Shown here: positions 1 to 46,028 of the stretch, piece by piece
How the letters are laid out: each line of letters opens with the position of its first letter
How positions within the stretch are numbered: the stretch's first letter is position 1
Assembly: GCA_023381695.1 (NCBI GenBank)
Contig: JAMCQP010000067.1
Coordinates: 1 to 46,028, forward strand
Reading direction: 5' to 3'
Source of the DNA: Bacillota bacterium
GTDB taxonomy: Bacteria; Bacillota; UBA5301; JAMCQP01
DNA length: 46,028 nucleotides
The notes under the pieces: generated by a model
The model's input: the letters and a program-made list of their open reading frames with translations, nothing else
The model's database searches: none
What the model was told of the DNA's origin: nothing
Translations under genes and position numbers: made by a program

Positions 1-1
1 G

Positions 2-133
2 ATCATCCCCACCTTCAACCGCCGCGTGATCCTGGAGAAATCGCTCAAGTCCCTGTTCCGGCAAACCTGCCCCCCGGCGCGGTATGAGATCATCGTCATC
101 GACGACGGATCCACCGACCAGACACGCTTTTGA
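2..133 (+). pseudogene. Glycosyltransferase family 2, N-terminal stub (5' cut by window)
   Basis: The frame from base 2 reads IIPTFNRR...SLFRQT...YEIIVIDDGSTDQT and then stops at TGA 131-133. P-T-[FY]-N-R near the N terminus and the V-I-D-D-G-S-T-D strand are the nucleotide-sugar binding part of GT-A fold family 2 glycosyltransferases. A real enzyme continues for 150-250 residues after this motif; here nothing related follows, so the gene is truncated about ten residues from the DDGSTD box. The true start lies before the window. Function is therefore presumed lost. No glycan-synthesis genes are visible beside it. Confidence 0.75.
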
Positions 134-187
134 ATGCGTGAAAGAAAAACTGGCGCCCGATAAAGCACGCCAGCTCCGCTTATTCCC

Positions 188-883
188 CTATTTTTGGGTC
201 CTGCCCATCTCCGCCTTGCCGCCAAAGGTAAACTTCAGCCAGGTTGTCAAACCTCCCAGTTTCTCGGGCAGGCCTCCCACGTCCATCCCGGCGTGGGTCC
301 ACGAGCCGACGCCCATCGTCGCCAGATACCCGGCGCCTCCTCCAATGGACATCCATTCGTTGAGCCGGTATTGAAGGCCGACCTGCGGCTGCGCCACCAG
401 AAAGCTTCTGGTCACCATCGTGCTATGCGGGTTTTCCAGAACATTTTGCCCGCCGGTGGGCTGGCCGTACAACAGATTCAGGTCCGCGCCGCCGCCGCCA
501 AACACACTGCCCGCGGTAAAGACCAACTTATCGCCCAAAAAAGGCTTGCGGTATTCCGCCAGAAAGCCGCCGAACCCGATGGAAAACTCGGCCTTTCTGT
601 CCCCGTTGAAGGATTTCTGGACGCCGCCCGCTCCAAACCCGCCGACATTCCAGCCGGGCTCCACGCCGCCGAAACCGCCGCCGCCGAAGATGATCATCTG
701 ACCGTCAAGCTTGTTGAACCCATAGGCCTCCAGTTTGGCATTCAGTTCGGAAAGATCCAGCGAAAGCACGCCAAACGCCGGGCCGCCCCCTCCCCCGATT
801 GTCGTGGCGCCGGCAGCCATGGCCAGGGAAAGAACCAGCAACCCCGCCAGGCACCAGGTCAAACCCGTTTTGTTACTCAGCAA
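188..883 (-). CDS. Secreted glycine-rich protein of unknown function
   Basis: The product has a clear Sec signal peptide (about residues 1-28: positive start, long Leu/Ala core, AMAAGA cleavage region), then about 200 residues rich in Gly. Blocks such as IGGGGGP, IFGGGGFGG and VFGGGGAD alternate with short aromatic/hydrophobic strands (FSIGFGGFLAEYRKP, VGLQYRLNEWMSIGGGAGY), a pattern seen in small beta-rich or barrel-like surface proteins. I do not recognise a named family. TTG at 883 is the preferred start because GAGGGAG lies 8 nt upstream; the GTG at 892 has the Shine-Dalgarno abutting it. It is monocistronic; the IS200/IS605-like remnant begins just upstream of its start and may have altered its promoter. 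Confidence 0.7.
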   Translation of the reverse strand: MLSNKTGLTWCLAGLLVLSLAMAAGATTIGGGGGPAFGVLSLDLSELNAKLEAYGFNKLDGQMIIFGGGGFGGVEPGWNVGGFGAGGVQKSFNGDRKAEFSIGFGGFLAEYRKPFLGDKLVFTAGSVFGGGGADLNLLYGQPTGGQNVLENPHSTMVTRSFLVAQPQVGLQYRLNEWMSIGGGAGYLATMGVGSWTHAGMDVGGLPEKLGGLTTWLKFTFGGKAEMGRTQK

Positions 884-914
884 TTCCGCCACTCCCTCAA
901 CATTGTTTTACAGA

Positions 915-1272
915 AACGTAGCCTAAAGTCCACGGTTTTAATCGTGGGATGAAGGCGGCTCCCGCTCTCTCCCTTTTTGTGGTATAATTTAGTTGGGCAA
1001 ATGCTCTTTGAAAACAGCAAATGTAGGCGGTTCGGCAGGCTAATTCTTCCTGCCGGTAAAACATTTGAAGTCGTCAAGAACAAGACGCTAAAACAATGTT
1101 GAGCAAATGCCTGTGGCAGATGGCAACAGTCTGCCAGCCTGGTCTGCTATATGCACTGGACCAGGACGGGCTGCTGGCACAGCCCTGAACCTGGGGTCAT
1201 ACTCCGATGCTGGAAACAGACTTCGGTTTAATCACCCAAGAATCCCACGGCTTTAGCCGTGTGGAGTGTCAA
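915..1272 (+). mobile_element. IS200/IS605-derived non-autonomous element (no tnpA/tnpB)
   Basis: The left end carries the hairpin CCACG-8 nt-CGTGG (930-947) followed by GATGAAGGCGGC. The right end has CCCACGGC-TTTA-GCCGTG (1244-1261) followed by the terminal GGAGTGTCAA. Such a pair of subterminal hairpins, with the right end finishing in (G)GAGTGTCAA, is typical of IS200/IS605-family ends processed by TnpA as single strands. The roughly 350 bp between them has no transposase or TnpB reading frame, so this is an internal deletion (a palindrome-associated, non-autonomous copy) or a decayed element. The exact left boundary cannot be fixed from one copy. Confidence 0.6.
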
Positions 1273-1290
1273 ATAACCTGGAAAACCTGT
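990..1290 (+). ncRNA. Orphan omegaRNA (reRNA)-like transcript at the IS605 right end
   Basis: Right ends of TnpB-carrying IS200/IS605 elements encode an omegaRNA whose scaffold ends at the element's 3' hairpin and whose guide is the flanking DNA. Here the inner 1080-1272 region is rich in short complementary blocks (for example GGCAGATGG/CAGTCTGCC and CTGGTC/GACCAG). It ends in the CCCACGGC/GCCGTG hairpin and GAGTGTCAA, after which host sequence (from about 1273) would be the guide. An extended -10 (TGGTATAAT, TATAAT at 983-988) lies upstream, without a good -35. No TnpB is present in the window, so any RNA would have to act with a protein encoded elsewhere, or be inert. Confidence 0.45.
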
Positions 1291-1332
1291 TTGTCTGTCT
1301 ATTCGTTGCCGCGACTCCAAACTCCTGCCAAG

Positions 1333-2448
1333 CTAGACCAGGTTTTCCGGGTTAAGCCCTTTAAGCTCCTCCACGACAAAGACGCCATCCTTGCGCACCA
1401 GGCGATCGTCAAACCAGATCTCCCCGCCGCCATACTCCTTGCGCTGGATCACCACCAGATCCCAATGAATGGAGGACCTGTTGCCGTTAAAGGCATCATC
1501 ATAGGCATTGCCGGGAGTAAAGTGAAAGCTTCCCCTGATCTTCTCGTCAAAGAGGGTGTCGTGCATGGGCTTTTCGATGTGCGGGTTGACGCCGATGGCA
1601 AACTCCCCGACGTGTCTGGCCCCTTCGTCGGTGTCCAGGAGCTTGTTGAGCTTCTCCGTGTCGTTGGCCGTGGCCCGGATGATCTTGCCATCCTTGAATT
1701 CGAAGCGAATGTTGCTGAATCGCATTCCGTTGTATTCGCCTTCAGTATTGTAGGCCAGAACGCCGTTCACGGAATCCCTGACCGGCGCCGTATAGACCTC
1801 CCCATCGGGGATGTTCTTGTCCCCGTCGCACTTGATCACCGGTATTCCCTTGATGGAAAAGTGGAGGTCTGTTTCCGGCCCCACGATGCGTACCCGGTCG
1901 GTCTTCGCCATGAGGGCTGCCAGAGGGTCCATCGCTCTGGACATTTTGGCGTAATCCAGGCAGCAGACCTTAAAATAGAAGTCCTCAAAGGCTTCGGTGC
2001 TCATGTTGGCCATCTGGGCCATGGATGGGGTAGGATAGCGCAGGACGCACCATTTGGTGCGAGGAATCCGCTCCTCAAAATGGACCGGTTGATAATAATA
2101 CTTCATGTAGAGATCCATCTTCTCCGGCGGAACGTCGCTGAGCTCGTCGGCGTTTTCGTTCGCCCGGATGCCTATGTAAGCATCCATCTCCTTCATCCGG
2201 GGAACTTCAAAAGCCGCCATGGCCTCCATCTGTTCCCGGGCGGCCCCCAGCAGGACAGCTCGCAGGAGTTCCTGGTCGACCACGTTGACAAATGGCAAGG
2301 CGCCCACCTTGTAAGCTTCCCTGATCAGTTCAGGCGCCAATGGGGTGATGGCGCCGACACAATCGATCAGGACTTTTTCTCCGGGTTTCAACCGGACGGA
2401 GTAGTCGACAAGATTCTTTGCGAGTATCGGTACTCTTGGATCCTGCAT
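1333..2448 (-). CDS. Aminopeptidase, peptidase family M29 (AmpS/AmpT-like)
   Basis: A cytosolic metallopeptidase that removes N-terminal residues from peptides. The 371-residue product matches the usual M29 length (about 360-410). The conserved metal-binding region is visible in the C-terminal half: NTEGEYNG (first Glu), GEFAIGVNPHIEKP (second Glu), then MHDTLFDEKIRGSFHF and the closing SIHWDLV, which supplies His and Asp of the dinuclear site. The N-terminal Rossmann-like part (KVLIDCVGAITPLAPELIREAYKVGA) is also typical. The start is ATG 2448, 9 nt after AGGGAGGG; an in-frame TTG six bases upstream is too close to that site. It stands alone and is probably housekeeping. Confidence 0.9.
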   Translation of the reverse strand: MQDPRVPILAKNLVDYSVRLKPGEKVLIDCVGAITPLAPELIREAYKVGALPFVNVVDQELLRAVLLGAAREQMEAMAAFEVPRMKEMDAYIGIRANENADELSDVPPEKMDLYMKYYYQPVHFEERIPRTKWCVLRYPTPSMAQMANMSTEAFEDFYFKVCCLDYAKMSRAMDPLAALMAKTDRVRIVGPETDLHFSIKGIPVIKCDGDKNIPDGEVYTAPVRDSVNGVLAYNTEGEYNGMRFSNIRFEFKDGKIIRATANDTEKLNKLLDTDEGARHVGEFAIGVNPHIEKPMHDTLFDEKIRGSFHFTPGNAYDDAFNGNRSSIHWDLVVIQRKEYGGGEIWFDDRLVRKDGVFVVEELKGLNPENLV

Positions 2449-2758
2449 AAACAATTCCCTCCCTGATCATGACAAACGTTAGATAGGTTCGCCGTCAAAA
2501 GATCAGTTCCTCCCGGAAAGTCCTTTTGGCTGGATCGCCGTATTGGTTGACCACTGCTTTCCGCATAGACCGACGGTGAACAATTGCCACTACTGGGGCC
2601 GGGGAAATGATTGCCATGCGTCGGAGATCATGACTATGCCAGGTCTCCGCCGGACGGGGAAAAACGCCTAAATCGGCTATCCGGGCAGAAAGACGGCAAA
2701 ACATGGCCATCATCCCGGTTAGCAGCGCAGTAAAGCACTTAAACCTCTGCGGGTACCT

Positions 2759-2789
2759 TGCTTTTTGGTTTTCCAATTAATATAATTGG
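2759..2789 (+). promoter_or_regulatory. Putative promoter with palindrome upstream of the ferredoxin
   Basis: TTGCTT (2759-2764), 16 nt, TATAAT (2781-2786). The -10 sits inside a perfect inverted repeat CCAATT-AATAT-AATTGG (2773-2789), which could be a repressor site. The ferredoxin start follows 136 nt further on. The rest of the 2449-2921 gap shows no gene I can support. Confidence 0.4.
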
Positions 2790-2921
2790 ATTAGTAAGGA
2801 TTATGGGTGCCAGCCCCCATCGGGCATTCCCTGGCGGCATTGGGCGCCGCGAGAAGGTCTCTGCATACTCTGCCGGGGTGCTGGCAAAAACTAACCATAA
2901 TTGCGCAAGGAGGAAAGTGCC

Positions 2922-3113
2922 ATGAAGGTAGAAGTGGACCAGGATGCTTGCATCGGTTGCGGGCTTTGCATTGACACCGCGCCCAACGTCTTCGCCTGGA
3001 ACGACGAGAGCAAATCTTACGTAATCGTGGATGTGGTACCAAAAGACGACGAACCGGCCGCAAAGGAATCGGTGGAGAGCTGCCCCACCGAGGCGATCCA
3101 TTACAAGGACTGA
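2922..3113 (+). CDS. Ferredoxin, single [4Fe-4S] cluster
   Basis: A 63-residue low-potential electron carrier. The cluster ligands are visible as CIGCGLC near residue 11 and the distant CPTEA near residue 54, the pattern of monocluster clostridial/Desulfovibrio ferredoxins. The acidic body (DDEPAAKESVES) is usual. The start is fixed by AAGGAGGAAAG just upstream of ATG 2922. It is a single-gene unit: a promoter lies about 140 nt upstream and a strong terminator 40 nt downstream. The electron partner cannot be deduced from neighbours. Confidence 0.95.
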   Translation: MKVEVDQDACIGCGLCIDTAPNVFAWNDESKSYVIVDVVPKDDEPAAKESVESCPTEAIHYKD

Positions 3114-3154
3114 GGGAAGACAAGGGCCCAGGAAAGGTTTCACGGGCCGGAAGG

Positions 3155-3184
3155 AAGGCCGCGGACTTTTTCCGCGGCCTTTGG
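3155..3184 (+). terminator. Rho-independent terminator after the ferredoxin
   Basis: Perfect 11-bp stem AAGGCCGCGGA (3155-3165) / TCCGCGGCCTT (3171-3181) with a five-base loop, running into TTT. It closes the ferredoxin transcript. Confidence 0.85.
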
Positions 3185-3259
3185 CATCTTTGCCATCCAG
3201 GATTTTGGCATCTAGGATTTGCCAGCTTAACGCCCGGCCGGTTTGCAAAAAATACGGGC

Positions 3260-3670
3260 ATGCTGGCGCGTTTGATCATCTACGGTTTGCTGGGCTGGAT
3301 CATGGAGATCATCTGGACCGGATTGGGTTCGGCTATCCATGGCAATTGGCGGCTGGTCGGAAAAACTTATTTATGGATGTTCCCGATCTACGGATTGGCG
3401 GTCTTCCTGGAACCGATCCATGATCGGATCCGGCCGCTGCCTGCCTGGGTGCGCGGGCTAATCTGGATGGCCGTGATCTTCGCCATCGAATACCTGGCCG
3501 GGTGGGTGCTCAAACTGGTCACCGGAAGCTGCCCCTGGGATTACAGCCGCACGCCCTATTCCATCAACGGTTTTATCCGCCTGGACTACGCCCCGGCCTG
3601 GTTTGCCGTGGGCCTTCTGTTTGAGCGGGTGCATGACGAGGTAAAGAGGCGCACTTCGGAGCGCACGTAA
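3260..3670 (+). CDS. Small membrane protein, putative CmpB/ABC-type IV family
   Basis: A 136-residue integral membrane protein with about four hydrophobic helices (residues 2-25, 38-55, 64-90, 110-125). The motif CPWDYSRTPYSINGFIRLDYAPAW resembles the W-D-Y-S-..-P-.-N-..-G-.I.L signature of the Pfam family called putative ABC-transporter type IV (CmpB-like), common in Bacillota and of unproven function. No ABC ATPase lies beside it, so transport is not implied by context. The ATG at 3260 has only a weak ribosome site; it is the most upstream ATG giving a full first helix. Confidence 0.7.
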   Translation: MLARLIIYGLLGWIMEIIWTGLGSAIHGNWRLVGKTYLWMFPIYGLAVFLEPIHDRIRPLPAWVRGLIWMAVIFAIEYLAGWVLKLVTGSCPWDYSRTPYSINGFIRLDYAPAWFAVGLLFERVHDEVKRRTSERT

Positions 3671-3755
3671 ATGGGAACGTGCGGTATCCGGCATCCGGCG
3701 CCGGTCCGTTATGCCCCATTTATGCCGGGCTGTCATCCCTGCCAACGTTCGCCTG

Positions 3756-4937
3756 TTATTTCTGGTTTTTGCGCAGCTTCTTTTCTTCGTCTTGAAGTTT
3801 GACCAGGTCCTGCGTGAGCTTTTGCCAGCCGGCTTCGTGCACAAGCTCGGCACTGCCGTGGAAAGCTCCGATATAGGCGTTCATCCGGTGCGGCAGGATC
3901 TCCCGGTACAGGACGTTCACCGTGGGCTCGCTCATCAGTCCATCCTTGAGAAGCCCCTCCGCAATCCGGACAATCTCCGCCGTGGCCGTGTCGGTGGCCT
4001 TGATGACCGCGTCCCCCCTGGCCAGTTGCTCCCTGGCAAAGCTCTCGGAATGACAATTCTTGCAGGTCGCCACCATCTCCGATCGCAAGGCATTCCACTC
4101 ATCCATGGAAGCACGCATGACATTCGGGGCCTTGCCTGGCCCAAGCCGCATGGGCATCTTCATCACCAGGTCGCGGTTCTCCTTCCACTTGGGATCGGCC
4201 TCTTCACCGCGCAAACCGTAAAAGCCCCAGGCCGTCAGCGTCTTGTGGCTTCCGGATGGCATGTGGCAGGTCTGGCATTTGGGCGCCCGGCCGGTATCGC
4301 CCTCGGCGGCATAGATCAGGCCGTGCTTTGAGCTCTCCCAGGATTCAAGCTGGGCGTGATCCCCCCGGTGGCACCCGACGCATGCCTCGGGTTTGTTGGC
4401 CTCGGCTTTGGAGAATTTGTGGCGGGTATGGCAGGAATCGCATTTCCCGCCATCCCGGCCAATCCCATGGCAGGAAGCGCAGCCGGTATCGGTGATGGCT
4501 GACGGTTGGCCGGCGACCCTGGGTACAGCCAGCATGGCCTCCCAGGCCAAATTATGTTTGCCGGCGGCAAATTCCCTGGCCTGCCTGGCATGGCAGGCGC
4601 TACAGGTGGTGCCGGAAGGCATCTTGGCCAGCCGGGCGTCACCAGCTTCGTGATGGGCTGTACCATGGCATCCCGCACAATCCATGGCCCGCGCCATCTT
4701 GCTCTGATTCCAGTCCTTGACGATCTGCGGGGTGGCCTTGGCGTGGCATTCCACACAGTTGCTCTGGGAACCGCCGGTTTGGACGCGGCTATTTTGGGCG
4801 CCGCTGCTTGGGGGGCTGCTGCTCTGGGCGTCAGCCTGTCCGGCGCCGGCGCCGGCCATGACGGCCAGCACCGCGGCCATCGCCACTGCCAGGACCAGCC
4901 GGAATACCGCAGGTGCCGGAGGTTGCTTCGAGCGCAT
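3756..4937 (-). CDS. Octahaem c-type cytochrome, HAO-like family (second of pair)
   Basis: An exported electron-transfer protein with a Sec signal peptide (residues 1-38, ending GQADAQ) and eight CXXCH haem sites: CVECH, CAGCH, CSACH, CASCH, CDSCH, CVGCH, CQTCH, CKNCH. Spacing and the KCQTCHMPSGSHKTLTAWGF segment resemble hydroxylamine-oxidoreductase/cytochrome c554-like multihaem proteins of anaerobes. Those may be reductases or electron carriers; no catalytic role can be assigned here. The gene starts 44 nt after its paralogue (4982-6103) and shares its order of haem sites, so it arose by tandem duplication and is co-transcribed. The ATG at 4937 has a modest AAGGGTG ribosome site. No c-type cytochrome maturation genes are in the window. 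Confidence 0.9.
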   Translation of the reverse strand: MRSKQPPAPAVFRLVLAVAMAAVLAVMAGAGAGQADAQSSSPPSSGAQNSRVQTGGSQSNCVECHAKATPQIVKDWNQSKMARAMDCAGCHGTAHHEAGDARLAKMPSGTTCSACHARQAREFAAGKHNLAWEAMLAVPRVAGQPSAITDTGCASCHGIGRDGGKCDSCHTRHKFSKAEANKPEACVGCHRGDHAQLESWESSKHGLIYAAEGDTGRAPKCQTCHMPSGSHKTLTAWGFYGLRGEEADPKWKENRDLVMKMPMRLGPGKAPNVMRASMDEWNALRSEMVATCKNCHSESFAREQLARGDAVIKATDTATAEIVRIAEGLLKDGLMSEPTVNVLYREILPHRMNAYIGAFHGSAELVHEAGWQKLTQDLVKLQDEEKKLRKNQK

Positions 4938-4981
4938 TTCAAATCACCCTTTCTTCCCTGCTTGCCTTTGATAGGTCAATT

Positions 4982-6103
4982 TTACCTTTGATTGGTTAAC
5001 TTACCGGTCCGCTCCCCCAGCCTTACCAGGGCATCGGTAAGCGGCAGGTAGCCCTCATCCCAGGCGTAGCGGTAGGCCCCGTGGAAAGTTCCCATGTAAG
5101 CGCTGAACCTGTAAGCGAGCGCCTCCCGCAGGATAGCGCTTTGGGTCTTGTCATCGATGGCCCTTTCGTTGCGGAGCTTCAGGGTCAGCATTCCAATCTG
5201 GCCGAAGACCTTGTCGCTCTCCTTGATGACCGCGTCGCCGCGTTCCAGGGCCCGCTTGGCAAAGCTCGTGGCATGGCACCCGGCGCAGGTATCCAGCATC
5301 TTTTGGCGCTCCGCCTGCCATTCAGCGTAGGTCTGCCGGGTCACGCCGGGGGCGTTGCCGGGACCGATGAGCTTCAGGATGGTTTCCGTCGTCCCCCGGA
5401 TCTTCCGCCACTCCGGGTCCGGTTCCTCGCCGCGCATCCCCAGAAACCCCCAGGCGGTGATGGCCTTGTGGTCCCCGCCTTGCATATGGCAGGTCTGGCA
5501 CTTCGGCGCCCGGGAGCTGTCGCGGGTCATCTGATAGAGCTTGCCGTGCTTGGAATTGCTCCAAATGTCATACTGGGGGTGATCCCCGGCATGGCAGGTC
5601 CCGCAGGCTTCGGGCTCGTTTGCTTCGGCGGCGGAGAAGCTATGGCGGGTATGGCAGGAGTCGCACTTCCCCTGGCTGCCGTCCGCCCATATGTAGCCAA
5701 CCTGGTGGCAGCCGATGCAACCCGACTGCGCCACGGGGGCAGGCAGCTTCGCGAAATTGGGGACCACCTCCAGCGCCCTCCACCCCAGGGCATGTTTCCC
5801 GCTGGCAAACTGCTCCACCTGTTTGGAATGGCATTTTTGGCAGGTGGCCGGGGTAGGGGTTCTGACCAGCCGCGCATTTTCGGCCTTATTATGCTCGCTG
5901 CCGTGGCAAGTGGAGCAGTTCATGGCGCCGGCCATTTTGCTCCTGGCCCAGTCCCGGGCTGCTCCGGCGTGGCAGCTTTCGCAGGTTGGAGTCTTCTGAT
6001 CCTGGGCGGATACCCTTTCCACCGGGACAACGGCCAACACCAGGGCCAAGGCCAGCACCGCCAGGCCAAGACATCCGATAACTGGCTTCTTGTTCACATA
6101 CAT
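4982..6103 (-). CDS. Octahaem c-type cytochrome, HAO-like family (first of pair)
   Basis: 373 residues with a signal peptide (about 1-34, ending ERVSAQ) and eight CXXCH motifs: CESCH, CSTCH, CQKCH, CIGCH, CDSCH, CGTCH, CQTCH, CAGCH. The region SRAPKCQTCHMQGGDHKAITAWGF is almost superimposable on the paralogue downstream. The shared C-terminal block (ALAYRFSAYMGTFHGAYRYAWDEGY) has no haem sites and looks helical, as in HAO-type proteins. AGGAGGG lies 8 nt before ATG 6103. It is the promoter-proximal gene of the pair. The operator-like palindrome at 6271-6288 and the upstream TetR gene suggest substrate- or redox-controlled expression. The physiological partner is unknown; the molybdoenzyme operon 4 kb away is a candidate. 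Confidence 0.92.
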   Translation of the reverse strand: MYVNKKPVIGCLGLAVLALALVLAVVPVERVSAQDQKTPTCESCHAGAARDWARSKMAGAMNCSTCHGSEHNKAENARLVRTPTPATCQKCHSKQVEQFASGKHALGWRALEVVPNFAKLPAPVAQSGCIGCHQVGYIWADGSQGKCDSCHTRHSFSAAEANEPEACGTCHAGDHPQYDIWSNSKHGKLYQMTRDSSRAPKCQTCHMQGGDHKAITAWGFLGMRGEEPDPEWRKIRGTTETILKLIGPGNAPGVTRQTYAEWQAERQKMLDTCAGCHATSFAKRALERGDAVIKESDKVFGQIGMLTLKLRNERAIDDKTQSAILREALAYRFSAYMGTFHGAYRYAWDEGYLPLTDALVRLGERTGKLTNQR

Positions 6104-6270
6104 CCTTACATCCCTCCTTTTGCGTTGAGATCTGACTCTGGATACTGCGCTACATGCGAATAGGGTATGTGCCGGAATTCACAAATTGACTTTGGGGAGG
6201 GCAGGTTGCCAACCTCCGCAAGCAATAACTCCTCCATCTCTTCCCAGATGATCTCCGGTTCTCCAAAATG

Positions 6271-6288
6271 AATGAGATATCACTCATT
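6271..6288. promoter_or_regulatory. Putative TetR operator before the cytochrome operon
   Basis: AATGAG-ATATCA-CTCATT, a perfect inverted repeat with a six-base spacer. The same half-sites and spacing recur at 7078-7095 upstream of the TetR gene, differing by one base in the spacer (ATCTCA). The site is 168 bp from the cytochrome start. Confidence 0.75.
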
Positions 6289-6342
6289 ATTGGAGAAAAA
6301 TCTACCATGGTAAGTGCATGTACTCCGGGTGAGGGCAACGCG

Positions 6343-7041
6343 CTAATCTAGCAGAATATCCATCTCCGGTCGCGCCTGGTGTACCGGCTGAGCTTCCTCC
6401 CCCGGTTGGGCTTGCCGGTCCCGCCCGTCAGGCTGATCGGGATCAGGGCCAAGATCCGGCAGGCCGAACGCGCGAAAAAGCAGCATGGGGATCTCCCTGG
6501 CCGCATCTTCCAGGAAGCCCCGATCCAGTCCTCCCGCCCCTTTGCCCAAAGCCCGGCTTATTACAGCCTCCATCGCCCCAAAGACCAGGAGCGCCGCGAG
6601 CTTGGGATTGCAGGGCCGGATCTCCTGCTTCTTGAGCGCTTCCTCAAACATCCCTTCGAAGTGCTCCAGAATCCTGGCCTGAAAATCTTCTATCACCGCC
6701 ACGCTGCGCTTGTGTGGAAGGTTGCGCTCCCGGATAAGAATGCTGGCCAGCGCCGGATCTTCCTTCACCTGGGCGAAATGCATGGCCAAAAAGCCGCCGA
6801 ACTTATCGGCAATGGAAAGATCCTGCTTCTGAAGCCCCTCAAGGTACCGGACACGCTTTTCCAGCTCCACCTGGAAGATATAGCCGAGAACATCCTCCTT
6901 GCTCCGAAAGTAATTGTAGATCGTGCCCACCGACACCCCGGCCTCGGCGGCGATCCTGTCGGTGGTAGCCTGGTGAAACCCTTCCGCGTAAAAGATTTTG
7001 ATGGCCGACTGCCTGATGATCTCACGCTTATCGCTTTTCAT
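6343..7041 (-). CDS. TetR/AcrR-family transcriptional repressor
   Basis: The 232-residue protein has a textbook TetR N terminus. Residues 6-50 carry REIIRQSAIKIFYAEGFHQATTDRIAAEAGVSVGTIYNYFRSKEDVL in consecutive segments: helix 1, the helix-turn-helix, and the IYNYF-SKEDL signature. The C-terminal ligand domain (helices from residue 75) resembles FadR-type bacillary regulators. The tail after residue 205 is Gln/Pro/Asp-rich and non-conserved. ATG 7041 follows AGAGGGATCCAG. An operator-like palindrome lies 36 bp upstream of the start, and an identical half-site arrangement precedes the downstream cytochrome genes, so it probably represses itself and that operon. The inducer is unknown. Confidence 0.92.
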   Translation of the reverse strand: MKSDKREIIRQSAIKIFYAEGFHQATTDRIAAEAGVSVGTIYNYFRSKEDVLGYIFQVELEKRVRYLEGLQKQDLSIADKFGGFLAMHFAQVKEDPALASILIRERNLPHKRSVAVIEDFQARILEHFEGMFEEALKKQEIRPCNPKLAALLVFGAMEAVISRALGKGAGGLDRGFLEDAAREIPMLLFRAFGLPDLGPDPDQPDGRDRQAQPGEEAQPVHQARPEMDILLD

Positions 7042-7077
7042 CTGGATCCCTCTGCATGGCGATGTGCCAGATTTATA

Positions 7078-7095
7078 AATGAGATCTCACTCATT
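7078..7095. promoter_or_regulatory. Putative TetR autoregulatory operator
   Basis: AATGAG-ATCTCA-CTCATT with an extra matching A/T on each flank (7077, 7096). It matches the site at 6271-6288, supporting both as binding sites of the intervening TetR protein. Confidence 0.75.
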
Positions 7096-7239
7096 TACTT
7101 TAAATATACCCGGAAATTACCAGCCTGTCAAGCTAAAAAATTACAGCGGCCGGAGCCATACTTGGGGAAGCCCCTATCTTTGTCAGGAAAACCCCCGATT
7201 TTTTTGACAGGATTTTTGGTATAAAAACCATGAAAAACC

Positions 7240-7373
7240 TTGCGAAAACCAGTTCTGTCAGATATAATGATTTTGGACAGGCTTAAGCCTGCTGATCCAG
7301 GGAGTTATCGAACCTCCCCCCGCCTGGAGTGTTGGGCCTGGGAGAATCTCAGTCAGGGGGGGAGGCGGGGCTT
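7240..7373 (+). promoter_or_regulatory. Toxin promoter and RBS-sequestering leader, copy 1
   Basis: Promoter TTGCGA (7240-7245), 17 nt, TATAAT (7263-7268). The predicted leader of about 100 nt holds a CAGGCTTAAGCCTG palindrome, a GGGA-GAA-TCTC type hairpin, and CCTCCCCCC (7313-7321), which can pair with the GGGGGGAGG ribosome site just before the ATG. In copy 2 these become CCTCCTCCC and GGGAGGAGG, so both sides changed together and pairing is retained. That covariation supports a real translation-blocking RNA fold. Confidence 0.7.
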
Positions 7374-7481
7374 ATGGGGATATATGTGTTCGGCATCTCC
7401 ATAGTAATCGCTCCGGCGGTGGTGCTTGCCGCCATCCGTCTGCTAGCGATGTTGCTCCAAGGTAAACAACAAAAACGCTAG
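7374..7481 (+). CDS. Small hydrophobic peptide, putative type I toxin, copy 1
   Basis: A 35-residue peptide with N-terminal MGIYVFGISIVIAP, then AVVLAAIRLLAMLL and the charged tail QGKQQKR. It is one membrane helix with a helix-breaking Pro and a basic, polar C terminus, the make-up of Fst/Ldr-class type I toxins (Fst also has a V-I-A-P helix and ends in charged residues). It is too short for ordinary gene calling. Support comes from the near-identical copy 2 (silent and conservative changes), its own promoter, a strong ribosome site and a convergent antisense promoter. The stop codon lies inside the antisense RNA's terminator stem. Toxicity is inference. Confidence 0.72.
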   Translation: MGIYVFGISIVIAPAVVLAAIRLLAMLLQGKQQKR

Positions 7482-7576
7482 GAATCCTCTGGATCCCTAG
7501 CAAACACAGAAAAAACTCGCTCACTCCCGGGTCATAACACTCTCCGGGGAAGATACCCTGTCAGGGGGTATCTTCC
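7470..7576 (-). ncRNA. Antisense RNA (putative type I antitoxin), copy 1
   Basis: The minus strand has TTGACA (7605-7610), 17 nt, CATAAT (7582-7587). The predicted RNA starts near 7576, opens with GGGGAAGATACCC/GGGTATCTTCCCC (13 bp), and ends at an 11-bp stem (7477-7501, loop AGA) followed by CGTTTTTGTT. It is complementary to the 3' UTR and last bases of the toxin mRNA. The opening hairpin, read on the plus strand, is followed by TTTATT and acts as the toxin mRNA's terminator. Convergent, 3'-overlapping RNAs of this kind are the layout of txpA/ratA and bsrG/SR4. Confidence 0.7.
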
Positions 7577-7583
7577 CCTTTAT
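7546..7583 (+). terminator. Terminator of toxin mRNA, copy 1
   Basis: 13-bp stem 7546-7558 / 7566-7578 followed by TTTATT. It doubles as the 5' hairpin of the antisense RNA. The stem is kept in copies 2 (one A-U replaced by G-U) and 3. Confidence 0.75.
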
Positions 7584-7610
7584 TATGTTCGATTTATTGA
7601 CCTTTGTCAA
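7582..7610 (-). promoter_or_regulatory. Antisense RNA promoter, copy 1
   Basis: Consensus sigma-A-type promoter TTGACA-17-CATAAT on the minus strand. In copies 2 and 3 the hexamers are identical while the spacer differs (strongly so in copy 3), showing selection on the promoter rather than simple sequence identity. Confidence 0.8.
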
Positions 7611-7836
7611 CAACTTTTTGCCCCAATTTCAGAGTACCGCTAAAGACTTTTTATTAGCGCTCGCCGACGATTCACCTGTTCCACCGGTGCGGGATAAGCC
7701 CTGGACAGCATCTTAAACGCCAGGTCAGAAAAGCCCTCCGATCCTCCTGAAAACCCAATTGATTGCCGGTAGAAGGAGATGAGCGGAGTCTCCGATCTTC
7801 TTTAACAGGATTCTGGTATTAAAACCATGAAAAATC

Positions 7837-7969
7837 TTGCGAAAACCAGTTCTGTACGATATAATGATTTTTGGACAGGTTTAAGCCTGCTGATCCAGGA
7901 GTTATCGATCCTCCTCCCGCCTGGAGTGTTGGGCCTGGGAGAATCCCAGTCAGGGAGGAGGTGGGGCTT
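7837..7969 (+). promoter_or_regulatory. Toxin promoter and RBS-sequestering leader, copy 2
   Basis: TTGCGA (7837-7842), 17 nt, TATAAT (7860-7865). The leader has the hairpin CTGGGA-GAA-TCCCAG, perfect here, where copy 1 has a G-U pair. CCTCCTCCC pairs with GGGAGGAGG at the ribosome site, compensating the changes seen against copy 1. Confidence 0.7.
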
Positions 7970-8077
7970 ATGGGGATATTTGTGTTCGGAATCTCCATAG
8001 TAATCGCTCCGGCGGTGGCGCTTGCCGCCATCCGTCTGGTGGCGAAGTTGCTCCAGGGTAAACAACAAAAACGCTAG
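7970..8077 (+). CDS. Small hydrophobic peptide, putative type I toxin, copy 2
   Basis: 35 residues beginning MGIFVFGISIVIAPAVALA, continuing AIRLVAKLL and ending QGKQQKR. Against copy 1 it has four substitutions, one of which (Met to Lys) adds a charge on the helix. Reading frame, length and stop position relative to the antisense terminator are conserved. GGGAGGAGGTGGGG lies just upstream of ATG 7970. A longer upstream in-frame extension exists but would read through the structured leader and is not favoured. Function is inferred as for copy 1. Confidence 0.72.
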   Translation: MGIFVFGISIVIAPAVALAAIRLVAKLLQGKQQKR

Positions 8078-8173
8078 GAATCCTCTGGATCCCTAGCAAA
8101 TACGAAAAACATCCAAACCACTCCCGGGTCATAACACTCTCCGGGGAAGATGCCCCCAGTCAGGGTATCTTCC
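8067..8173 (-). ncRNA. Antisense RNA (putative type I antitoxin), copy 2
   Basis: Promoter TTGACA (8202-8207), 17 nt, CATAAT (8179-8184) on the minus strand. The 5' hairpin (8143-8175) keeps pairing with one G-U. The RNA ends at the CTAGGGATCC/GGATTCCTAG stem followed by CGTTTTTGTT. Predicted length is about 105 nt. Confidence 0.7.
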
Positions 8174-8242
8174 CCTTTATTATGTTCGATTTATTGGCCT
8201 TTGTCAATAACTTTTTGCCGCTCCGCCACTTGCGTCAAATCT

Positions 8243-9616
8243 TCACAGACCGCCTTCCAGAATCCCGGAGATGGATTCATTCAGAGAGGTTTCCTTGGCG
8301 CATTCCGGGCAGATCCCACCTCCGCTTTCCCTCGCGCCTTCCCGTTCATGCCAGGGTTTGCCGCACCTGGAACAGATAAACTTTTTAAACCGGATCAACA
8401 CCTTATCCCGATCCAGGCAAAGGTAACGAGTGTGCACCGTGGGCAGATAACTGATGGAATCACCCAGGCATATATCCCGGCAGAAACCGCAACCGACGCA
8501 CAACAGCGGCTTATGCCGGAGAAGAAGGCTTCCCTGGCCATCCCCATCCCTACCCCCATCGGTCTCCGGCGCCACCCTCGCCACTGCATCTGGTGCCGGT
8601 GCTGTCTCCAGCCTCAAGGCGCCCGTGGGGCAAAAGCGCGCACATATCCCGCAACCATCGCAGCTCGGGGCAACCTGCAATTCCTTCAGGGACAACTGGG
8701 CTGCATCCAACTCCTGTTCCACCGGTTCCCCCAGACCGGAAATTGCCTCCAGCAGAAATTTTCTGCCCTCCGGGATCCGGCCTTCCCACATTGCCTTTGT
8801 CGATCTGGAATCTTCACGGTGCTGGTGGCCTTCGATCTCGCAAGCCGTCCGTTCCACCGTACCCCACACGTCCAGCAAGGCCGCCGCCGTGCGCCTTCGC
8901 CCTTCCTTAACAAAATTCCGCAAGCCGCCCCGCGCTTGGGCAATCCCCCCGGGCGGCCCCCCTGCAACAGGTCTGACTTCCACCTGCACCTGCACTTTTT
9001 CCCGTGCACCGAAAAGGGCGAGCCAAAACAGCGCCCTTTCCAGCCCCCTGCGGGTTATCACGGGATCGGCGGGCGAAAGGCACTCCCGGCAGTGGCCGAT
9101 CCCGAAGACCAAACCGGCGCCTCCGGCCTTCCCGCCGCCCATGGCGGCAGAGGGCTCCCGGCGGCCATCGCCCACTGCCCCGCCCTGCGGGAGCCTTGCC
9201 GCCATCAGCCGCAAGAGGGTACCTTCGTCCAACCAGCCCAGGCACGGTATTTCAATAATATCGCCACCGAAGGCGTAATCGCCGTCGTCGAAGCAAGTAC
9301 AGGCCATCACCGCTCTATCGGAGGTCAAAGCGCGTTGCAGAAACCGGCGCCTGGAATACGCCCTGAGACCGAAGACCCCTTGAGGGCATGAAACCTCACA
9401 GACGCCGCAACCGTGGCACAGCTTGTGGTCCACTGCTCCCGGATCCTGGCCGTTTTCGAGGCGAATCGCGCCGGTGGGACAGTCCTGGACGCACCGGGCA
9501 CAACTGGAATTCCTATACCTGCTGTGGAGGCAATGTTCCCACCAGACCTCCAGAAACGGTCTTGTAAATAGCTCCAAAAGCGTTTCCGAACCGAATAGAT
9601 CGCTCAAGCCGGACAT
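8243..9616 (-). CDS. Polyferredoxin / 4Fe-4S protein of the molybdoenzyme operon
   Basis: 457 residues. Two N-terminal [4Fe-4S] sites (CARCVQDCP near residue 39, CHGCGVCEVSCP near residue 68) and two more near residues 313-375 (CDGCGICARFCP, CVGCGFCRDIC) flank a central Cys-containing region (IGHCRECLSP). The C terminus has a rubredoxin/zinc-ribbon-like pair (CSRCGKPW...CPEC). Cytosolic, since no signal is seen. It may deliver electrons or assist cofactor handling for the reductase encoded upstream. It starts inside the end of the TorD gene (13-nt overlap), so it is translationally coupled and last in the operon. Proteins of this type accompany some DMSO-reductase-family enzymes; the precise role is unknown. 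Confidence 0.8.
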   Translation of the reverse strand: MSGLSDLFGSETLLELFTRPFLEVWWEHCLHSRYRNSSCARCVQDCPTGAIRLENGQDPGAVDHKLCHGCGVCEVSCPQGVFGLRAYSRRRFLQRALTSDRAVMACTCFDDGDYAFGGDIIEIPCLGWLDEGTLLRLMAARLPQGGAVGDGRREPSAAMGGGKAGGAGLVFGIGHCRECLSPADPVITRRGLERALFWLALFGAREKVQVQVEVRPVAGGPPGGIAQARGGLRNFVKEGRRRTAAALLDVWGTVERTACEIEGHQHREDSRSTKAMWEGRIPEGRKFLLEAISGLGEPVEQELDAAQLSLKELQVAPSCDGCGICARFCPTGALRLETAPAPDAVARVAPETDGGRDGDGQGSLLLRHKPLLCVGCGFCRDICLGDSISYLPTVHTRYLCLDRDKVLIRFKKFICSRCGKPWHEREGARESGGGICPECAKETSLNESISGILEGGL

Positions 9617-10347
9617 TTCTGTTGCCCTCGCACCCCCGCCAGCAAAGCAGGCAGATTCTCCTCCTCGGATTGGATAAAGGTCCGGGTAAGCCTGGCCGTT
9701 TCACGGTAAAAGCCCAACCTGGCCGATTCCATGACCTTTCCGCAAAAGAGCGGGATCCACCTGGCCAGATGGTTGCTGATAAAATGGTGCTCCTGCTCCA
9801 GGCAGTTCAAGGCCGCCTGTGGGTCCCCTTTTTGCCAGGCCTCCGCCTCCCTGCCGGCGAGAAGTTGCATGAACTCCAGCTCAACCCCCAGGTGATCCGG
9901 GATCCCGCGGTAACCCGGCAGGAATTCGAATCCGGCCCCAGCAATGGCCTCTTTTACTTCCACCGTAGCCTGGCCGCACAACAGGCCCTCCAGCCCTGGT
10001 CCTTCCTGGTTGGAGAATTTCCCCACATATACCGATTCATGCGGTGAGAGGTGCTTTCCCGGCCCCAGGAAGAGCCGGGCATACTCCACCGCCAATTCCA
10101 GTAAAAGCTCGTCGTCAGGCCGGGTATGGAAGTCATCGCCCAATCGCACGCCGAGTTCCCCGAGAACCTGTGCGAATGCCGGTTCCCTGAGCATCTCCAA
10201 TAATTCCGCAGTAGGCTCCTTACTGTACATCAGGGAGAGGATCCCGTATAAGTTGCTACGGCACCGTGCTGCTTCAGCCAATTCCGTGCCGCTAGCGGCT
10301 TCAGTCACTTCTGCGGCTGCCTGCCCATTGATCTCGAATTCAGCCAT
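9604..10347 (-). CDS. TorD/DmsD-family molybdoenzyme chaperone
   Basis: A cytosolic all-helical chaperone that binds the TAT signal of a molybdoenzyme and holds it during cofactor insertion. About 247 residues. The family core is visible as RSNLYGILSLMYSKEPT, then LAVEYARLFLGPGKHLSPHESVY (the E-Y-x-R-L-F-x-G and P-x-E-S-V-Y boxes) and DHLGVELEFMQLL. ATG 10347 is preferred: AGGGGG lies 7 nt upstream and it gives a normal length. It follows the catalytic subunit by about 100 nt and overlaps the polyferredoxin, so its client is almost certainly the 10452-12878 product. Confidence 0.9.
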   Translation of the reverse strand: MAEFEINGQAAAEVTEAASGTELAEAARCRSNLYGILSLMYSKEPTAELLEMLREPAFAQVLGELGVRLGDDFHTRPDDELLLELAVEYARLFLGPGKHLSPHESVYVGKFSNQEGPGLEGLLCGQATVEVKEAIAGAGFEFLPGYRGIPDHLGVELEFMQLLAGREAEAWQKGDPQAALNCLEQEHHFISNHLARWIPLFCGKVMESARLGFYRETARLTRTFIQSEEENLPALLAGVRGQQKCPA

Positions 10348-10451
10348 CGCAATGCCCCCTGAGTTTTCAGGATCGCAGGGTACAGCCTTCTGATTTTGCT
10401 GTACCCTGCGGGTCAAAAGCCATTTCCAGACAGTGTGCCCGCACTCAGATG

Positions 10452-12878
10452 TCAGGCCCTGGTTACCGTAACCACCGTATCCATATAAGGCTGCCCGCCG
10501 CCCACCGGATCAGCCGCCACCGGAATGAGACTGTTCAGGTGGACACCGTTGCCGTGCTTCTCCCACCAGATCAACTCGGTATCCCTGTCCGCGCTCTTGA
10601 AGTTTTTAGCCCCGGCAACCCGGCCGTACTCCCAGTGGCCCGAGCCCATGGCAAACGCCACCACTCCCGGATGGATTCCCTCGGTAACCCGGGCTCTGGT
10701 GACCGCCGACTTGAGCCTGGAAACCACTTTCACCGTGTCGCCGTCCTTGATGCCTCTGGCGGCCGCGGTCCGGGGGTGGATCCAGAGCGGGTTATCGTGG
10801 GAAATCTCCGTCAACCACTTGCAGTTGGCAGTCCTGGACTGGGTCTGGGTGCTCACCTTGAAGGTGGTCAGGATCAGCTCATCATCCTTCATCTTCCGGT
10901 GGGCGGCAACCGGCACATACGTGGGTAGGGCCGGGAACCCTTTCTCCTCCATCTTCTTGGAGTAAATTTCAAACTTCCCGGAGATCCCGTGTTTCCCGGT
11001 GGGGAATCCCTTGCAAGGCTTCCCATCCACCATCACGCCCACGACCTGCTTCTTCCCCTTCTTATCCGTCTTGACAATGCTGTAGCCGTTGGCATCCACC
11101 GTAGCACCGGCAAGTTCCTCCGGTTTGAGCGGCTTGGCGTAAGATTTGTAATCCGGCTTTTTGGACTTATCATACCAGGCGCCGTGCTTCTTCAGGTACT
11201 CCAGCCCGCCCGCCTCCGCCAGCCCCTTATTCTCAAGAACAGCCACCCGGATATAGTCCTCGGTGGCGCCAAAGTCAAAGTACTTCTCCATGCCGCCACC
11301 AATGCGTCTGGCCAGTTCCCCGAACATATCCCGGACCGGGACCGCCTCCCCCAGCGGCGGGACAACCGGCTGGCGCAGCGCGACATACGGCACCAGGGAG
11401 TACGCCCCGGCGGTTTCCGGATCCCAGCGCTCCAGATAGGTGGAATCGGGCAGGATGATGTCCGCCAGCGCCGTGGCCTCGCTCATATACGCATCAATGG
11501 CCACAAAGTAGGGAATCAGCCTCTCGTCCTTGAGAACCTCCATGGCCAGATCCGTATCCGGCAACGAATAGGCCGGATTGTACCAGTAGGTCATGTAGAC
11601 CTTGATCTTCTGCTTGCCCGCCTTGATCATGGGCAACACCAGCTGATTTGCCGCGTGGCTGGCCAGCGGGTAATCCGGCGGGCTGGCCAGGACGCTCTTG
11701 ACCGACGGCTTTTCCGGCTTGGGATCCGGCGCGCCCTTGGTCTTGCCGGATCGTGGCAGGCAAAAGCCACCCTTGACATCCACGTTGCCGGTGATGGCGT
11801 TGAGGAGAATGATGCACCGCTCGTTCATGGCGCCGTTCTCATGCGAACAAGCCCCACGGTAAGAAACGGTCGTCGCCGGCCTGGCGGTGGCAAATTCGAT
11901 GGCGATCCGGCGGATATCCGCGGCCGGCACGCCGCTCTCCTTTTCGGCCATCTCCGGTGTGAACTGCTTGAGATGCTGGGCCAGCTTGTCCGAGGGATAG
12001 TTGGTCCAGGTGTCGAGGAACTCCTTGTCATACAGGCCTTCCCGCATGATCACGTTGGCCATCGCCAGCGCCACCAGGCCGTCGGTACCCGGCTTGATGG
12101 GAAACCACTCGTTGCTGCGGGCCGCGGTGTTGGACAGCCGCACATCGAAAGTGACCAGCCTGGCCCCGTTCATCTGGCCCTCCACCACCCGCTGGGCGAA
12201 GCTGTTATGGATCACGTGGGCTTCGAAGATGCTGCACCCGAAGTTGAGCAGGTAACGGGAGTTGGGCGCGTCATTGATGTCCACATCCGTACCCCAGGTG
12301 AGCTCCTGCCCCACTTTTTTGCTGGCCTCGCAGATGGCGGTGTGGTCCAGAATGGTGGGCGAACCGAAAGCGTACATAAACCGTTTTTCGTAATCCTGCA
12401 GCCTGTTCCGGCCATAATGGAAGGCAAACTCCTCGGGGCGACCTAAGTCCCGGACCTCCCGCAATCTGGCCGCCACCTCGCTATATGCTTCCTCCCGGGA
12501 GATCCTCTTCCATTTCCCCTCGCCTCTGGCCCCGACGCGTTTCATGGGGTAGAGGATCCGCTCCGGATCGTACTCGTTGTTTATCCCGGCCTGCCCCTTG
12601 GCGCACAGCCGGCCCCGGTTGTTGGGGTGCTCCGGGTTCCCTTCGATCTTCACAATCCGGCCGTCTTCCACATAGCCGATGATCCCGCAACCGCTCACGC
12701 ATTGCAGACAGACGCTGGGGATTCCCTGGCGTTCCTTTTTGGTCCTGGGCGAAACACTTTTGCCGCCTGCCGTCAGTTCCTTGGCAGCGGTCAGGCTGCT
12801 GAAAGAACCCTGCAAGGTCAATAACGCTGCTCCCGCGGCGCCCAGCTTCAGGAAGCTTCGTCTGCTTAATTCAACCAT
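10452..12878 (-). CDS. Molybdopterin oxidoreductase catalytic subunit (PsrA/PhsA/ArxA-like)
   Basis: An 808-residue DMSO-reductase-superfamily enzyme. It begins with a TAT signal (SRRSFLKLG), so it is exported folded. A [4Fe-4S] site (CLQCVSGCGIIGYVEDG...GRLCAKG) follows, then the bis-MGD domains. Cys in HTAICEASKK (about residue 184) is the likely Mo ligand, as in polysulfide, thiosulfate and arsenic enzymes. The C-terminal dinucleotide-binding domain is complete (NPLWIHPRTAAARGIKDGD). The substrate cannot be settled by eye: polysulfide, thiosulfate, selenate/selenite or arsenic oxyanions are all possible. SYRGACSHENGAMNER stands where ArrA and ArxA carry diagnostic motifs and matches neither motif as I recall them. 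GGAGGG lies 7 nt before ATG 12878. Confidence 0.92.
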   Translation of the reverse strand: MVELSRRSFLKLGAAGAALLTLQGSFSSLTAAKELTAGGKSVSPRTKKERQGIPSVCLQCVSGCGIIGYVEDGRIVKIEGNPEHPNNRGRLCAKGQAGINNEYDPERILYPMKRVGARGEGKWKRISREEAYSEVAARLREVRDLGRPEEFAFHYGRNRLQDYEKRFMYAFGSPTILDHTAICEASKKVGQELTWGTDVDINDAPNSRYLLNFGCSIFEAHVIHNSFAQRVVEGQMNGARLVTFDVRLSNTAARSNEWFPIKPGTDGLVALAMANVIMREGLYDKEFLDTWTNYPSDKLAQHLKQFTPEMAEKESGVPAADIRRIAIEFATARPATTVSYRGACSHENGAMNERCIILLNAITGNVDVKGGFCLPRSGKTKGAPDPKPEKPSVKSVLASPPDYPLASHAANQLVLPMIKAGKQKIKVYMTYWYNPAYSLPDTDLAMEVLKDERLIPYFVAIDAYMSEATALADIILPDSTYLERWDPETAGAYSLVPYVALRQPVVPPLGEAVPVRDMFGELARRIGGGMEKYFDFGATEDYIRVAVLENKGLAEAGGLEYLKKHGAWYDKSKKPDYKSYAKPLKPEELAGATVDANGYSIVKTDKKGKKQVVGVMVDGKPCKGFPTGKHGISGKFEIYSKKMEEKGFPALPTYVPVAAHRKMKDDELILTTFKVSTQTQSRTANCKWLTEISHDNPLWIHPRTAAARGIKDGDTVKVVSRLKSAVTRARVTEGIHPGVVAFAMGSGHWEYGRVAGAKNFKSADRDTELIWWEKHGNGVHLNSLIPVAADPVGGGQPYMDTVVTVTRA

Positions 12879-12919
12879 GTGCCGTCCCTCCTATTCAAAA
12901 GATCGCGTCAAAATGGCGC

Positions 12920-13864
12920 TCAAAAGATCGCGCTCTGACCGCCGATGACTTCCACAATCCTCTGGACATACAGGCCCACCAGTACACATCCTGAGGCCCA
13001 GAACGGACCGGAGATCGTTTTAGCGGTCCTGGGATACCAGAGGAAGAAGAGCGGCAGGATGATCCCCACTGCCATCTCGCCCAGCCAGAAGAGAAGGCCC
13101 AGCGGCATCCCCGCCAGGATATTGCCGGCGATGATCGCCCCCTCCGCCGTGGCGTTGGACAGGGTCAAAAGCATGATGAAGATCAACAGGAAGTTGACCA
13201 CCACAAGCAAGCTGAGTAATTTGCCAAGACTGAACATGATCCCGCCGGCAACGCCTTCCGATGTGGCGGAAACCTCTTTCCCGGCGGTTTTGGCCCCTTC
13301 CGGCGTTGCCAGTGTCGTTCCGGCCGAAAGCTTCATGACGATTACGGCCACCGCCACACCCCCAAGCGCCGTCGCCAGCAGGAAAAAGACCGGCAACATC
13401 CCGCTTTGCCAGAGGGGGTTGGTTTGGGCAAAGGAGAGTTCCAGCCCCGTATACAGCGGGATCAGCACCGCCAATACCGCTCCCGGAAGTTCCACCTTCC
13501 GGGCGGATTGGAAATCTTTTTTAAGGATCAACCCGGCGTACAAAACCGCGGCAATCACAAAAAGGGTCATGATCCACGCTCCCCAGGACATGGGAGAGGT
13601 GGGATTGAGCCTGAACAGTACCGTGATAAACCTTAGCGGCTGGTGTAATTCCGAGACAAGCAGCACGGGAATAAGCAGTCCCAGCACCGCCGCCGTCACG
13701 GCCCCCGTCCGGGTGACGGAGCCGTATTCAGCCTTCTGGGCCCGGTTGAGGAGCACCACCGCCAGGTAAGTCCCGGCCGCCAGGGCCGCTACAAACAGAT
13801 AGGATGCAGTGACAATCCCCCAGGGCATTTCATGAAACACATCGTAAACTACCTTCGGCTCCAT
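12920..13864 (-). CDS. NrfD/PsrC-type membrane anchor subunit
   Basis: 314 residues with about eight transmembrane helices, beginning VFHEMPWGIVTASYLFVAALAAGTYL. The [HE]-x-P-W-G-x(3)-A-x-Y pattern is typical of NrfD/PsrC quinone-interacting subunits. It exchanges electrons between menaquinol and the Fe-S subunit. A polar insertion (about residues 180-210, TPEGAKTAGKEVSATSEGV) breaks the middle of the protein. Its start overlaps the Fe-S gene's end by 16 nt, and the catalytic gene follows by 41 nt, so the order is B-C-A. GGGGGAG lies 7 nt before ATG 13864. Confidence 0.92.
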   Translation of the reverse strand: MEPKVVYDVFHEMPWGIVTASYLFVAALAAGTYLAVVLLNRAQKAEYGSVTRTGAVTAAVLGLLIPVLLVSELHQPLRFITVLFRLNPTSPMSWGAWIMTLFVIAAVLYAGLILKKDFQSARKVELPGAVLAVLIPLYTGLELSFAQTNPLWQSGMLPVFFLLATALGGVAVAVIVMKLSAGTTLATPEGAKTAGKEVSATSEGVAGGIMFSLGKLLSLLVVVNFLLIFIMLLTLSNATAEGAIIAGNILAGMPLGLLFWLGEMAVGIILPLFFLWYPRTAKTISGPFWASGCVLVGLYVQRIVEVIGGQSAIF

Positions 13865-14442
13865 GCAAGTTCTCCCCCTTTCATGGCATTGACATCAGGC
13901 GAGATGTAGAAGATGTTGGGGCGCAGGCCGGTCTCCGGCCGGAGCACCTGGACCGCATTGGTTGCGACTAATTTGGCGATCTCGCTCTGAGGGTCGTTGA
14001 GATCCCCAAAGACCCTGGCCTGGGCCGGGCAGGTGTTCACGCAGGCGGGCACCAACCCCTGATCAACCCGATGCGCACAGAAGGTGCACTTATCGGCCAC
14101 CTTGCGCACCGGGTCAATGTACCTGGCCTGGTAAGGGCAGGCCGCGATACAATACCCGCATCCGATACACTTGTCGTAGTTGATCAGGACCGTCCCGTCC
14201 TCCCTCTTGTAGGTAGCCTGGACCGGGCAGACCTTCACGCAGATCGCCTCGTCGCAGTGGTTGCACAGCCTCGGCAGGAAGTATCTCCTGACCTCGGGAT
14301 ACTTCCCTTTCTCGACCTGTTTGACCCACGTCCGGAAGACACCCAGAGGGACGCCATTTTCGCTCTTGCAGGCCACAGAGCAGGCATGGCATCCATAGCA
14401 TTTGCGTAGGTCGACGACCATTCCGTACTTGACCTGTGCCAT
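13849..14442 (-). CDS. Four-cluster ferredoxin subunit (PsrB/DmsB/NrfC-like)
   Basis: 197 residues with sixteen Cys arranged as four [4Fe-4S] sites: CYGCHACSVAC, CNHCDEAICVKVCP, CIGCGYCIAACP and CTFCAHRVDQGLVPACVNTCP. This is the electron-transfer subunit linking the membrane anchor to the molybdenum subunit. It has no signal of its own and probably travels with the TAT-exported partner. ATG 14442 is preferred to the GTG at 14478 because GGGGAGG lies 8 nt upstream. First gene of the five-gene operon. The stretch upstream (14443-14760) has no gene and no promoter I can define with confidence. Confidence 0.93.
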   Translation of the reverse strand: MAQVKYGMVVDLRKCYGCHACSVACKSENGVPLGVFRTWVKQVEKGKYPEVRRYFLPRLCNHCDEAICVKVCPVQATYKREDGTVLINYDKCIGCGYCIAACPYQARYIDPVRKVADKCTFCAHRVDQGLVPACVNTCPAQARVFGDLNDPQSEIAKLVATNAVQVLRPETGLRPNIFYISPDVNAMKGGELAWSRR

Positions 14443-14759
14443 TTGATCAGCCTCCCCGATTCGATTTCTTGCTTTCACAAGACAGGAACCAAAAAAGAGA
14501 ACAGCTATATTTCATGGGATAAATAGATCCACCTCTCCCACGAAACATGCCGCTCTCCTTCGCCAAATAAGGGCAGGTCCGGCGATTGCTCCCCAGACCC
14601 TGTCGTCCGCCCGTCCCGCGTGGGGCCGGACAGCTCGGAGATATTTTGCCGCGTCAATGAATGTTGGCATTGTGGATAACTCCGCCTGCAAATGACAATA
14701 ATAATATGTTTGGAGTACCCTTATCCTGATTATACGACTGATTTTAGCCATAAAAAAAT

Positions 14760-14814
14760 CAGGGAAAGACCTGATCTTTGTCAGGAAAAACCCTGATCTT
14801 TTGAACAAAGTTTC
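14760..14814 (+). promoter_or_regulatory. Diverged leader of toxin-like copy 3
   Basis: CTTTGTCAGGAAAAACCC matches the sequence upstream of copy 1 (CTTTGTCAGGAAAACCCC). Two stacked TCAGG...CCTGA hairpins occupy the segment. The TTGCGA/TATAAT promoter and the RBS-pairing leader of copies 1 and 2 are missing, and no Shine-Dalgarno is evident. Confidence 0.45.
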
Positions 14815-14943
14815 ATGGAGATACATATATTTGGCATCTCCATAATTATCGCTCCGGCTGTGGCCCTCGCGGTCATCACCGCTCTCGCACCTCCTGTGCT
14901 TCGCGGTGCCTTGGCATCCATGCCAAATGCAGCCTGGCGATAA
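14815..14943 (+). CDS. Small hydrophobic peptide, diverged toxin-like copy 3
   Basis: A 42-residue ORF starting MEIHIFGISIIIAPAVALAV, clearly homologous to copies 1 and 2 over the first 20 residues. After that it changes to ITALAPPVLRGALASMPNAAWR, losing the basic QGKQQKR tail. Because the leader is also lost while the antisense promoter and both hairpins stay intact, the toxin half appears to be decaying and the antisense RNA retained. It could still be a solitary antitoxin (anti-addiction) locus. Confidence 0.5.
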   Translation: MEIHIFGISIIIAPAVALAVITALAPPVLRGALASMPNAAWR

Positions 14944-14964
14944 AAATAGTCCGGGATAACATAC

Positions 14965-15071
14965 AAAAACGCTAGGAATCCGTAGAGATCCCTAGCACAT
15001 TCAGAAAAGAACGAATCCACTCCCGGGTCATAACACTCTCCGGGGAAGATACCCCCAGTCAGGGTATCTTC
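14965..15071 (-). ncRNA. Antisense RNA (putative antitoxin), copy 3
   Basis: Promoter TTGACA (15101-15106), 17 nt, CATAAT (15078-15083), with a spacer largely different from copies 1 and 2. The 5' hairpin 15042-15054/15062-15074 is perfect. The terminator is a GCTAGGGATC/GATTCCTAGC stem followed by GTTTTTG. The conserved box complementary to ACTCCCGGGTCATAACACTC lies between the two. Confidence 0.68.
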
Positions 15072-15168
15072 CCCTTTATTATGCCCCGGTTATTGGCCTT
15101 TGTCAATAACTTTTTGTCTTAACACATAGTCCTTCCAAAAGGGATTGCAGTTCAATATTACAAAGTCG

Positions 15169-15825
15169 TTAAAACGAGACCAGCCCCCGGGAGACCGCGT
15201 ACCTGACCAGTTCCGAGCGGCGGTACATGTTCAGTTTGGCCATGATTCGCGACTTGTGGGTCTCCACGGTCTTCACGCTCACGGTAAGCATCTCGGAGAT
15301 CTGCTGGTTCGTGTAGCCCATGGCGATCAGTTTGAGCACCTCTTGTTCCCGTTCCGTAAGGTTATCCGTCTCGCCCTTGAGCGCATCCTTTTGATCCGGC
15401 GTTTCCACCAGCCCTTTCACCAGGGCTCTGGTCAAAGAGGGATAGATAAAGATCTCCCCCCGGTGCACGGCCCTGATGGCCGATAATAGTTCGGTATCGG
15501 CGGCCTTTTTGGGGACATACCCGGCGGCGCCGGCTTTGAGAACCTTGGTAAGGTAGCCTTCATCCTCGTGCATGGAAAGAACCAGAATTCTGGCCGCGGG
15601 CCAGCCGCCCCTGATCCGGGCGAGGGCTTCAAATCCATTCACCAAAGGCATGGAGATGTCCAGCAGGACCACATCCGGTTTCAACTCCAGGGTTTTACCC
15701 ACCGCGTCTTCGCCGTCGGCCGCCTCTCCCACCACCTCCATGTCCGGCTGCGCATTGAGCAAGAGGCGAAGCCCCGCCCGCAACACGCTGTGATCGTCCG
15801 CCACCAGAATTTTGATCTTTTCCAT
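15169..15825 (-). CDS. NarL/FixJ-family response regulator
   Basis: 218 residues. The receiver domain (1-120) has the acidic pair VADDHS, the phospho-acceptor Asp in DVVLLDISMP (about residue 55), Ser in LVLSMHE and Lys in YVPKKAA. The C-terminal LuxR-type HTH reads LTEREQEVLKLIAMGYTNQQ, ending VETHKSRIMAKLNM. It is the output of the kinase gene 3 nt upstream. Probable targets are nearby respiratory genes (the molybdoenzyme or cytochrome operons), but no binding site was identified. Last gene of the three-gene sensory operon. Confidence 0.95.
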   Translation of the reverse strand: MEKIKILVADDHSVLRAGLRLLLNAQPDMEVVGEAADGEDAVGKTLELKPDVVLLDISMPLVNGFEALARIRGGWPAARILVLSMHEDEGYLTKVLKAGAAGYVPKKAADTELLSAIRAVHRGEIFIYPSLTRALVKGLVETPDQKDALKGETDNLTEREQEVLKLIAMGYTNQQISEMLTVSVKTVETHKSRIMAKLNMYRRSELVRYAVSRGLVSF

Positions 15826-15828
15826 GCC

Positions 15829-17310
15829 TCAGGCCACCCCCGTCTCTTCAAGCGGTAGAGTGACAAATACCGTGGTCCCCATCTTCTCCCGGGATTCCAG
15901 GGTCAAAGTGCCGCCCAGCAGGGCCGCGCGTTCCCGCATCCCATAAAGGCCCAGCTTCTTCTCGTCCAGGGGCGAGCCCAGGATAGCCGCCACATCAAAG
16001 CCCTTTCCGTCATCCTCCACAATCGCCGTCACCGCGTTGCCCTTGTGTTCCACCAGGACGCTCACATTCCGGGCCCCGGCATGCCTGGCGATGTTGGTCA
16101 AGGCCTCCTGCACAATCCGGTAGAGGGTGATCTCCACCTCCGGCGGCAATCGTCTGCCCTCAAACCCTCCCACCTGCAGATCGGCCTCCAACCCGTATTT
16201 TTGCCCGTATTCCCGCACATACCTTTCCAGAGCGGCAATCAAGCCCAGATCATCCAGGAGGCTGGGGCGCAATTCCAGAGCCAGGTGTCGGACCCCCTCC
16301 AGGGTCCCGGCCACCACCTCCCGCAATCCAGCCACCTGCCGGCGAACCTCCTCCGGCGTCCCGGCGCTCCCCAGAACCTTGAGCCCCACCATCAGGGAGG
16401 TCAGGGACTGGCCGGTCTCGTCGTGAAGTTCCCGGGCCAGGCGCTTGCGCTCCTCTTCCTGGGCGGTGATGAGCTTTTCCAACAGGTGAGCCCGGATCGC
16501 CTCCTTCTGTTTCAGTTCCTCGCAAAGGTGGGCGTTTTCCACATCGGTCTCCCGCAGGTGGTCCACCATCCCGTTGAAGGCCGTGGCCAACTGCCCGATC
16601 TCATCCCTGGCGGAAACATTGGCCTTGCGCCGGAGGTTGCCGCTGGCCACGGCTCTGGTCACCTCCACCAGCTCGAAAAGCGGCCGGGTGAGGACCATGG
16701 TGAGGAAATAGGCGGCAAAGATCCCGATGATGGAAACTACCAGGGTGGCCAGAAGCAGCCGCTCGGTGGTGGCCACCATCACTTTTTGCGTGGAATGTTC
16801 CAAAAGCCCGACTCTGGCCGTACCGGCCCGTCCCTCAAAGATGGGCACCGCCACGTCCCGGACCACCCCTTCTTCGCTGTTGAAAATTTCGAGCCGGTAC
16901 CGGTCGGCGGGAGCGGCGCTATTGGCCTTTGCCAGCCCGGCCGGGACGCCGCCGGCAAAGGTGTGCGCCAGGACATTCCCGGCGCGGTCCAGAATCAGGA
17001 CATACCGGACATCCTCGTTGTTTTTGGCGGTGTCTCTGGCCAGTTCATAGAGGGCAAAGACATTGTTGGTCAGCACCAGGTCCGTGCTCCGGGCGGCCAC
17101 ATCCCTGGCAATGGAGATCGCCCGCTTTTCCAGTTGCTCATTCAGGGCCCTGGGAAGGCTGAACTGAATCTGCAGCGTCACTCCCAGGCCCAGGAGCAGG
17201 ACCAGCCCCAGCACAATTCCCATGATCTTCGTCTTGACGCTGGCCTTGTCCGCCAGCATGCCGAAAAAATGGTAGCCCCTGTCTTTCAGGTAACGCAAGC
17301 CATTCTTCAC
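15829..17310 (-). CDS. Sensor histidine kinase, NarX/LiaS-type (HisKA_3)
   Basis: A 493-residue membrane kinase: TM1 near residues 28-50, an extracytoplasmic sensor region of about 130 residues, TM2 near 190-212, HAMP (VLTRPLFELVEVTRAVASGN), then a coiled linker. The phospho-acceptor box is ERKRLARELHDETGQSL (His near residue 297), and the ATPase motifs are NIARHAGA, DDGKGF and GLYGMRERA. It phosphorylates the NarL-type regulator downstream. The GTG start overlaps the lipoprotein gene's stop (GTGA), showing tight coupling to that binding protein, which probably presents the ligand to it. Confidence 0.95.
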   Translation of the reverse strand: MKNGLRYLKDRGYHFFGMLADKASVKTKIMGIVLGLVLLLGLGVTLQIQFSLPRALNEQLEKRAISIARDVAARSTDLVLTNNVFALYELARDTAKNNEDVRYVLILDRAGNVLAHTFAGGVPAGLAKANSAAPADRYRLEIFNSEEGVVRDVAVPIFEGRAGTARVGLLEHSTQKVMVATTERLLLATLVVSIIGIFAAYFLTMVLTRPLFELVEVTRAVASGNLRRKANVSARDEIGQLATAFNGMVDHLRETDVENAHLCEELKQKEAIRAHLLEKLITAQEEERKRLARELHDETGQSLTSLMVGLKVLGSAGTPEEVRRQVAGLREVVAGTLEGVRHLALELRPSLLDDLGLIAALERYVREYGQKYGLEADLQVGGFEGRRLPPEVEITLYRIVQEALTNIARHAGARNVSVLVEHKGNAVTAIVEDDGKGFDVAAILGSPLDEKKLGLYGMRERAALLGGTLTLESREKMGTTVFVTLPLEETGVA

Positions 17311-18311
17311 CGCGTTCGCCCCATTTTGCCCATCATAGTGCGGATTGGATCATAGGCGCCGTCATCGGCCTCCACAAACCGATCGATCATCAGATTCTGG
17401 AGGATTTGTTTCCCTTTCGGGTCAAGGTGCATGGAAAGAAGGATCCCTTTTATCCTGCCTTTCAGCTGCTTGTCCAGCCCCGGCGGAACCACCACCGGGG
17501 GGTTCCCCACCCGCATCGAGCGGCTGATAATCTTGACCTTTTCGCGATATTCCGGGTTCAGAGCCAGGGCGTAATCGTACACCGCGCTGTCCACCGCCGC
17601 GCCGTCCACCAGCTTCTCCGCCACGGCCTTGATGGAGTTATCGTGGCTGTAGGTGTAGAGATGCCTGGCAAAGAACGAATCCGGCGCCTCTCCCCTCTCC
17701 CAGAGCATATACTCTAGAGCAAGTTTGCCGGAGAAAGAGAGCGGGTCGGTGAAGGCAAAAACTTTTCCTCTCAGGTCTTCGAGGCTTTGCGCGGCGCTCT
17801 GGCTCGGGACAATGACATAGGAAAGATATACCGTCTCGCCACGGATCTCGGGCGCCGCCAGCAACTCCATGCCGAAATTTTTGCGGCCGTCCACATAGGC
17901 TCTGGTGCAAACAAAAGCCAGGCTCACCTGCCCCTTTTGCACAAGCTGGTTAATCTCGGCATAGGTCCGCCGCTGGACCAGTTCAATCCGCCTGTCGAGC
18001 TTCTCCCCCAAATAGTTCAGGAGCTCGTCATAGCTTTTGAGGGTTTCTTTCGGGGAGATGACCGCGGCCACCGCCACGCGCAAGGGAGGCAAGGAAGAAC
18101 CCGGACCGCCAGGCCCGGAGGTTCCAGGAGAAGCCACAGGCGTTGGAGAGACAGAAGCCTGTGGAACCGTCTGGGTTTCAGAGATCGAGGAGTCAATCGA
18201 GTTTCCCGAAAGCGAAACCCATTTGTATTTTGGCGGGCGGTTGCACGCTGTCAGGGTAAAAAGGGCAAGGAGTGCAACCGCCAACAGCAAATTCACCTTT
18301 CGCCAGGGCAT
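17307..18311 (-). CDS. PhnD-like phosphate/phosphonate-type binding lipoprotein (sensor)
   Basis: 334 residues. A lipoprotein signal ends LFTLTAC with the acylated Cys at about 23, then a Ser/Pro/Gly-rich spacer of about 50 residues. The PhnD-type periplasmic binding fold follows (LRVAVAAVISPKETLKSYDELLNYLGEKL, YVSYVIVPSQS, LRGKVFAFTDPLSFSGKL). No ABC permease or ATPase adjoins it; instead it overlaps a histidine kinase. PhnD-family proteins act as ligand sensors in some two-component systems (AioX for arsenite with AioSR is the known case). The ligand is therefore likely an oxyanion, but which one is inference. ATG 18311 has GGAGG 9 nt upstream; upstream in-frame codons would bury the signal peptide. 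Confidence 0.85.
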   Translation of the reverse strand: MPWRKVNLLLAVALLALFTLTACNRPPKYKWVSLSGNSIDSSISETQTVPQASVSPTPVASPGTSGPGGPGSSLPPLRVAVAAVISPKETLKSYDELLNYLGEKLDRRIELVQRRTYAEINQLVQKGQVSLAFVCTRAYVDGRKNFGMELLAAPEIRGETVYLSYVIVPSQSAAQSLEDLRGKVFAFTDPLSFSGKLALEYMLWERGEAPDSFFARHLYTYSHDNSIKAVAEKLVDGAAVDSAVYDYALALNPEYREKVKIISRSMRVGNPPVVVPPGLDKQLKGRIKGILLSMHLDPKGKQILQNLMIDRFVEADDGAYDPIRTMMGKMGRTR

Positions 18312-18453
18312 GCGATTAACCCTCCTATGGCTGGTCGGCAAGAGCAAATTCAAAATCCACGGCCTTGAACTTTACATAAACTTCTTTGATAAAATTCTGC
18401 TTTACACATCCTTCTTCCTGCTTCAGCCTCCAGGAAACCTGCCACCGTGTGGA

Positions 18454-19533
18454 TTATGCCGAATTCTGATTGGGCACGCCCCTGGCGTCAAACATTTTGC
18501 GCCGGAAATTGAGCGCCACGTTCACCAGGCTGATCATCACCGGCACCTCGATCAGCGGTCCGATCACCGCCGCAAAGGCCTGCCCGGAATTAATCCCGAA
18601 CACCGCCACGGCCACGGCGATCGCCAGTTCAAAGTTGTTGCTGGCCGCCGTAAAGGAAAGAGTGGTGGTTTGCTCATAATTGATCCCCGCCCGCGCGCTC
18701 AAGAAGAACGACACCAGGAACATGACCACAAAATAGACGATCAACGGGATGGCAATCCGGACCACGTCCAGGGGAAGCCTGACGATATAGTTGCCTTTGA
18801 GCGAAAACATGACCACGATGGTAAACAGCAGGGCGATCAAAGCCAGCGGACTAATCCTGGGCACAAAGTTCCTCTCATACCATTCCTTGCCCATGGCCGG
18901 CACCAGGAGATACCTGGTCAAAAACCCGGCCACAAACGGGATGCCCAGGTAGATGGCCACGCTGGTCGCCACCTCCCCGATGGACACGTGGACCCGCATT
19001 CCCTTCAGGCCCAGCCAGGCGGGAAGCAGCGTGATAAAGATATAAGCGTACAGTGAGTAGCAGATGACCTGGAAGATGGAGTTCAACGCCACCAGCGCCG
19101 CGGCGTACTCGCTGTCGCCTTTGGCCAGGCTGTTCCAGACGATGACCATGGCGATGCAACGGGCCAGGCCGATCAAGATTAGACCAGCCATGTATTCCGG
19201 GTAATTCCGTAAAAAGATGATCGCCAGCAGGAACATCAGAACCGGCCCGATAATCCAGTTCTGGATCAGGGACAGGGTCACCACCTTGCGGTTTTTGAAG
19301 ACCTTGCCCAACTCCTCGTACTTAACTTTGGCCAAAGGCGGGTACATCATGACAATCAGGCCGACGGCGATTGGGATCGAGGTGGTGCCAACAGACAATC
19401 TGTTCAGCAGGTTCGCCACGCCGGGAAATACGTAACCAAGTCCAACACCGAAAATCATGGCCAAAAAGATCCACAGGGTCAAGAAACGGTCAAGCAGTGG
19501 CAGTCTTGCATTCGTGCTGTGTTCCACGGACAT
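18454..19533 (-). CDS. acr3: Arsenite efflux permease ACR3
   Basis: A 359-residue membrane exporter of arsenite with about ten helices. Family marks are [16 protein letters not shown] at the start, [15 protein letters not shown] with the essential Cys of helix 4, and [24 protein letters not shown] 19533 follows AGGAGGGA. It is the last gene of the arsD-arsA-arsR-thioredoxin-like-acr3 operon, 49 nt after the thioredoxin-like gene. With ArsA present, the efflux is probably ATP-driven. ACR3 rather than ArsB is common in Bacillota. Confidence 0.97.
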
Positions 19534-19582
19534 TCCCTCCTATAATTGATATATTTTAATTTTTATATATATCGCGAATTTC

Positions 19583-19933
19583 TCAACCAACATCTTTCAA
19601 TAACTGCTCCACCGCTCCAGCAATCATCCGCCGGGAAATACCCCCGTGAAAGCGGGGCTGCCCGTTGATCGCCACCAGGGGCAGGCGCACCTTGCCCTCT
19701 TGCAGGAGAGCGCCAATCTCCGGAAAGCCGCTCATTTCCTGGCTGAAGACATCCACAAACTTTGTCCTCAACCCGGGGCCTGATTTCTCCTGCAACACTT
19801 TTTCCAGATCGGCGGCTTCATCTTTAAGGCTTTTAGCTGGTCCGCAGCAGGCGGAATTAGAACCGGAGCCGCAACCACAACCTCCGGCTGGAGCATTCAC
19901 GCCAAATATTGTAACCTCAATCTCCCTTGTCAC
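19583..19933 (-). CDS. Cys-rich thioredoxin-fold protein of the ars operon
   Basis: About 116 residues from GTG 19933 (GAGGAG 10 nt upstream): strand EIEVTIFGVNAP, then a Cys cluster (GGCGCGSG and NSACCGPAKSL, five Cys), a helix, strand FVDVFS, FPEIGALLQEG and LPLVAINGQPRFHGGIS. The layout is thioredoxin-like and resembles YuzD-type disulfide proteins with an enlarged N-terminal Cys loop. A role as an arsenite/thiol metallochaperone or reductase fits its place between arsR and acr3 but is inference. Its start lies just inside or next to the arsR end. Confidence 0.7.
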   Translation of the reverse strand: MTREIEVTIFGVNAPAGGCGCGSGSNSACCGPAKSLKDEAADLEKVLQEKSGPGLRTKFVDVFSQEMSGFPEIGALLQEGKVRLPLVAINGQPRFHGGISRRMIAGAVEQLLKDVG

Positions 19934-19953
19934 CTCATTCACGCTCCTCAAAA

Positions 19954-20355
19954 TCAATTGTGATCAACTTTACCTTCCGCGGAATCACTTTTGCAGCGCG
20001 GGTGGCGCCGTGGCCGGCCCCAGGCAGTGGCTTGACGGCGGCGGACCGGCAGGATGACAGTGCTCTCCAGGAGTTCACCCACCGCTTCCAGGGCTTCTGG
20101 ATCAATACGGTAATAGATCCATTTGCCCTGCCGCCTATCCGTTACCAACCCCGCCTGACGCAAAAGTTTCAGGTGGTGGGAAACAGCCGGCTGGGAAAGA
20201 GGCAGAGCCTCCATGATCTCGCAGACGCACATCTCACCGTCCTGCAGCATGGTCAGGACCGTAAGCCGCGTCTCATCGGCCAAGGCTTTCAAGATTTCGG
20301 CCAGGCTCCGTAGCGTAGTGTCTTTTTTGGGCGCCGCCTGTTCTATAGTCTTCAG
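19954..20355 (-). CDS. arsR: ArsR/SmtB-family repressor (arsenic operon)
   Basis: A winged-helix repressor. LADETRLTVLTMLQDGEMCVCEIMEALPLSQ has the E-x-C-V-C metalloid-binding Cys pair in the alpha-3 region. SQPAVSHHLKLLRQAGLV is the recognition helix, and GKWIYYRI the wing. The C-terminal tail (GRPRRHPRCKSD) is basic with one more Cys. The start is unclear: between the upstream stop and LKALADE there is no ATG or GTG. CTG 20355, behind GGGGGTG, gives a normal N terminus; TTG 20292 would cut it. It sits third in the operon, so it would control its own promoter at 22545-22572. Confidence 0.88.
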   Translation of the reverse strand: MKTIEQAAPKKDTTLRSLAEILKALADETRLTVLTMLQDGEMCVCEIMEALPLSQPAVSHHLKLLRQAGLVTDRRQGKWIYYRIDPEALEAVGELLESTVILPVRRRQATAWGRPRRHPRCKSDSAEGKVDHN

Positions 20356-20427
20356 CCTTCACACCCCCTTTCCAAACGCATCCCACTGTTCTTCTCTTCC
20401 CCAATTCTCTGGCACGACGGCAGGAGC

Positions 20428-22194
20428 TTAAAATAGCTGCACCAAACCTTCCCGGCCTTTGGGCACTTTTATTTGCCAGGGAATACGGACTGCCCTTTTG
20501 GCCAGGGTTTTGACCACTTTGTCCAGCCACGGCCCCTCCGCCCAGGATAAACTCCCGAGGACCGGGTCGGCCGTTGGGACCCCCGTCCAGGTCTGGTTTA
20601 CCACCCACCAGGCTGGCTCGATGCCGGCCCGACGCAGGTCCTCTTGCAAACGGGCCGCCTCCAGGACTGGCGTGGCCTGGGCCAGGGTCACCACCAGCAC
20701 ATGGGTCAGCTCCGGGTCACGCAGGCGTGGCAGGAGCCGCCGCACTTCTTCCGGCACCTCGCCGGTGCTGCGTTCCACCTCCCGGTGGTAGGACTGCGTG
20801 GCATCCAGGAGAAGCAAGGTATGCCCCGTCGGGGCCGTATCCAGCACCACGAAACCCTCTTCCACCCGGTCGACAGTTCGCGCAAAGGCCCGGAAGACCG
20901 CAATCTCCTCCGTGCAGGGCGAAGCCAGATCCTCGGCCAGAAGCGCGCGACCGTCCGCATCCAGTCCCGCGCCCACCGTGCCCATCACCTCCTCGCGGTA
21001 AGCCGCAACCTCGGCCACCGGATCGATGTGACTGACGGAAAACCCGTCTCCAACCTCCACTCCCGCGCCAGCCAGAGCCAGGTCCAGGTGGGCCGCCGGG
21101 TCGGTGGTGGACAGGTGCACCCGGTGTCCCCGTTCCGCCAGGGCCAAGGCTAAGGCAGTCGCGATGGTGGTCTTGCCCACCCCACCTTTGCCCATGACGA
21201 GCACCACGCCCCGTTTCCGACGGTCCAGGTCGGCCACTACCGGCTCCAGGCCCAATGGAACATTCTTTGCGACAGAGTCTTCCCGATAAACGATACTTTT
21301 TCCGGTTTCTCCCGCTCCGGGGCGCCGCATCCGCTCCACCAGAAGACGCAAGTTAGCAATACCCACCGGGGGCACGGACAGAAGCGGAACCACATGGCGC
21401 GGTAAGTTCTTCAGATCGGCGGGTATCTGGGACAAAGCTTCTGCCTGTTGCTGCTTGAAGATCGCGGCCACCCGATCCCCTTCATCGGTTTCCAGCACCC
21501 CGTTGACCACCAGTTGCTGGTTAGTTAAGCCAAGTTCGCCCAACTCGCGGCTGGCACGCGCCGCCTCAGCCAGCGCAGGGGGTTCGGGTTTTGCCACCAG
21601 GATCAGGGTGGTAAGGGTGGCATTGGCCAGGGCGGACACGGTGTCTTCATATCGTTTCCGGTGTTCCGAAAGGCCCGCCAGGGGACCAATGCAGGAGGCG
21701 CCATGCGTGCTGGCGCTCAAGAACCCCGACCAGGCTTTGGGCAGGGCTAACAGGCGCAGGGTATGGCCCGTTGGCGCTGTATCAAAAATGATCTGATCAT
21801 AGCCGGCCATCTGGGCAGAATCACCCAGCAGGCGAGTAAAAAGATCAAAAGTCGCGATCTCCATCGTGCAAGCGCCGGAGAGCTGCTCCTCTATTGATGC
21901 AATCACCGCCTCCGGCATAAGCCCCCGGTAAGAGCCCACCACCTGCTCGCGATAAGCCCTGGCCGCCTCCTCCGGGTCAAGGTTCAGGGCCCACAAACCC
22001 GTAACGTCAGCCATCTCCGTGGGCTGCTGGTCCACCCTGGTTTCGAAAACATCATCCAAATTGGAAGCGGGATCGGTACTGACCAACAGAACCTTTTTGC
22101 CAGCGTCGGCCAGGTTCATGGCTGTGGCGCAAGCCACCGAAGTCTTGCCTACCCCACCCTTGCCGGTAAAAAACAGGTAACGTGTGGCGTTCAT
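20428..22194 (-). CDS. arsA: Arsenite-stimulated ATPase ArsA (two-domain)
   Basis: 588 residues with tandem GTPase-like ATPase halves. P-loops are GKGGVGKTS (about 11-19) and GKGGVGKTT (about 334-342); DTAPTGHTLRLL and DTAPTGHTLLLL are the signal-transduction boxes. The metalloid-binding Cys residues are present: SGACTMEIA, GASCIGPLAGL and, in the second half, ASPCTEEIA. It energises arsenite extrusion by the permease. Its ATG overlaps the arsD stop (ATGA), so the two are coupled; ArsD hands arsenite to ArsA. The length matches the duplicated form. Confidence 0.97.
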   Translation of the reverse strand: MNATRYLFFTGKGGVGKTSVACATAMNLADAGKKVLLVSTDPASNLDDVFETRVDQQPTEMADVTGLWALNLDPEEAARAYREQVVGSYRGLMPEAVIASIEEQLSGACTMEIATFDLFTRLLGDSAQMAGYDQIIFDTAPTGHTLRLLALPKAWSGFLSASTHGASCIGPLAGLSEHRKRYEDTVSALANATLTTLILVAKPEPPALAEAARASRELGELGLTNQQLVVNGVLETDEGDRVAAIFKQQQAEALSQIPADLKNLPRHVVPLLSVPPVGIANLRLLVERMRRPGAGETGKSIVYREDSVAKNVPLGLEPVVADLDRRKRGVVLVMGKGGVGKTTIATALALALAERGHRVHLSTTDPAAHLDLALAGAGVEVGDGFSVSHIDPVAEVAAYREEVMGTVGAGLDADGRALLAEDLASPCTEEIAVFRAFARTVDRVEEGFVVLDTAPTGHTLLLLDATQSYHREVERSTGEVPEEVRRLLPRLRDPELTHVLVVTLAQATPVLEAARLQEDLRRAGIEPAWWVVNQTWTGVPTADPVLGSLSWAEGPWLDKVVKTLAKRAVRIPWQIKVPKGREGLVQLF

Positions 22195-22514
22195 TTGTGA
22201 GCTACCCTCTCAACTTCCACCAGCCAGGCTTCAAACTCCGCCGTGGTGGGATAACGCCCCACAACCCGCACCTTACCGTCCGCCACAACTATCGGGAGGA
22301 TATTCGGCCCCTTTTCGGTGAGCAGTTTTCGCACCTCGTCCTGCCGCATGAAGGCCCCCGGCTGCTGGGAAAGGTTGTAACGCTTTACCTCCACCTTGCT
22401 TTGGATCAGGCGTTGAAGATCCGTTGCCACCCGCGCCAGTTCCTGGCTGGGACTTGGTCCACAGACCCCGGTACTGCAGCACATGGCCGGGTCATATATG
22501 GCGACGCTTTTCAT
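22191..22514 (-). CDS. arsD: Arsenic metallochaperone ArsD
   Basis: 107 residues of thioredoxin fold. The arsenite-binding Cys12-Cys13-Cys18 triad is visible in DPAMCCSTGVCGPSP, followed by the family's conserved NILPIVVADGKV strand. It transfers As(III) from thiols to ArsA and has weak repressor activity in some operons. First gene of the operon: an AGGGGG ribosome site precedes ATG 22514 and a promoter/operator lies at 22545-22572. There is no C-terminal Cys pair, as in short ArsD versions. Confidence 0.97.
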   Translation of the reverse strand: MKSVAIYDPAMCCSTGVCGPSPSQELARVATDLQRLIQSKVEVKRYNLSQQPGAFMRQDEVRKLLTEKGPNILPIVVADGKVRVVGRYPTTAEFEAWLVEVERVAHK

Positions 22515-22544
22515 TATTTAACCCCCTTGTCCTGGTTTGAGATA

Positions 22545-22572
22545 ATCATATTTAAGTATGTTTATTTGTCAA
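22545..22572 (-). promoter_or_regulatory. ars operon promoter with overlapping ArsR-like operator
   Basis: On the minus strand TTGACA (22567-22572), 16 nt, TATGAT (22545-22550). The imperfect palindrome CATACTTAAATATG (22547-22560) covers the -10 and spacer, a normal ArsR position. Confidence 0.7.
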
Positions 22573-22749
22573 AGCCATTATATGCTTCACCACGGGAAAA
22601 TGTCAAGCAAAATTTGAGCAAAAAAGCTCCCACAAATTTTGCTGTAGGAGTCATCGGAAAGCGGCGAGCACTGTTTTGTGAATCGCAAAAGAGCCGTGAG
22701 ACTTGCCAGGCTTGAATTGCAACAGTCTCAAGAGACTTATCGGCGCGGA

Positions 22750-23004
22750 TCACCCGGCCAAACCTATGCTGGCTACCACGACAAGAAGGGAGATATCACC
22801 AACCGAGCAGATGTTGCCACCCACCACCACTATGGGAAGAGGATACTGCTGATTATCGACGATCTCCGCCACGAGCGAATAGTTAATCATTTGCTCCGAT
22901 GTGACGTCAATCATCTCAATACTAACCCTATCCCCAAACATGGCCTCAGTTTCCTGCCCATAACCGACACCATTTCCGCCAGGGACATGCTTGGCCGTTA
23001 CCAT
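22750..23004 (-). pseudogene. Thioredoxin-fold (YuzD-like) fragment
   Basis: The 84-codon frame has FGDRVSIEMIDVTSEQMINYS, EIVDNQQYPLPIVVVGGNICSVGDISL and VVVASI, matching the C-terminal part of small YuzD/ArsD-like thioredoxin-fold proteins (Y-P-L-P-[IV]-V-V-x-G plus G-D-I). The first beta strand and the N-terminal Cys motif are absent: the frame begins VTAKHVPGGNGVGYG, with a TAG two codons upstream of the ATG and no ribosome site. It is most likely a decayed relative of the ars-operon thioredoxin-like gene. The rest of 22573-23151 shows no gene. Confidence 0.5.
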
Positions 23005-23151
23005 CCGCTACATCGCAATTACACTTAACTACGCCTTGAGGAGTGCCAAACACGACAACCCGCACGAGGGCGCGGGATCCGCCTGAGCTGGATGTACACA
23101 TAAACGGGCCTCCTCTCACGAGATAATTCCTTTCATGTTTAATCGCTATCT

Positions 23152-23565
23152 TTATCGATACTCAGCCACCAGTTGTTCGACCCGTCTGCGGATCTCGTCC
23201 CGCACCCTATCAAACATGGCTGAAATCTCCTCCTCAGAACCCGTGGCTCTGGCGGGATCGGGCAACGGCCAATGTTCCCTGTGGACTCTGGCCGGCACCG
23301 CCGGGCAGGTTTCGTCAGCTTCTCCGCATAAGGTAATAACGATATCCGCCCTGGAGAGTTCCTTTAAATCAATAAGTTTGGAGGTTTGCCGGGAGATATC
23401 GACACCGGCCCTTTTCATGCTGGCTACGGCTCTGGGGTTGAGCCCATGGGCTTCGATCCCGGCGCTTGAGGCTATAAAAACATCCGAAGCCAGGCTTTTC
23501 GCCCACCCTTCGGCCATCTGGCTACGGCAGGAATTGCCGGTACAGATGAACGTAACTCTTTTCAA
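23152..23565 (-). CDS. arsC: Arsenate reductase, low-MW phosphatase type (thioredoxin-coupled)
   Basis: 137 residues. The PTPase-type loop CTGNSCRSQ (Cys8 nucleophile, Cys13), then TLCGEADETCPAVP with the Cys pair that relays the disulfide, and WPLPDPA for the general acid Asp. It reduces arsenate to arsenite for export by Acr3. TTG 23565 is the start, with GGAGG 8 nt upstream. It follows the CC/Se protein by 28 nt on the same strand, so the two form an operon separate from arsDAR. Confidence 0.96.
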   Translation of the reverse strand: MKRVTFICTGNSCRSQMAEGWAKSLASDVFIASSAGIEAHGLNPRAVASMKRAGVDISRQTSKLIDLKELSRADIVITLCGEADETCPAVPARVHREHWPLPDPARATGSEEEISAMFDRVRDEIRRRVEQLVAEYR

Positions 23566-23593
23566 TACTTATTCCTCCTACCATTCCAGCATA

Positions 23594-23881
23594 CTATTCT
23601 TCCCGGTAATCAAGCGAGAGGGTATTCCACCACAGCGCCTTGTCAAGACTGATCTCCGCCGTTCCCGAAAATGAGGCCACCTCTTTGTCCAGGTGAACGT
23701 TAACCCCAGCTACATTCAGTGGTTGATAATTTTCCGGACCGCGCCGGGGCTTCCCCAATTCCATGGCGGGATGGGCGACATTCCCGCCGCAACACCCGCT
23801 CAGACTGCCTCGATAGATTACGACATGGCCACCCTTTTTCCTGATGTATTCCGCCGCCTGTTCCGAAATGGTAATCTGCAT
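23594..23881 (-). CDS. CC/Se-motif family protein (Cys form)
   Basis: 95 residues: MQITISEQAAEYIRKKGG, VVIYRGSLSGCCGGNVAHP and a C-terminal block (VNVHLDKEVAS, ISLDKALWWNTLSLDY). The G-C-C-G-G core matches a small HesB-like family in which the second Cys of the pair is selenocysteine in many members; here both are Cys. Function is unknown, and a redox or metalloid-binding role is usually assumed. AGGAGGAA precedes ATG 23881, and arsC follows. An AT-rich, partly symmetrical ATAAACATTCGCTTAT (about 23952-23968) upstream may be an ArsR-type site. Confidence 0.8.
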   Translation of the reverse strand: MQITISEQAAEYIRKKGGHVVIYRGSLSGCCGGNVAHPAMELGKPRRGPENYQPLNVAGVNVHLDKEVASFSGTAEISLDKALWWNTLSLDYREE

Positions 23882-23992
23882 GGAACTTCCTCCTGTTCAC
23901 AAAACATAACGCAAATAAATCTCCATTCGCTCAGCGCAAGGCGCTTAACAAATAAACATTCGCTTATATTATAATTGCATTAGTGCTCTGCG

Positions 23993-24319
23993 TCAAGGCA
24001 GGCGAAAGCCGTACTTCTCCAAAATCCGCCGGCCCTTTGGACCTTTGACGAAATCGACAAACGCTTTTGATAGCTGGACCTGTTTCGTACTGCCGATAAT
24101 AGCCATGGTCTGCCTGGGGGCGGCGTAGAGCTTTCCACCACCCAAATCCGGAACGGTTCTTTTATTTTTGCCAACAAAGGCACATTGCAAGGCATTGAGC
24201 ACATCGCGGGCGTAGATAAACTTGGGCTCCAATCGCTCCCAGAGGCCACAGGCCACTTTGGAGCAATACTTGCCGGGCCGCCAGCCATACGGCGCATGGC
24301 TGGGATTGGCAATAGCCAC
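23993..24319 (-). pseudogene. Molybdate-binding ModA-like C-terminal fragment
   Basis: The frame reads VAIANPSHAPYG, GLWERLEPKFIYARDV, RQTMAIIGSTKQVQLSKAF and VDFVKGPKGRRILEKYGFRLP, which is the C-terminal third of ModA/WtpA-type molybdate-binding proteins. A stop lies directly upstream of the first codon, the signal peptide and N-terminal lobe are absent, and the middle (NALQCAFVGKNKRTVPDLGGG) has lost the usual strand order. It is therefore a remnant. No modB or modC is nearby. Confidence 0.8.
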
Positions 24320-24348
24320 TCATGATAAACCTTCCTTTGGCGGCTACG

Positions 24349-24489
24349 TTACTTCACACCGAACCCCGCTCTCTTTATAGCTTGTTTTATGGCATCCACG
24401 TTGGCCTTGCCGTCGTCATAAGTAACTATGGCCTTCCCATCAAGGTTGACGTCTGAATCGATATGGTTACGGCTACAGGCCCTGGTTCT
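24349..24489 (-). pseudogene. MerP/HMA metal-binding domain fragment
   Basis: The frame gives ACSRNHIDSDVNLDGKAIVT, then YDDGKANVDAIKQAIKRAGF and GVK before a TAA. This is the second half of an HMA (MerP/CopZ) ferredoxin-like domain; DGKAIVTYDDGKANVDAI is typical. The N-terminal strand with G-M-x-C-x-x-C is missing except possibly its last Cys, and there is no start codon. It overlaps the end of the MerT-like gene in another frame, suggesting a deletion that fused a merT-merP pair. Confidence 0.7.
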
Positions 24490-24778
24490 TTATTGTATAG
24501 GCGAGAATTGCCACCGTCAGGATTGTGGCGGCCCAGAGGATGGTCTGGCTCGTCCACGACGTCCCTTTACGAGCCTTCTTATAAACGAGATAGTGGGAGA
24601 TCGCCAACAAGACGACCGTCAGCGCCATGAAGACGCGGCGGTAGGGTGTAAGTGCTGAAACCATGGAAAGCCCGACGCCGCTCAGACCGAGCGACAGAAA
24701 CACTACTGGGCCCAGTCAGCAGATACCTGCCAGAAAGGCGGTGAAGATAGAACCAAGGCTCGCCAACTTCTCCTTCAA
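24473..24778 (-). CDS. MerT-like metal transporter, probable selenoprotein (UGA = Sec21)
   Basis: TTG 24778 (AGGAGG 7 nt upstream) begins MKEKLASLGSIFTAFLAGIC; the next codon is TGA (24716-24718), after which the frame continues LGPVVFLSLGLSGVG for 80 more codons to TAG. MerT-type proteins read G-S-x-x-x-A-x-L-A-x-x-C-C-x-G-P-V in this place, so the TGA replaces the second Cys of the metal-binding pair. A hairpin with GGUCU loop follows (see SECIS entry). Three hydrophobic helices fit MerT; the second Cys pair of classic MerT is absent. CsoR ends 28 nt upstream, so it is in the copZ-csoR operon. If Sec is not inserted, only a 20-residue stub is made. A simple nonsense mutation is the alternative. 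Confidence 0.72.
24677..24718 (-). promoter_or_regulatory. Putative bacterial SECIS element
   Basis: Starting at the UGA (24718-24716), 27 nt precede a hairpin: GUCGCUC (24695-24689), apical loop GGUCU (24688-24684), GAGCGGC (24683-24677). This is seven pairs including one U-G. A short loop opening with G, 16-37 nt past the UGA, is the bacterial SECIS rule, and GGUCU is the apical sequence of the E. coli fdhF element. Confidence 0.65.
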
Positions 24779-24806
24779 AGACGCCACCTCCTCAGATTGT
24801 CAGATT

Positions 24807-25082
24807 CTATTTTAAAAGCCGATCCAGGGCTCGAGCAAGTTTGGCCAGGGCTTTTTCTCCCTCGCCCTTATTGACACAGTCCATAACACAAGTTCGCAAA
24901 TGATCATCCAGCACGATGCGCCCCACCTGCCCGAGGCCGGCCCGCAACGAAGCCACTTGTATAAGAATGCTCTCGCAGTCCGTCTGCTCCTCGATCATTT
25001 TCTTAACTCCCCGGACCTGCCCTTCAATACGGTTCAACCGGGTGATTATATCCTTCTGAACGTCTTCGTCGAGGTATGTCAT
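24807..25082 (-). CDS. CsoR-family metal-sensing repressor
   Basis: 91 residues of the all-helical CsoR/RcnR/FrmR family, with RLNRIEGQVRGVKKMI at the DNA-binding end. The Cys-His-Cys set of copper-type CsoR is visible as DCESIL, DDHLRTC (His then Cys). ATG 25082, behind GGAGGAGGG, overlaps the stop of the CopZ-like gene; a longer in-frame upstream extension is out-of-frame-like sequence of that gene and is rejected. It probably controls its own operon (CopZ-like, CsoR, MerT-like) in response to Cu(I) or another soft metal or persulfide. Confidence 0.9.
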   Translation of the reverse strand: MTYLDEDVQKDIITRLNRIEGQVRGVKKMIEEQTDCESILIQVASLRAGLGQVGRIVLDDHLRTCVMDCVNKGEGEKALAKLARALDRLLK

Positions 25083-25687
25083 AAGTAGCCCTCCTCCGAA
25101 GGCATCTTTTCCGCCTTCTGGATGACAGCCTTGATGACGGGGTGGCAGCACCGGCCGGACGGGTTCCGGGTGAGACATTTCCCGCCCTTGCCTGCGCCTG
25201 TCCGCTTTTGGATCTCTTCCAGCGCAGGCGGGCACCCGTTTTTAAGGATTTCATCCAGGATCTCCTTCTCAGTCACTTCGTTGCAGTAACACACCGGAAT
25301 CGGATCCTCAGTCTCCTTCAACCACACCCTGACCTTGACGTCGTGTTTATCAAAGCGTCTGCCACTGATGCTGTCAAAATAGACCACCGGGCAATCTGGA
25401 GTTCGGCAGAAGAAGAAGTCCTGATCCCCGACGTTCTCAATCAAGTTGTCAAGGACCATGCTTCGAACCGTAATGTTTTTTACCTTCTGGCCTTCGACTC
25501 CGCAATTTGGACAGCCAGTACCGCCTGGTTTCTCGTTGTTTCCTGTGGCTCCCGACCCGCAGCAATCCAGGCCGGGCTCGATTCCCTTTTCCACCGTGGA
25601 CACCTTCCTTATTTGAATAGTCGACAATTGCATCTCTCCAGGGTCGGGTTCTGCCTGACGGATAAATTGTTGTGAGGCATTTGACAT
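25079..25687 (-). CDS. CopZ-like Fe-S/zinc metallochaperone with BFD-like domain
   Basis: 202 residues. An N-terminal Cys-rich stretch (LDCCGSG) precedes the Archaeoglobus CopZ-type domain: CPNCGVEGQKVKNITVRSMV, FFFCRTPDCPVVYF and VRVWLKETEDPIPVCYC. That domain binds zinc and a [2Fe-2S] cluster. A BFD-like [2Fe-2S] region follows, with CCHPVI near the C terminus. The usual HMA domain of CopZ is not fused here. It may load or reduce Cu(I) or another metal for the transporter downstream. ATG 25687 is the likely start, although its ribosome site is G-rich and poorly placed. It is divergent from the ArsR gene at 25839. Confidence 0.8.
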   Translation of the reverse strand: MSNASQQFIRQAEPDPGEMQLSTIQIRKVSTVEKGIEPGLDCCGSGATGNNEKPGGTGCPNCGVEGQKVKNITVRSMVLDNLIENVGDQDFFFCRTPDCPVVYFDSISGRRFDKHDVKVRVWLKETEDPIPVCYCNEVTEKEILDEILKNGCPPALEEIQKRTGAGKGGKCLTRNPSGRCCHPVIKAVIQKAEKMPSEEGYL

Positions 25688-25765
25688 TGTACCATGCCCC
25701 CCCACCCCATATATAACTGTAGCAGATAATTGTAATTGGGTCAATAGGCTTACTCTAAAAAACCA

Positions 25766-25796
25766 TTGACACAATCAAGAACTCCTGTTATATAAT
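25766..25796 (+). promoter_or_regulatory. Promoter of the ArsR-led efflux operon
   Basis: TTGACA (25766-25771), 17 nt, TATATA (25789-25794), or TATAAT at 25791-25796 with 19 nt. AT-rich alternating sequence (TATATAATATATATAAG) over the -10 could serve as an ArsR-type operator. Confidence 0.6.
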
Positions 25797-25838
25797 ATAT
25801 ATAAGTAGATTGCAATACGTTTATACGAGGTGTTCAAA

Positions 25839-26225
25839 TTGCTTTCGCAAATGGTCAGGATCCACAAGGCCCTTTCGGAGCCAAACCGGCTGAAACTTTT
25901 GAAATTGCTGCTGGAGCATGAGCTTTGCGTATGCGAAATGGTCGAGGTTTTAAACATCAGCCAGCCTCTGGTCTCCCAACACCTGAAAATTCTTAAGACC
26001 GCCGGGCTGGTCACCGAACGCCGGGATGGCAAGTGGGTCTACTACCGGACCGACGAAACGGGGCTAAACAAGTTTATGGACACGTGGCGCCTCCTTCTCC
26101 GGCAGGACCTCGGAGAAGTATCCGAGATGAATCAGGAGTTTGAACGCTGGCAGGCGCTGGGCAGCAACATGCGGGTGCAAACCTGCAAGGCGCCGGCAAT
26201 CAAACCAAATCAAACGGAGGGATGA
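25839..26225 (+). CDS. ArsR/SmtB-family repressor
   Basis: About 128 residues. HKALSEPNRLKLLKLLLEHE, then ELCVCEMVEV with the alpha-3 Cys pair, SQPLVSQHLKILKTAGLV as recognition helix and GKWVYYRTD wing. The C terminus adds a Cys (VQTCKAPA). TTG 25839 is preferred (GAGGTG 6 nt upstream); ATG 25851 and GTG 25830 are alternatives. It opens the operon thioredoxin-like, permease, CDF transporter, and is divergent from the CopZ-like gene, so a shared regulatory region is likely. It probably responds to a metalloid. Confidence 0.9.
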   Translation: MLSQMVRIHKALSEPNRLKLLKLLLEHELCVCEMVEVLNISQPLVSQHLKILKTAGLVTERRDGKWVYYRTDETGLNKFMDTWRLLLRQDLGEVSEMNQEFERWQALGSNMRVQTCKAPAIKPNQTEG

Positions 26226-26228
26226 ATC

Positions 26229-26483
26229 ATGGAAATCAAAATCCTGGGCAGTGGGTGCTCTAACTGCGTTAAACTTGAGGAAATGACCCGAAGAGTGTTG
26301 TCCGAGCTTGGCGTCCCGGCCACCATCACCAAAGTCACCGACATCAAGGAGATCATGTCCTACGGGGTGATGTCCACGCCGGCCCTGGTCATCGGCAACG
26401 AGGTCAAGGTTTACGGAATGGTGCCACCCAAGGCCAGGCTGACCGAAATCATCACCACGGAACTGGTGAAAAGCGAGGAATAA
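26229..26483 (+). CDS. Small thioredoxin (redox-active disulfide protein 2 type)
   Basis: 84 residues: MEIKILGSGCSNCVKLEEM gives the CXXC active site (C-S-N-C) at residues 10-13, and GVMSTPALVIGNEVKVYG the cis-Pro loop. The TM0996/MTH895 family of mini-thioredoxins often sits next to ArsP-type permeases, as here. It could reduce metal- or arsenic-linked thiols. GGAGGGATGAATC before the ATG and only 3 nt after the ArsR stop show coupling. Confidence 0.93.
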   Translation: MEIKILGSGCSNCVKLEEMTRRVLSELGVPATITKVTDIKEIMSYGVMSTPALVIGNEVKVYGMVPPKARLTEIITTELVKSEE

Positions 26484-26485
26484 CC

Positions 26486-27433
26486 ATGCTACAGGCATTC
26501 GCAAACTGGATTACCTACCAGGCCCTCCATCTCGCCAGGGGTACAAGGCTGGCGGATGCGGTAAATTTCTTTGTCTACGACACCATCAAGATCCTGCTGC
26601 TTCTGGCCGTAATCATCTTTCTGGTGTCGATTATCCGGAGCTTCTTTTCGCCGGAACGCACCCGGAAACTGTTGAGCCATAAGAAGCAATTTGCCGGGAA
26701 TATCATCGCCGCGCTTCTGGGGATCGTCACCCCCTTCTGTTCCTGCTCGGCGGTTCCCCTCTTTATCGGCTTCGTGGAGTCCGGGGTGCCGCTGGGAGTC
26801 ACCTTCTCTTTCCTGATCTCTTCGCCGATGGTTAATGAGGTGGCGCTCATCATGCTGTGGGGGCTCTTCGGATGGAAGGTGGCTCTCCTGTATATCGGCG
26901 CCGGCCTCACGGTGGCCATCATCGGAGGACTGGTTATCGGGCGGCTTAAGTTGGAAAAAGAGGTCGAGGAGTACGTCTTTCAGGTCAAGATGCAGGAGGC
27001 GGCCATCGCCGAATTGAACTGGAAAGACCGGTACGAATACGCCTACCAGTATATGAAGGACCTCCTCAAAAAGGTTTGGCCCTATGTGGTGGTCGGTATT
27101 GGCGTAGGAGCTTTTATCCACGGGTACGCCCCGCAGGATTTCCTGGCCAGGTACGCCGGGCGCTCCAATCCTCTGGCGGTCCCCCTGGCGGTCCTGATTG
27201 GCGTTCCCCTCTACTCCAATGCTGCCGGGACGATCCCCATCGTCCACGCCCTGATGGAGAAGGGAATGGCCATCGGCACCGTCCTGGCATTTATGATGGC
27301 CGTGACCGCTTTGTCGCTGCCGGAGATGATCATCCTGCGGCGCGTGTTGAAACCCAAATTGATCGCGATTTTCGTGGGGATCCTGGCGGTCTCGATCACC
27401 GCCGTGGGGTACCTGTTTAATGCGGTGCTATAA
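26486..27433 (+). CDS. ArsP/DUF318-family permease
   Basis: A 315-residue membrane protein with about eight helices. GIVTPFCSCSAVPLFIGFVESGVP carries the conserved T-P-F-C-S-C-S motif, and VLIGVPLYSNAAGTIPIVHALMEKGM is the second-half repeat. A loop of about 45 residues between halves (KLEKEVEEYVFQVKMQEA) is cytosolic. The family includes the organoarsenical exporter ArsP and permeases for other metal(loid)s. It begins 2 nt after the thioredoxin-like gene, which overlaps its ribosome site (GAGGAATAACC). The substrate is unknown. Confidence 0.9.
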   Translation: MLQAFANWITYQALHLARGTRLADAVNFFVYDTIKILLLLAVIIFLVSIIRSFFSPERTRKLLSHKKQFAGNIIAALLGIVTPFCSCSAVPLFIGFVESGVPLGVTFSFLISSPMVNEVALIMLWGLFGWKVALLYIGAGLTVAIIGGLVIGRLKLEKEVEEYVFQVKMQEAAIAELNWKDRYEYAYQYMKDLLKKVWPYVVVGIGVGAFIHGYAPQDFLARYAGRSNPLAVPLAVLIGVPLYSNAAGTIPIVHALMEKGMAIGTVLAFMMAVTALSLPEMIILRRVLKPKLIAIFVGILAVSITAVGYLFNAVL

Positions 27434-27459
27434 ATGCGCCGGCACAGAAGGTGATAATT

Positions 27460-28455
27460 ATGCATGGTCACGATCACAACCACAACCAGGATCGCCTTTC
27501 GCGGATGGGCTTTTCCATCTGGTTCACCCTTGCGGTATTCGTCGCCGAAGTTGTCGGCGGCCTGCTGACCAACAGCCTGGCTCTCCTGAGCGACGCCTGG
27601 CACGTGCTGGCCGATGTGCTGGCGCTCGGGCTGAGCTGGTGGGCACTGAGAAAGGCGCAAAAGTCGGCCACGGGGGATATGACTTATGGGTACCACCGCT
27701 ACGGGGTGCTGGCGGCACTGGCGAACAGCGTCTCCTTGCTGGCGATTTCCCTGTGGATCTTCTATGAATCCTATAGCCGTCTTCTGCATCCCGAACCGGT
27801 CAAAAGCGTCCCCATGCTCATCGTCGCGGCCATCGGGCTTGTGGCGAATGTCATAGTCGCTCTGGCGCTGAAAGATTCCGCCCATGGCAACCTGAACGTG
27901 CGCAGCGCTTTCCTGCATGTCATCGGCGATGCTTCCGCGTCAATGGGGGTTATTCTGGCGGCGGCGATCATGAGCTACACCTCATGGTACTTTGTTGACC
28001 CGATCATCAGCGCCGGCATCGGTCTTCTAATCTTGAAGGGGGCCTGGGATATTCTGCGCTCCGCGCTGGGTATCCTGGCGGAACGCTCTCCGCGGGGGAT
28101 TGACGCACATTCGATCTCCGAGGCCGTGCGGTCCCTCCCCTTCGTCACCGATGTCCATGATGTCCATGTGTGGAGCCTTTCCAACGAGTTGCCCATGCTG
28201 AGCTTGCATGTCATCGCCTGTCCGGAGAGCCCCGGCAATTCCAGGATGTTGAATGCCATCAACGAGCTTCTGCATGAGAAGTTTGCCATAGTTCACTCAG
28301 TAATTCAACTGGAGGACGAGTGCTGTGGGTGCCACGGCGTATTGTGCAGGCTGGATGCAGATAAGCAACGCCTGCACCATGCGCCCGGTGAAAAGTGCCC
28401 AAAACAAGCCGGGGCGTCCGCACAGTCTGCAACCCCGGCGTTATCCGGCAACTAA
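27460..28455 (+). CDS. CDF-family cation diffusion facilitator (CzcD-like)
   Basis: 331 residues, six helices. It begins with a His-rich loop (MHGHDHNHNQD). Transport-site motifs are visible: SLALLSDAWHVLADVLAL (helix 2 D..HxxxD) and HVIGDASASMGVILAA (helix 5 HxxxD). A cytosolic ferredoxin-like domain follows, then a Cys/His-rich tail (DECCGCHGVLC) that could bind metal. It exports Zn/Co/Cd-type cations by proton exchange. ATG 27460 has AAGGTG 6 nt upstream. It is the fourth gene of the ArsR-led operon. Confidence 0.93.
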   Translation: MHGHDHNHNQDRLSRMGFSIWFTLAVFVAEVVGGLLTNSLALLSDAWHVLADVLALGLSWWALRKAQKSATGDMTYGYHRYGVLAALANSVSLLAISLWIFYESYSRLLHPEPVKSVPMLIVAAIGLVANVIVALALKDSAHGNLNVRSAFLHVIGDASASMGVILAAAIMSYTSWYFVDPIISAGIGLLILKGAWDILRSALGILAERSPRGIDAHSISEAVRSLPFVTDVHDVHVWSLSNELPMLSLHVIACPESPGNSRMLNAINELLHEKFAIVHSVIQLEDECCGCHGVLCRLDADKQRLHHAPGEKCPKQAGASAQSATPALSGN

Positions 28456-28573
28456 AATAAGTGTGGAGGCGATTTTGATGGCCGTCGAAAAAGACAAGAA
28501 GTGATCTTCTCCCGTAATTCTGTATAAAATTAAGCCTAAGCATTGAGATTACAAGATGTTAGGAGGAACAAGG

Positions 28574-29347
28574 ATGCCTTCCCTCGAGAACGCGGCGGTG
28601 CTGCCTCTGTTGCTTGTGCCTGTTATAGTGGGCTTTGTGACCACCTCAATCAAATCGTATATTGACCGCATTTTTTTGGTGCTGCTGGCCCTGTTTTTTC
28701 TCAAGTTCGGGGCGGCCCAGGCCATCCTGGTCAACCTGGTGGTGATGTTCCTGGCCAGCCTCTTCTTCTACGCCCGCAACGAATCCGCGCTGCGCAAATT
28801 GCCGCGCCAGGCCGCCTGGTGGGTAATCGCCGCCGCCCTGTTGGGAGCGGCGCTGGGCCGGTGGATAGCCCTGCAGTTGCCGGTCCGGGTGTTTTTGATT
28901 GTGTTGGGCTTGTACGCCATCCTGGTTGGCTTGCGATTGGGGCTGGTAAAGATTAAACCGCCCGCCCGGCCGGCTGAGGCGAAGCCTTCCGTCGCCTGGC
29001 TGTCGGGGATCTTCGCGGTGCTGACCGGGCTGATCAGTGCCGGCGGCAAGCCCTTCCAGGTGCCATTACTGGTCATGGGCGTGAAACTGGCCCCGCCCCC
29101 GGCCTACCTTTTGGCCTCCCTGGGGACCTTCATGGCCAGCCTTGGCGCCCTGGGCGCGCAGCTATTGCTGGCTCCAGGCGCCTTAAACGGTTCCATCTTT
29201 TTGTGGGCGGTCTACTTTTACGTGGCCATCACGGCGGTGGCCCTGATCGTCGAGCGGTTTTGGACACCGAAGCTGCAACAGGTGGTCACCTACCTCATCG
29301 CTCCCTTGCTGGTGCTGGCGGGGATCAGGTTGTTGATGATGCGGTAG
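28574..29347 (+). CDS. TSUP (TauE/SafE) family permease
   Basis: 257 residues with eight hydrophobic helices in two halves. The first half has VIVGFVTTSIKSYIDRIFLV; the second repeats the pattern with LTGLISAGGKPFQVPLLVMG. TSUP proteins move sulfite, sulfonates or other small sulfur anions. ATG 28574 is chosen over 28556 because AGGAGG lies 7 nt upstream. It is followed by a thioredoxin-like gene and a CcdA-like gene, so a sulfur or thiol-redox role is likely. The gap before it (28456-28573) holds only an eight-codon ORF. Confidence 0.88.
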   Translation: MPSLENAAVLPLLLVPVIVGFVTTSIKSYIDRIFLVLLALFFLKFGAAQAILVNLVVMFLASLFFYARNESALRKLPRQAAWWVIAAALLGAALGRWIALQLPVRVFLIVLGLYAILVGLRLGLVKIKPPARPAEAKPSVAWLSGIFAVLTGLISAGGKPFQVPLLVMGVKLAPPPAYLLASLGTFMASLGALGAQLLLAPGALNGSIFLWAVYFYVAITAVALIVERFWTPKLQQVVTYLIAPLLVLAGIRLLMMR

Positions 29348-29398
29348 GATCTTCGGGCCGTGTCAAAGACGTCATGCAGATGTTTGGAGGCCACGCTG

Positions 29399-29818
29399 AT
29401 GCCTGGTAAAGATTCTTTGCAAAAGAAAGCGCGCCCCATGATCCTCATTGTTATTGCGGTCTTACTGGCGCTAACCGGCTATTACCTGCAGAACCGTCAG
29501 GAGACCGCCCTCAAGATCTCCCCCGCGGATGCCATTCCGGCGGGTATCCCCAAATTGATCGATCTCGGACGAGATTCCTGTACGGCTTGCAAAGCCATGC
29601 GCCCGATTCTGGAGGAATTGCAAAAAGAATATGCGGGCAGGGTGGGCGTGGCCATCATCAACATTGATGATTTCCCCGAGGAAGCAGAGAAGTACGGGAT
29701 TTACCTCATCCCGACCCAGATCTTCTTTGACGCCGCCGGAAAGATCGTTTACCGTCACGAGGGCTTCATGCCCAAGGAAGAAATAGAAGTTGTTTTCAGG
29801 AACATGGGTATAAAATAG
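29399..29818 (+). CDS. Membrane-anchored thioredoxin-like protein
   Basis: 139 residues. One N-terminal anchor (PMILIVIAVLLALTGYYL), then a thioredoxin domain with active site DSCTACKAMRP (C-T-A-C), strand VAIINIDDFPEEAEKYG and the cis-Pro loop YLIPTQIFFD. It faces outward, and its partner is the CcdA-like protein encoded 15 nt downstream, which would keep it reduced. ATG 29399 follows GGAGG by 8 nt. Substrates may be exported thiol or metal-binding proteins, such as apo-cytochromes. Confidence 0.92.
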   Translation: MPGKDSLQKKARPMILIVIAVLLALTGYYLQNRQETALKISPADAIPAGIPKLIDLGRDSCTACKAMRPILEELQKEYAGRVGVAIINIDDFPEEAEKYGIYLIPTQIFFDAAGKIVYRHEGFMPKEEIEVVFRNMGIK

Positions 29819-29833
29819 AGAGGGTGATCACCG

Positions 29834-30535
29834 GTGGAAAGCCTACTCCAGAATTTCGGACAAATCATGGCCAGCAGTCCTTTGCTGGCCGTCTTTTTCG
29901 CCTTGCTGGGAGGGCTCGTCTCCGCCTTCAGCCCCTGTGTGTTAACCTCCCTGCCGCTGATCATCGGCTACATCGCGGGGCCGTCGGATAACCGGCCCCC
30001 GCGGGCTCTTTCCATCGCTGTCGTGTTTTCTCTGGGGCTGGCCCTCACCCTGACCTTCCTTGGAACATTGGCGGCCTTGATGGGCAGGATGTTGAACGGG
30101 CTTTCCAATATCTGGTCCGCTTTCCTGGGAGTATTTTTGATCCTCATGGGCCTCTGGCTGACCGGGTTAATCTCCTTCGATCACGCCAACCCCGCTTTTC
30201 GCTTCCCCACCATCAAAAAAAATCTCTGGGGAGCCTTTTCCTTGGGGATTCTTTCGGGGATAGCTTCCTCTCCCTGTGCCACCCCGGTTTTAGCCGCGAT
30301 TTTGGGTTTCGTGGCCCAAAGAGGGAATATCTGGTACGGCGGGGCGCTGCTTCTTATCTACTCTCTGGCCCACTGTACATTAATCATCCTGGCCGGCATC
30401 TCAACCGGCTTCCTTCAAAACCTGGCCAACAACTCCAGGATGATGATCTGGGGAAAGGTTCTGCGTTTTACCCTGGGAGGCGTGGTCATCCTGAGCGGCT
30501 TTTACTTTATATATGCTTCTTCCTGCCTCTGGTAG
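29834..30535 (+). CDS. CcdA/DsbD-type thiol-disulfide transporter
   Basis: 233 residues, six helices. The two reactive Cys are in SAFSPCVLTSLPLIIGY (helix 1) and SGIASSPCATPVLAAIL (helix 4), the internal repeat of CcdA. It carries electrons from cytosolic thioredoxin across the membrane to the anchored thioredoxin encoded just upstream. The GTG start follows AGAGGG. The last 34 nt overlap, tail to tail, the convergent permease gene at 30502-31053. Confidence 0.92.
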   Translation: MESLLQNFGQIMASSPLLAVFFALLGGLVSAFSPCVLTSLPLIIGYIAGPSDNRPPRALSIAVVFSLGLALTLTFLGTLAALMGRMLNGLSNIWSAFLGVFLILMGLWLTGLISFDHANPAFRFPTIKKNLWGAFSLGILSGIASSPCATPVLAAILGFVAQRGNIWYGGALLLIYSLAHCTLIILAGISTGFLQNLANNSRMMIWGKVLRFTLGGVVILSGFYFIYASSCLW

Positions 30536-31053
30536 ATGGCAGCCTGCTCCTGGCGCGAAACGAGCCTGTCAATCACCAGGGTGATCAGGATCACCCCTAT
30601 TACGCTGGCAATCCAGCGGGTAACGGCAAATGCGATTCCCAGGGCGGACATCTCAAAGAGAAACATCGGGATCTTCAAGGTTGACCAGGCCCCGATAAAG
30701 ATCATGATGTTCGAGAACTTCGCGCCCTTCTTCATCATCACGGCGGCCACCGGGAATGCGCCATAGAGGGGGCCCGCCGCCGCGGCGCCCAGGAAGATGC
30801 TGAGGGCCACGCCCAGGATGCCCGAACGTTCGCCCAGGTACCTGATGATCGTCTCCCTCGGGACCCACACATCCAGAAGCCCGAGCAACAGAAAGATCGG
30901 CGGGATTACGCTGATCATCTCCGCGAAATTGAAGTAGGTATGCCGGAATACCTCCCTTCCCGTTACAGGGTGTAAAAAAAGAATCACAAGATCCACAAGA
31001 ACGATCAAGAGAAAGTATTTGTAGGTCCAGAGGAGTTTTAAGGTTCTAAGCAA
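30502..31053 (-). CDS. DUF318-type half-permease B
   Basis: 183 residues, about four or five helices. VIPPIFLLLGLLDVWVPRET and LGAAAAGPLYGAFPVAAVMMKKGAKFSN correspond to one half of an ArsP/DUF318 permease. It lies 15 nt after the other half (31069-31620); the pair would form the complete transporter as a heterodimer. The product lacks the FCSCS motif seen in the fused permease at 26486. The C-terminal charged tail (RQEQAAIYQRQEEA) overlaps the convergent CcdA-like gene. Substrate unknown. Confidence 0.82.
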   Translation of the reverse strand: MLRTLKLLWTYKYFLLIVLVDLVILFLHPVTGREVFRHTYFNFAEMISVIPPIFLLLGLLDVWVPRETIIRYLGERSGILGVALSIFLGAAAAGPLYGAFPVAAVMMKKGAKFSNIMIFIGAWSTLKIPMFLFEMSALGIAFAVTRWIASVIGVILITLVIDRLVSRQEQAAIYQRQEEAYIK

Positions 31054-31068
31054 AATTTAAGCCGCCTT

Positions 31069-31620
31069 TCATGCAACCACCATTCCGATAATGAAGGCTA
31101 CCACAAAGGAAAATAGATAGGCAAGTATATTTCTGAGAAAAGCCACCTTTTTGCCGAAATATTTTATCTCAAGAGGGAGTGTAACCACTCCCACCATCAT
31201 CAGGGTGGATACGAAAACCGCGATCTGCATGATCCCCGCCCCCTTGTCGAGCAAGGACCTGGCAAGCGGGAAGGCGACAAAACCGGGGATCAAGGTAATC
31301 GCGCCGGCAATGGAGGTGATGAACATCCCAAACACCCCCGTCTTTTTCCCGATGAGGCCGGCAACGGTGTCGGGCGAGAGAAAGGTCAACACCAGGCCAA
31401 CGATGGCCAGGACCGTGGCAAAATCAGGTAGGATGTTGAGAAAGGCCCGAAGCGCCTTAACCAGCGCAGCATGGGTCTTTTTTCTATCTTTCGCAAAAGA
31501 AATAACCAGAAAGCCTATCGAAACCAGGTACAGGATCTGTGTGAACAATTTGTACGGCCTCTTTTCCTTAAAAGGATCTCCTAGAACAAATCTTCTAAAT
31601 ATATTAATGGTAATAACCAT
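31069..31620 (-). CDS. DUF318-type half-permease A
   Basis: 183 residues from ATG 31620. Helices are LFTQILYLVSIGFLVISFA, LNILPDFATVLAIVGLVLTF, AGAITLIPGFVAFPLARSLLDKG and NILAYLFSFVVAFIIG. It has the same half-permease layout as its downstream neighbour. ATG 31620 lies inside one arm of the 45-bp inverted repeat and has a poor ribosome site. TTG 31548, 9 nt after GAGG, may be the true start and would still include every helix. Confidence 0.78.
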   Translation of the reverse strand: MVITINIFRRFVLGDPFKEKRPYKLFTQILYLVSIGFLVISFAKDRKKTHAALVKALRAFLNILPDFATVLAIVGLVLTFLSPDTVAGLIGKKTGVFGMFITSIAGAITLIPGFVAFPLARSLLDKGAGIMQIAVFVSTLMMVGVVTLPLEIKYFGKKVAFLRNILAYLFSFVVAFIIGMVVA

Positions 31621-31650
31621 GTATTTCCGTGCCAGGGTGCGGAATATGGG
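31606..31650 (+). repeat. Inverted repeat arm A around the CMD gene
   Basis: The reverse complement of this segment matches 32056-32101 over about 45 bp with a few mismatches and one indel (shared core ATTCCGCACCCTGGC and CGGAAATACATGG). Each arm is itself a hairpin (TTCCG...CGGAA). The arms bracket the CMD-family gene. Confidence 0.85.
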
Positions 31651-31672
31651 GTTAAAGATAGCCTGTCGTAAA

Positions 31673-32026
31673 TTATTTATTGCCAGCCAGCCACTCGAGA
31701 GCCGAAGCACTGCTCGACAAGGCGCTGGCTCCTTTGGAAAACTTGGCGATTGCAAATGCTTCCATAATCTCGGCGGTGCTGGCTCCAGCCTTCTTGGCCG
31801 CCTTGGTGTTGTTTAAAATACATGCCTGGGCATCCATGGCGATTGCCACCGCCAACGCAATCAACGCCTTGTATTTCGGGGAAAGCGTTGCTTTGGAGTA
31901 AGCAAACTTTTTGTCGGCGATATGGTTTATTGCCAGGGTCTCATCAAGTTCTCCTAAAAGTTGTAAGGGTTTAGGCACTTCCCCGTTCTCTTTTTTAATA
32001 TTTTCCAGCATCTCTTTCCATTCCAT
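31673..32026 (-). CDS. Carboxymuconolactone decarboxylase / AhpD-like protein
   Basis: 117 residues. ADKKFAYSKATLSPKYKALIALAVAIAMDAQACI followed by LNNTKAAKKAGASTAEIMEA is the CMD helical core (shown in pieces; about residues 37-88). AhpD-type members use C-x-x-C-x-x-x-H; here one Cys remains (DAQACILNN) and the His is Asn, so AhpD peroxidase chemistry is unlikely. It is an isolated gene between two inverted-repeat arms, among efflux and redox genes. Function unknown. Confidence 0.85.
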   Translation of the reverse strand: MEWKEMLENIKKENGEVPKPLQLLGELDETLAINHIADKKFAYSKATLSPKYKALIALAVAIAMDAQACILNNTKAAKKAGASTAEIMEAFAIAKFSKGASALSSSASALEWLAGNK

Positions 32027-32055
32027 CGTGATAACCTCCGTCGCTGATTATTTAT

Positions 32056-32101
32056 CCCCTATTCCGCACCCTGGCGCGGAAATACATGGGTTATTACCAT
32101 T
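32056..32101 (-). repeat. Inverted repeat arm B around the CMD gene
   Basis: Partner of 31606-31650 in opposite orientation, 405 bp away. It includes ATTCCGCACCCTGGCGCGGA and TACATGGGTTATTACCATT. Confidence 0.85.
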
Positions 32102-32127
32102 TCTCCTTTTCTTTCTTCTCCTCCTTT

Positions 32128-33531
32128 TTAATTCACCTCTGCTCTCGATTTTTTATTGCGGATCGCCGAAATAACCGCTCCGGTAAAACTCAACCCCGCC
32201 GCAATATAATAAATTTTTTGCACGCTGTGGATAAAAGCCTGCCCGTAATTGACGGGATGCGGCCCTAAAAATGCGGTGAACAGAGCGACTGAAAAAGCGA
32301 TCCCAATCACCATGCCGATGTTCTTAATCAATTGGGTGATCCCATTCGCCGCTCCCAGCTTATTCTTGGGCACACTCCCCATGATGCAACTGTTGTTGGG
32401 GGACTGAAACAACCCCAATGACAGCCCCATGAGGGCAAAATAAATTAAAATCAAATAAATTGGGGTTTGCAAAGTAATATTCGCTAGTAGAATCAAAGCA
32501 ATTCCGTTAATCACCAATCCCGACGTGGTCAGGACCACCGCGCCGATTTTATCGGAAAGCGCGCCGCTAAAGGGGGAAATCACCGCCATCGCCACCGGAA
32601 AGGCCATCATGTACAAACCGGAGGTCTGGGCGGAGAGTCCCAAAACTTTCTGGTAATAGAAAGGAATCAACACCGTCGGCGAAAACATCGTCACAAACGA
32701 GAGCAACGAAGCGATGACCGATGATGAGAAGACCCAGTTATTGAAGAGATCTAGATGGACCACGGGATGCTCTTTCCGTTTTTCAATCACGATAAACAGA
32801 ATCAGAGAAACCGCGAACACCGTGATGCTGCCGTAGATTAGCGGATTACGCCAGCCCATTTTGGTGACATTGGAAAACCCATAAATGAAAGTGATAATTG
32901 AGGCGACCAGCAGTAAAGAACCGGAAAAGTCAAACCGGTAGCCGATCTCACGGACTTTTCGGTCGCGGGGTATGGAGAAATAGGAAACGGCAAATCCGGC
33001 GATGGAGACGACAAAGGTCAGGTAAAAGACCGACCGCCAACCCCATAGGCCAATGGCCATTCCACCCAACGGCGGTCCGGCGATGCTGCCGATGGCCATC
33101 ATCGTCGCCAACAATCCGATATTTTTACCCCTTTCGGAGGGAGGATAGTTTTCGGTGGCGATCGCCATCCCGTTAGCCATCACCATCGCCCCGCCCACCG
33201 CCTGTAAAATCCGCATCCCAATCAACATGGACAGGTTCAGTGAAAATCCGCAAAACAACGTAAAGATCGAGATCACGAAAAACCCCGAATTGTAAATTTT
33301 ACGGCGGCCAAAATAGTCGGCCATGGAGCCCAGGATCGGCAGCAACGCCGACATCACCAGGAGATAGACCGAGGCGATCCACTGTACCGCGTTAATATCC
33401 GCCCGGAACTGTTTGGCGATTACCGGCAAGCCGACATTGACCACCCCGCTGTCGAACATCGACATAAACGCGCCGATCATCACCGTGTATAAAATGAGTC
33501 TGGATTTGGCATATTGCTTTTCTTCCGGCAT
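32128..33531 (-). CDS. MFS drug-efflux transporter, DHA2 (EmrB/QacA) family
   Basis: 467 residues, about 14 helices. Motif A is SMADYFGRRKIYNSG. The DHA2 helix-1 signature GAFMSMFDSGVVNVGLPVIA and motif C region ATMMAIGSIAGPPLGG are present. It is a proton-driven exporter of toxic compounds. The reading frame is visibly more A/T-rich than its neighbours, which hints at recent acquisition. ATG 33531 has its GGAGGG about 14 nt upstream, longer than usual. Confidence 0.92.
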   Translation of the reverse strand: MPEEKQYAKSRLILYTVMIGAFMSMFDSGVVNVGLPVIAKQFRADINAVQWIASVYLLVMSALLPILGSMADYFGRRKIYNSGFFVISIFTLFCGFSLNLSMLIGMRILQAVGGAMVMANGMAIATENYPPSERGKNIGLLATMMAIGSIAGPPLGGMAIGLWGWRSVFYLTFVVSIAGFAVSYFSIPRDRKVREIGYRFDFSGSLLLVASIITFIYGFSNVTKMGWRNPLIYGSITVFAVSLILFIVIEKRKEHPVVHLDLFNNWVFSSSVIASLLSFVTMFSPTVLIPFYYQKVLGLSAQTSGLYMMAFPVAMAVISPFSGALSDKIGAVVLTTSGLVINGIALILLANITLQTPIYLILIYFALMGLSLGLFQSPNNSCIMGSVPKNKLGAANGITQLIKNIGMVIGIAFSVALFTAFLGPHPVNYGQAFIHSVQKIYYIAAGLSFTGAVISAIRNKKSRAEVN

Positions 33532-33581
33532 TCTAATCTAAAACTCCCTCCTGTTCAAGATAGACTTTTCCAATCTTCAAT

Positions 33582-33974
33582 TCATCGAGCGGCCAGCCAT
33601 TGCCAGGCTTCTTCGGGCGTGTCGAAAAAAGCGGTTGCAACGTCAGCATTCCCGACATGGTTGATAATATTTTGCAGCGACATCTGCGGGATTACTTTTC
33701 GGGGCTTAACGACGGCAATGAACCGCAACCCTGTCGCGGCGGCCTGGGGAAACCAGTTTTCATCGGTCCACGCCTGGTTCTCCTGAGAAATTACCGCCAT
33801 TTCGCTCAGATCGGAAAGCCATTTCCGGCCTTGTTTTGCCGCCAATAACTCTACTCCCTTATTTAATCCGTTTTGAAAATCTTCCCCGGGGATGAATCCT
33901 TTCCACTTCATCGCTACACATGCAATCGATTCGTCCCACTGAATAGTTACGTATGGCAACTCCAAATAAATCAT
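33582..33974 (-). CDS. STAS/SpoIIAA-like domain protein
   Basis: 130 residues: IQWDESIACVAMKWKGF, KGVELLAAKQGRKWLSDLSEMAVISQE (in that order) and TGLRFIAVVKPRKVIPQMS, finishing FFDTPEEAWQWLAAR. This is the beta-alpha pattern of the SpoIIAA-like/STAS-fold family, where the D-x-S/E-M turn replaces the phospho-Ser loop. Such proteins are widespread and uncharacterised; no anti-sigma partner is nearby. GGCTTAGGAA precedes ATG 33974. It lies 51 nt before the MFS gene and 46 nt after the FeS protein, possibly in the same transcript. Confidence 0.7.
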   Translation of the reverse strand: MIYLELPYVTIQWDESIACVAMKWKGFIPGEDFQNGLNKGVELLAAKQGRKWLSDLSEMAVISQENQAWTDENWFPQAAATGLRFIAVVKPRKVIPQMSLQNIINHVGNADVATAFFDTPEEAWQWLAAR

Positions 33975-34020
33975 TTCCTAAGCCTTCTTTTGTTTGATAT
34001 TAGCAAAAATGACCTTATTG

Positions 34021-34602
34021 TTATTGCGTCCTGTATCCCGTCTTGGAATCAAGCCCTTCCACGGTCTCATACCCCAGAGCCGCCACGATCTCCAGCATGG
34101 TCTTCCTCTGTTCGGCATATTCCGGGGTAAAAAGGAGCCTGCACCCTCCTAAGCTCTTTTCGCCCAAAAGGAGCTTGACCGCAAACGACAGGCAGGTCAC
34201 CTCACCACATTCCTTGCAGTTTTTCCTCGGCAGCCAGCCGTAAATTTGCAGCGCCGTGGGTTTGGAACGCAGCTCATAATTCGGTACAATGGAGTCGCGC
34301 TTCTCATAAACATCGTTGATCATGTCCTTGATCCAGTTCAAAACTTGCCAGGCGTCTGTGGTATTCAGCGCCTTCGCCATGGTAATCTTTCCGGGATAAA
34401 GGTTCACCAGGCGGAACTCCTTCATGAAGGTAAAGCTGGGTCCTTTCCTGTTATAGGTGGCATTCTTCATCACCGCATTAAGGTACGGCATCACCCCGCT
34501 GATGTCCGTGGACACCTCGGCAATCAGGCGGATCTTTTCCGGATCGGCGATGCAGGGGGCAATGAAGGTGAGCGTTATGTCCTCGAGAAACAATCTCTTC
34601 AC
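34021..34602 (-). CDS. Fe-S cluster protein with CxxCGxxxC domain
   Basis: 193 residues. The N-terminal half (LEDITLTFIAPCIADPEKIR, VSTDISGVMPYLNAVMKNAT) is an uncharacterised alpha/beta domain. The C-terminal GWLPRKNCKECGEVTCLSFA then LLLGEKSLGGC is the four-Cys [4Fe-4S] FeS domain found in acetyl-CoA synthase/CODH and RnfB-like proteins. The GTG at 34602 immediately follows the stop of the 56-codon gene. Possibly an electron carrier or cluster donor for the desulfurase operon; no exact function is known to me. Confidence 0.75.
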   Translation of the reverse strand: MKRLFLEDITLTFIAPCIADPEKIRLIAEVSTDISGVMPYLNAVMKNATYNRKGPSFTFMKEFRLVNLYPGKITMAKALNTTDAWQVLNWIKDMINDVYEKRDSIVPNYELRSKPTALQIYGWLPRKNCKECGEVTCLSFAVKLLLGEKSLGGCRLLFTPEYAEQRKTMLEIVAALGYETVEGLDSKTGYRTQ

Positions 34603-34773
34603 CTACCTTTGAAACTGCATGATCTCCCGGGCCATACAAGGCATGTCTTTCTTTACCTTCGGAGCGATGTGTTTCTCAAGGAAACGCAAGGCCTCGTCTA
34701 CCTCCTTATCCAAACAAATTCTTTCCAGAAGCATCTGCTCCTCATCGTCCAGAACAATGAAAGCCTTGGCCAT
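34603..34773 (-). CDS. Small protein of 56 residues in the desulfurase operon
   Basis: Reads MAKAFIVLDDEEQMLLERIC, LDKEVDEALRFLEKHIAPKV, KKDMPCMAREIMQFQR. GAGGGG sits 6 nt before the ATG, the stop abuts the next gene's GTG, and the desulfurase ends 10 nt upstream, so translation is well supported although it is below the usual size cut-off. It is helical, charged and soluble, with two Cys. No family recognised. Confidence 0.75.
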   Translation of the reverse strand: MAKAFIVLDDEEQMLLERICLDKEVDEALRFLEKHIAPKVKKDMPCMAREIMQFQR

Positions 34774-34783
34774 TACGCACCCC

Positions 34784-35944
34784 TCATTTCCAGGTTAGAG
34801 TCTTGCCGGCAATCTCGGCGAGGGCCTGAACCATCGTATCGATCTCCTCTATGGTATTGAAATAGCCGATGCCGAATCTCACCGTTCCCCGATCGATGGT
34901 TCCAATGGTTCTATGGGCCATGGGAGCGCAGTGGAGGCCGGATCTCACCATGACTCCATAGACCTCATCCAGGACATACGCCACATCCTGGGCCATAACG
35001 CCGGAGATATTGAGAGAGACGACTCCCACCTGCTTTTCAGGGTCCTTTGGCCCGTAAACCTCTATACCAGGGATTATTTCCAGGGCCCGAAGGAAATGGC
35101 CGGTCAGTTCTTTCTCCTTGCCTCTGATCCGGTCTATTCCCTCAGTCAAGATAAAGTCGACCCCCGCCAGAAGGCCCGCTATTCCCGATATGTTCAACGT
35201 TCCCGCCTCAAAGCGGTCGGGGAGGTGATCAGGTTGATGCTCAAGGATCGACTCTCCCCCGGTGCCTCCTTCCTTGAACGGAAGGAGATCCACCCCTTCG
35301 CGGATATAAAGGCCCCCCGTGCCCGTTGGCCCGAAAAGTCCTTTGTGCCCCGTAAAGGCCAGAAGATCGATCCCGAGCGTCCCTGCATCAATAGGGCAGG
35401 TCCCGGCGGTCTGGGCGGCGTCAACCAGGAACAACACCCCGCGATCCCGCGCCGCTGCCCCAACCTCGCCCACCGGGAGAAGCGTCCCGGTGACGTTCGA
35501 GGCGTGCGTCATCACCACCAGCCTGGTATTGGGCCTGATGGCCTTTATGACATCTTCCGGGCGAAGAGATCCGTCTTTGGCGCATGGCGCCACCGTGATT
35601 TCGATCCCCCGCTCGGCTTCAAGCCGCTTTAAAGGCCGCCACACGGCATTGTGCTCCATGCTGCTGGCAACCACATGGTCGCCGGCCTTAAGGAGCCCTT
35701 TGACGGCCAGGTTCAGCGACTCTGTGGCATTAGAGGTGAACACGATGCGGGAGGCATCCCGGATACCGAAGAGCTTCCCCAGGGCCTCGCGCGCCGAAAA
35801 CACCACCTTGTCGGCCAAAAGGGCCTGCCGATACGCCCCCCGGCCGGAACTGGCCCCGATCTCCCGCATAAACCTGTCTACCGCCCTGTACACTGCTTCG
35901 GGCTTCGGATAGGAGGTTGCCGCATTGTCCAGGTAGATTCCCAT
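34784..35944 (-). CDS. Cysteine desulfurase-like aminotransferase V, EF2568 type
   Basis: 386 residues of the PLP-dependent NifS/SufS fold: IYLDNAATSYPKPEAVYRAV, THASNVTGTLLPVGEV, LVDAAQTAG (Asp/Gln to PLP) and FTGHKGLFGPTGTGGLYI, with the PLP Lys in G-H-K-G. RSGLHCAPMAH holds the active Cys. The S-S-G-R-G-A-Y-R-Q start and lack of long inserts match the EF2568-like subgroup, which in other genomes travels with selD and selenium-dependent molybdenum hydroxylase genes. ATG 35944 has GGGGAGGGG just upstream. It may supply sulfur or selenium for a cofactor or cluster. Confidence 0.92.
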   Translation of the reverse strand: MGIYLDNAATSYPKPEAVYRAVDRFMREIGASSGRGAYRQALLADKVVFSAREALGKLFGIRDASRIVFTSNATESLNLAVKGLLKAGDHVVASSMEHNAVWRPLKRLEAERGIEITVAPCAKDGSLRPEDVIKAIRPNTRLVVMTHASNVTGTLLPVGEVGAAARDRGVLFLVDAAQTAGTCPIDAGTLGIDLLAFTGHKGLFGPTGTGGLYIREGVDLLPFKEGGTGGESILEHQPDHLPDRFEAGTLNISGIAGLLAGVDFILTEGIDRIRGKEKELTGHFLRALEIIPGIEVYGPKDPEKQVGVVSLNISGVMAQDVAYVLDEVYGVMVRSGLHCAPMAHRTIGTIDRGTVRFGIGYFNTIEEIDTMVQALAEIAGKTLTWK

Positions 35945-35979
35945 CTCGTCCCCTCCCCGCATTTTCAATCCCAGTATTG

Positions 35980-36169
35980 CTAATCCCGATATTGTCTTAG
36001 GATAGACAGCGGCGGAAATTCAACCGCCTCGGAAGGGCACTGGGGGGCGCATCCGGTGCAGCCCACCACGCAGTTGTAAGGATTCTTCACCACCGGCCGC
36101 TGGTTCTCCCCATCCCATTCATATGTACCGTGTGGACAAAAATCATAGAAATGCCTTCACTTCCTTCAT
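35980..36169 (-). pseudogene. Ferredoxin-family protein, +1 frameshift in a T run
   Basis: ATG 36169 (AGGAG upstream) starts MKEVKAF, and then the T run (GCATTTCTATGA) shifts the frame into an early TGA. One base fewer in the run would continue YDFCPHGTYEWDGENQRPVV, then KNPYNCVVGCTGCAPQCPSE and AVEFPPLSILRQYRD to TAG 35980. C-V-V-G-C-T-G-C-A-x-x-C-P is a [4Fe-4S] signature of a small ferredoxin-like family. It is a pseudogene, a sequence error, or a recoded gene. It lies between the ArsR and desulfurase genes. Confidence 0.75.
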
Positions 36170-36174
36170 AACGT

Positions 36175-36513
36175 TCACTCCTTTTCATGTTCGGCGGCGC
36201 CGGCACAGGCGAGCGCGCACTCCCTATCTTCATTCATGCGGTCCACGCATTGCACAAACTGGTGCACGCAAGGGGTTCTGAGCGTGTAAACCACCTTCAG
36301 CCCCTCTTTCCTGGAACTGAGGATGCCCGCTTCCTTGAGTAGGCTCAGGTGTTTGGAAACCGTGGACTGGTCGAACCCCACTCGTTCAACCAGGTAGCAG
36401 ACGCACTTTTCTCCTTCAGTGGCCAGAATCTCCACCAACCGCAACCGGGTCTCATGCGCCAGGGCCTTGAAAACCGCTACCTGTTTCGAAACAATCGTTC
36501 CATTAGATTCCAT
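36175..36513 (-). CDS. ArsR-family transcriptional regulator
   Basis: 112 residues: VFKALAHETRLRLVEILATE, GEKCVCYLVERVG with a Cys pair in the alpha-3 position, and DQSTVSKHLSLLKEAGILSS as the recognition helix. The C terminus is unusually Cys-rich (RTPCVHQFVQC, ECALACAGA), suggesting a second metalloid site. ATG 36513 has GAGGTG 6 nt upstream. A symmetrical ATTACCATATGATTAT (36535-36550) upstream is the likely operator. It leads the operon with the frameshifted ferredoxin, desulfurase, 56-residue protein and FeS protein. Confidence 0.92.
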   Translation of the reverse strand: MESNGTIVSKQVAVFKALAHETRLRLVEILATEGEKCVCYLVERVGFDQSTVSKHLSLLKEAGILSSRKEGLKVVYTLRTPCVHQFVQCVDRMNEDRECALACAGAAEHEKE

Positions 36514-36534
36514 TTCCGTCACCTCTATGGTTAT

Positions 36535-36550
36535 ATTACCATATGATTAT
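36535..36550. promoter_or_regulatory. Putative ArsR operator
   Basis: ATTACCATATGATTAT, twelve of sixteen positions symmetrical about CATATG, 22 bp upstream of the ArsR start. Confidence 0.5.
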
Positions 36551-36609
36551 GTGAAAAACAAGGACTTTTTGCAGGAATCCGGACATGGGCGGCGAATACT
36601 CAGATTGTA

Positions 36610-36691
36610 CAACCGGTTGCATAATGCGCTGTTCTACTTATAAGATGCATCGCAAAAGGATTGTTAGGCGCAAACCACGCAACTTGCGCAA
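36610..36691 (+). promoter_or_regulatory. Promoter and LacI-type operators of the sugar operon
   Basis: TTGCAT (36617-36622), 16 nt, TATAAG (36639-36644). A perfect palindrome CAACCGGTTG (36610-36619) overlaps the -35. TTGCGCAA (36684-36691), another perfect palindrome, lies between the -10 and the start. Both have the CG-centred form typical of LacI-family sites; the operon encodes a LacI regulator. Confidence 0.55.
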
Positions 36692-36721
36692 CCGGATTAA
36701 ATTCAAACAGGAGGGGATATC

Positions 36722-38026
36722 GTGTTCAAAAGATCTCTCAAATCCGCGCTGGTGCTTGGGCTGGTCGTGGCGTTGATGGCCACGGGCAGCGTGGCGCTCG
36801 CCGCCGGTAAAACCATCACCATGATGGGCACCTGGGGCGGGCAAGAACTTGAGGCCTTCCAGAAGATGGTCGCCCCCTTTGAAAAGTCGACGGGAATCAA
36901 GGTCGAGTTCACCGGAACACGGGATCTGGCCACGGTTCTGACGACGCGCGTGGAAGCCGGCAACCCGCCGGATGTGGCCGCGCTGCCCAATCCGGGAATG
37001 ATGAAGGAACTGGCCGCGGAAGGACGCCTGGTCGATCTGAGCAAGATTCTGGACATGAAGCAGGCTAAAAAGGACTACGCACCGGTCTGGCTGGATCTGG
37101 GCGCCTACAAGGATAAATTGCAGGCCATCTTTATCTCCGCCGACGTCAAGAGCCTGGTCTGGTACAACCCCAAGCAGTTTGCCGCCAAGGGGTACAAGGT
37201 CCCCAGGACCTGGGATGAGATGACGGCCCTCTCCGACAAGATCGCGGCCAACGGCGGGACCCCCTGGGCTGTCGGCCTTGAAAGCGGCGCCGCCAGCGGG
37301 TGGCCGGGCACCGACTGGATCGAAGATATCATGCTCCGCACCGCCGGACCGGAGGTTTACGACAAGTGGGTGAACCACGATATTCCGTGGACCGACGCGC
37401 ATGTGAAGAAAGCCTTCGAGATCTTCGGCAAGATCGCCCGCAACGAAAAATACTTGTATGGCGGCACCGCCGGGACGCTTTCCACCAACTTCGGCGACTC
37501 GGTGAACGCGCTCTTCACCAACCCGCCGCGCGCCTATTTGCACCGGCAGGCGACGTTCATCCAGAGCTTTATCAAGCAGAACAACCCTGGTGTCGCCGCC
37601 GGGAAGGATTATACCTTCTTTGCCCTGCCTCCCATCGATCCGAAGTGGGGCACGCCGGTTCTGGGCGCCGCTGACATGGTGGCCGTTTTCCGCGACACGC
37701 CTGAAACCAGGGCTTTCGCCCGTTACCTGGCTTCGGCCAAGGCCCAGGAGATCTGGGTGACCTCCCTCGGCAAGGTTTCCGCGAATAAGGGCGTCAGCCT
37801 GAATGCGTATAAGGATCCGCTTACGCGCCAGGCCGCGGAGATCCTTGTGAATGCCAGGGTCTTCCGCTTTGACGGTTCCGACCTGATGCCAGCCGCGGTA
37901 GGATCGGGCGCCTTCTGGAAGGGTATCCTGGACTATGTGAGCGGGCAGGACCTCGATTCCGTCCTGAAGAATATCGAAGACGCCGCTGACCAGGCCTACA
38001 CCTCGGGCGCCGCTACGAACAAGTAA
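36722..38026 (+). CDS. Carbohydrate ABC transporter substrate-binding protein
   Basis: 434 residues. A Sec signal (1-27, ending ATGSVALAAG) precedes the family 1 extracellular solute-binding fold: ITMMGTWGGQELEAFQKMVA, GIKVEFTGTRDLATVLTTRV, GNPPDVAALPNPGMMKELA. The W-G-G-x-E-x-x-A-F start resembles alpha-glucoside-binding AglE/ThuE-type proteins. No lipobox Cys is visible, unusual for a Gram-positive-type cell. GTG 36722 follows GGAGGGG. It captures an oligosaccharide, probably an alpha-glucoside or trehalose, for the permeases downstream. The ATPase is not in the window; a shared MsmK-type ATPase encoded elsewhere is likely. Confidence 0.92.
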   Translation: MFKRSLKSALVLGLVVALMATGSVALAAGKTITMMGTWGGQELEAFQKMVAPFEKSTGIKVEFTGTRDLATVLTTRVEAGNPPDVAALPNPGMMKELAAEGRLVDLSKILDMKQAKKDYAPVWLDLGAYKDKLQAIFISADVKSLVWYNPKQFAAKGYKVPRTWDEMTALSDKIAANGGTPWAVGLESGAASGWPGTDWIEDIMLRTAGPEVYDKWVNHDIPWTDAHVKKAFEIFGKIARNEKYLYGGTAGTLSTNFGDSVNALFTNPPRAYLHRQATFIQSFIKQNNPGVAAGKDYTFFALPPIDPKWGTPVLGAADMVAVFRDTPETRAFARYLASAKAQEIWVTSLGKVSANKGVSLNAYKDPLTRQAAEILVNARVFRFDGSDLMPAAVGSGAFWKGILDYVSGQDLDSVLKNIEDAADQAYTSGAATNK

Positions 38027-38255
38027 TCACCATCTGGGAAAGTTTTTCGAAAAATAGGGGCATTTACTGAAAAAGTCACCCTTACTGCGACATAGCGGGC
38101 GTTGTCCCTCCGTGGGCCGCCCCGCCACCTCACCCATCCAGGGTTCATGTTGCTCCGAGCCGGTGCCAAGGGAAGCGAGATCAAGGCCGATTTCGACCGA
38201 AGATCGCGCAACCTTTGGCCGGCAAGGAGCTTTGGAGCAGGAAGGAGACTTTTCA

Positions 38256-39143
38256 GTGATCAAAAGGGTGAGATCAATGCGGATCGGTCGCGGGTGGGGG
38301 GCGCTTTTTGCGGGGCCGGCCCTGCTGCTGGTTGGCCTGTACCTGGTGTACCCCACCATGAATACTATCTACCTGAGTTTTCTCGATCAGCGTTCCGAGC
38401 ATTTTGTGGGGCTGGACAACTACGCCCGGATTCTGACGTCCGAGGCGACGCTGTCCGCCTTCCGGAACAATTTGCTGTGGCTGGCGGTCTTCACGGTGGG
38501 GACCGTGGTTTTGGGGCTGATGCTGGCTGTGCTAACCGACCGGATCAAGTACGAGGCCGTCGCCAAATCCATCATCTTTATGCCCATGGCCATCTCCTTT
38601 GCCGGCGCCGGCGTAATCTGGAAGTTTGTCTACGCTTATACCCCGCCCGGTGTCAACCAGATCGGGCTTTTAAACCAGATCAGGGCCGTTTTCGGTTCCG
38701 ATCCGGTCGCCTGGCTCATCGCCAGGCCGTGGATTAACAATCTGGCGCTGATTGCGGTGGGCATCTGGATCTGGACCGGCTTTGCCATGGTGATCCTTTC
38801 CGCGGCCTACAAGGGAATTCCCCGGGAACTCATGGAATCGGCGCGCGTGGATGGAGCCAACGAGTGGCAGGTCTTCCGGAGCATCAGCTTTCCGGCGCTT
38901 GCGCCGACCGTCGCGGTGGTGGCCACCACCATGATGATCAACGTCCTCAAAGTCTTCGACATCGTCTATGTGATGACCAACGGCAATTTTGGCACCGAGG
39001 TGCTGGCCAACCGCATGTACAAGGAGATGTTTGAGTTTCGCAACTACGGGCAGGCAAGCGCCATCGCGGTTGTGCTCTTCCTGGCCATCATTCCCGTAAT
39101 GCTCGTCTCCATCAGGCGGTTCCGGGAACAGGAGGTGCACTGA
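38256..39143 (+). CDS. Sugar ABC transporter permease (MalF-like)
   Basis: 295 residues, six helices. It begins RIGRGWGALFAGPALLLVGL, and the EAA loop, where the ATPase docks, is ELMESARVDGANEWQVFRSI followed by SFPAL. GTG 38256 is chosen (AAGGAG 8 nt upstream); longer in-frame readings run into the 230-bp intergenic region and are not hydrophobic. The 38027-38255 gap holds no gene. Its stop overlaps the next permease's ATG. Confidence 0.92.
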   Translation: MIKRVRSMRIGRGWGALFAGPALLLVGLYLVYPTMNTIYLSFLDQRSEHFVGLDNYARILTSEATLSAFRNNLLWLAVFTVGTVVLGLMLAVLTDRIKYEAVAKSIIFMPMAISFAGAGVIWKFVYAYTPPGVNQIGLLNQIRAVFGSDPVAWLIARPWINNLALIAVGIWIWTGFAMVILSAAYKGIPRELMESARVDGANEWQVFRSISFPALAPTVAVVATTMMINVLKVFDIVYVMTNGNFGTEVLANRMYKEMFEFRNYGQASAIAVVLFLAIIPVMLVSIRRFREQEVH

Positions 39144-40051
39144 TGTCCAACCGCTCTCATAGTGTGTCTGAAGCGTCTAATGCGTCTTATAAGGCGTCCA
39201 ATTTGTCGTTCAACATGTCGCAGCCGCTTGTCCACCTGGTGGTAATCCTGATGTCGCTGGCGTGGGTCCTGCCGACCCTCGGCCTGCTCACCAGTTCGGT
39301 GCGCCCTCCCCAGGCGGTGGCCAACTCCGGGTGGTGGACGGTCTTCCTGAACCCGTTTGATTTCACGCAGTTCACCCTGGCCAACTACCGGCAGGTTCTC
39401 GGGCAGACCGGAATGGCGCGCGGGTTCCTGAACAGCCTGGCCATTACCCTGCCGGCCACCTTTTTGCCCATGCTTCTCGGGGCTTTTGCCGCCTTCGCCT
39501 TCGCCTGGCTGGACTTTCCGGGGCGCAAGGCTCTCTTCATCATCGTGGTGGGGCTCCTGGCGGTTCCATTGCAGATCAGCCTGATCCCCATCCTGCGACT
39601 GTACAGCAGGGCCGGGCTGGCCGGGACCTTCGCCGCCATCTGGCTCGCCCACACCGCCTACGGGTTGCCTTTTTCCGTATACCTGTTGCGGAACTTCTTC
39701 GGCTCCTTGCCGGGGGAGCTCTTTGAGGCGGCGTACATCGACGGCGCTTCGCCGGCGGCCGCGTTCTTCCGCCTGGCGTTGCCCATGTCGGGCGCGGCTC
39801 TGGCCTCCCTGGGCATCTTTCAATTCCTCTGGGTGTGGAATGACCTTCTGGTGGCTCTGATCTACCTGGGCGGCAGTTCCAGCGTGGCGCCTTTGACCCT
39901 GGTTCTCTCCAGCCTCGTCGGTTCCTATGGACAGCAATGGCATGTCCTTACCGCCGCGGCGTTTGTAACCATGATTGTTCCACTGGCGGTCTTCTTCTCC
40001 CTGCAAAGGTACTTTGTTCGCGGGATCCTCGCCGGGTCCGTCAAAGGCTGA
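39143..40051 (+). CDS. Sugar ABC transporter permease (MalG-like)
   Basis: 302 residues, six helices. The EAA loop is ELFEAAYIDGASPAAAFFRL, followed by ALPMSG. The first 25 residues (SNRSHSVSEASNASYKASN) are Ser/Ala/Asn-rich and encoded by near-repeats of GCGTCTAATGCGTC, an N-terminal extension not typical of the family. ATG 39143 overlaps the upstream stop. It forms the membrane channel with the 38256-39143 product. Confidence 0.92.
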   Translation: MSNRSHSVSEASNASYKASNLSFNMSQPLVHLVVILMSLAWVLPTLGLLTSSVRPPQAVANSGWWTVFLNPFDFTQFTLANYRQVLGQTGMARGFLNSLAITLPATFLPMLLGAFAAFAFAWLDFPGRKALFIIVVGLLAVPLQISLIPILRLYSRAGLAGTFAAIWLAHTAYGLPFSVYLLRNFFGSLPGELFEAAYIDGASPAAAFFRLALPMSGAALASLGIFQFLWVWNDLLVALIYLGGSSSVAPLTLVLSSLVGSYGQQWHVLTAAAFVTMIVPLAVFFSLQRYFVRGILAGSVKG

Positions 40052-40101
40052 CGCAGTTGGAGGTACTAAAGGCCAGGAGCCGATTACAGAAATATAAGAA
40101 G

Positions 40102-41127
40102 GTGACTTCCATTTCGGTGACAATGGCCGATCTGGCGCGGTGGGCCGGGGTGTCCAAATCCACCGTGTCCAGGGCTTTAAATGGCGATCCACGCATCAGC
40201 GAGGAGACCCGGCGGCGCGTCACGGAACTTGCCCGCCGGCTGCGCTACCGCCCCAATCTCATGGCCTCGGGCCTTGCCACCAGGCGCACCAACGCCCTGG
40301 GGCTGGTGATCCCCTCACCGCCCCGGACCTTTTCCAACCCCTTTTACCTGGAATTCGTCAGTGGCGTGGGTGATTACGCCCTCGGCCAGGGCTACACCAT
40401 GTTCTTCACCACCGGCGAGGCCCTGACCAGCGGCGAGGAGGATCTGCCGCCGCTGGTGGCGCAGGCGGATGGCTTTATTCTCACCGAACCAAGATTGGCG
40501 GATCCCCGGATTCCCAGGCTGCGCGAATGGGAGAAACCCTACGTCTTCCTGGGCAGCCCCGGGGATGCCGCCAGCGAGGAGGAGACCATCTGGGTCGACG
40601 GAGATAACGCAGGCGGGGTGGAGATGGTGGTGCAGCACCTCATTGAGCTGGGGCACCGGCGGATTGGTTGCATCAAGGGCGCCCCCGGCTACGTGGCCAC
40701 TGAGAACCGATGGACCGGTTTTTTGAGCGCCGCGGAAAAAGCCGGGCTGGCCGTCGATCCCCGGGCGATCGCCGTTGCAGACTACACGGAGGAGGGCGGC
40801 CGGGAGGCCACCTGCGAACTCCTGGAAAAATACCCGGAGATGACGGCCCTCTTTGCGTTCAACGATCTGATGGCTATCGGGGCGCTCAACGCACTGGCGA
40901 TCAACGAAAAAAAAGTCCCGGAGGATGTGGCGGTGGCCGGGTTTGACGGTATCCATTTCGGCCGCTTGATGTCGCCCAGCCTCACCACCGCGGAGCAACC
41001 CATCTACGAGATGGGGCGCCTTGCCGCGGAGTTGCTTATCAAACAGATCAAGGGCGAGCCGCTGGAAAACAAGCATTTTACCCTTTCCTGCCGCCTGGCG
41101 GTACGGGGTTCGTCGGTCGCGAGGTGA
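40102..41127 (+). CDS. LacI-family transcriptional regulator
   Basis: 341 residues. The HTH is MADLARWAGVSKSTVSRALN with hinge RRLRYRPNLMASGLATRRTN, and then the periplasmic-binding-type effector domain (LGLVIPSP, NPFYLEFVSGV, VDGDNAGGVEMVVQHLIELG, LFAFNDLMAIGAL, VAVAGFDGI). It represses the sugar operon it belongs to, probably at the palindromes before 36722, with a sugar as inducer. The start is uncertain among GTG 40102, GTG 40117 and ATG 40123; all keep the whole HTH. Confidence 0.9.
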   Translation: MTSISVTMADLARWAGVSKSTVSRALNGDPRISEETRRRVTELARRLRYRPNLMASGLATRRTNALGLVIPSPPRTFSNPFYLEFVSGVGDYALGQGYTMFFTTGEALTSGEEDLPPLVAQADGFILTEPRLADPRIPRLREWEKPYVFLGSPGDAASEEETIWVDGDNAGGVEMVVQHLIELGHRRIGCIKGAPGYVATENRWTGFLSAAEKAGLAVDPRAIAVADYTEEGGREATCELLEKYPEMTALFAFNDLMAIGALNALAINEKKVPEDVAVAGFDGIHFGRLMSPSLTTAEQPIYEMGRLAAELLIKQIKGEPLENKHFTLSCRLAVRGSSVAR

Positions 41128-41134
41128 TCAATCG

Positions 41135-43183
41135 GTGTCTCATGCTGCTCCTGATAAAAATGCCGCTCCTGATAAAAACGCCAAACCCGAAGACGCCAGG
41201 CCCAAAAGCGCCAAATCCGGCGACCATGGGCGTCAACCGTATCTGGGCCTGATCGGCAACGGCGAAACCGCGGCCCTCATCGCGCCGGATCTCTCCATCC
41301 AATGGTTCTGTCCCGGACGGTTTGACGCCTTCCCCCTTTTTGCGGGCGCGCTGGATCCCCGCCGGGGCGGAAAGTTCAGCCTGAAATTCCGCTGCGGGTC
41401 AGCAGACCTCTTTGAGCCCCGGCAGCGCTACCTCGATGGGACGAACATCCTTGATACTGTGGTCGAGCTCGTCGCCGACCGGGACGGCCGAAACGTTAGC
41501 GCGGAGGTCTTCGATTATTTTCCATGGCGCAAACCCTGCCTGATCCGTGACCTCAAACTCACCAATGAAACGCCGGCCGCCGTGCGGGTTGACCTCGAGT
41601 GGTCCGCCGAACCGGTCCAGGTGAGCACTTATCCAATACGGATTACTTTGAAGGATAGCATCACGGTCCTGGAGAGCCGCGACTGGGCGGTGGCTTGCGG
41701 GATGGCGACCGAAAAGACTCTTGTCTTGCCTGCGGGAGGGGAGGTCTGGGCCCGGATCGTCCTGGCTTACGCGGAAACTCCCGGGAAGGCCGTGGAGCTC
41801 TTGCGGGAAGCCTGGCCCGTTTTCCGCGAAGGCGGCCCGGTGGAACTTTTGGAAGCCCGGCGTTTCTGGACTTCCTGGCTGGCAAATGCCCGGGATCCCT
41901 TCAGCCTTTTTGCGGGTCCCCATGGGGCCGGCCAGGGGGCGAGCAAGCCGCTGCCTCCCGCTCTTTCAGGCGGGTCTGTTATTTTGGACGGGATGGATCT
42001 GAAATCAGCGTACCGTCGTTCCCTTCTGGCGCTCAAACTTCTGGTGTACGAGCCACCAGGAGTCCAGATAGTGGCGCCGACGGCCTCTTTTCCGGCCACC
42101 CCCGGCGGCGGCGACAACTGGGACTATCGCTATACATGGTTGCGCGACGGGTATTTGTGCGCGCTGGCGTTTGACGAGGCCGGCCTGACCAACGAATCCA
42201 GGCGGTTTTACGATTTTATGCGCTGTTTGCAGGCCGAAGACGGCAGTTGGCCCAATCCCCTTTGCGACATCGACGGCCACCGTCCGGAGGAGACCATCGT
42301 CGCCGGGCTTGAGGGGCCAAATGGCGAACGGCCGGTCCGTCTCGGGAACGCGGCCCTGGCGCAGTTTCAACTGGATAACACCGGCAACGTGATCGACGGG
42401 TTGTGGCGCCACCATCTGGCCACCGGCGATGTAAACTATCTGGACTCCTGGTGGCCCGCCATCCAGCGTGCCCTGGGCTGGCTTGAGGCGAACTGGCGCC
42501 GTCCCGAACACGGTATCTGGGAATTTCGAGACGCGTTGCGCCATTGGATCTACGGGAAGGCTTTGTGCTACGCGGCTTTTGAGGCGGGCGCGCAAATTGC
42601 GGACAAGCTGGGCCATGCCTCAGATCGTGAGCGGTGGAAGAAGCAGGCCGCTTCCGTGCGCGAAGAGGTCATTTCCCGCGGATGGTCGCCGGAAAGGAAG
42701 GCGTTTACCCAGTTTTATGGGGCCGTTCAACCAGATCCCGCAAACAACGACGGCGCGGGCCACCCGCCGGCAACCTTCACGGGCGGCCCACCGCTGGACA
42801 TCTCCGTCCTGGCGCTGGCTTTTTACGGGCTGATCGACCCCTCTGATCCCCGCATGGAGGCCACGGTCCGGGCTATCGAGGCTCCGGACGCGCAAGGCGG
42901 CCTGAACATGGACGGGGGAATCGCCCGTTTCGAGGGAGCGGCGTTGCCCTTCTACCTTCCAACGTTCTGGCTGGCGCGTTACCATCTTCTGGCCGGCGAC
43001 ATGGGCCGGGGGTTGGACTTGGCCGCCCTGTGCCTGAAGTGCGCCACCGATCTCGATCTGATGGCCGAACACTTTGACCCTGTAACCAACCGGCAATGGG
43101 GGAATTTCCCCCAGGCGTTCAGCCATGAAGAACTGGTGCGGACCGTCCTGACGTTGGCCGGAACGGATCAGAAGCAGAAATAA
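41135..43183 (+). CDS. Glycoside hydrolase family 15 (glucoamylase/trehalase-like)
   Basis: 682 residues. The N-terminal beta domain starts YLGLIGNGETAALIAPDLSI. The (alpha/alpha)6 catalytic domain has NWDYRYTWLRDGYL and GIWEFRDALRHWIYGKAL, the latter with a candidate acidic residue, as in GH15. It hydrolyses terminal alpha-glucosidic bonds, or trehalose as in actinobacterial GH15 trehalases. There is no signal peptide, so it acts on the imported sugar. A linker near the start repeats AAPDKN twice. GTG 41135, with GAGGTG 8 nt upstream, starts 7 nt after the LacI stop. Last gene of the operon. Confidence 0.9.
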   Translation: MSHAAPDKNAAPDKNAKPEDARPKSAKSGDHGRQPYLGLIGNGETAALIAPDLSIQWFCPGRFDAFPLFAGALDPRRGGKFSLKFRCGSADLFEPRQRYLDGTNILDTVVELVADRDGRNVSAEVFDYFPWRKPCLIRDLKLTNETPAAVRVDLEWSAEPVQVSTYPIRITLKDSITVLESRDWAVACGMATEKTLVLPAGGEVWARIVLAYAETPGKAVELLREAWPVFREGGPVELLEARRFWTSWLANARDPFSLFAGPHGAGQGASKPLPPALSGGSVILDGMDLKSAYRRSLLALKLLVYEPPGVQIVAPTASFPATPGGGDNWDYRYTWLRDGYLCALAFDEAGLTNESRRFYDFMRCLQAEDGSWPNPLCDIDGHRPEETIVAGLEGPNGERPVRLGNAALAQFQLDNTGNVIDGLWRHHLATGDVNYLDSWWPAIQRALGWLEANWRRPEHGIWEFRDALRHWIYGKALCYAAFEAGAQIADKLGHASDRERWKKQAASVREEVISRGWSPERKAFTQFYGAVQPDPANNDGAGHPPATFTGGPPLDISVLALAFYGLIDPSDPRMEATVRAIEAPDAQGGLNMDGGIARFEGAALPFYLPTFWLARYHLLAGDMGRGLDLAALCLKCATDLDLMAEHFDPVTNRQWGNFPQAFSHEELVRTVLTLAGTDQKQK

Positions 43184-43193
43184 AAAAATAAGG

Positions 43194-43223
43194 AGCAGTG
43201 GGAGGGTCGCCGTACCCACTGCT
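43194..43223 (-). terminator. Terminator of the tct operon
   Basis: AGCAGTGGG/CCCACTGCT stem (43194-43202/43215-43223). On the minus strand it is followed by CCTTATTTTTTTA, a good U-tract. It lies in the short gap between convergent GH15 and tctA genes. Confidence 0.75.
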
Positions 43224-43245
43224 AAGCAATGCCGCAAAAAAATTT

Positions 43246-44763
43246 CTACGCCTGGTCGCCCGCGATGGGCCGGGCGGCGTTTTTGCCGCGAACCATCCTG
43301 AACACGGACGGCGCCGCCAGGGCCAGCGCCACGGCCAGATAAAGCGTCCCCGCGATGGGCCGGAAGACCAGATCGCCGATGTGGCCCTGGGAGATCATCA
43401 AGGATTCTCTTAAAGCCGTCTCCATCATCGGCCCGATGACCAGCGCCAGGACCAGCGGGGCCGGCTCAAAGCCCTTTCCCCTCAAAAGAAAGCCCACAAA
43501 GCCAAAGATCCCCAGCACGGTAAGATCGACATAGCTCGAGTTGACGCTGTAGACGCCTACCAGGCAAAGTAGAACGATCAACGGCAGAAGGAGCTGCCTG
43601 GGGATCTTGAGGATGTTCACAAACAACTGCACCATGGGCAGATTCAAGACCAGCAGCATCAGGTTGCCGATGTACATGCTGGCGATTACGCCCCAGAACA
43701 GTTCGGGGCGTTCCATCATCATGGTGGGCCCCGGCGTCACCCCGTGGAGCATGAGAGCGCCCACCACCACCGCCATCGCGGGGGTAAACGGCACGCCCAG
43801 CGCCATGAGCGGCACATACGCCCCGCCCACCGCGGCGTTGTTGGCGGCTTCCGGGCCGGCCACGCCCTCGATGGCCCCTTCGCCAAACTCTTCCGGGTGC
43901 TTGGAAAGCTTCCGTTCCGTCAGATAGGATACGAAGGTGGAGATGACCGGCGAGGGCCCCGGCAAGAGGCCGATGAAGAAGCCCAGCGCCGATCCGCGGA
44001 ACATCGGCGCGATGGAACGCTTCCACTCTTGAACTTTAGGAAGCAGGTCGCGCAGTTTCACCTTGATTACTTCGGCAATCTCGTCCTTTTGCGCCGCGTT
44101 GATCATCACCTCGGCGATGCCGAAGAGCCCCATGGCCACCGGCAGAAACTCGACACCCTGCCCTAACTCCCTGATGCCGAAGGTGAACCTCCCCAGGCCG
44201 GTAAGATGGTCGGTGCCCACGGTCCCCACCGCCAGCCCCAGAAGCACCATGATGATGTTTTTGAGGGGTGAGCCGCCGCTCAGGCGCACCAGCATCACCA
44301 GGCCCGCCAGGCCGATGGCGAAAAACTCCGGCGGCCCGAACTTCAAGGCCGCATCCGCCAGCGCGGAAGCGGCAAACATGAGCCCGACAATGCTCAGGGT
44401 CCCCGCCACAAACGACCCCACCGCGGCAATGGTCAAGGCCGCGCCGGCCCTGCCTTTTTGCGCCATCTTGTAACCGTCGATGCAGGTCACCACCGACGCC
44501 GCCTCGCCGGGAATGTTCAACAGGATGGACGTCGTGGAGCCGCCGTACATGGCGCCGTAGTAGATTCCCGCAAAGAAGATCATGGCGGTGGTGGCGTCAA
44601 GGCTCAGGGTAAAGGACAAGAGGATGGCCATCGAGCCCAGGGGGCCGATGCCGGGAAGAACACCGACGATGGTCCCCACGAATGCGCCCGCCAGGGCATA
44701 CAGGAGGTTGATCGGGGTCATGGCGTGCGCGAAGCCCATCATCAAGTTTTGAAGGACATCCAT
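43246..44763 (-). CDS. tctA: Tripartite tricarboxylate transporter, large permease
   Basis: 505 residues, about 12 helices. Family blocks are visible: LLYALAGAFVGTIVGVLPGIGPLGSMAILL at the N terminus (in order, residues 19-48), IFFAGIYYGAMYGGSTTSIL and NIPGEAASVVTCIDGYKMAQ, and LGFFIGLLPGPSPVISTFVS. It moves a carboxylate or similar anion delivered by the TctC binding protein. AAGGAGGTGAGGCT precedes ATG 44763. Operon order is tctC-tctB-tctA; the substrate is not predictable. Confidence 0.96.
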   Translation of the reverse strand: MDVLQNLMMGFAHAMTPINLLYALAGAFVGTIVGVLPGIGPLGSMAILLSFTLSLDATTAMIFFAGIYYGAMYGGSTTSILLNIPGEAASVVTCIDGYKMAQKGRAGAALTIAAVGSFVAGTLSIVGLMFAASALADAALKFGPPEFFAIGLAGLVMLVRLSGGSPLKNIIMVLLGLAVGTVGTDHLTGLGRFTFGIRELGQGVEFLPVAMGLFGIAEVMINAAQKDEIAEVIKVKLRDLLPKVQEWKRSIAPMFRGSALGFFIGLLPGPSPVISTFVSYLTERKLSKHPEEFGEGAIEGVAGPEAANNAAVGGAYVPLMALGVPFTPAMAVVVGALMLHGVTPGPTMMMERPELFWGVIASMYIGNLMLLVLNLPMVQLFVNILKIPRQLLLPLIVLLCLVGVYSVNSSYVDLTVLGIFGFVGFLLRGKGFEPAPLVLALVIGPMMETALRESLMISQGHIGDLVFRPIAGTLYLAVALALAAPSVFRMVRGKNAARPIAGDQA

Positions 44764-44776
44764 AGCCTCACCTCCT

Positions 44777-44825
44777 TACAGCTTTGTAAGCATCTACAGC
44801 TTTGTAAGAGCTACAGCTTTGTGAG
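44777..44825. repeat. Three tandem copies of TACAGCTTTGTAAG between tctB and tctA
   Basis: Copies at 44777-44790, 44795-44808 and 44812-44825 (last base change G). The third lies in the tctB C terminus, including its stop; the others form the tctB-tctA spacer. They look like slippage duplication of the tctB tail. Confidence 0.85.
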
Positions 44826-45275
44826 CGCATCTTCCAGGAAACCTGACGGCAAAACAACGCCCAGCAATTTTGCAAAGATCAAGAAGGAGGCGATCGTGGC
44901 CACCGCCGCAATCAAAAGTGAGGCCAGGGTGGACTTGTACCGCATCAACCGGAACAAAACGAACAGGACGAGGAAAGTGGAGAGCAGAAAATTCAGGGGC
45001 CGCAAGATAAACGGATAGGCTACCGTCGCCAGGGCGATGCCGAGAGGCGCTGCTTTCAGCCAGCTGCTCCCGCCTTCTTTCTCCGCGCGCTCCGCGCGCC
45101 CGCGGAAAGTACGGTAGGCATAAAAGGCCGCCACAATCAACAACAGCGCCCCCACCGCGGTGGGCATAAAGCCCGGGCCCGGCTCAGCCAGGGTGCCGAC
45201 CGACAGGGCGATGGAACTGGCCAGATAGACCAGGGCGAAGATCAACACTGCCAGGGAGATGGCCTTCTCCTGCAT
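44811..45275 (-). CDS. tctB: Tripartite tricarboxylate transporter, small permease
   Basis: 154 residues, four helices (ISLAVLIFALVYLASSIALS, FMPTAVGALLLIVAAFYAY, LGIALATVAYPFILRPLNFL, SLLIAAVATIASFLIFAKLL), matching TctB. The GPGFMPTAVG motif is typical. AGGTG lies 5 nt before ATG 45275. It partners TctA. The end of the gene is part of the triple 14-base repeat. Confidence 0.92.
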   Translation of the reverse strand: MQEKAISLAVLIFALVYLASSIALSVGTLAEPGPGFMPTAVGALLLIVAAFYAYRTFRGRAERAEKEGGSSWLKAAPLGIALATVAYPFILRPLNFLLSTFLVLFVLFRLMRYKSTLASLLIAAVATIASFLIFAKLLGVVLPSGFLEDALTKL

Positions 45276-45403
45276 TGTTTCACCTACTTGCTTACAGATT
45301 GGTCAAGCCGTTCTCTTGGTTATGCGAGCCGTTCTTTGTCGCCGGGCGGGCAACAGGGCAAAGACCCCGCTGCCCGCGGCTTGATGCACACTGATCTTCG
45401 CTT

Positions 45404-46028
45404 CTATTTTTTGCCCTTCAGGCCCATCTCTTCCACGATCTTCTTCAGGCTCTCCTCTTTCTTCTGGATGAACGCCCTGAATTCGTCGAGCTTGATAAAT
45501 TCAATCTCCAGGTTGACATCTTCCGCCGCTTTGATGAATTGCGGGTCCCTGGTCACCTTTTCCAGGCCCTGGGCCAGGATATTCACGATCTCTCTTGGGG
45601 TGCCCTTCGGAGCGAGATACCCGCGGTAAGAGCCTTCCACCAGGTTGATGCCCAGTTCCTTCAGGGTCGGGACATCCGGGAACATCGGAATCCGTTTCTC
45701 GGTGTAGACCGCCAGGGCGCGCAGCTTCCCGCCCTTGATCAGGGGGGTCACGGTGCTCAGGTTGTTGGTGTTGGCGTCCACATGGCCGCCGGCGGTGGCC
45801 TGCCAGGCCGGCCCGTCGCCCTCAAAGGGGATGTCGTTGAATTTCACGCCCGCCAATTTTTCGATCATCAGCGCGTTGTACCAGTCGTCGCCGCCGATGC
45901 CGGAGTTGGCCATCTTCAACTGGCCGGGGTTCTTCTTGGCGTAGTCGAGGAGATCCTTCATGGTTTTGAACTTGCTGTCCGGCCCCACCACCAGGATCCC
46001 CGGATCGAAGATGATAGAAAAAAGGGCG
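45404..46028 (-). CDS. tctC: Tripartite tricarboxylate transporter receptor (Bug/TctC), partial
   Basis: The C-terminal 207 residues are in the window; the N terminus and signal lie beyond base 46028. Family features are VVGPDSKFKTMKDLLDYAKK, NSGIGGDDWYNALMIEKLAG, FEGDGPAWQATAGGHVDANT and FPDVPTLKELGINLVEGSYR, followed by GYLAPKGTP. The D-x-P-T-x-x-E-x-G turn is a Bug hallmark. It binds a carboxylated solute outside the cell for TctAB. No regulatory gene for the transporter is visible. The 129-bp spacer to tctB holds no gene. Confidence 0.95.
   Translation of the reverse strand, partial: ALFSIIFDPGILVVGPDSKFKTMKDLLDYAKKNPGQLKMANSGIGGDDWYNALMIEKLAGVKFNDIPFEGDGPAWQATAGGHVDANTNNLSTVTPLIKGGKLRALAVYTEKRIPMFPDVPTLKELGINLVEGSYRGYLAPKGTPREIVNILAQGLEKVTRDPQFIKAAEDVNLEIEFIKLDEFRAFIQKKEESLKKIVEEMGLKGKK

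Follow-up and report, generated by a model that had tools for sequence, protein, structure and literature searches.

Classical MerT has three transmembrane helices and a second, cytoplasmic cysteine pair, Cys76/Cys82, which the Pfam MerT model (PF02411) does not require. The listing of a MerT selenoprotein in reviews probably goes back to work from 2007. In the available sections of PMC2398784 (2008), a putative mercuric transport protein is listed with two selenoproteins and one Cys homologue, with no Pfam family given there, and MerP is listed as a selenoprotein with two selenoproteins and no Cys homologues. The retrievable text of PMC9312934 and PMC13188914 identifies the mercuric transport selenoprotein with pfam02411 and ABB16073.1; PMC13188914, a review of 2026, gives its motif as C/SxxU, and PMC9312934 ascribes a redox role to the majority of known selenoproteins in prokaryotes, as the prevailing view.

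The window, which is the whole stretch of 46,028 nucleotides that was analysed, carries a gene of this kind on its minus strand, a further member of the already predicted MerT selenoprotein family. The sequence-only reading of this DNA knew of no characterised case; MerT selenoproteins were already listed as predicted, and the gene is thus not the first case. With the listed mercuric transport selenoprotein it shares the MerT family and a predicted selenocysteine (Sec), whereas its motif is CU instead of C/SxxU and a MerP remnant lies behind it. With the classical MerT of Tn501/Tn21 (PF02411, NF010314) it shares the first-helix pair at profile positions 24-25 and, as a weak point resting on a low-confidence model, the character of a helical membrane protein, but it has Sec for the second Cys and is without the second Cys pair. 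NF045683, a MerT/CopZ fusion-like heavy metal transport selenoprotein, is likewise of the MerT type; the window MerT aligns with its first part, and its last part is matched by the MerP-like protein of a related locus, L078. NF045683 is, however, a fusion of 235 positions with a cut-off of 375, while the window MerT is a single domain scoring 38.5 bits, below that cut-off. The MerP selenoprotein, in the available sections of PMC2398784, is an HMA protein with Sec, and such genes follow Sec-MerT in four of the loci described below, whereas the remnant in the window is without the end that would bear Sec.

The probable Sec-MerT gene of the window and its surroundings

The features of the locus are as follows.

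24473..24778, minus strand: Sec-MerT gene of 101 residues, starting with TTG and ending with TAG, its in-frame TGA being taken as selenocysteine
24716..24718, minus strand: TGA codon (Sec21), falling on NCBIfam MerT profile position 25
24719..24721, minus strand: TGC codon, Cys20, the partner of Sec21 (CU type)
24676..24696, minus strand: SECIS-like hairpin of 7-8 pairs; its GGUCU loop occupies 24684-24688 and lies 27 nt past the TGA
24787..24793, minus strand: ribosome-binding site GAGGAGG, ending 8 nt before the TTG start
24349..24459, minus strand: MerP remnant; last 36 residues of a heavy-metal-associated domain and stop, metal-binding end missing
24807..25082, minus strand: CsoR-family metal-sensing repressor, directly upstream of MerT
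25079..25774, minus strand: CopZ-like zinc and 2Fe-2S binding metallochaperone, with no in-frame TGA (Cys form)

Translation of the minus strand gave 20 residues, the TGA, 80 residues, and a TAG. With the TGA taken as a residue, the protein matched PF02411 with 47.3 bits (2.5e-12), above the cut-off of 32.9, and the NCBIfam MerT model NF010314 with 44.7 bits (1.3e-11), below the cut-off of 150. The NF010314 alignment placed residues 9-73 on profile positions 13-77, and since the offset is equal at both ends, Cys20 and the TGA fall on positions 24 and 25, which we take to be Cys24-Cys25 of classical MerT. The sequence-only reading had proposed a frame from TTG 24778 with 20 codons, a TGA on the second Cys of the MerT pair, and 80 further codons of MerT; the translation, the PF02411 match, and the placing of residues 20-21 on positions 24-25 all agreed with this. 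The vicinal Cys pair of the first helix of MerT is therefore present as Cys20-Sec21, with a selenol for one thiol. The second Cys pair is absent from the window MerT, which has no Cys besides Cys20, and no Cys other than the Sec partner occurs in 28 of the 30 Sec-MerT rows compared below. A model of a 20-row family alignment, in which the window protein is itself one row, scored it with 124.8 bits. The AlphaFold model consisted of three long helices and one short helix at low confidence (pLDDT 60.8), too weak for placing Sec relative to partners. No sequence-related solved structure of the window MerT was found, and an Rfam scan of positions 24000-25500 gave no match above the curated threshold.

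The MerP remnant lies 22 nt downstream of the matched MerT stretch and matched a model of four Sec-MerP-like proteins with 3.1e-08. This MerT copy thus adjoins a truncated MerP, and its operon either has decayed, with loss of the metal-binding portion of MerP, or was misassembled. The C, H, and C of the CsoR-family repressor aligned to those of the solved InrS and CsoR, its best matches, and by this comparison the regulator resembles copper and nickel sensors rather than MerR. A search for MerB in the same genome found none, but it gave no match in any control either. Further along the minus strand, close to Sec-MerT, a CC/Se motif family (seleno)protein gene without TGA (23594-23881; NF041239, 68 bits) was seen. 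Between it and the MerP remnant lies a 110-residue open frame (23980-24312, minus strand), which has no Pfam or NCBIfam match and looks by eye like the end of a substrate-binding protein. The window also holds arsenic-type genes for an SBF transporter, ArsA, and ArsD (18454-22514, minus strand), and on its plus strand (25830-30535) genes for ArsR, an ArsE-like thioredoxin, an ArsP permease, cation efflux, TauE, a thioredoxin, and a DsbD-like protein.

Conservation of the TGA and of the downstream hairpin

Across 199 genomes, the window's own included, PF02411 matched 19 places in 15 genomes, each with exactly one in-frame TGA. A family profile built from 20 TGA-bearing MerT proteins, which, unlike the Pfam model, may favour TGA-bearing matches, gave 35 matches, spread over 28 of the 398 genomes of the phylum that were searched (the window's own among them), and 31 of these matches have one TGA; the further stop listed for two of these, L027 and L028, is the gene's own end. 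Among the four matches without TGA, L101, L102, and L103 have Cys-Cys there and L104 does not reach the column; the stretch of L101 is listed with a TAA. The alternation of Cys and Sec at this column, which had been proposed as a check, was thus observed (31 TGA against three Cys-Cys among the 35), with Sec far commoner. The TGA forms one invariant column of the 20-row alignment, and in each of the 30 rows of a larger set it is the 20th or 21st residue of the match; this larger set together with L033 and L039 (both in the 20-row alignment) makes up all 31 TGA matches plus L041. The record of L041 is titled Desulfovibrio sp. DeMMO6_25, yet the phylum search from its genome gave the places that the search in the window's phylum had given, so that title and classification disagree. 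This second search, from genome G398, differed in its matches only by having G398 in place of the window's genome, and is not independent of the first.

Folding of the stretch after the TGA in the window gave a hairpin of 8 pairs (-11.8 kcal/mol) with its GGUCU loop 27 nt on, in line with the seven-pair hairpin at this distance reported from the letters alone. We compared it with the bSECIS rule as given in the available text of PMC13188914, namely a loop of 3-9 nt, a stem of 4-16 bp, a G within the first two positions of the loop, a distance of 16-37 nt from the UGA, and an MFE of -7.5 or lower. The hairpin passes this rule, with stem length left uncounted by the script. However, 7% of 500 synonymous-codon shuffles of the window folded at least as well and 27% passed the rule, so that by itself the hairpin is unexceptional and weak evidence. 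The earlier claim that it fits bacterial SECIS rules stands.

The evidence beyond chance comes from the family, that is, from the single TGA in 19 of 19 PF02411 matches and from the hairpin across relatives, and on these grounds the view that the TGA is no chance nonsense mutation was borne out. The rule was passed by 27 of the 30 Sec-MerT rows (L076, L085, and L098 failed), and the apical loop began 25-28 nt after the TGA in 30 of 30; in 14 of the 30, at most 5% of a row's own synonymous shuffles reached its hairpin energy. Over 18 distinct rows, cells with changes at both partners of a pair numbered 17, where shuffles gave 7.8, and covariation scored 0.356 against 0.220, values reached in 0 of 500 shuffles each, with the caveat that relatedness among rows can raise such values above the shuffles even where no structure exists. 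Two of the five covariation measures were at the shuffle level: pairs with both partners changed came to 3 (shuffles 2.8) and further pair types to 12 (shuffles 11.7). Of the cells in the hairpin alignment of these rows, 21.4% were unpaired. Columns 30/36, mostly third positions of two Leu codons, pair as CG, GC, AU, GU, and UA, with four rows unpaired. We read the pattern of the hairpin in the family as selection on RNA.

Spacing of the predicted cysteine-selenocysteine pair and neighbouring genes

The partner Cys of Sec in 29 distinct rows was at i-1 (CU) in 16 and at i-3 (CxxU) in 13, with both in none and neither in none. The adjacent Cys-UGA pair described for the window thus occurs in 16 of the 29 rows, the window among them, but not in all. 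The 16 CU rows together with L074, whose protein is identical to that of L073, make up 17 CU loci; the CxxU loci are L076, L077, L079, L081-L083, L085, L086, L090, L093, and L098-L100. L077, presumably the locus of ABB16073.1, has CxxU and a rhodanese-domain neighbour. A same-strand gene for a rhodanese-domain protein lies downstream in all 13 CxxU loci, its match beginning 20-204 nt after the MerT match; these proteins have a Cys in the active loop, and that of L076 was confirmed as PF00581. By eye, several of them look like lipoproteins. None of the 17 CU loci had a downstream rhodanese gene within the stretches examined (at least 4.6 kb; 0.6 kb for L073 and 3.0 kb for L041), and 12 CU loci had no same-strand MerP-like match; rhodanese was sought with one sequence and MerP-like proteins with a four-protein model, so distant ones may be missed. 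The CU loci L080 and L094 each have a rhodanese gene that starts ahead of the MerT end, by 4.6 and 5.3 kb, respectively.

An intact Sec MerP-like gene follows MerT in four of the 17 CU loci, with the motif UxxC in L075, L078, and L084 and UxxxC in L096; the window, with its remnant, is the other locus with a MerP-like match. A hairpin follows the TGA in three of these four genes, the stretch folded for L096 stopping short of it. L078 (622-1996) has three TGA genes in a run, namely MerT (GICU), a MerP-like lipoprotein (TUESC), and a MerB-like gene (CTUPQ). The last matched PF03243 with 98.7 bits and has its TGA where MerB2 has the Cys of its TCKQIH stretch; the hairpin of this gene, at -6.2 kcal/mol, is weak and does not reach the -7.5 of the rule. 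The MerB-like gene resembles SaoL (NF040728), the MerB-like organometallic lyase selenoprotein, which is a MerB relative with motif CU in the available text of PMC13188914, in that its frame also has a TGA; it scored higher with MerB PRK13239 (110.1 bits) than with SaoL (65.5), reaching the NCBIfam cut-off of neither, and its motif is CTU. Upstream of MerT in L074, with the same frame in L073, lies a MerR gene (169.9 bits; NCBIfam cut-off 150.85), which shares its three Cys, by alignment, with the mercuric operon regulator of solved structure 5crl. These MerP, MerB, and MerR contexts favour mercury for the CU kind, in the small number of loci where they occur.

The spacing and the downstream rhodanese gene coincide in 29 of 29 distinct rows. 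On a tree made free of the motif, both change four times; when the motif is included in the tree, two changes of the label are counted. The window protein groups most closely with CxxU proteins (L082, 54% identity), though this placing is not strongly supported. Because supported branches hold just two independent CU/CxxU pairs, against four on the best tree (p 0.5), the link between spacing and rhodanese neighbour is suggestive only. We put forward tentatively that Sec-MerT comprises two transport systems on one fold, with partner Cys and partner protein switching together. Cys-Sec would go with Sec-MerP, in L078 also with Sec-MerB, for mercury or a soft metal, and Cys-x-x-Sec with a rhodanese-domain protein, its cargo maybe sulfane sulfur or selenium; the window would be one switch, CU with CxxU nearest relatives. 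For the CxxU loci, handling of sulfane sulfur or selenium rather than mercury is possible. A literature search, with subscription journals mostly outside its coverage, found neither the pairing with rhodanese nor the division into CU and CxxU described in any paper, and this two-partner pattern is the part that we did not find in print.

Probable decoding of the UGA and proposed function of the pair

The genome of the window encodes SelB (377.5 bits). The gene ahead of it is truncated at the end of the contig, and the 196 residues left of it correspond to the C-terminal part of SelA. This fragment covers the last 171-184 positions of the SelA profiles and scored 211 bits with TIGR00474, below the whole-protein cut-off, and 197.1 bits with PF03841, above the cut-off. 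A tRNA-Sec (selC) with anticodon UCA is present. selD (TIGR00476) was not found in this genome, a MAG of 89.56% completeness whose selA runs off a contig end, the best of seven matches reaching 102.2 bits against a cut-off of 125. The two best of the seven were rejected as selD, scoring higher as HypE-like and as ThiL, which are AIR-synthase kin. The presence of selA, selB, selC, and selD, suggested earlier as a check, was thus confirmed for selB, selC, and the end of selA and not for selD. A second Sec-like TGA of the genome lies in a Tat-type formate dehydrogenase-N frame (ARVUHSSTV; C37; L145:226-3285), at what we take to be the Sec place of E. coli FdnG; this frame also has a TAG, later on. 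SelB, tRNA-Sec, the SelA end, and the formate dehydrogenase-N TGA support the reading of Sec insertion.

Were the TGA a plain nonsense mutation and the mer locus in decay, the protein would no longer be made. The truncated MerP next door, the selD that was not found, and the TAG in the formate dehydrogenase frame speak for such decay, but relatives have the TGA at the same column and the hairpin in the same place, and apart from the TGA the frame in the window is open and has a good ribosome site, so that we regard this as very unlikely. Decoding of the UGA as some other residue, e.g., tryptophan, or low-level read-through without Sec is hardly credible: the analysis found no point in its support, three TGA-less homologues have Cys at that place, SelB and tRNA-Sec are present, and the hairpin recurs across relatives.

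A selenoprotein with a substrate other than mercury, i.e., copper or another soft metal, differs from the reading that we prefer in the metal only. The CsoR-type repressor upstream with InrS and CsoR as best matches, the CopZ-like neighbour and, weakly in view of the unmatched controls, the missing MerB point to it, whereas CU relatives with MerR (L073, L074) or a MerB-like gene (L078) point to mercury, as does the MerP-like remnant downstream, although such domains also serve copper. We consider a non-mercury substrate a serious possibility, if somewhat on the doubtful side.

The reading that we prefer is that the gene very probably encodes a whole MerT-type inner-membrane protein with a Cys20-Sec21 pair, its UGA decoded as Sec, for soft-metal transport. 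What the analysis shows is a conserved recoding signature, the greater part of the Sec machinery and, for some relatives, neighbours of the mer type; Sec insertion itself, transport, and the metal are what we infer for the window MerT. In this small protein, the first-helix metal pair would be Cys20-Sec21, the UGA at 24718-24716 being decoded by SelB and tRNA-Sec with the help of the hairpin just downstream. The thiol-selenol pair would most likely take a soft metal ion from a periplasmic MerP-type carrier and pass it inward, the ion being presumably Hg(II) in the best-marked relatives. With its MerP partner truncated, this MerT copy may work alone under the CsoR-type regulator or be on its way out. 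We count against this preferred reading that selD was not found, that MerP is truncated, that a MerP-like neighbour occurs in only four of 17 CU loci, that the regulator is closer to copper and nickel sensors than to MerR, and that the hairpin of the window is unexceptional when taken by itself.

Since the MerT matches in the genomes of the phylum searched are mostly TGA-bearing, such genes may be cut off at the TGA and misannotated. Sec in this tiny membrane protein is most likely a metal or chalcogen ligand, as opposed to the redox role of most prokaryotic selenoproteins, and the split into CU and CxxU with two different neighbours offers a direct handle on what the pair binds.
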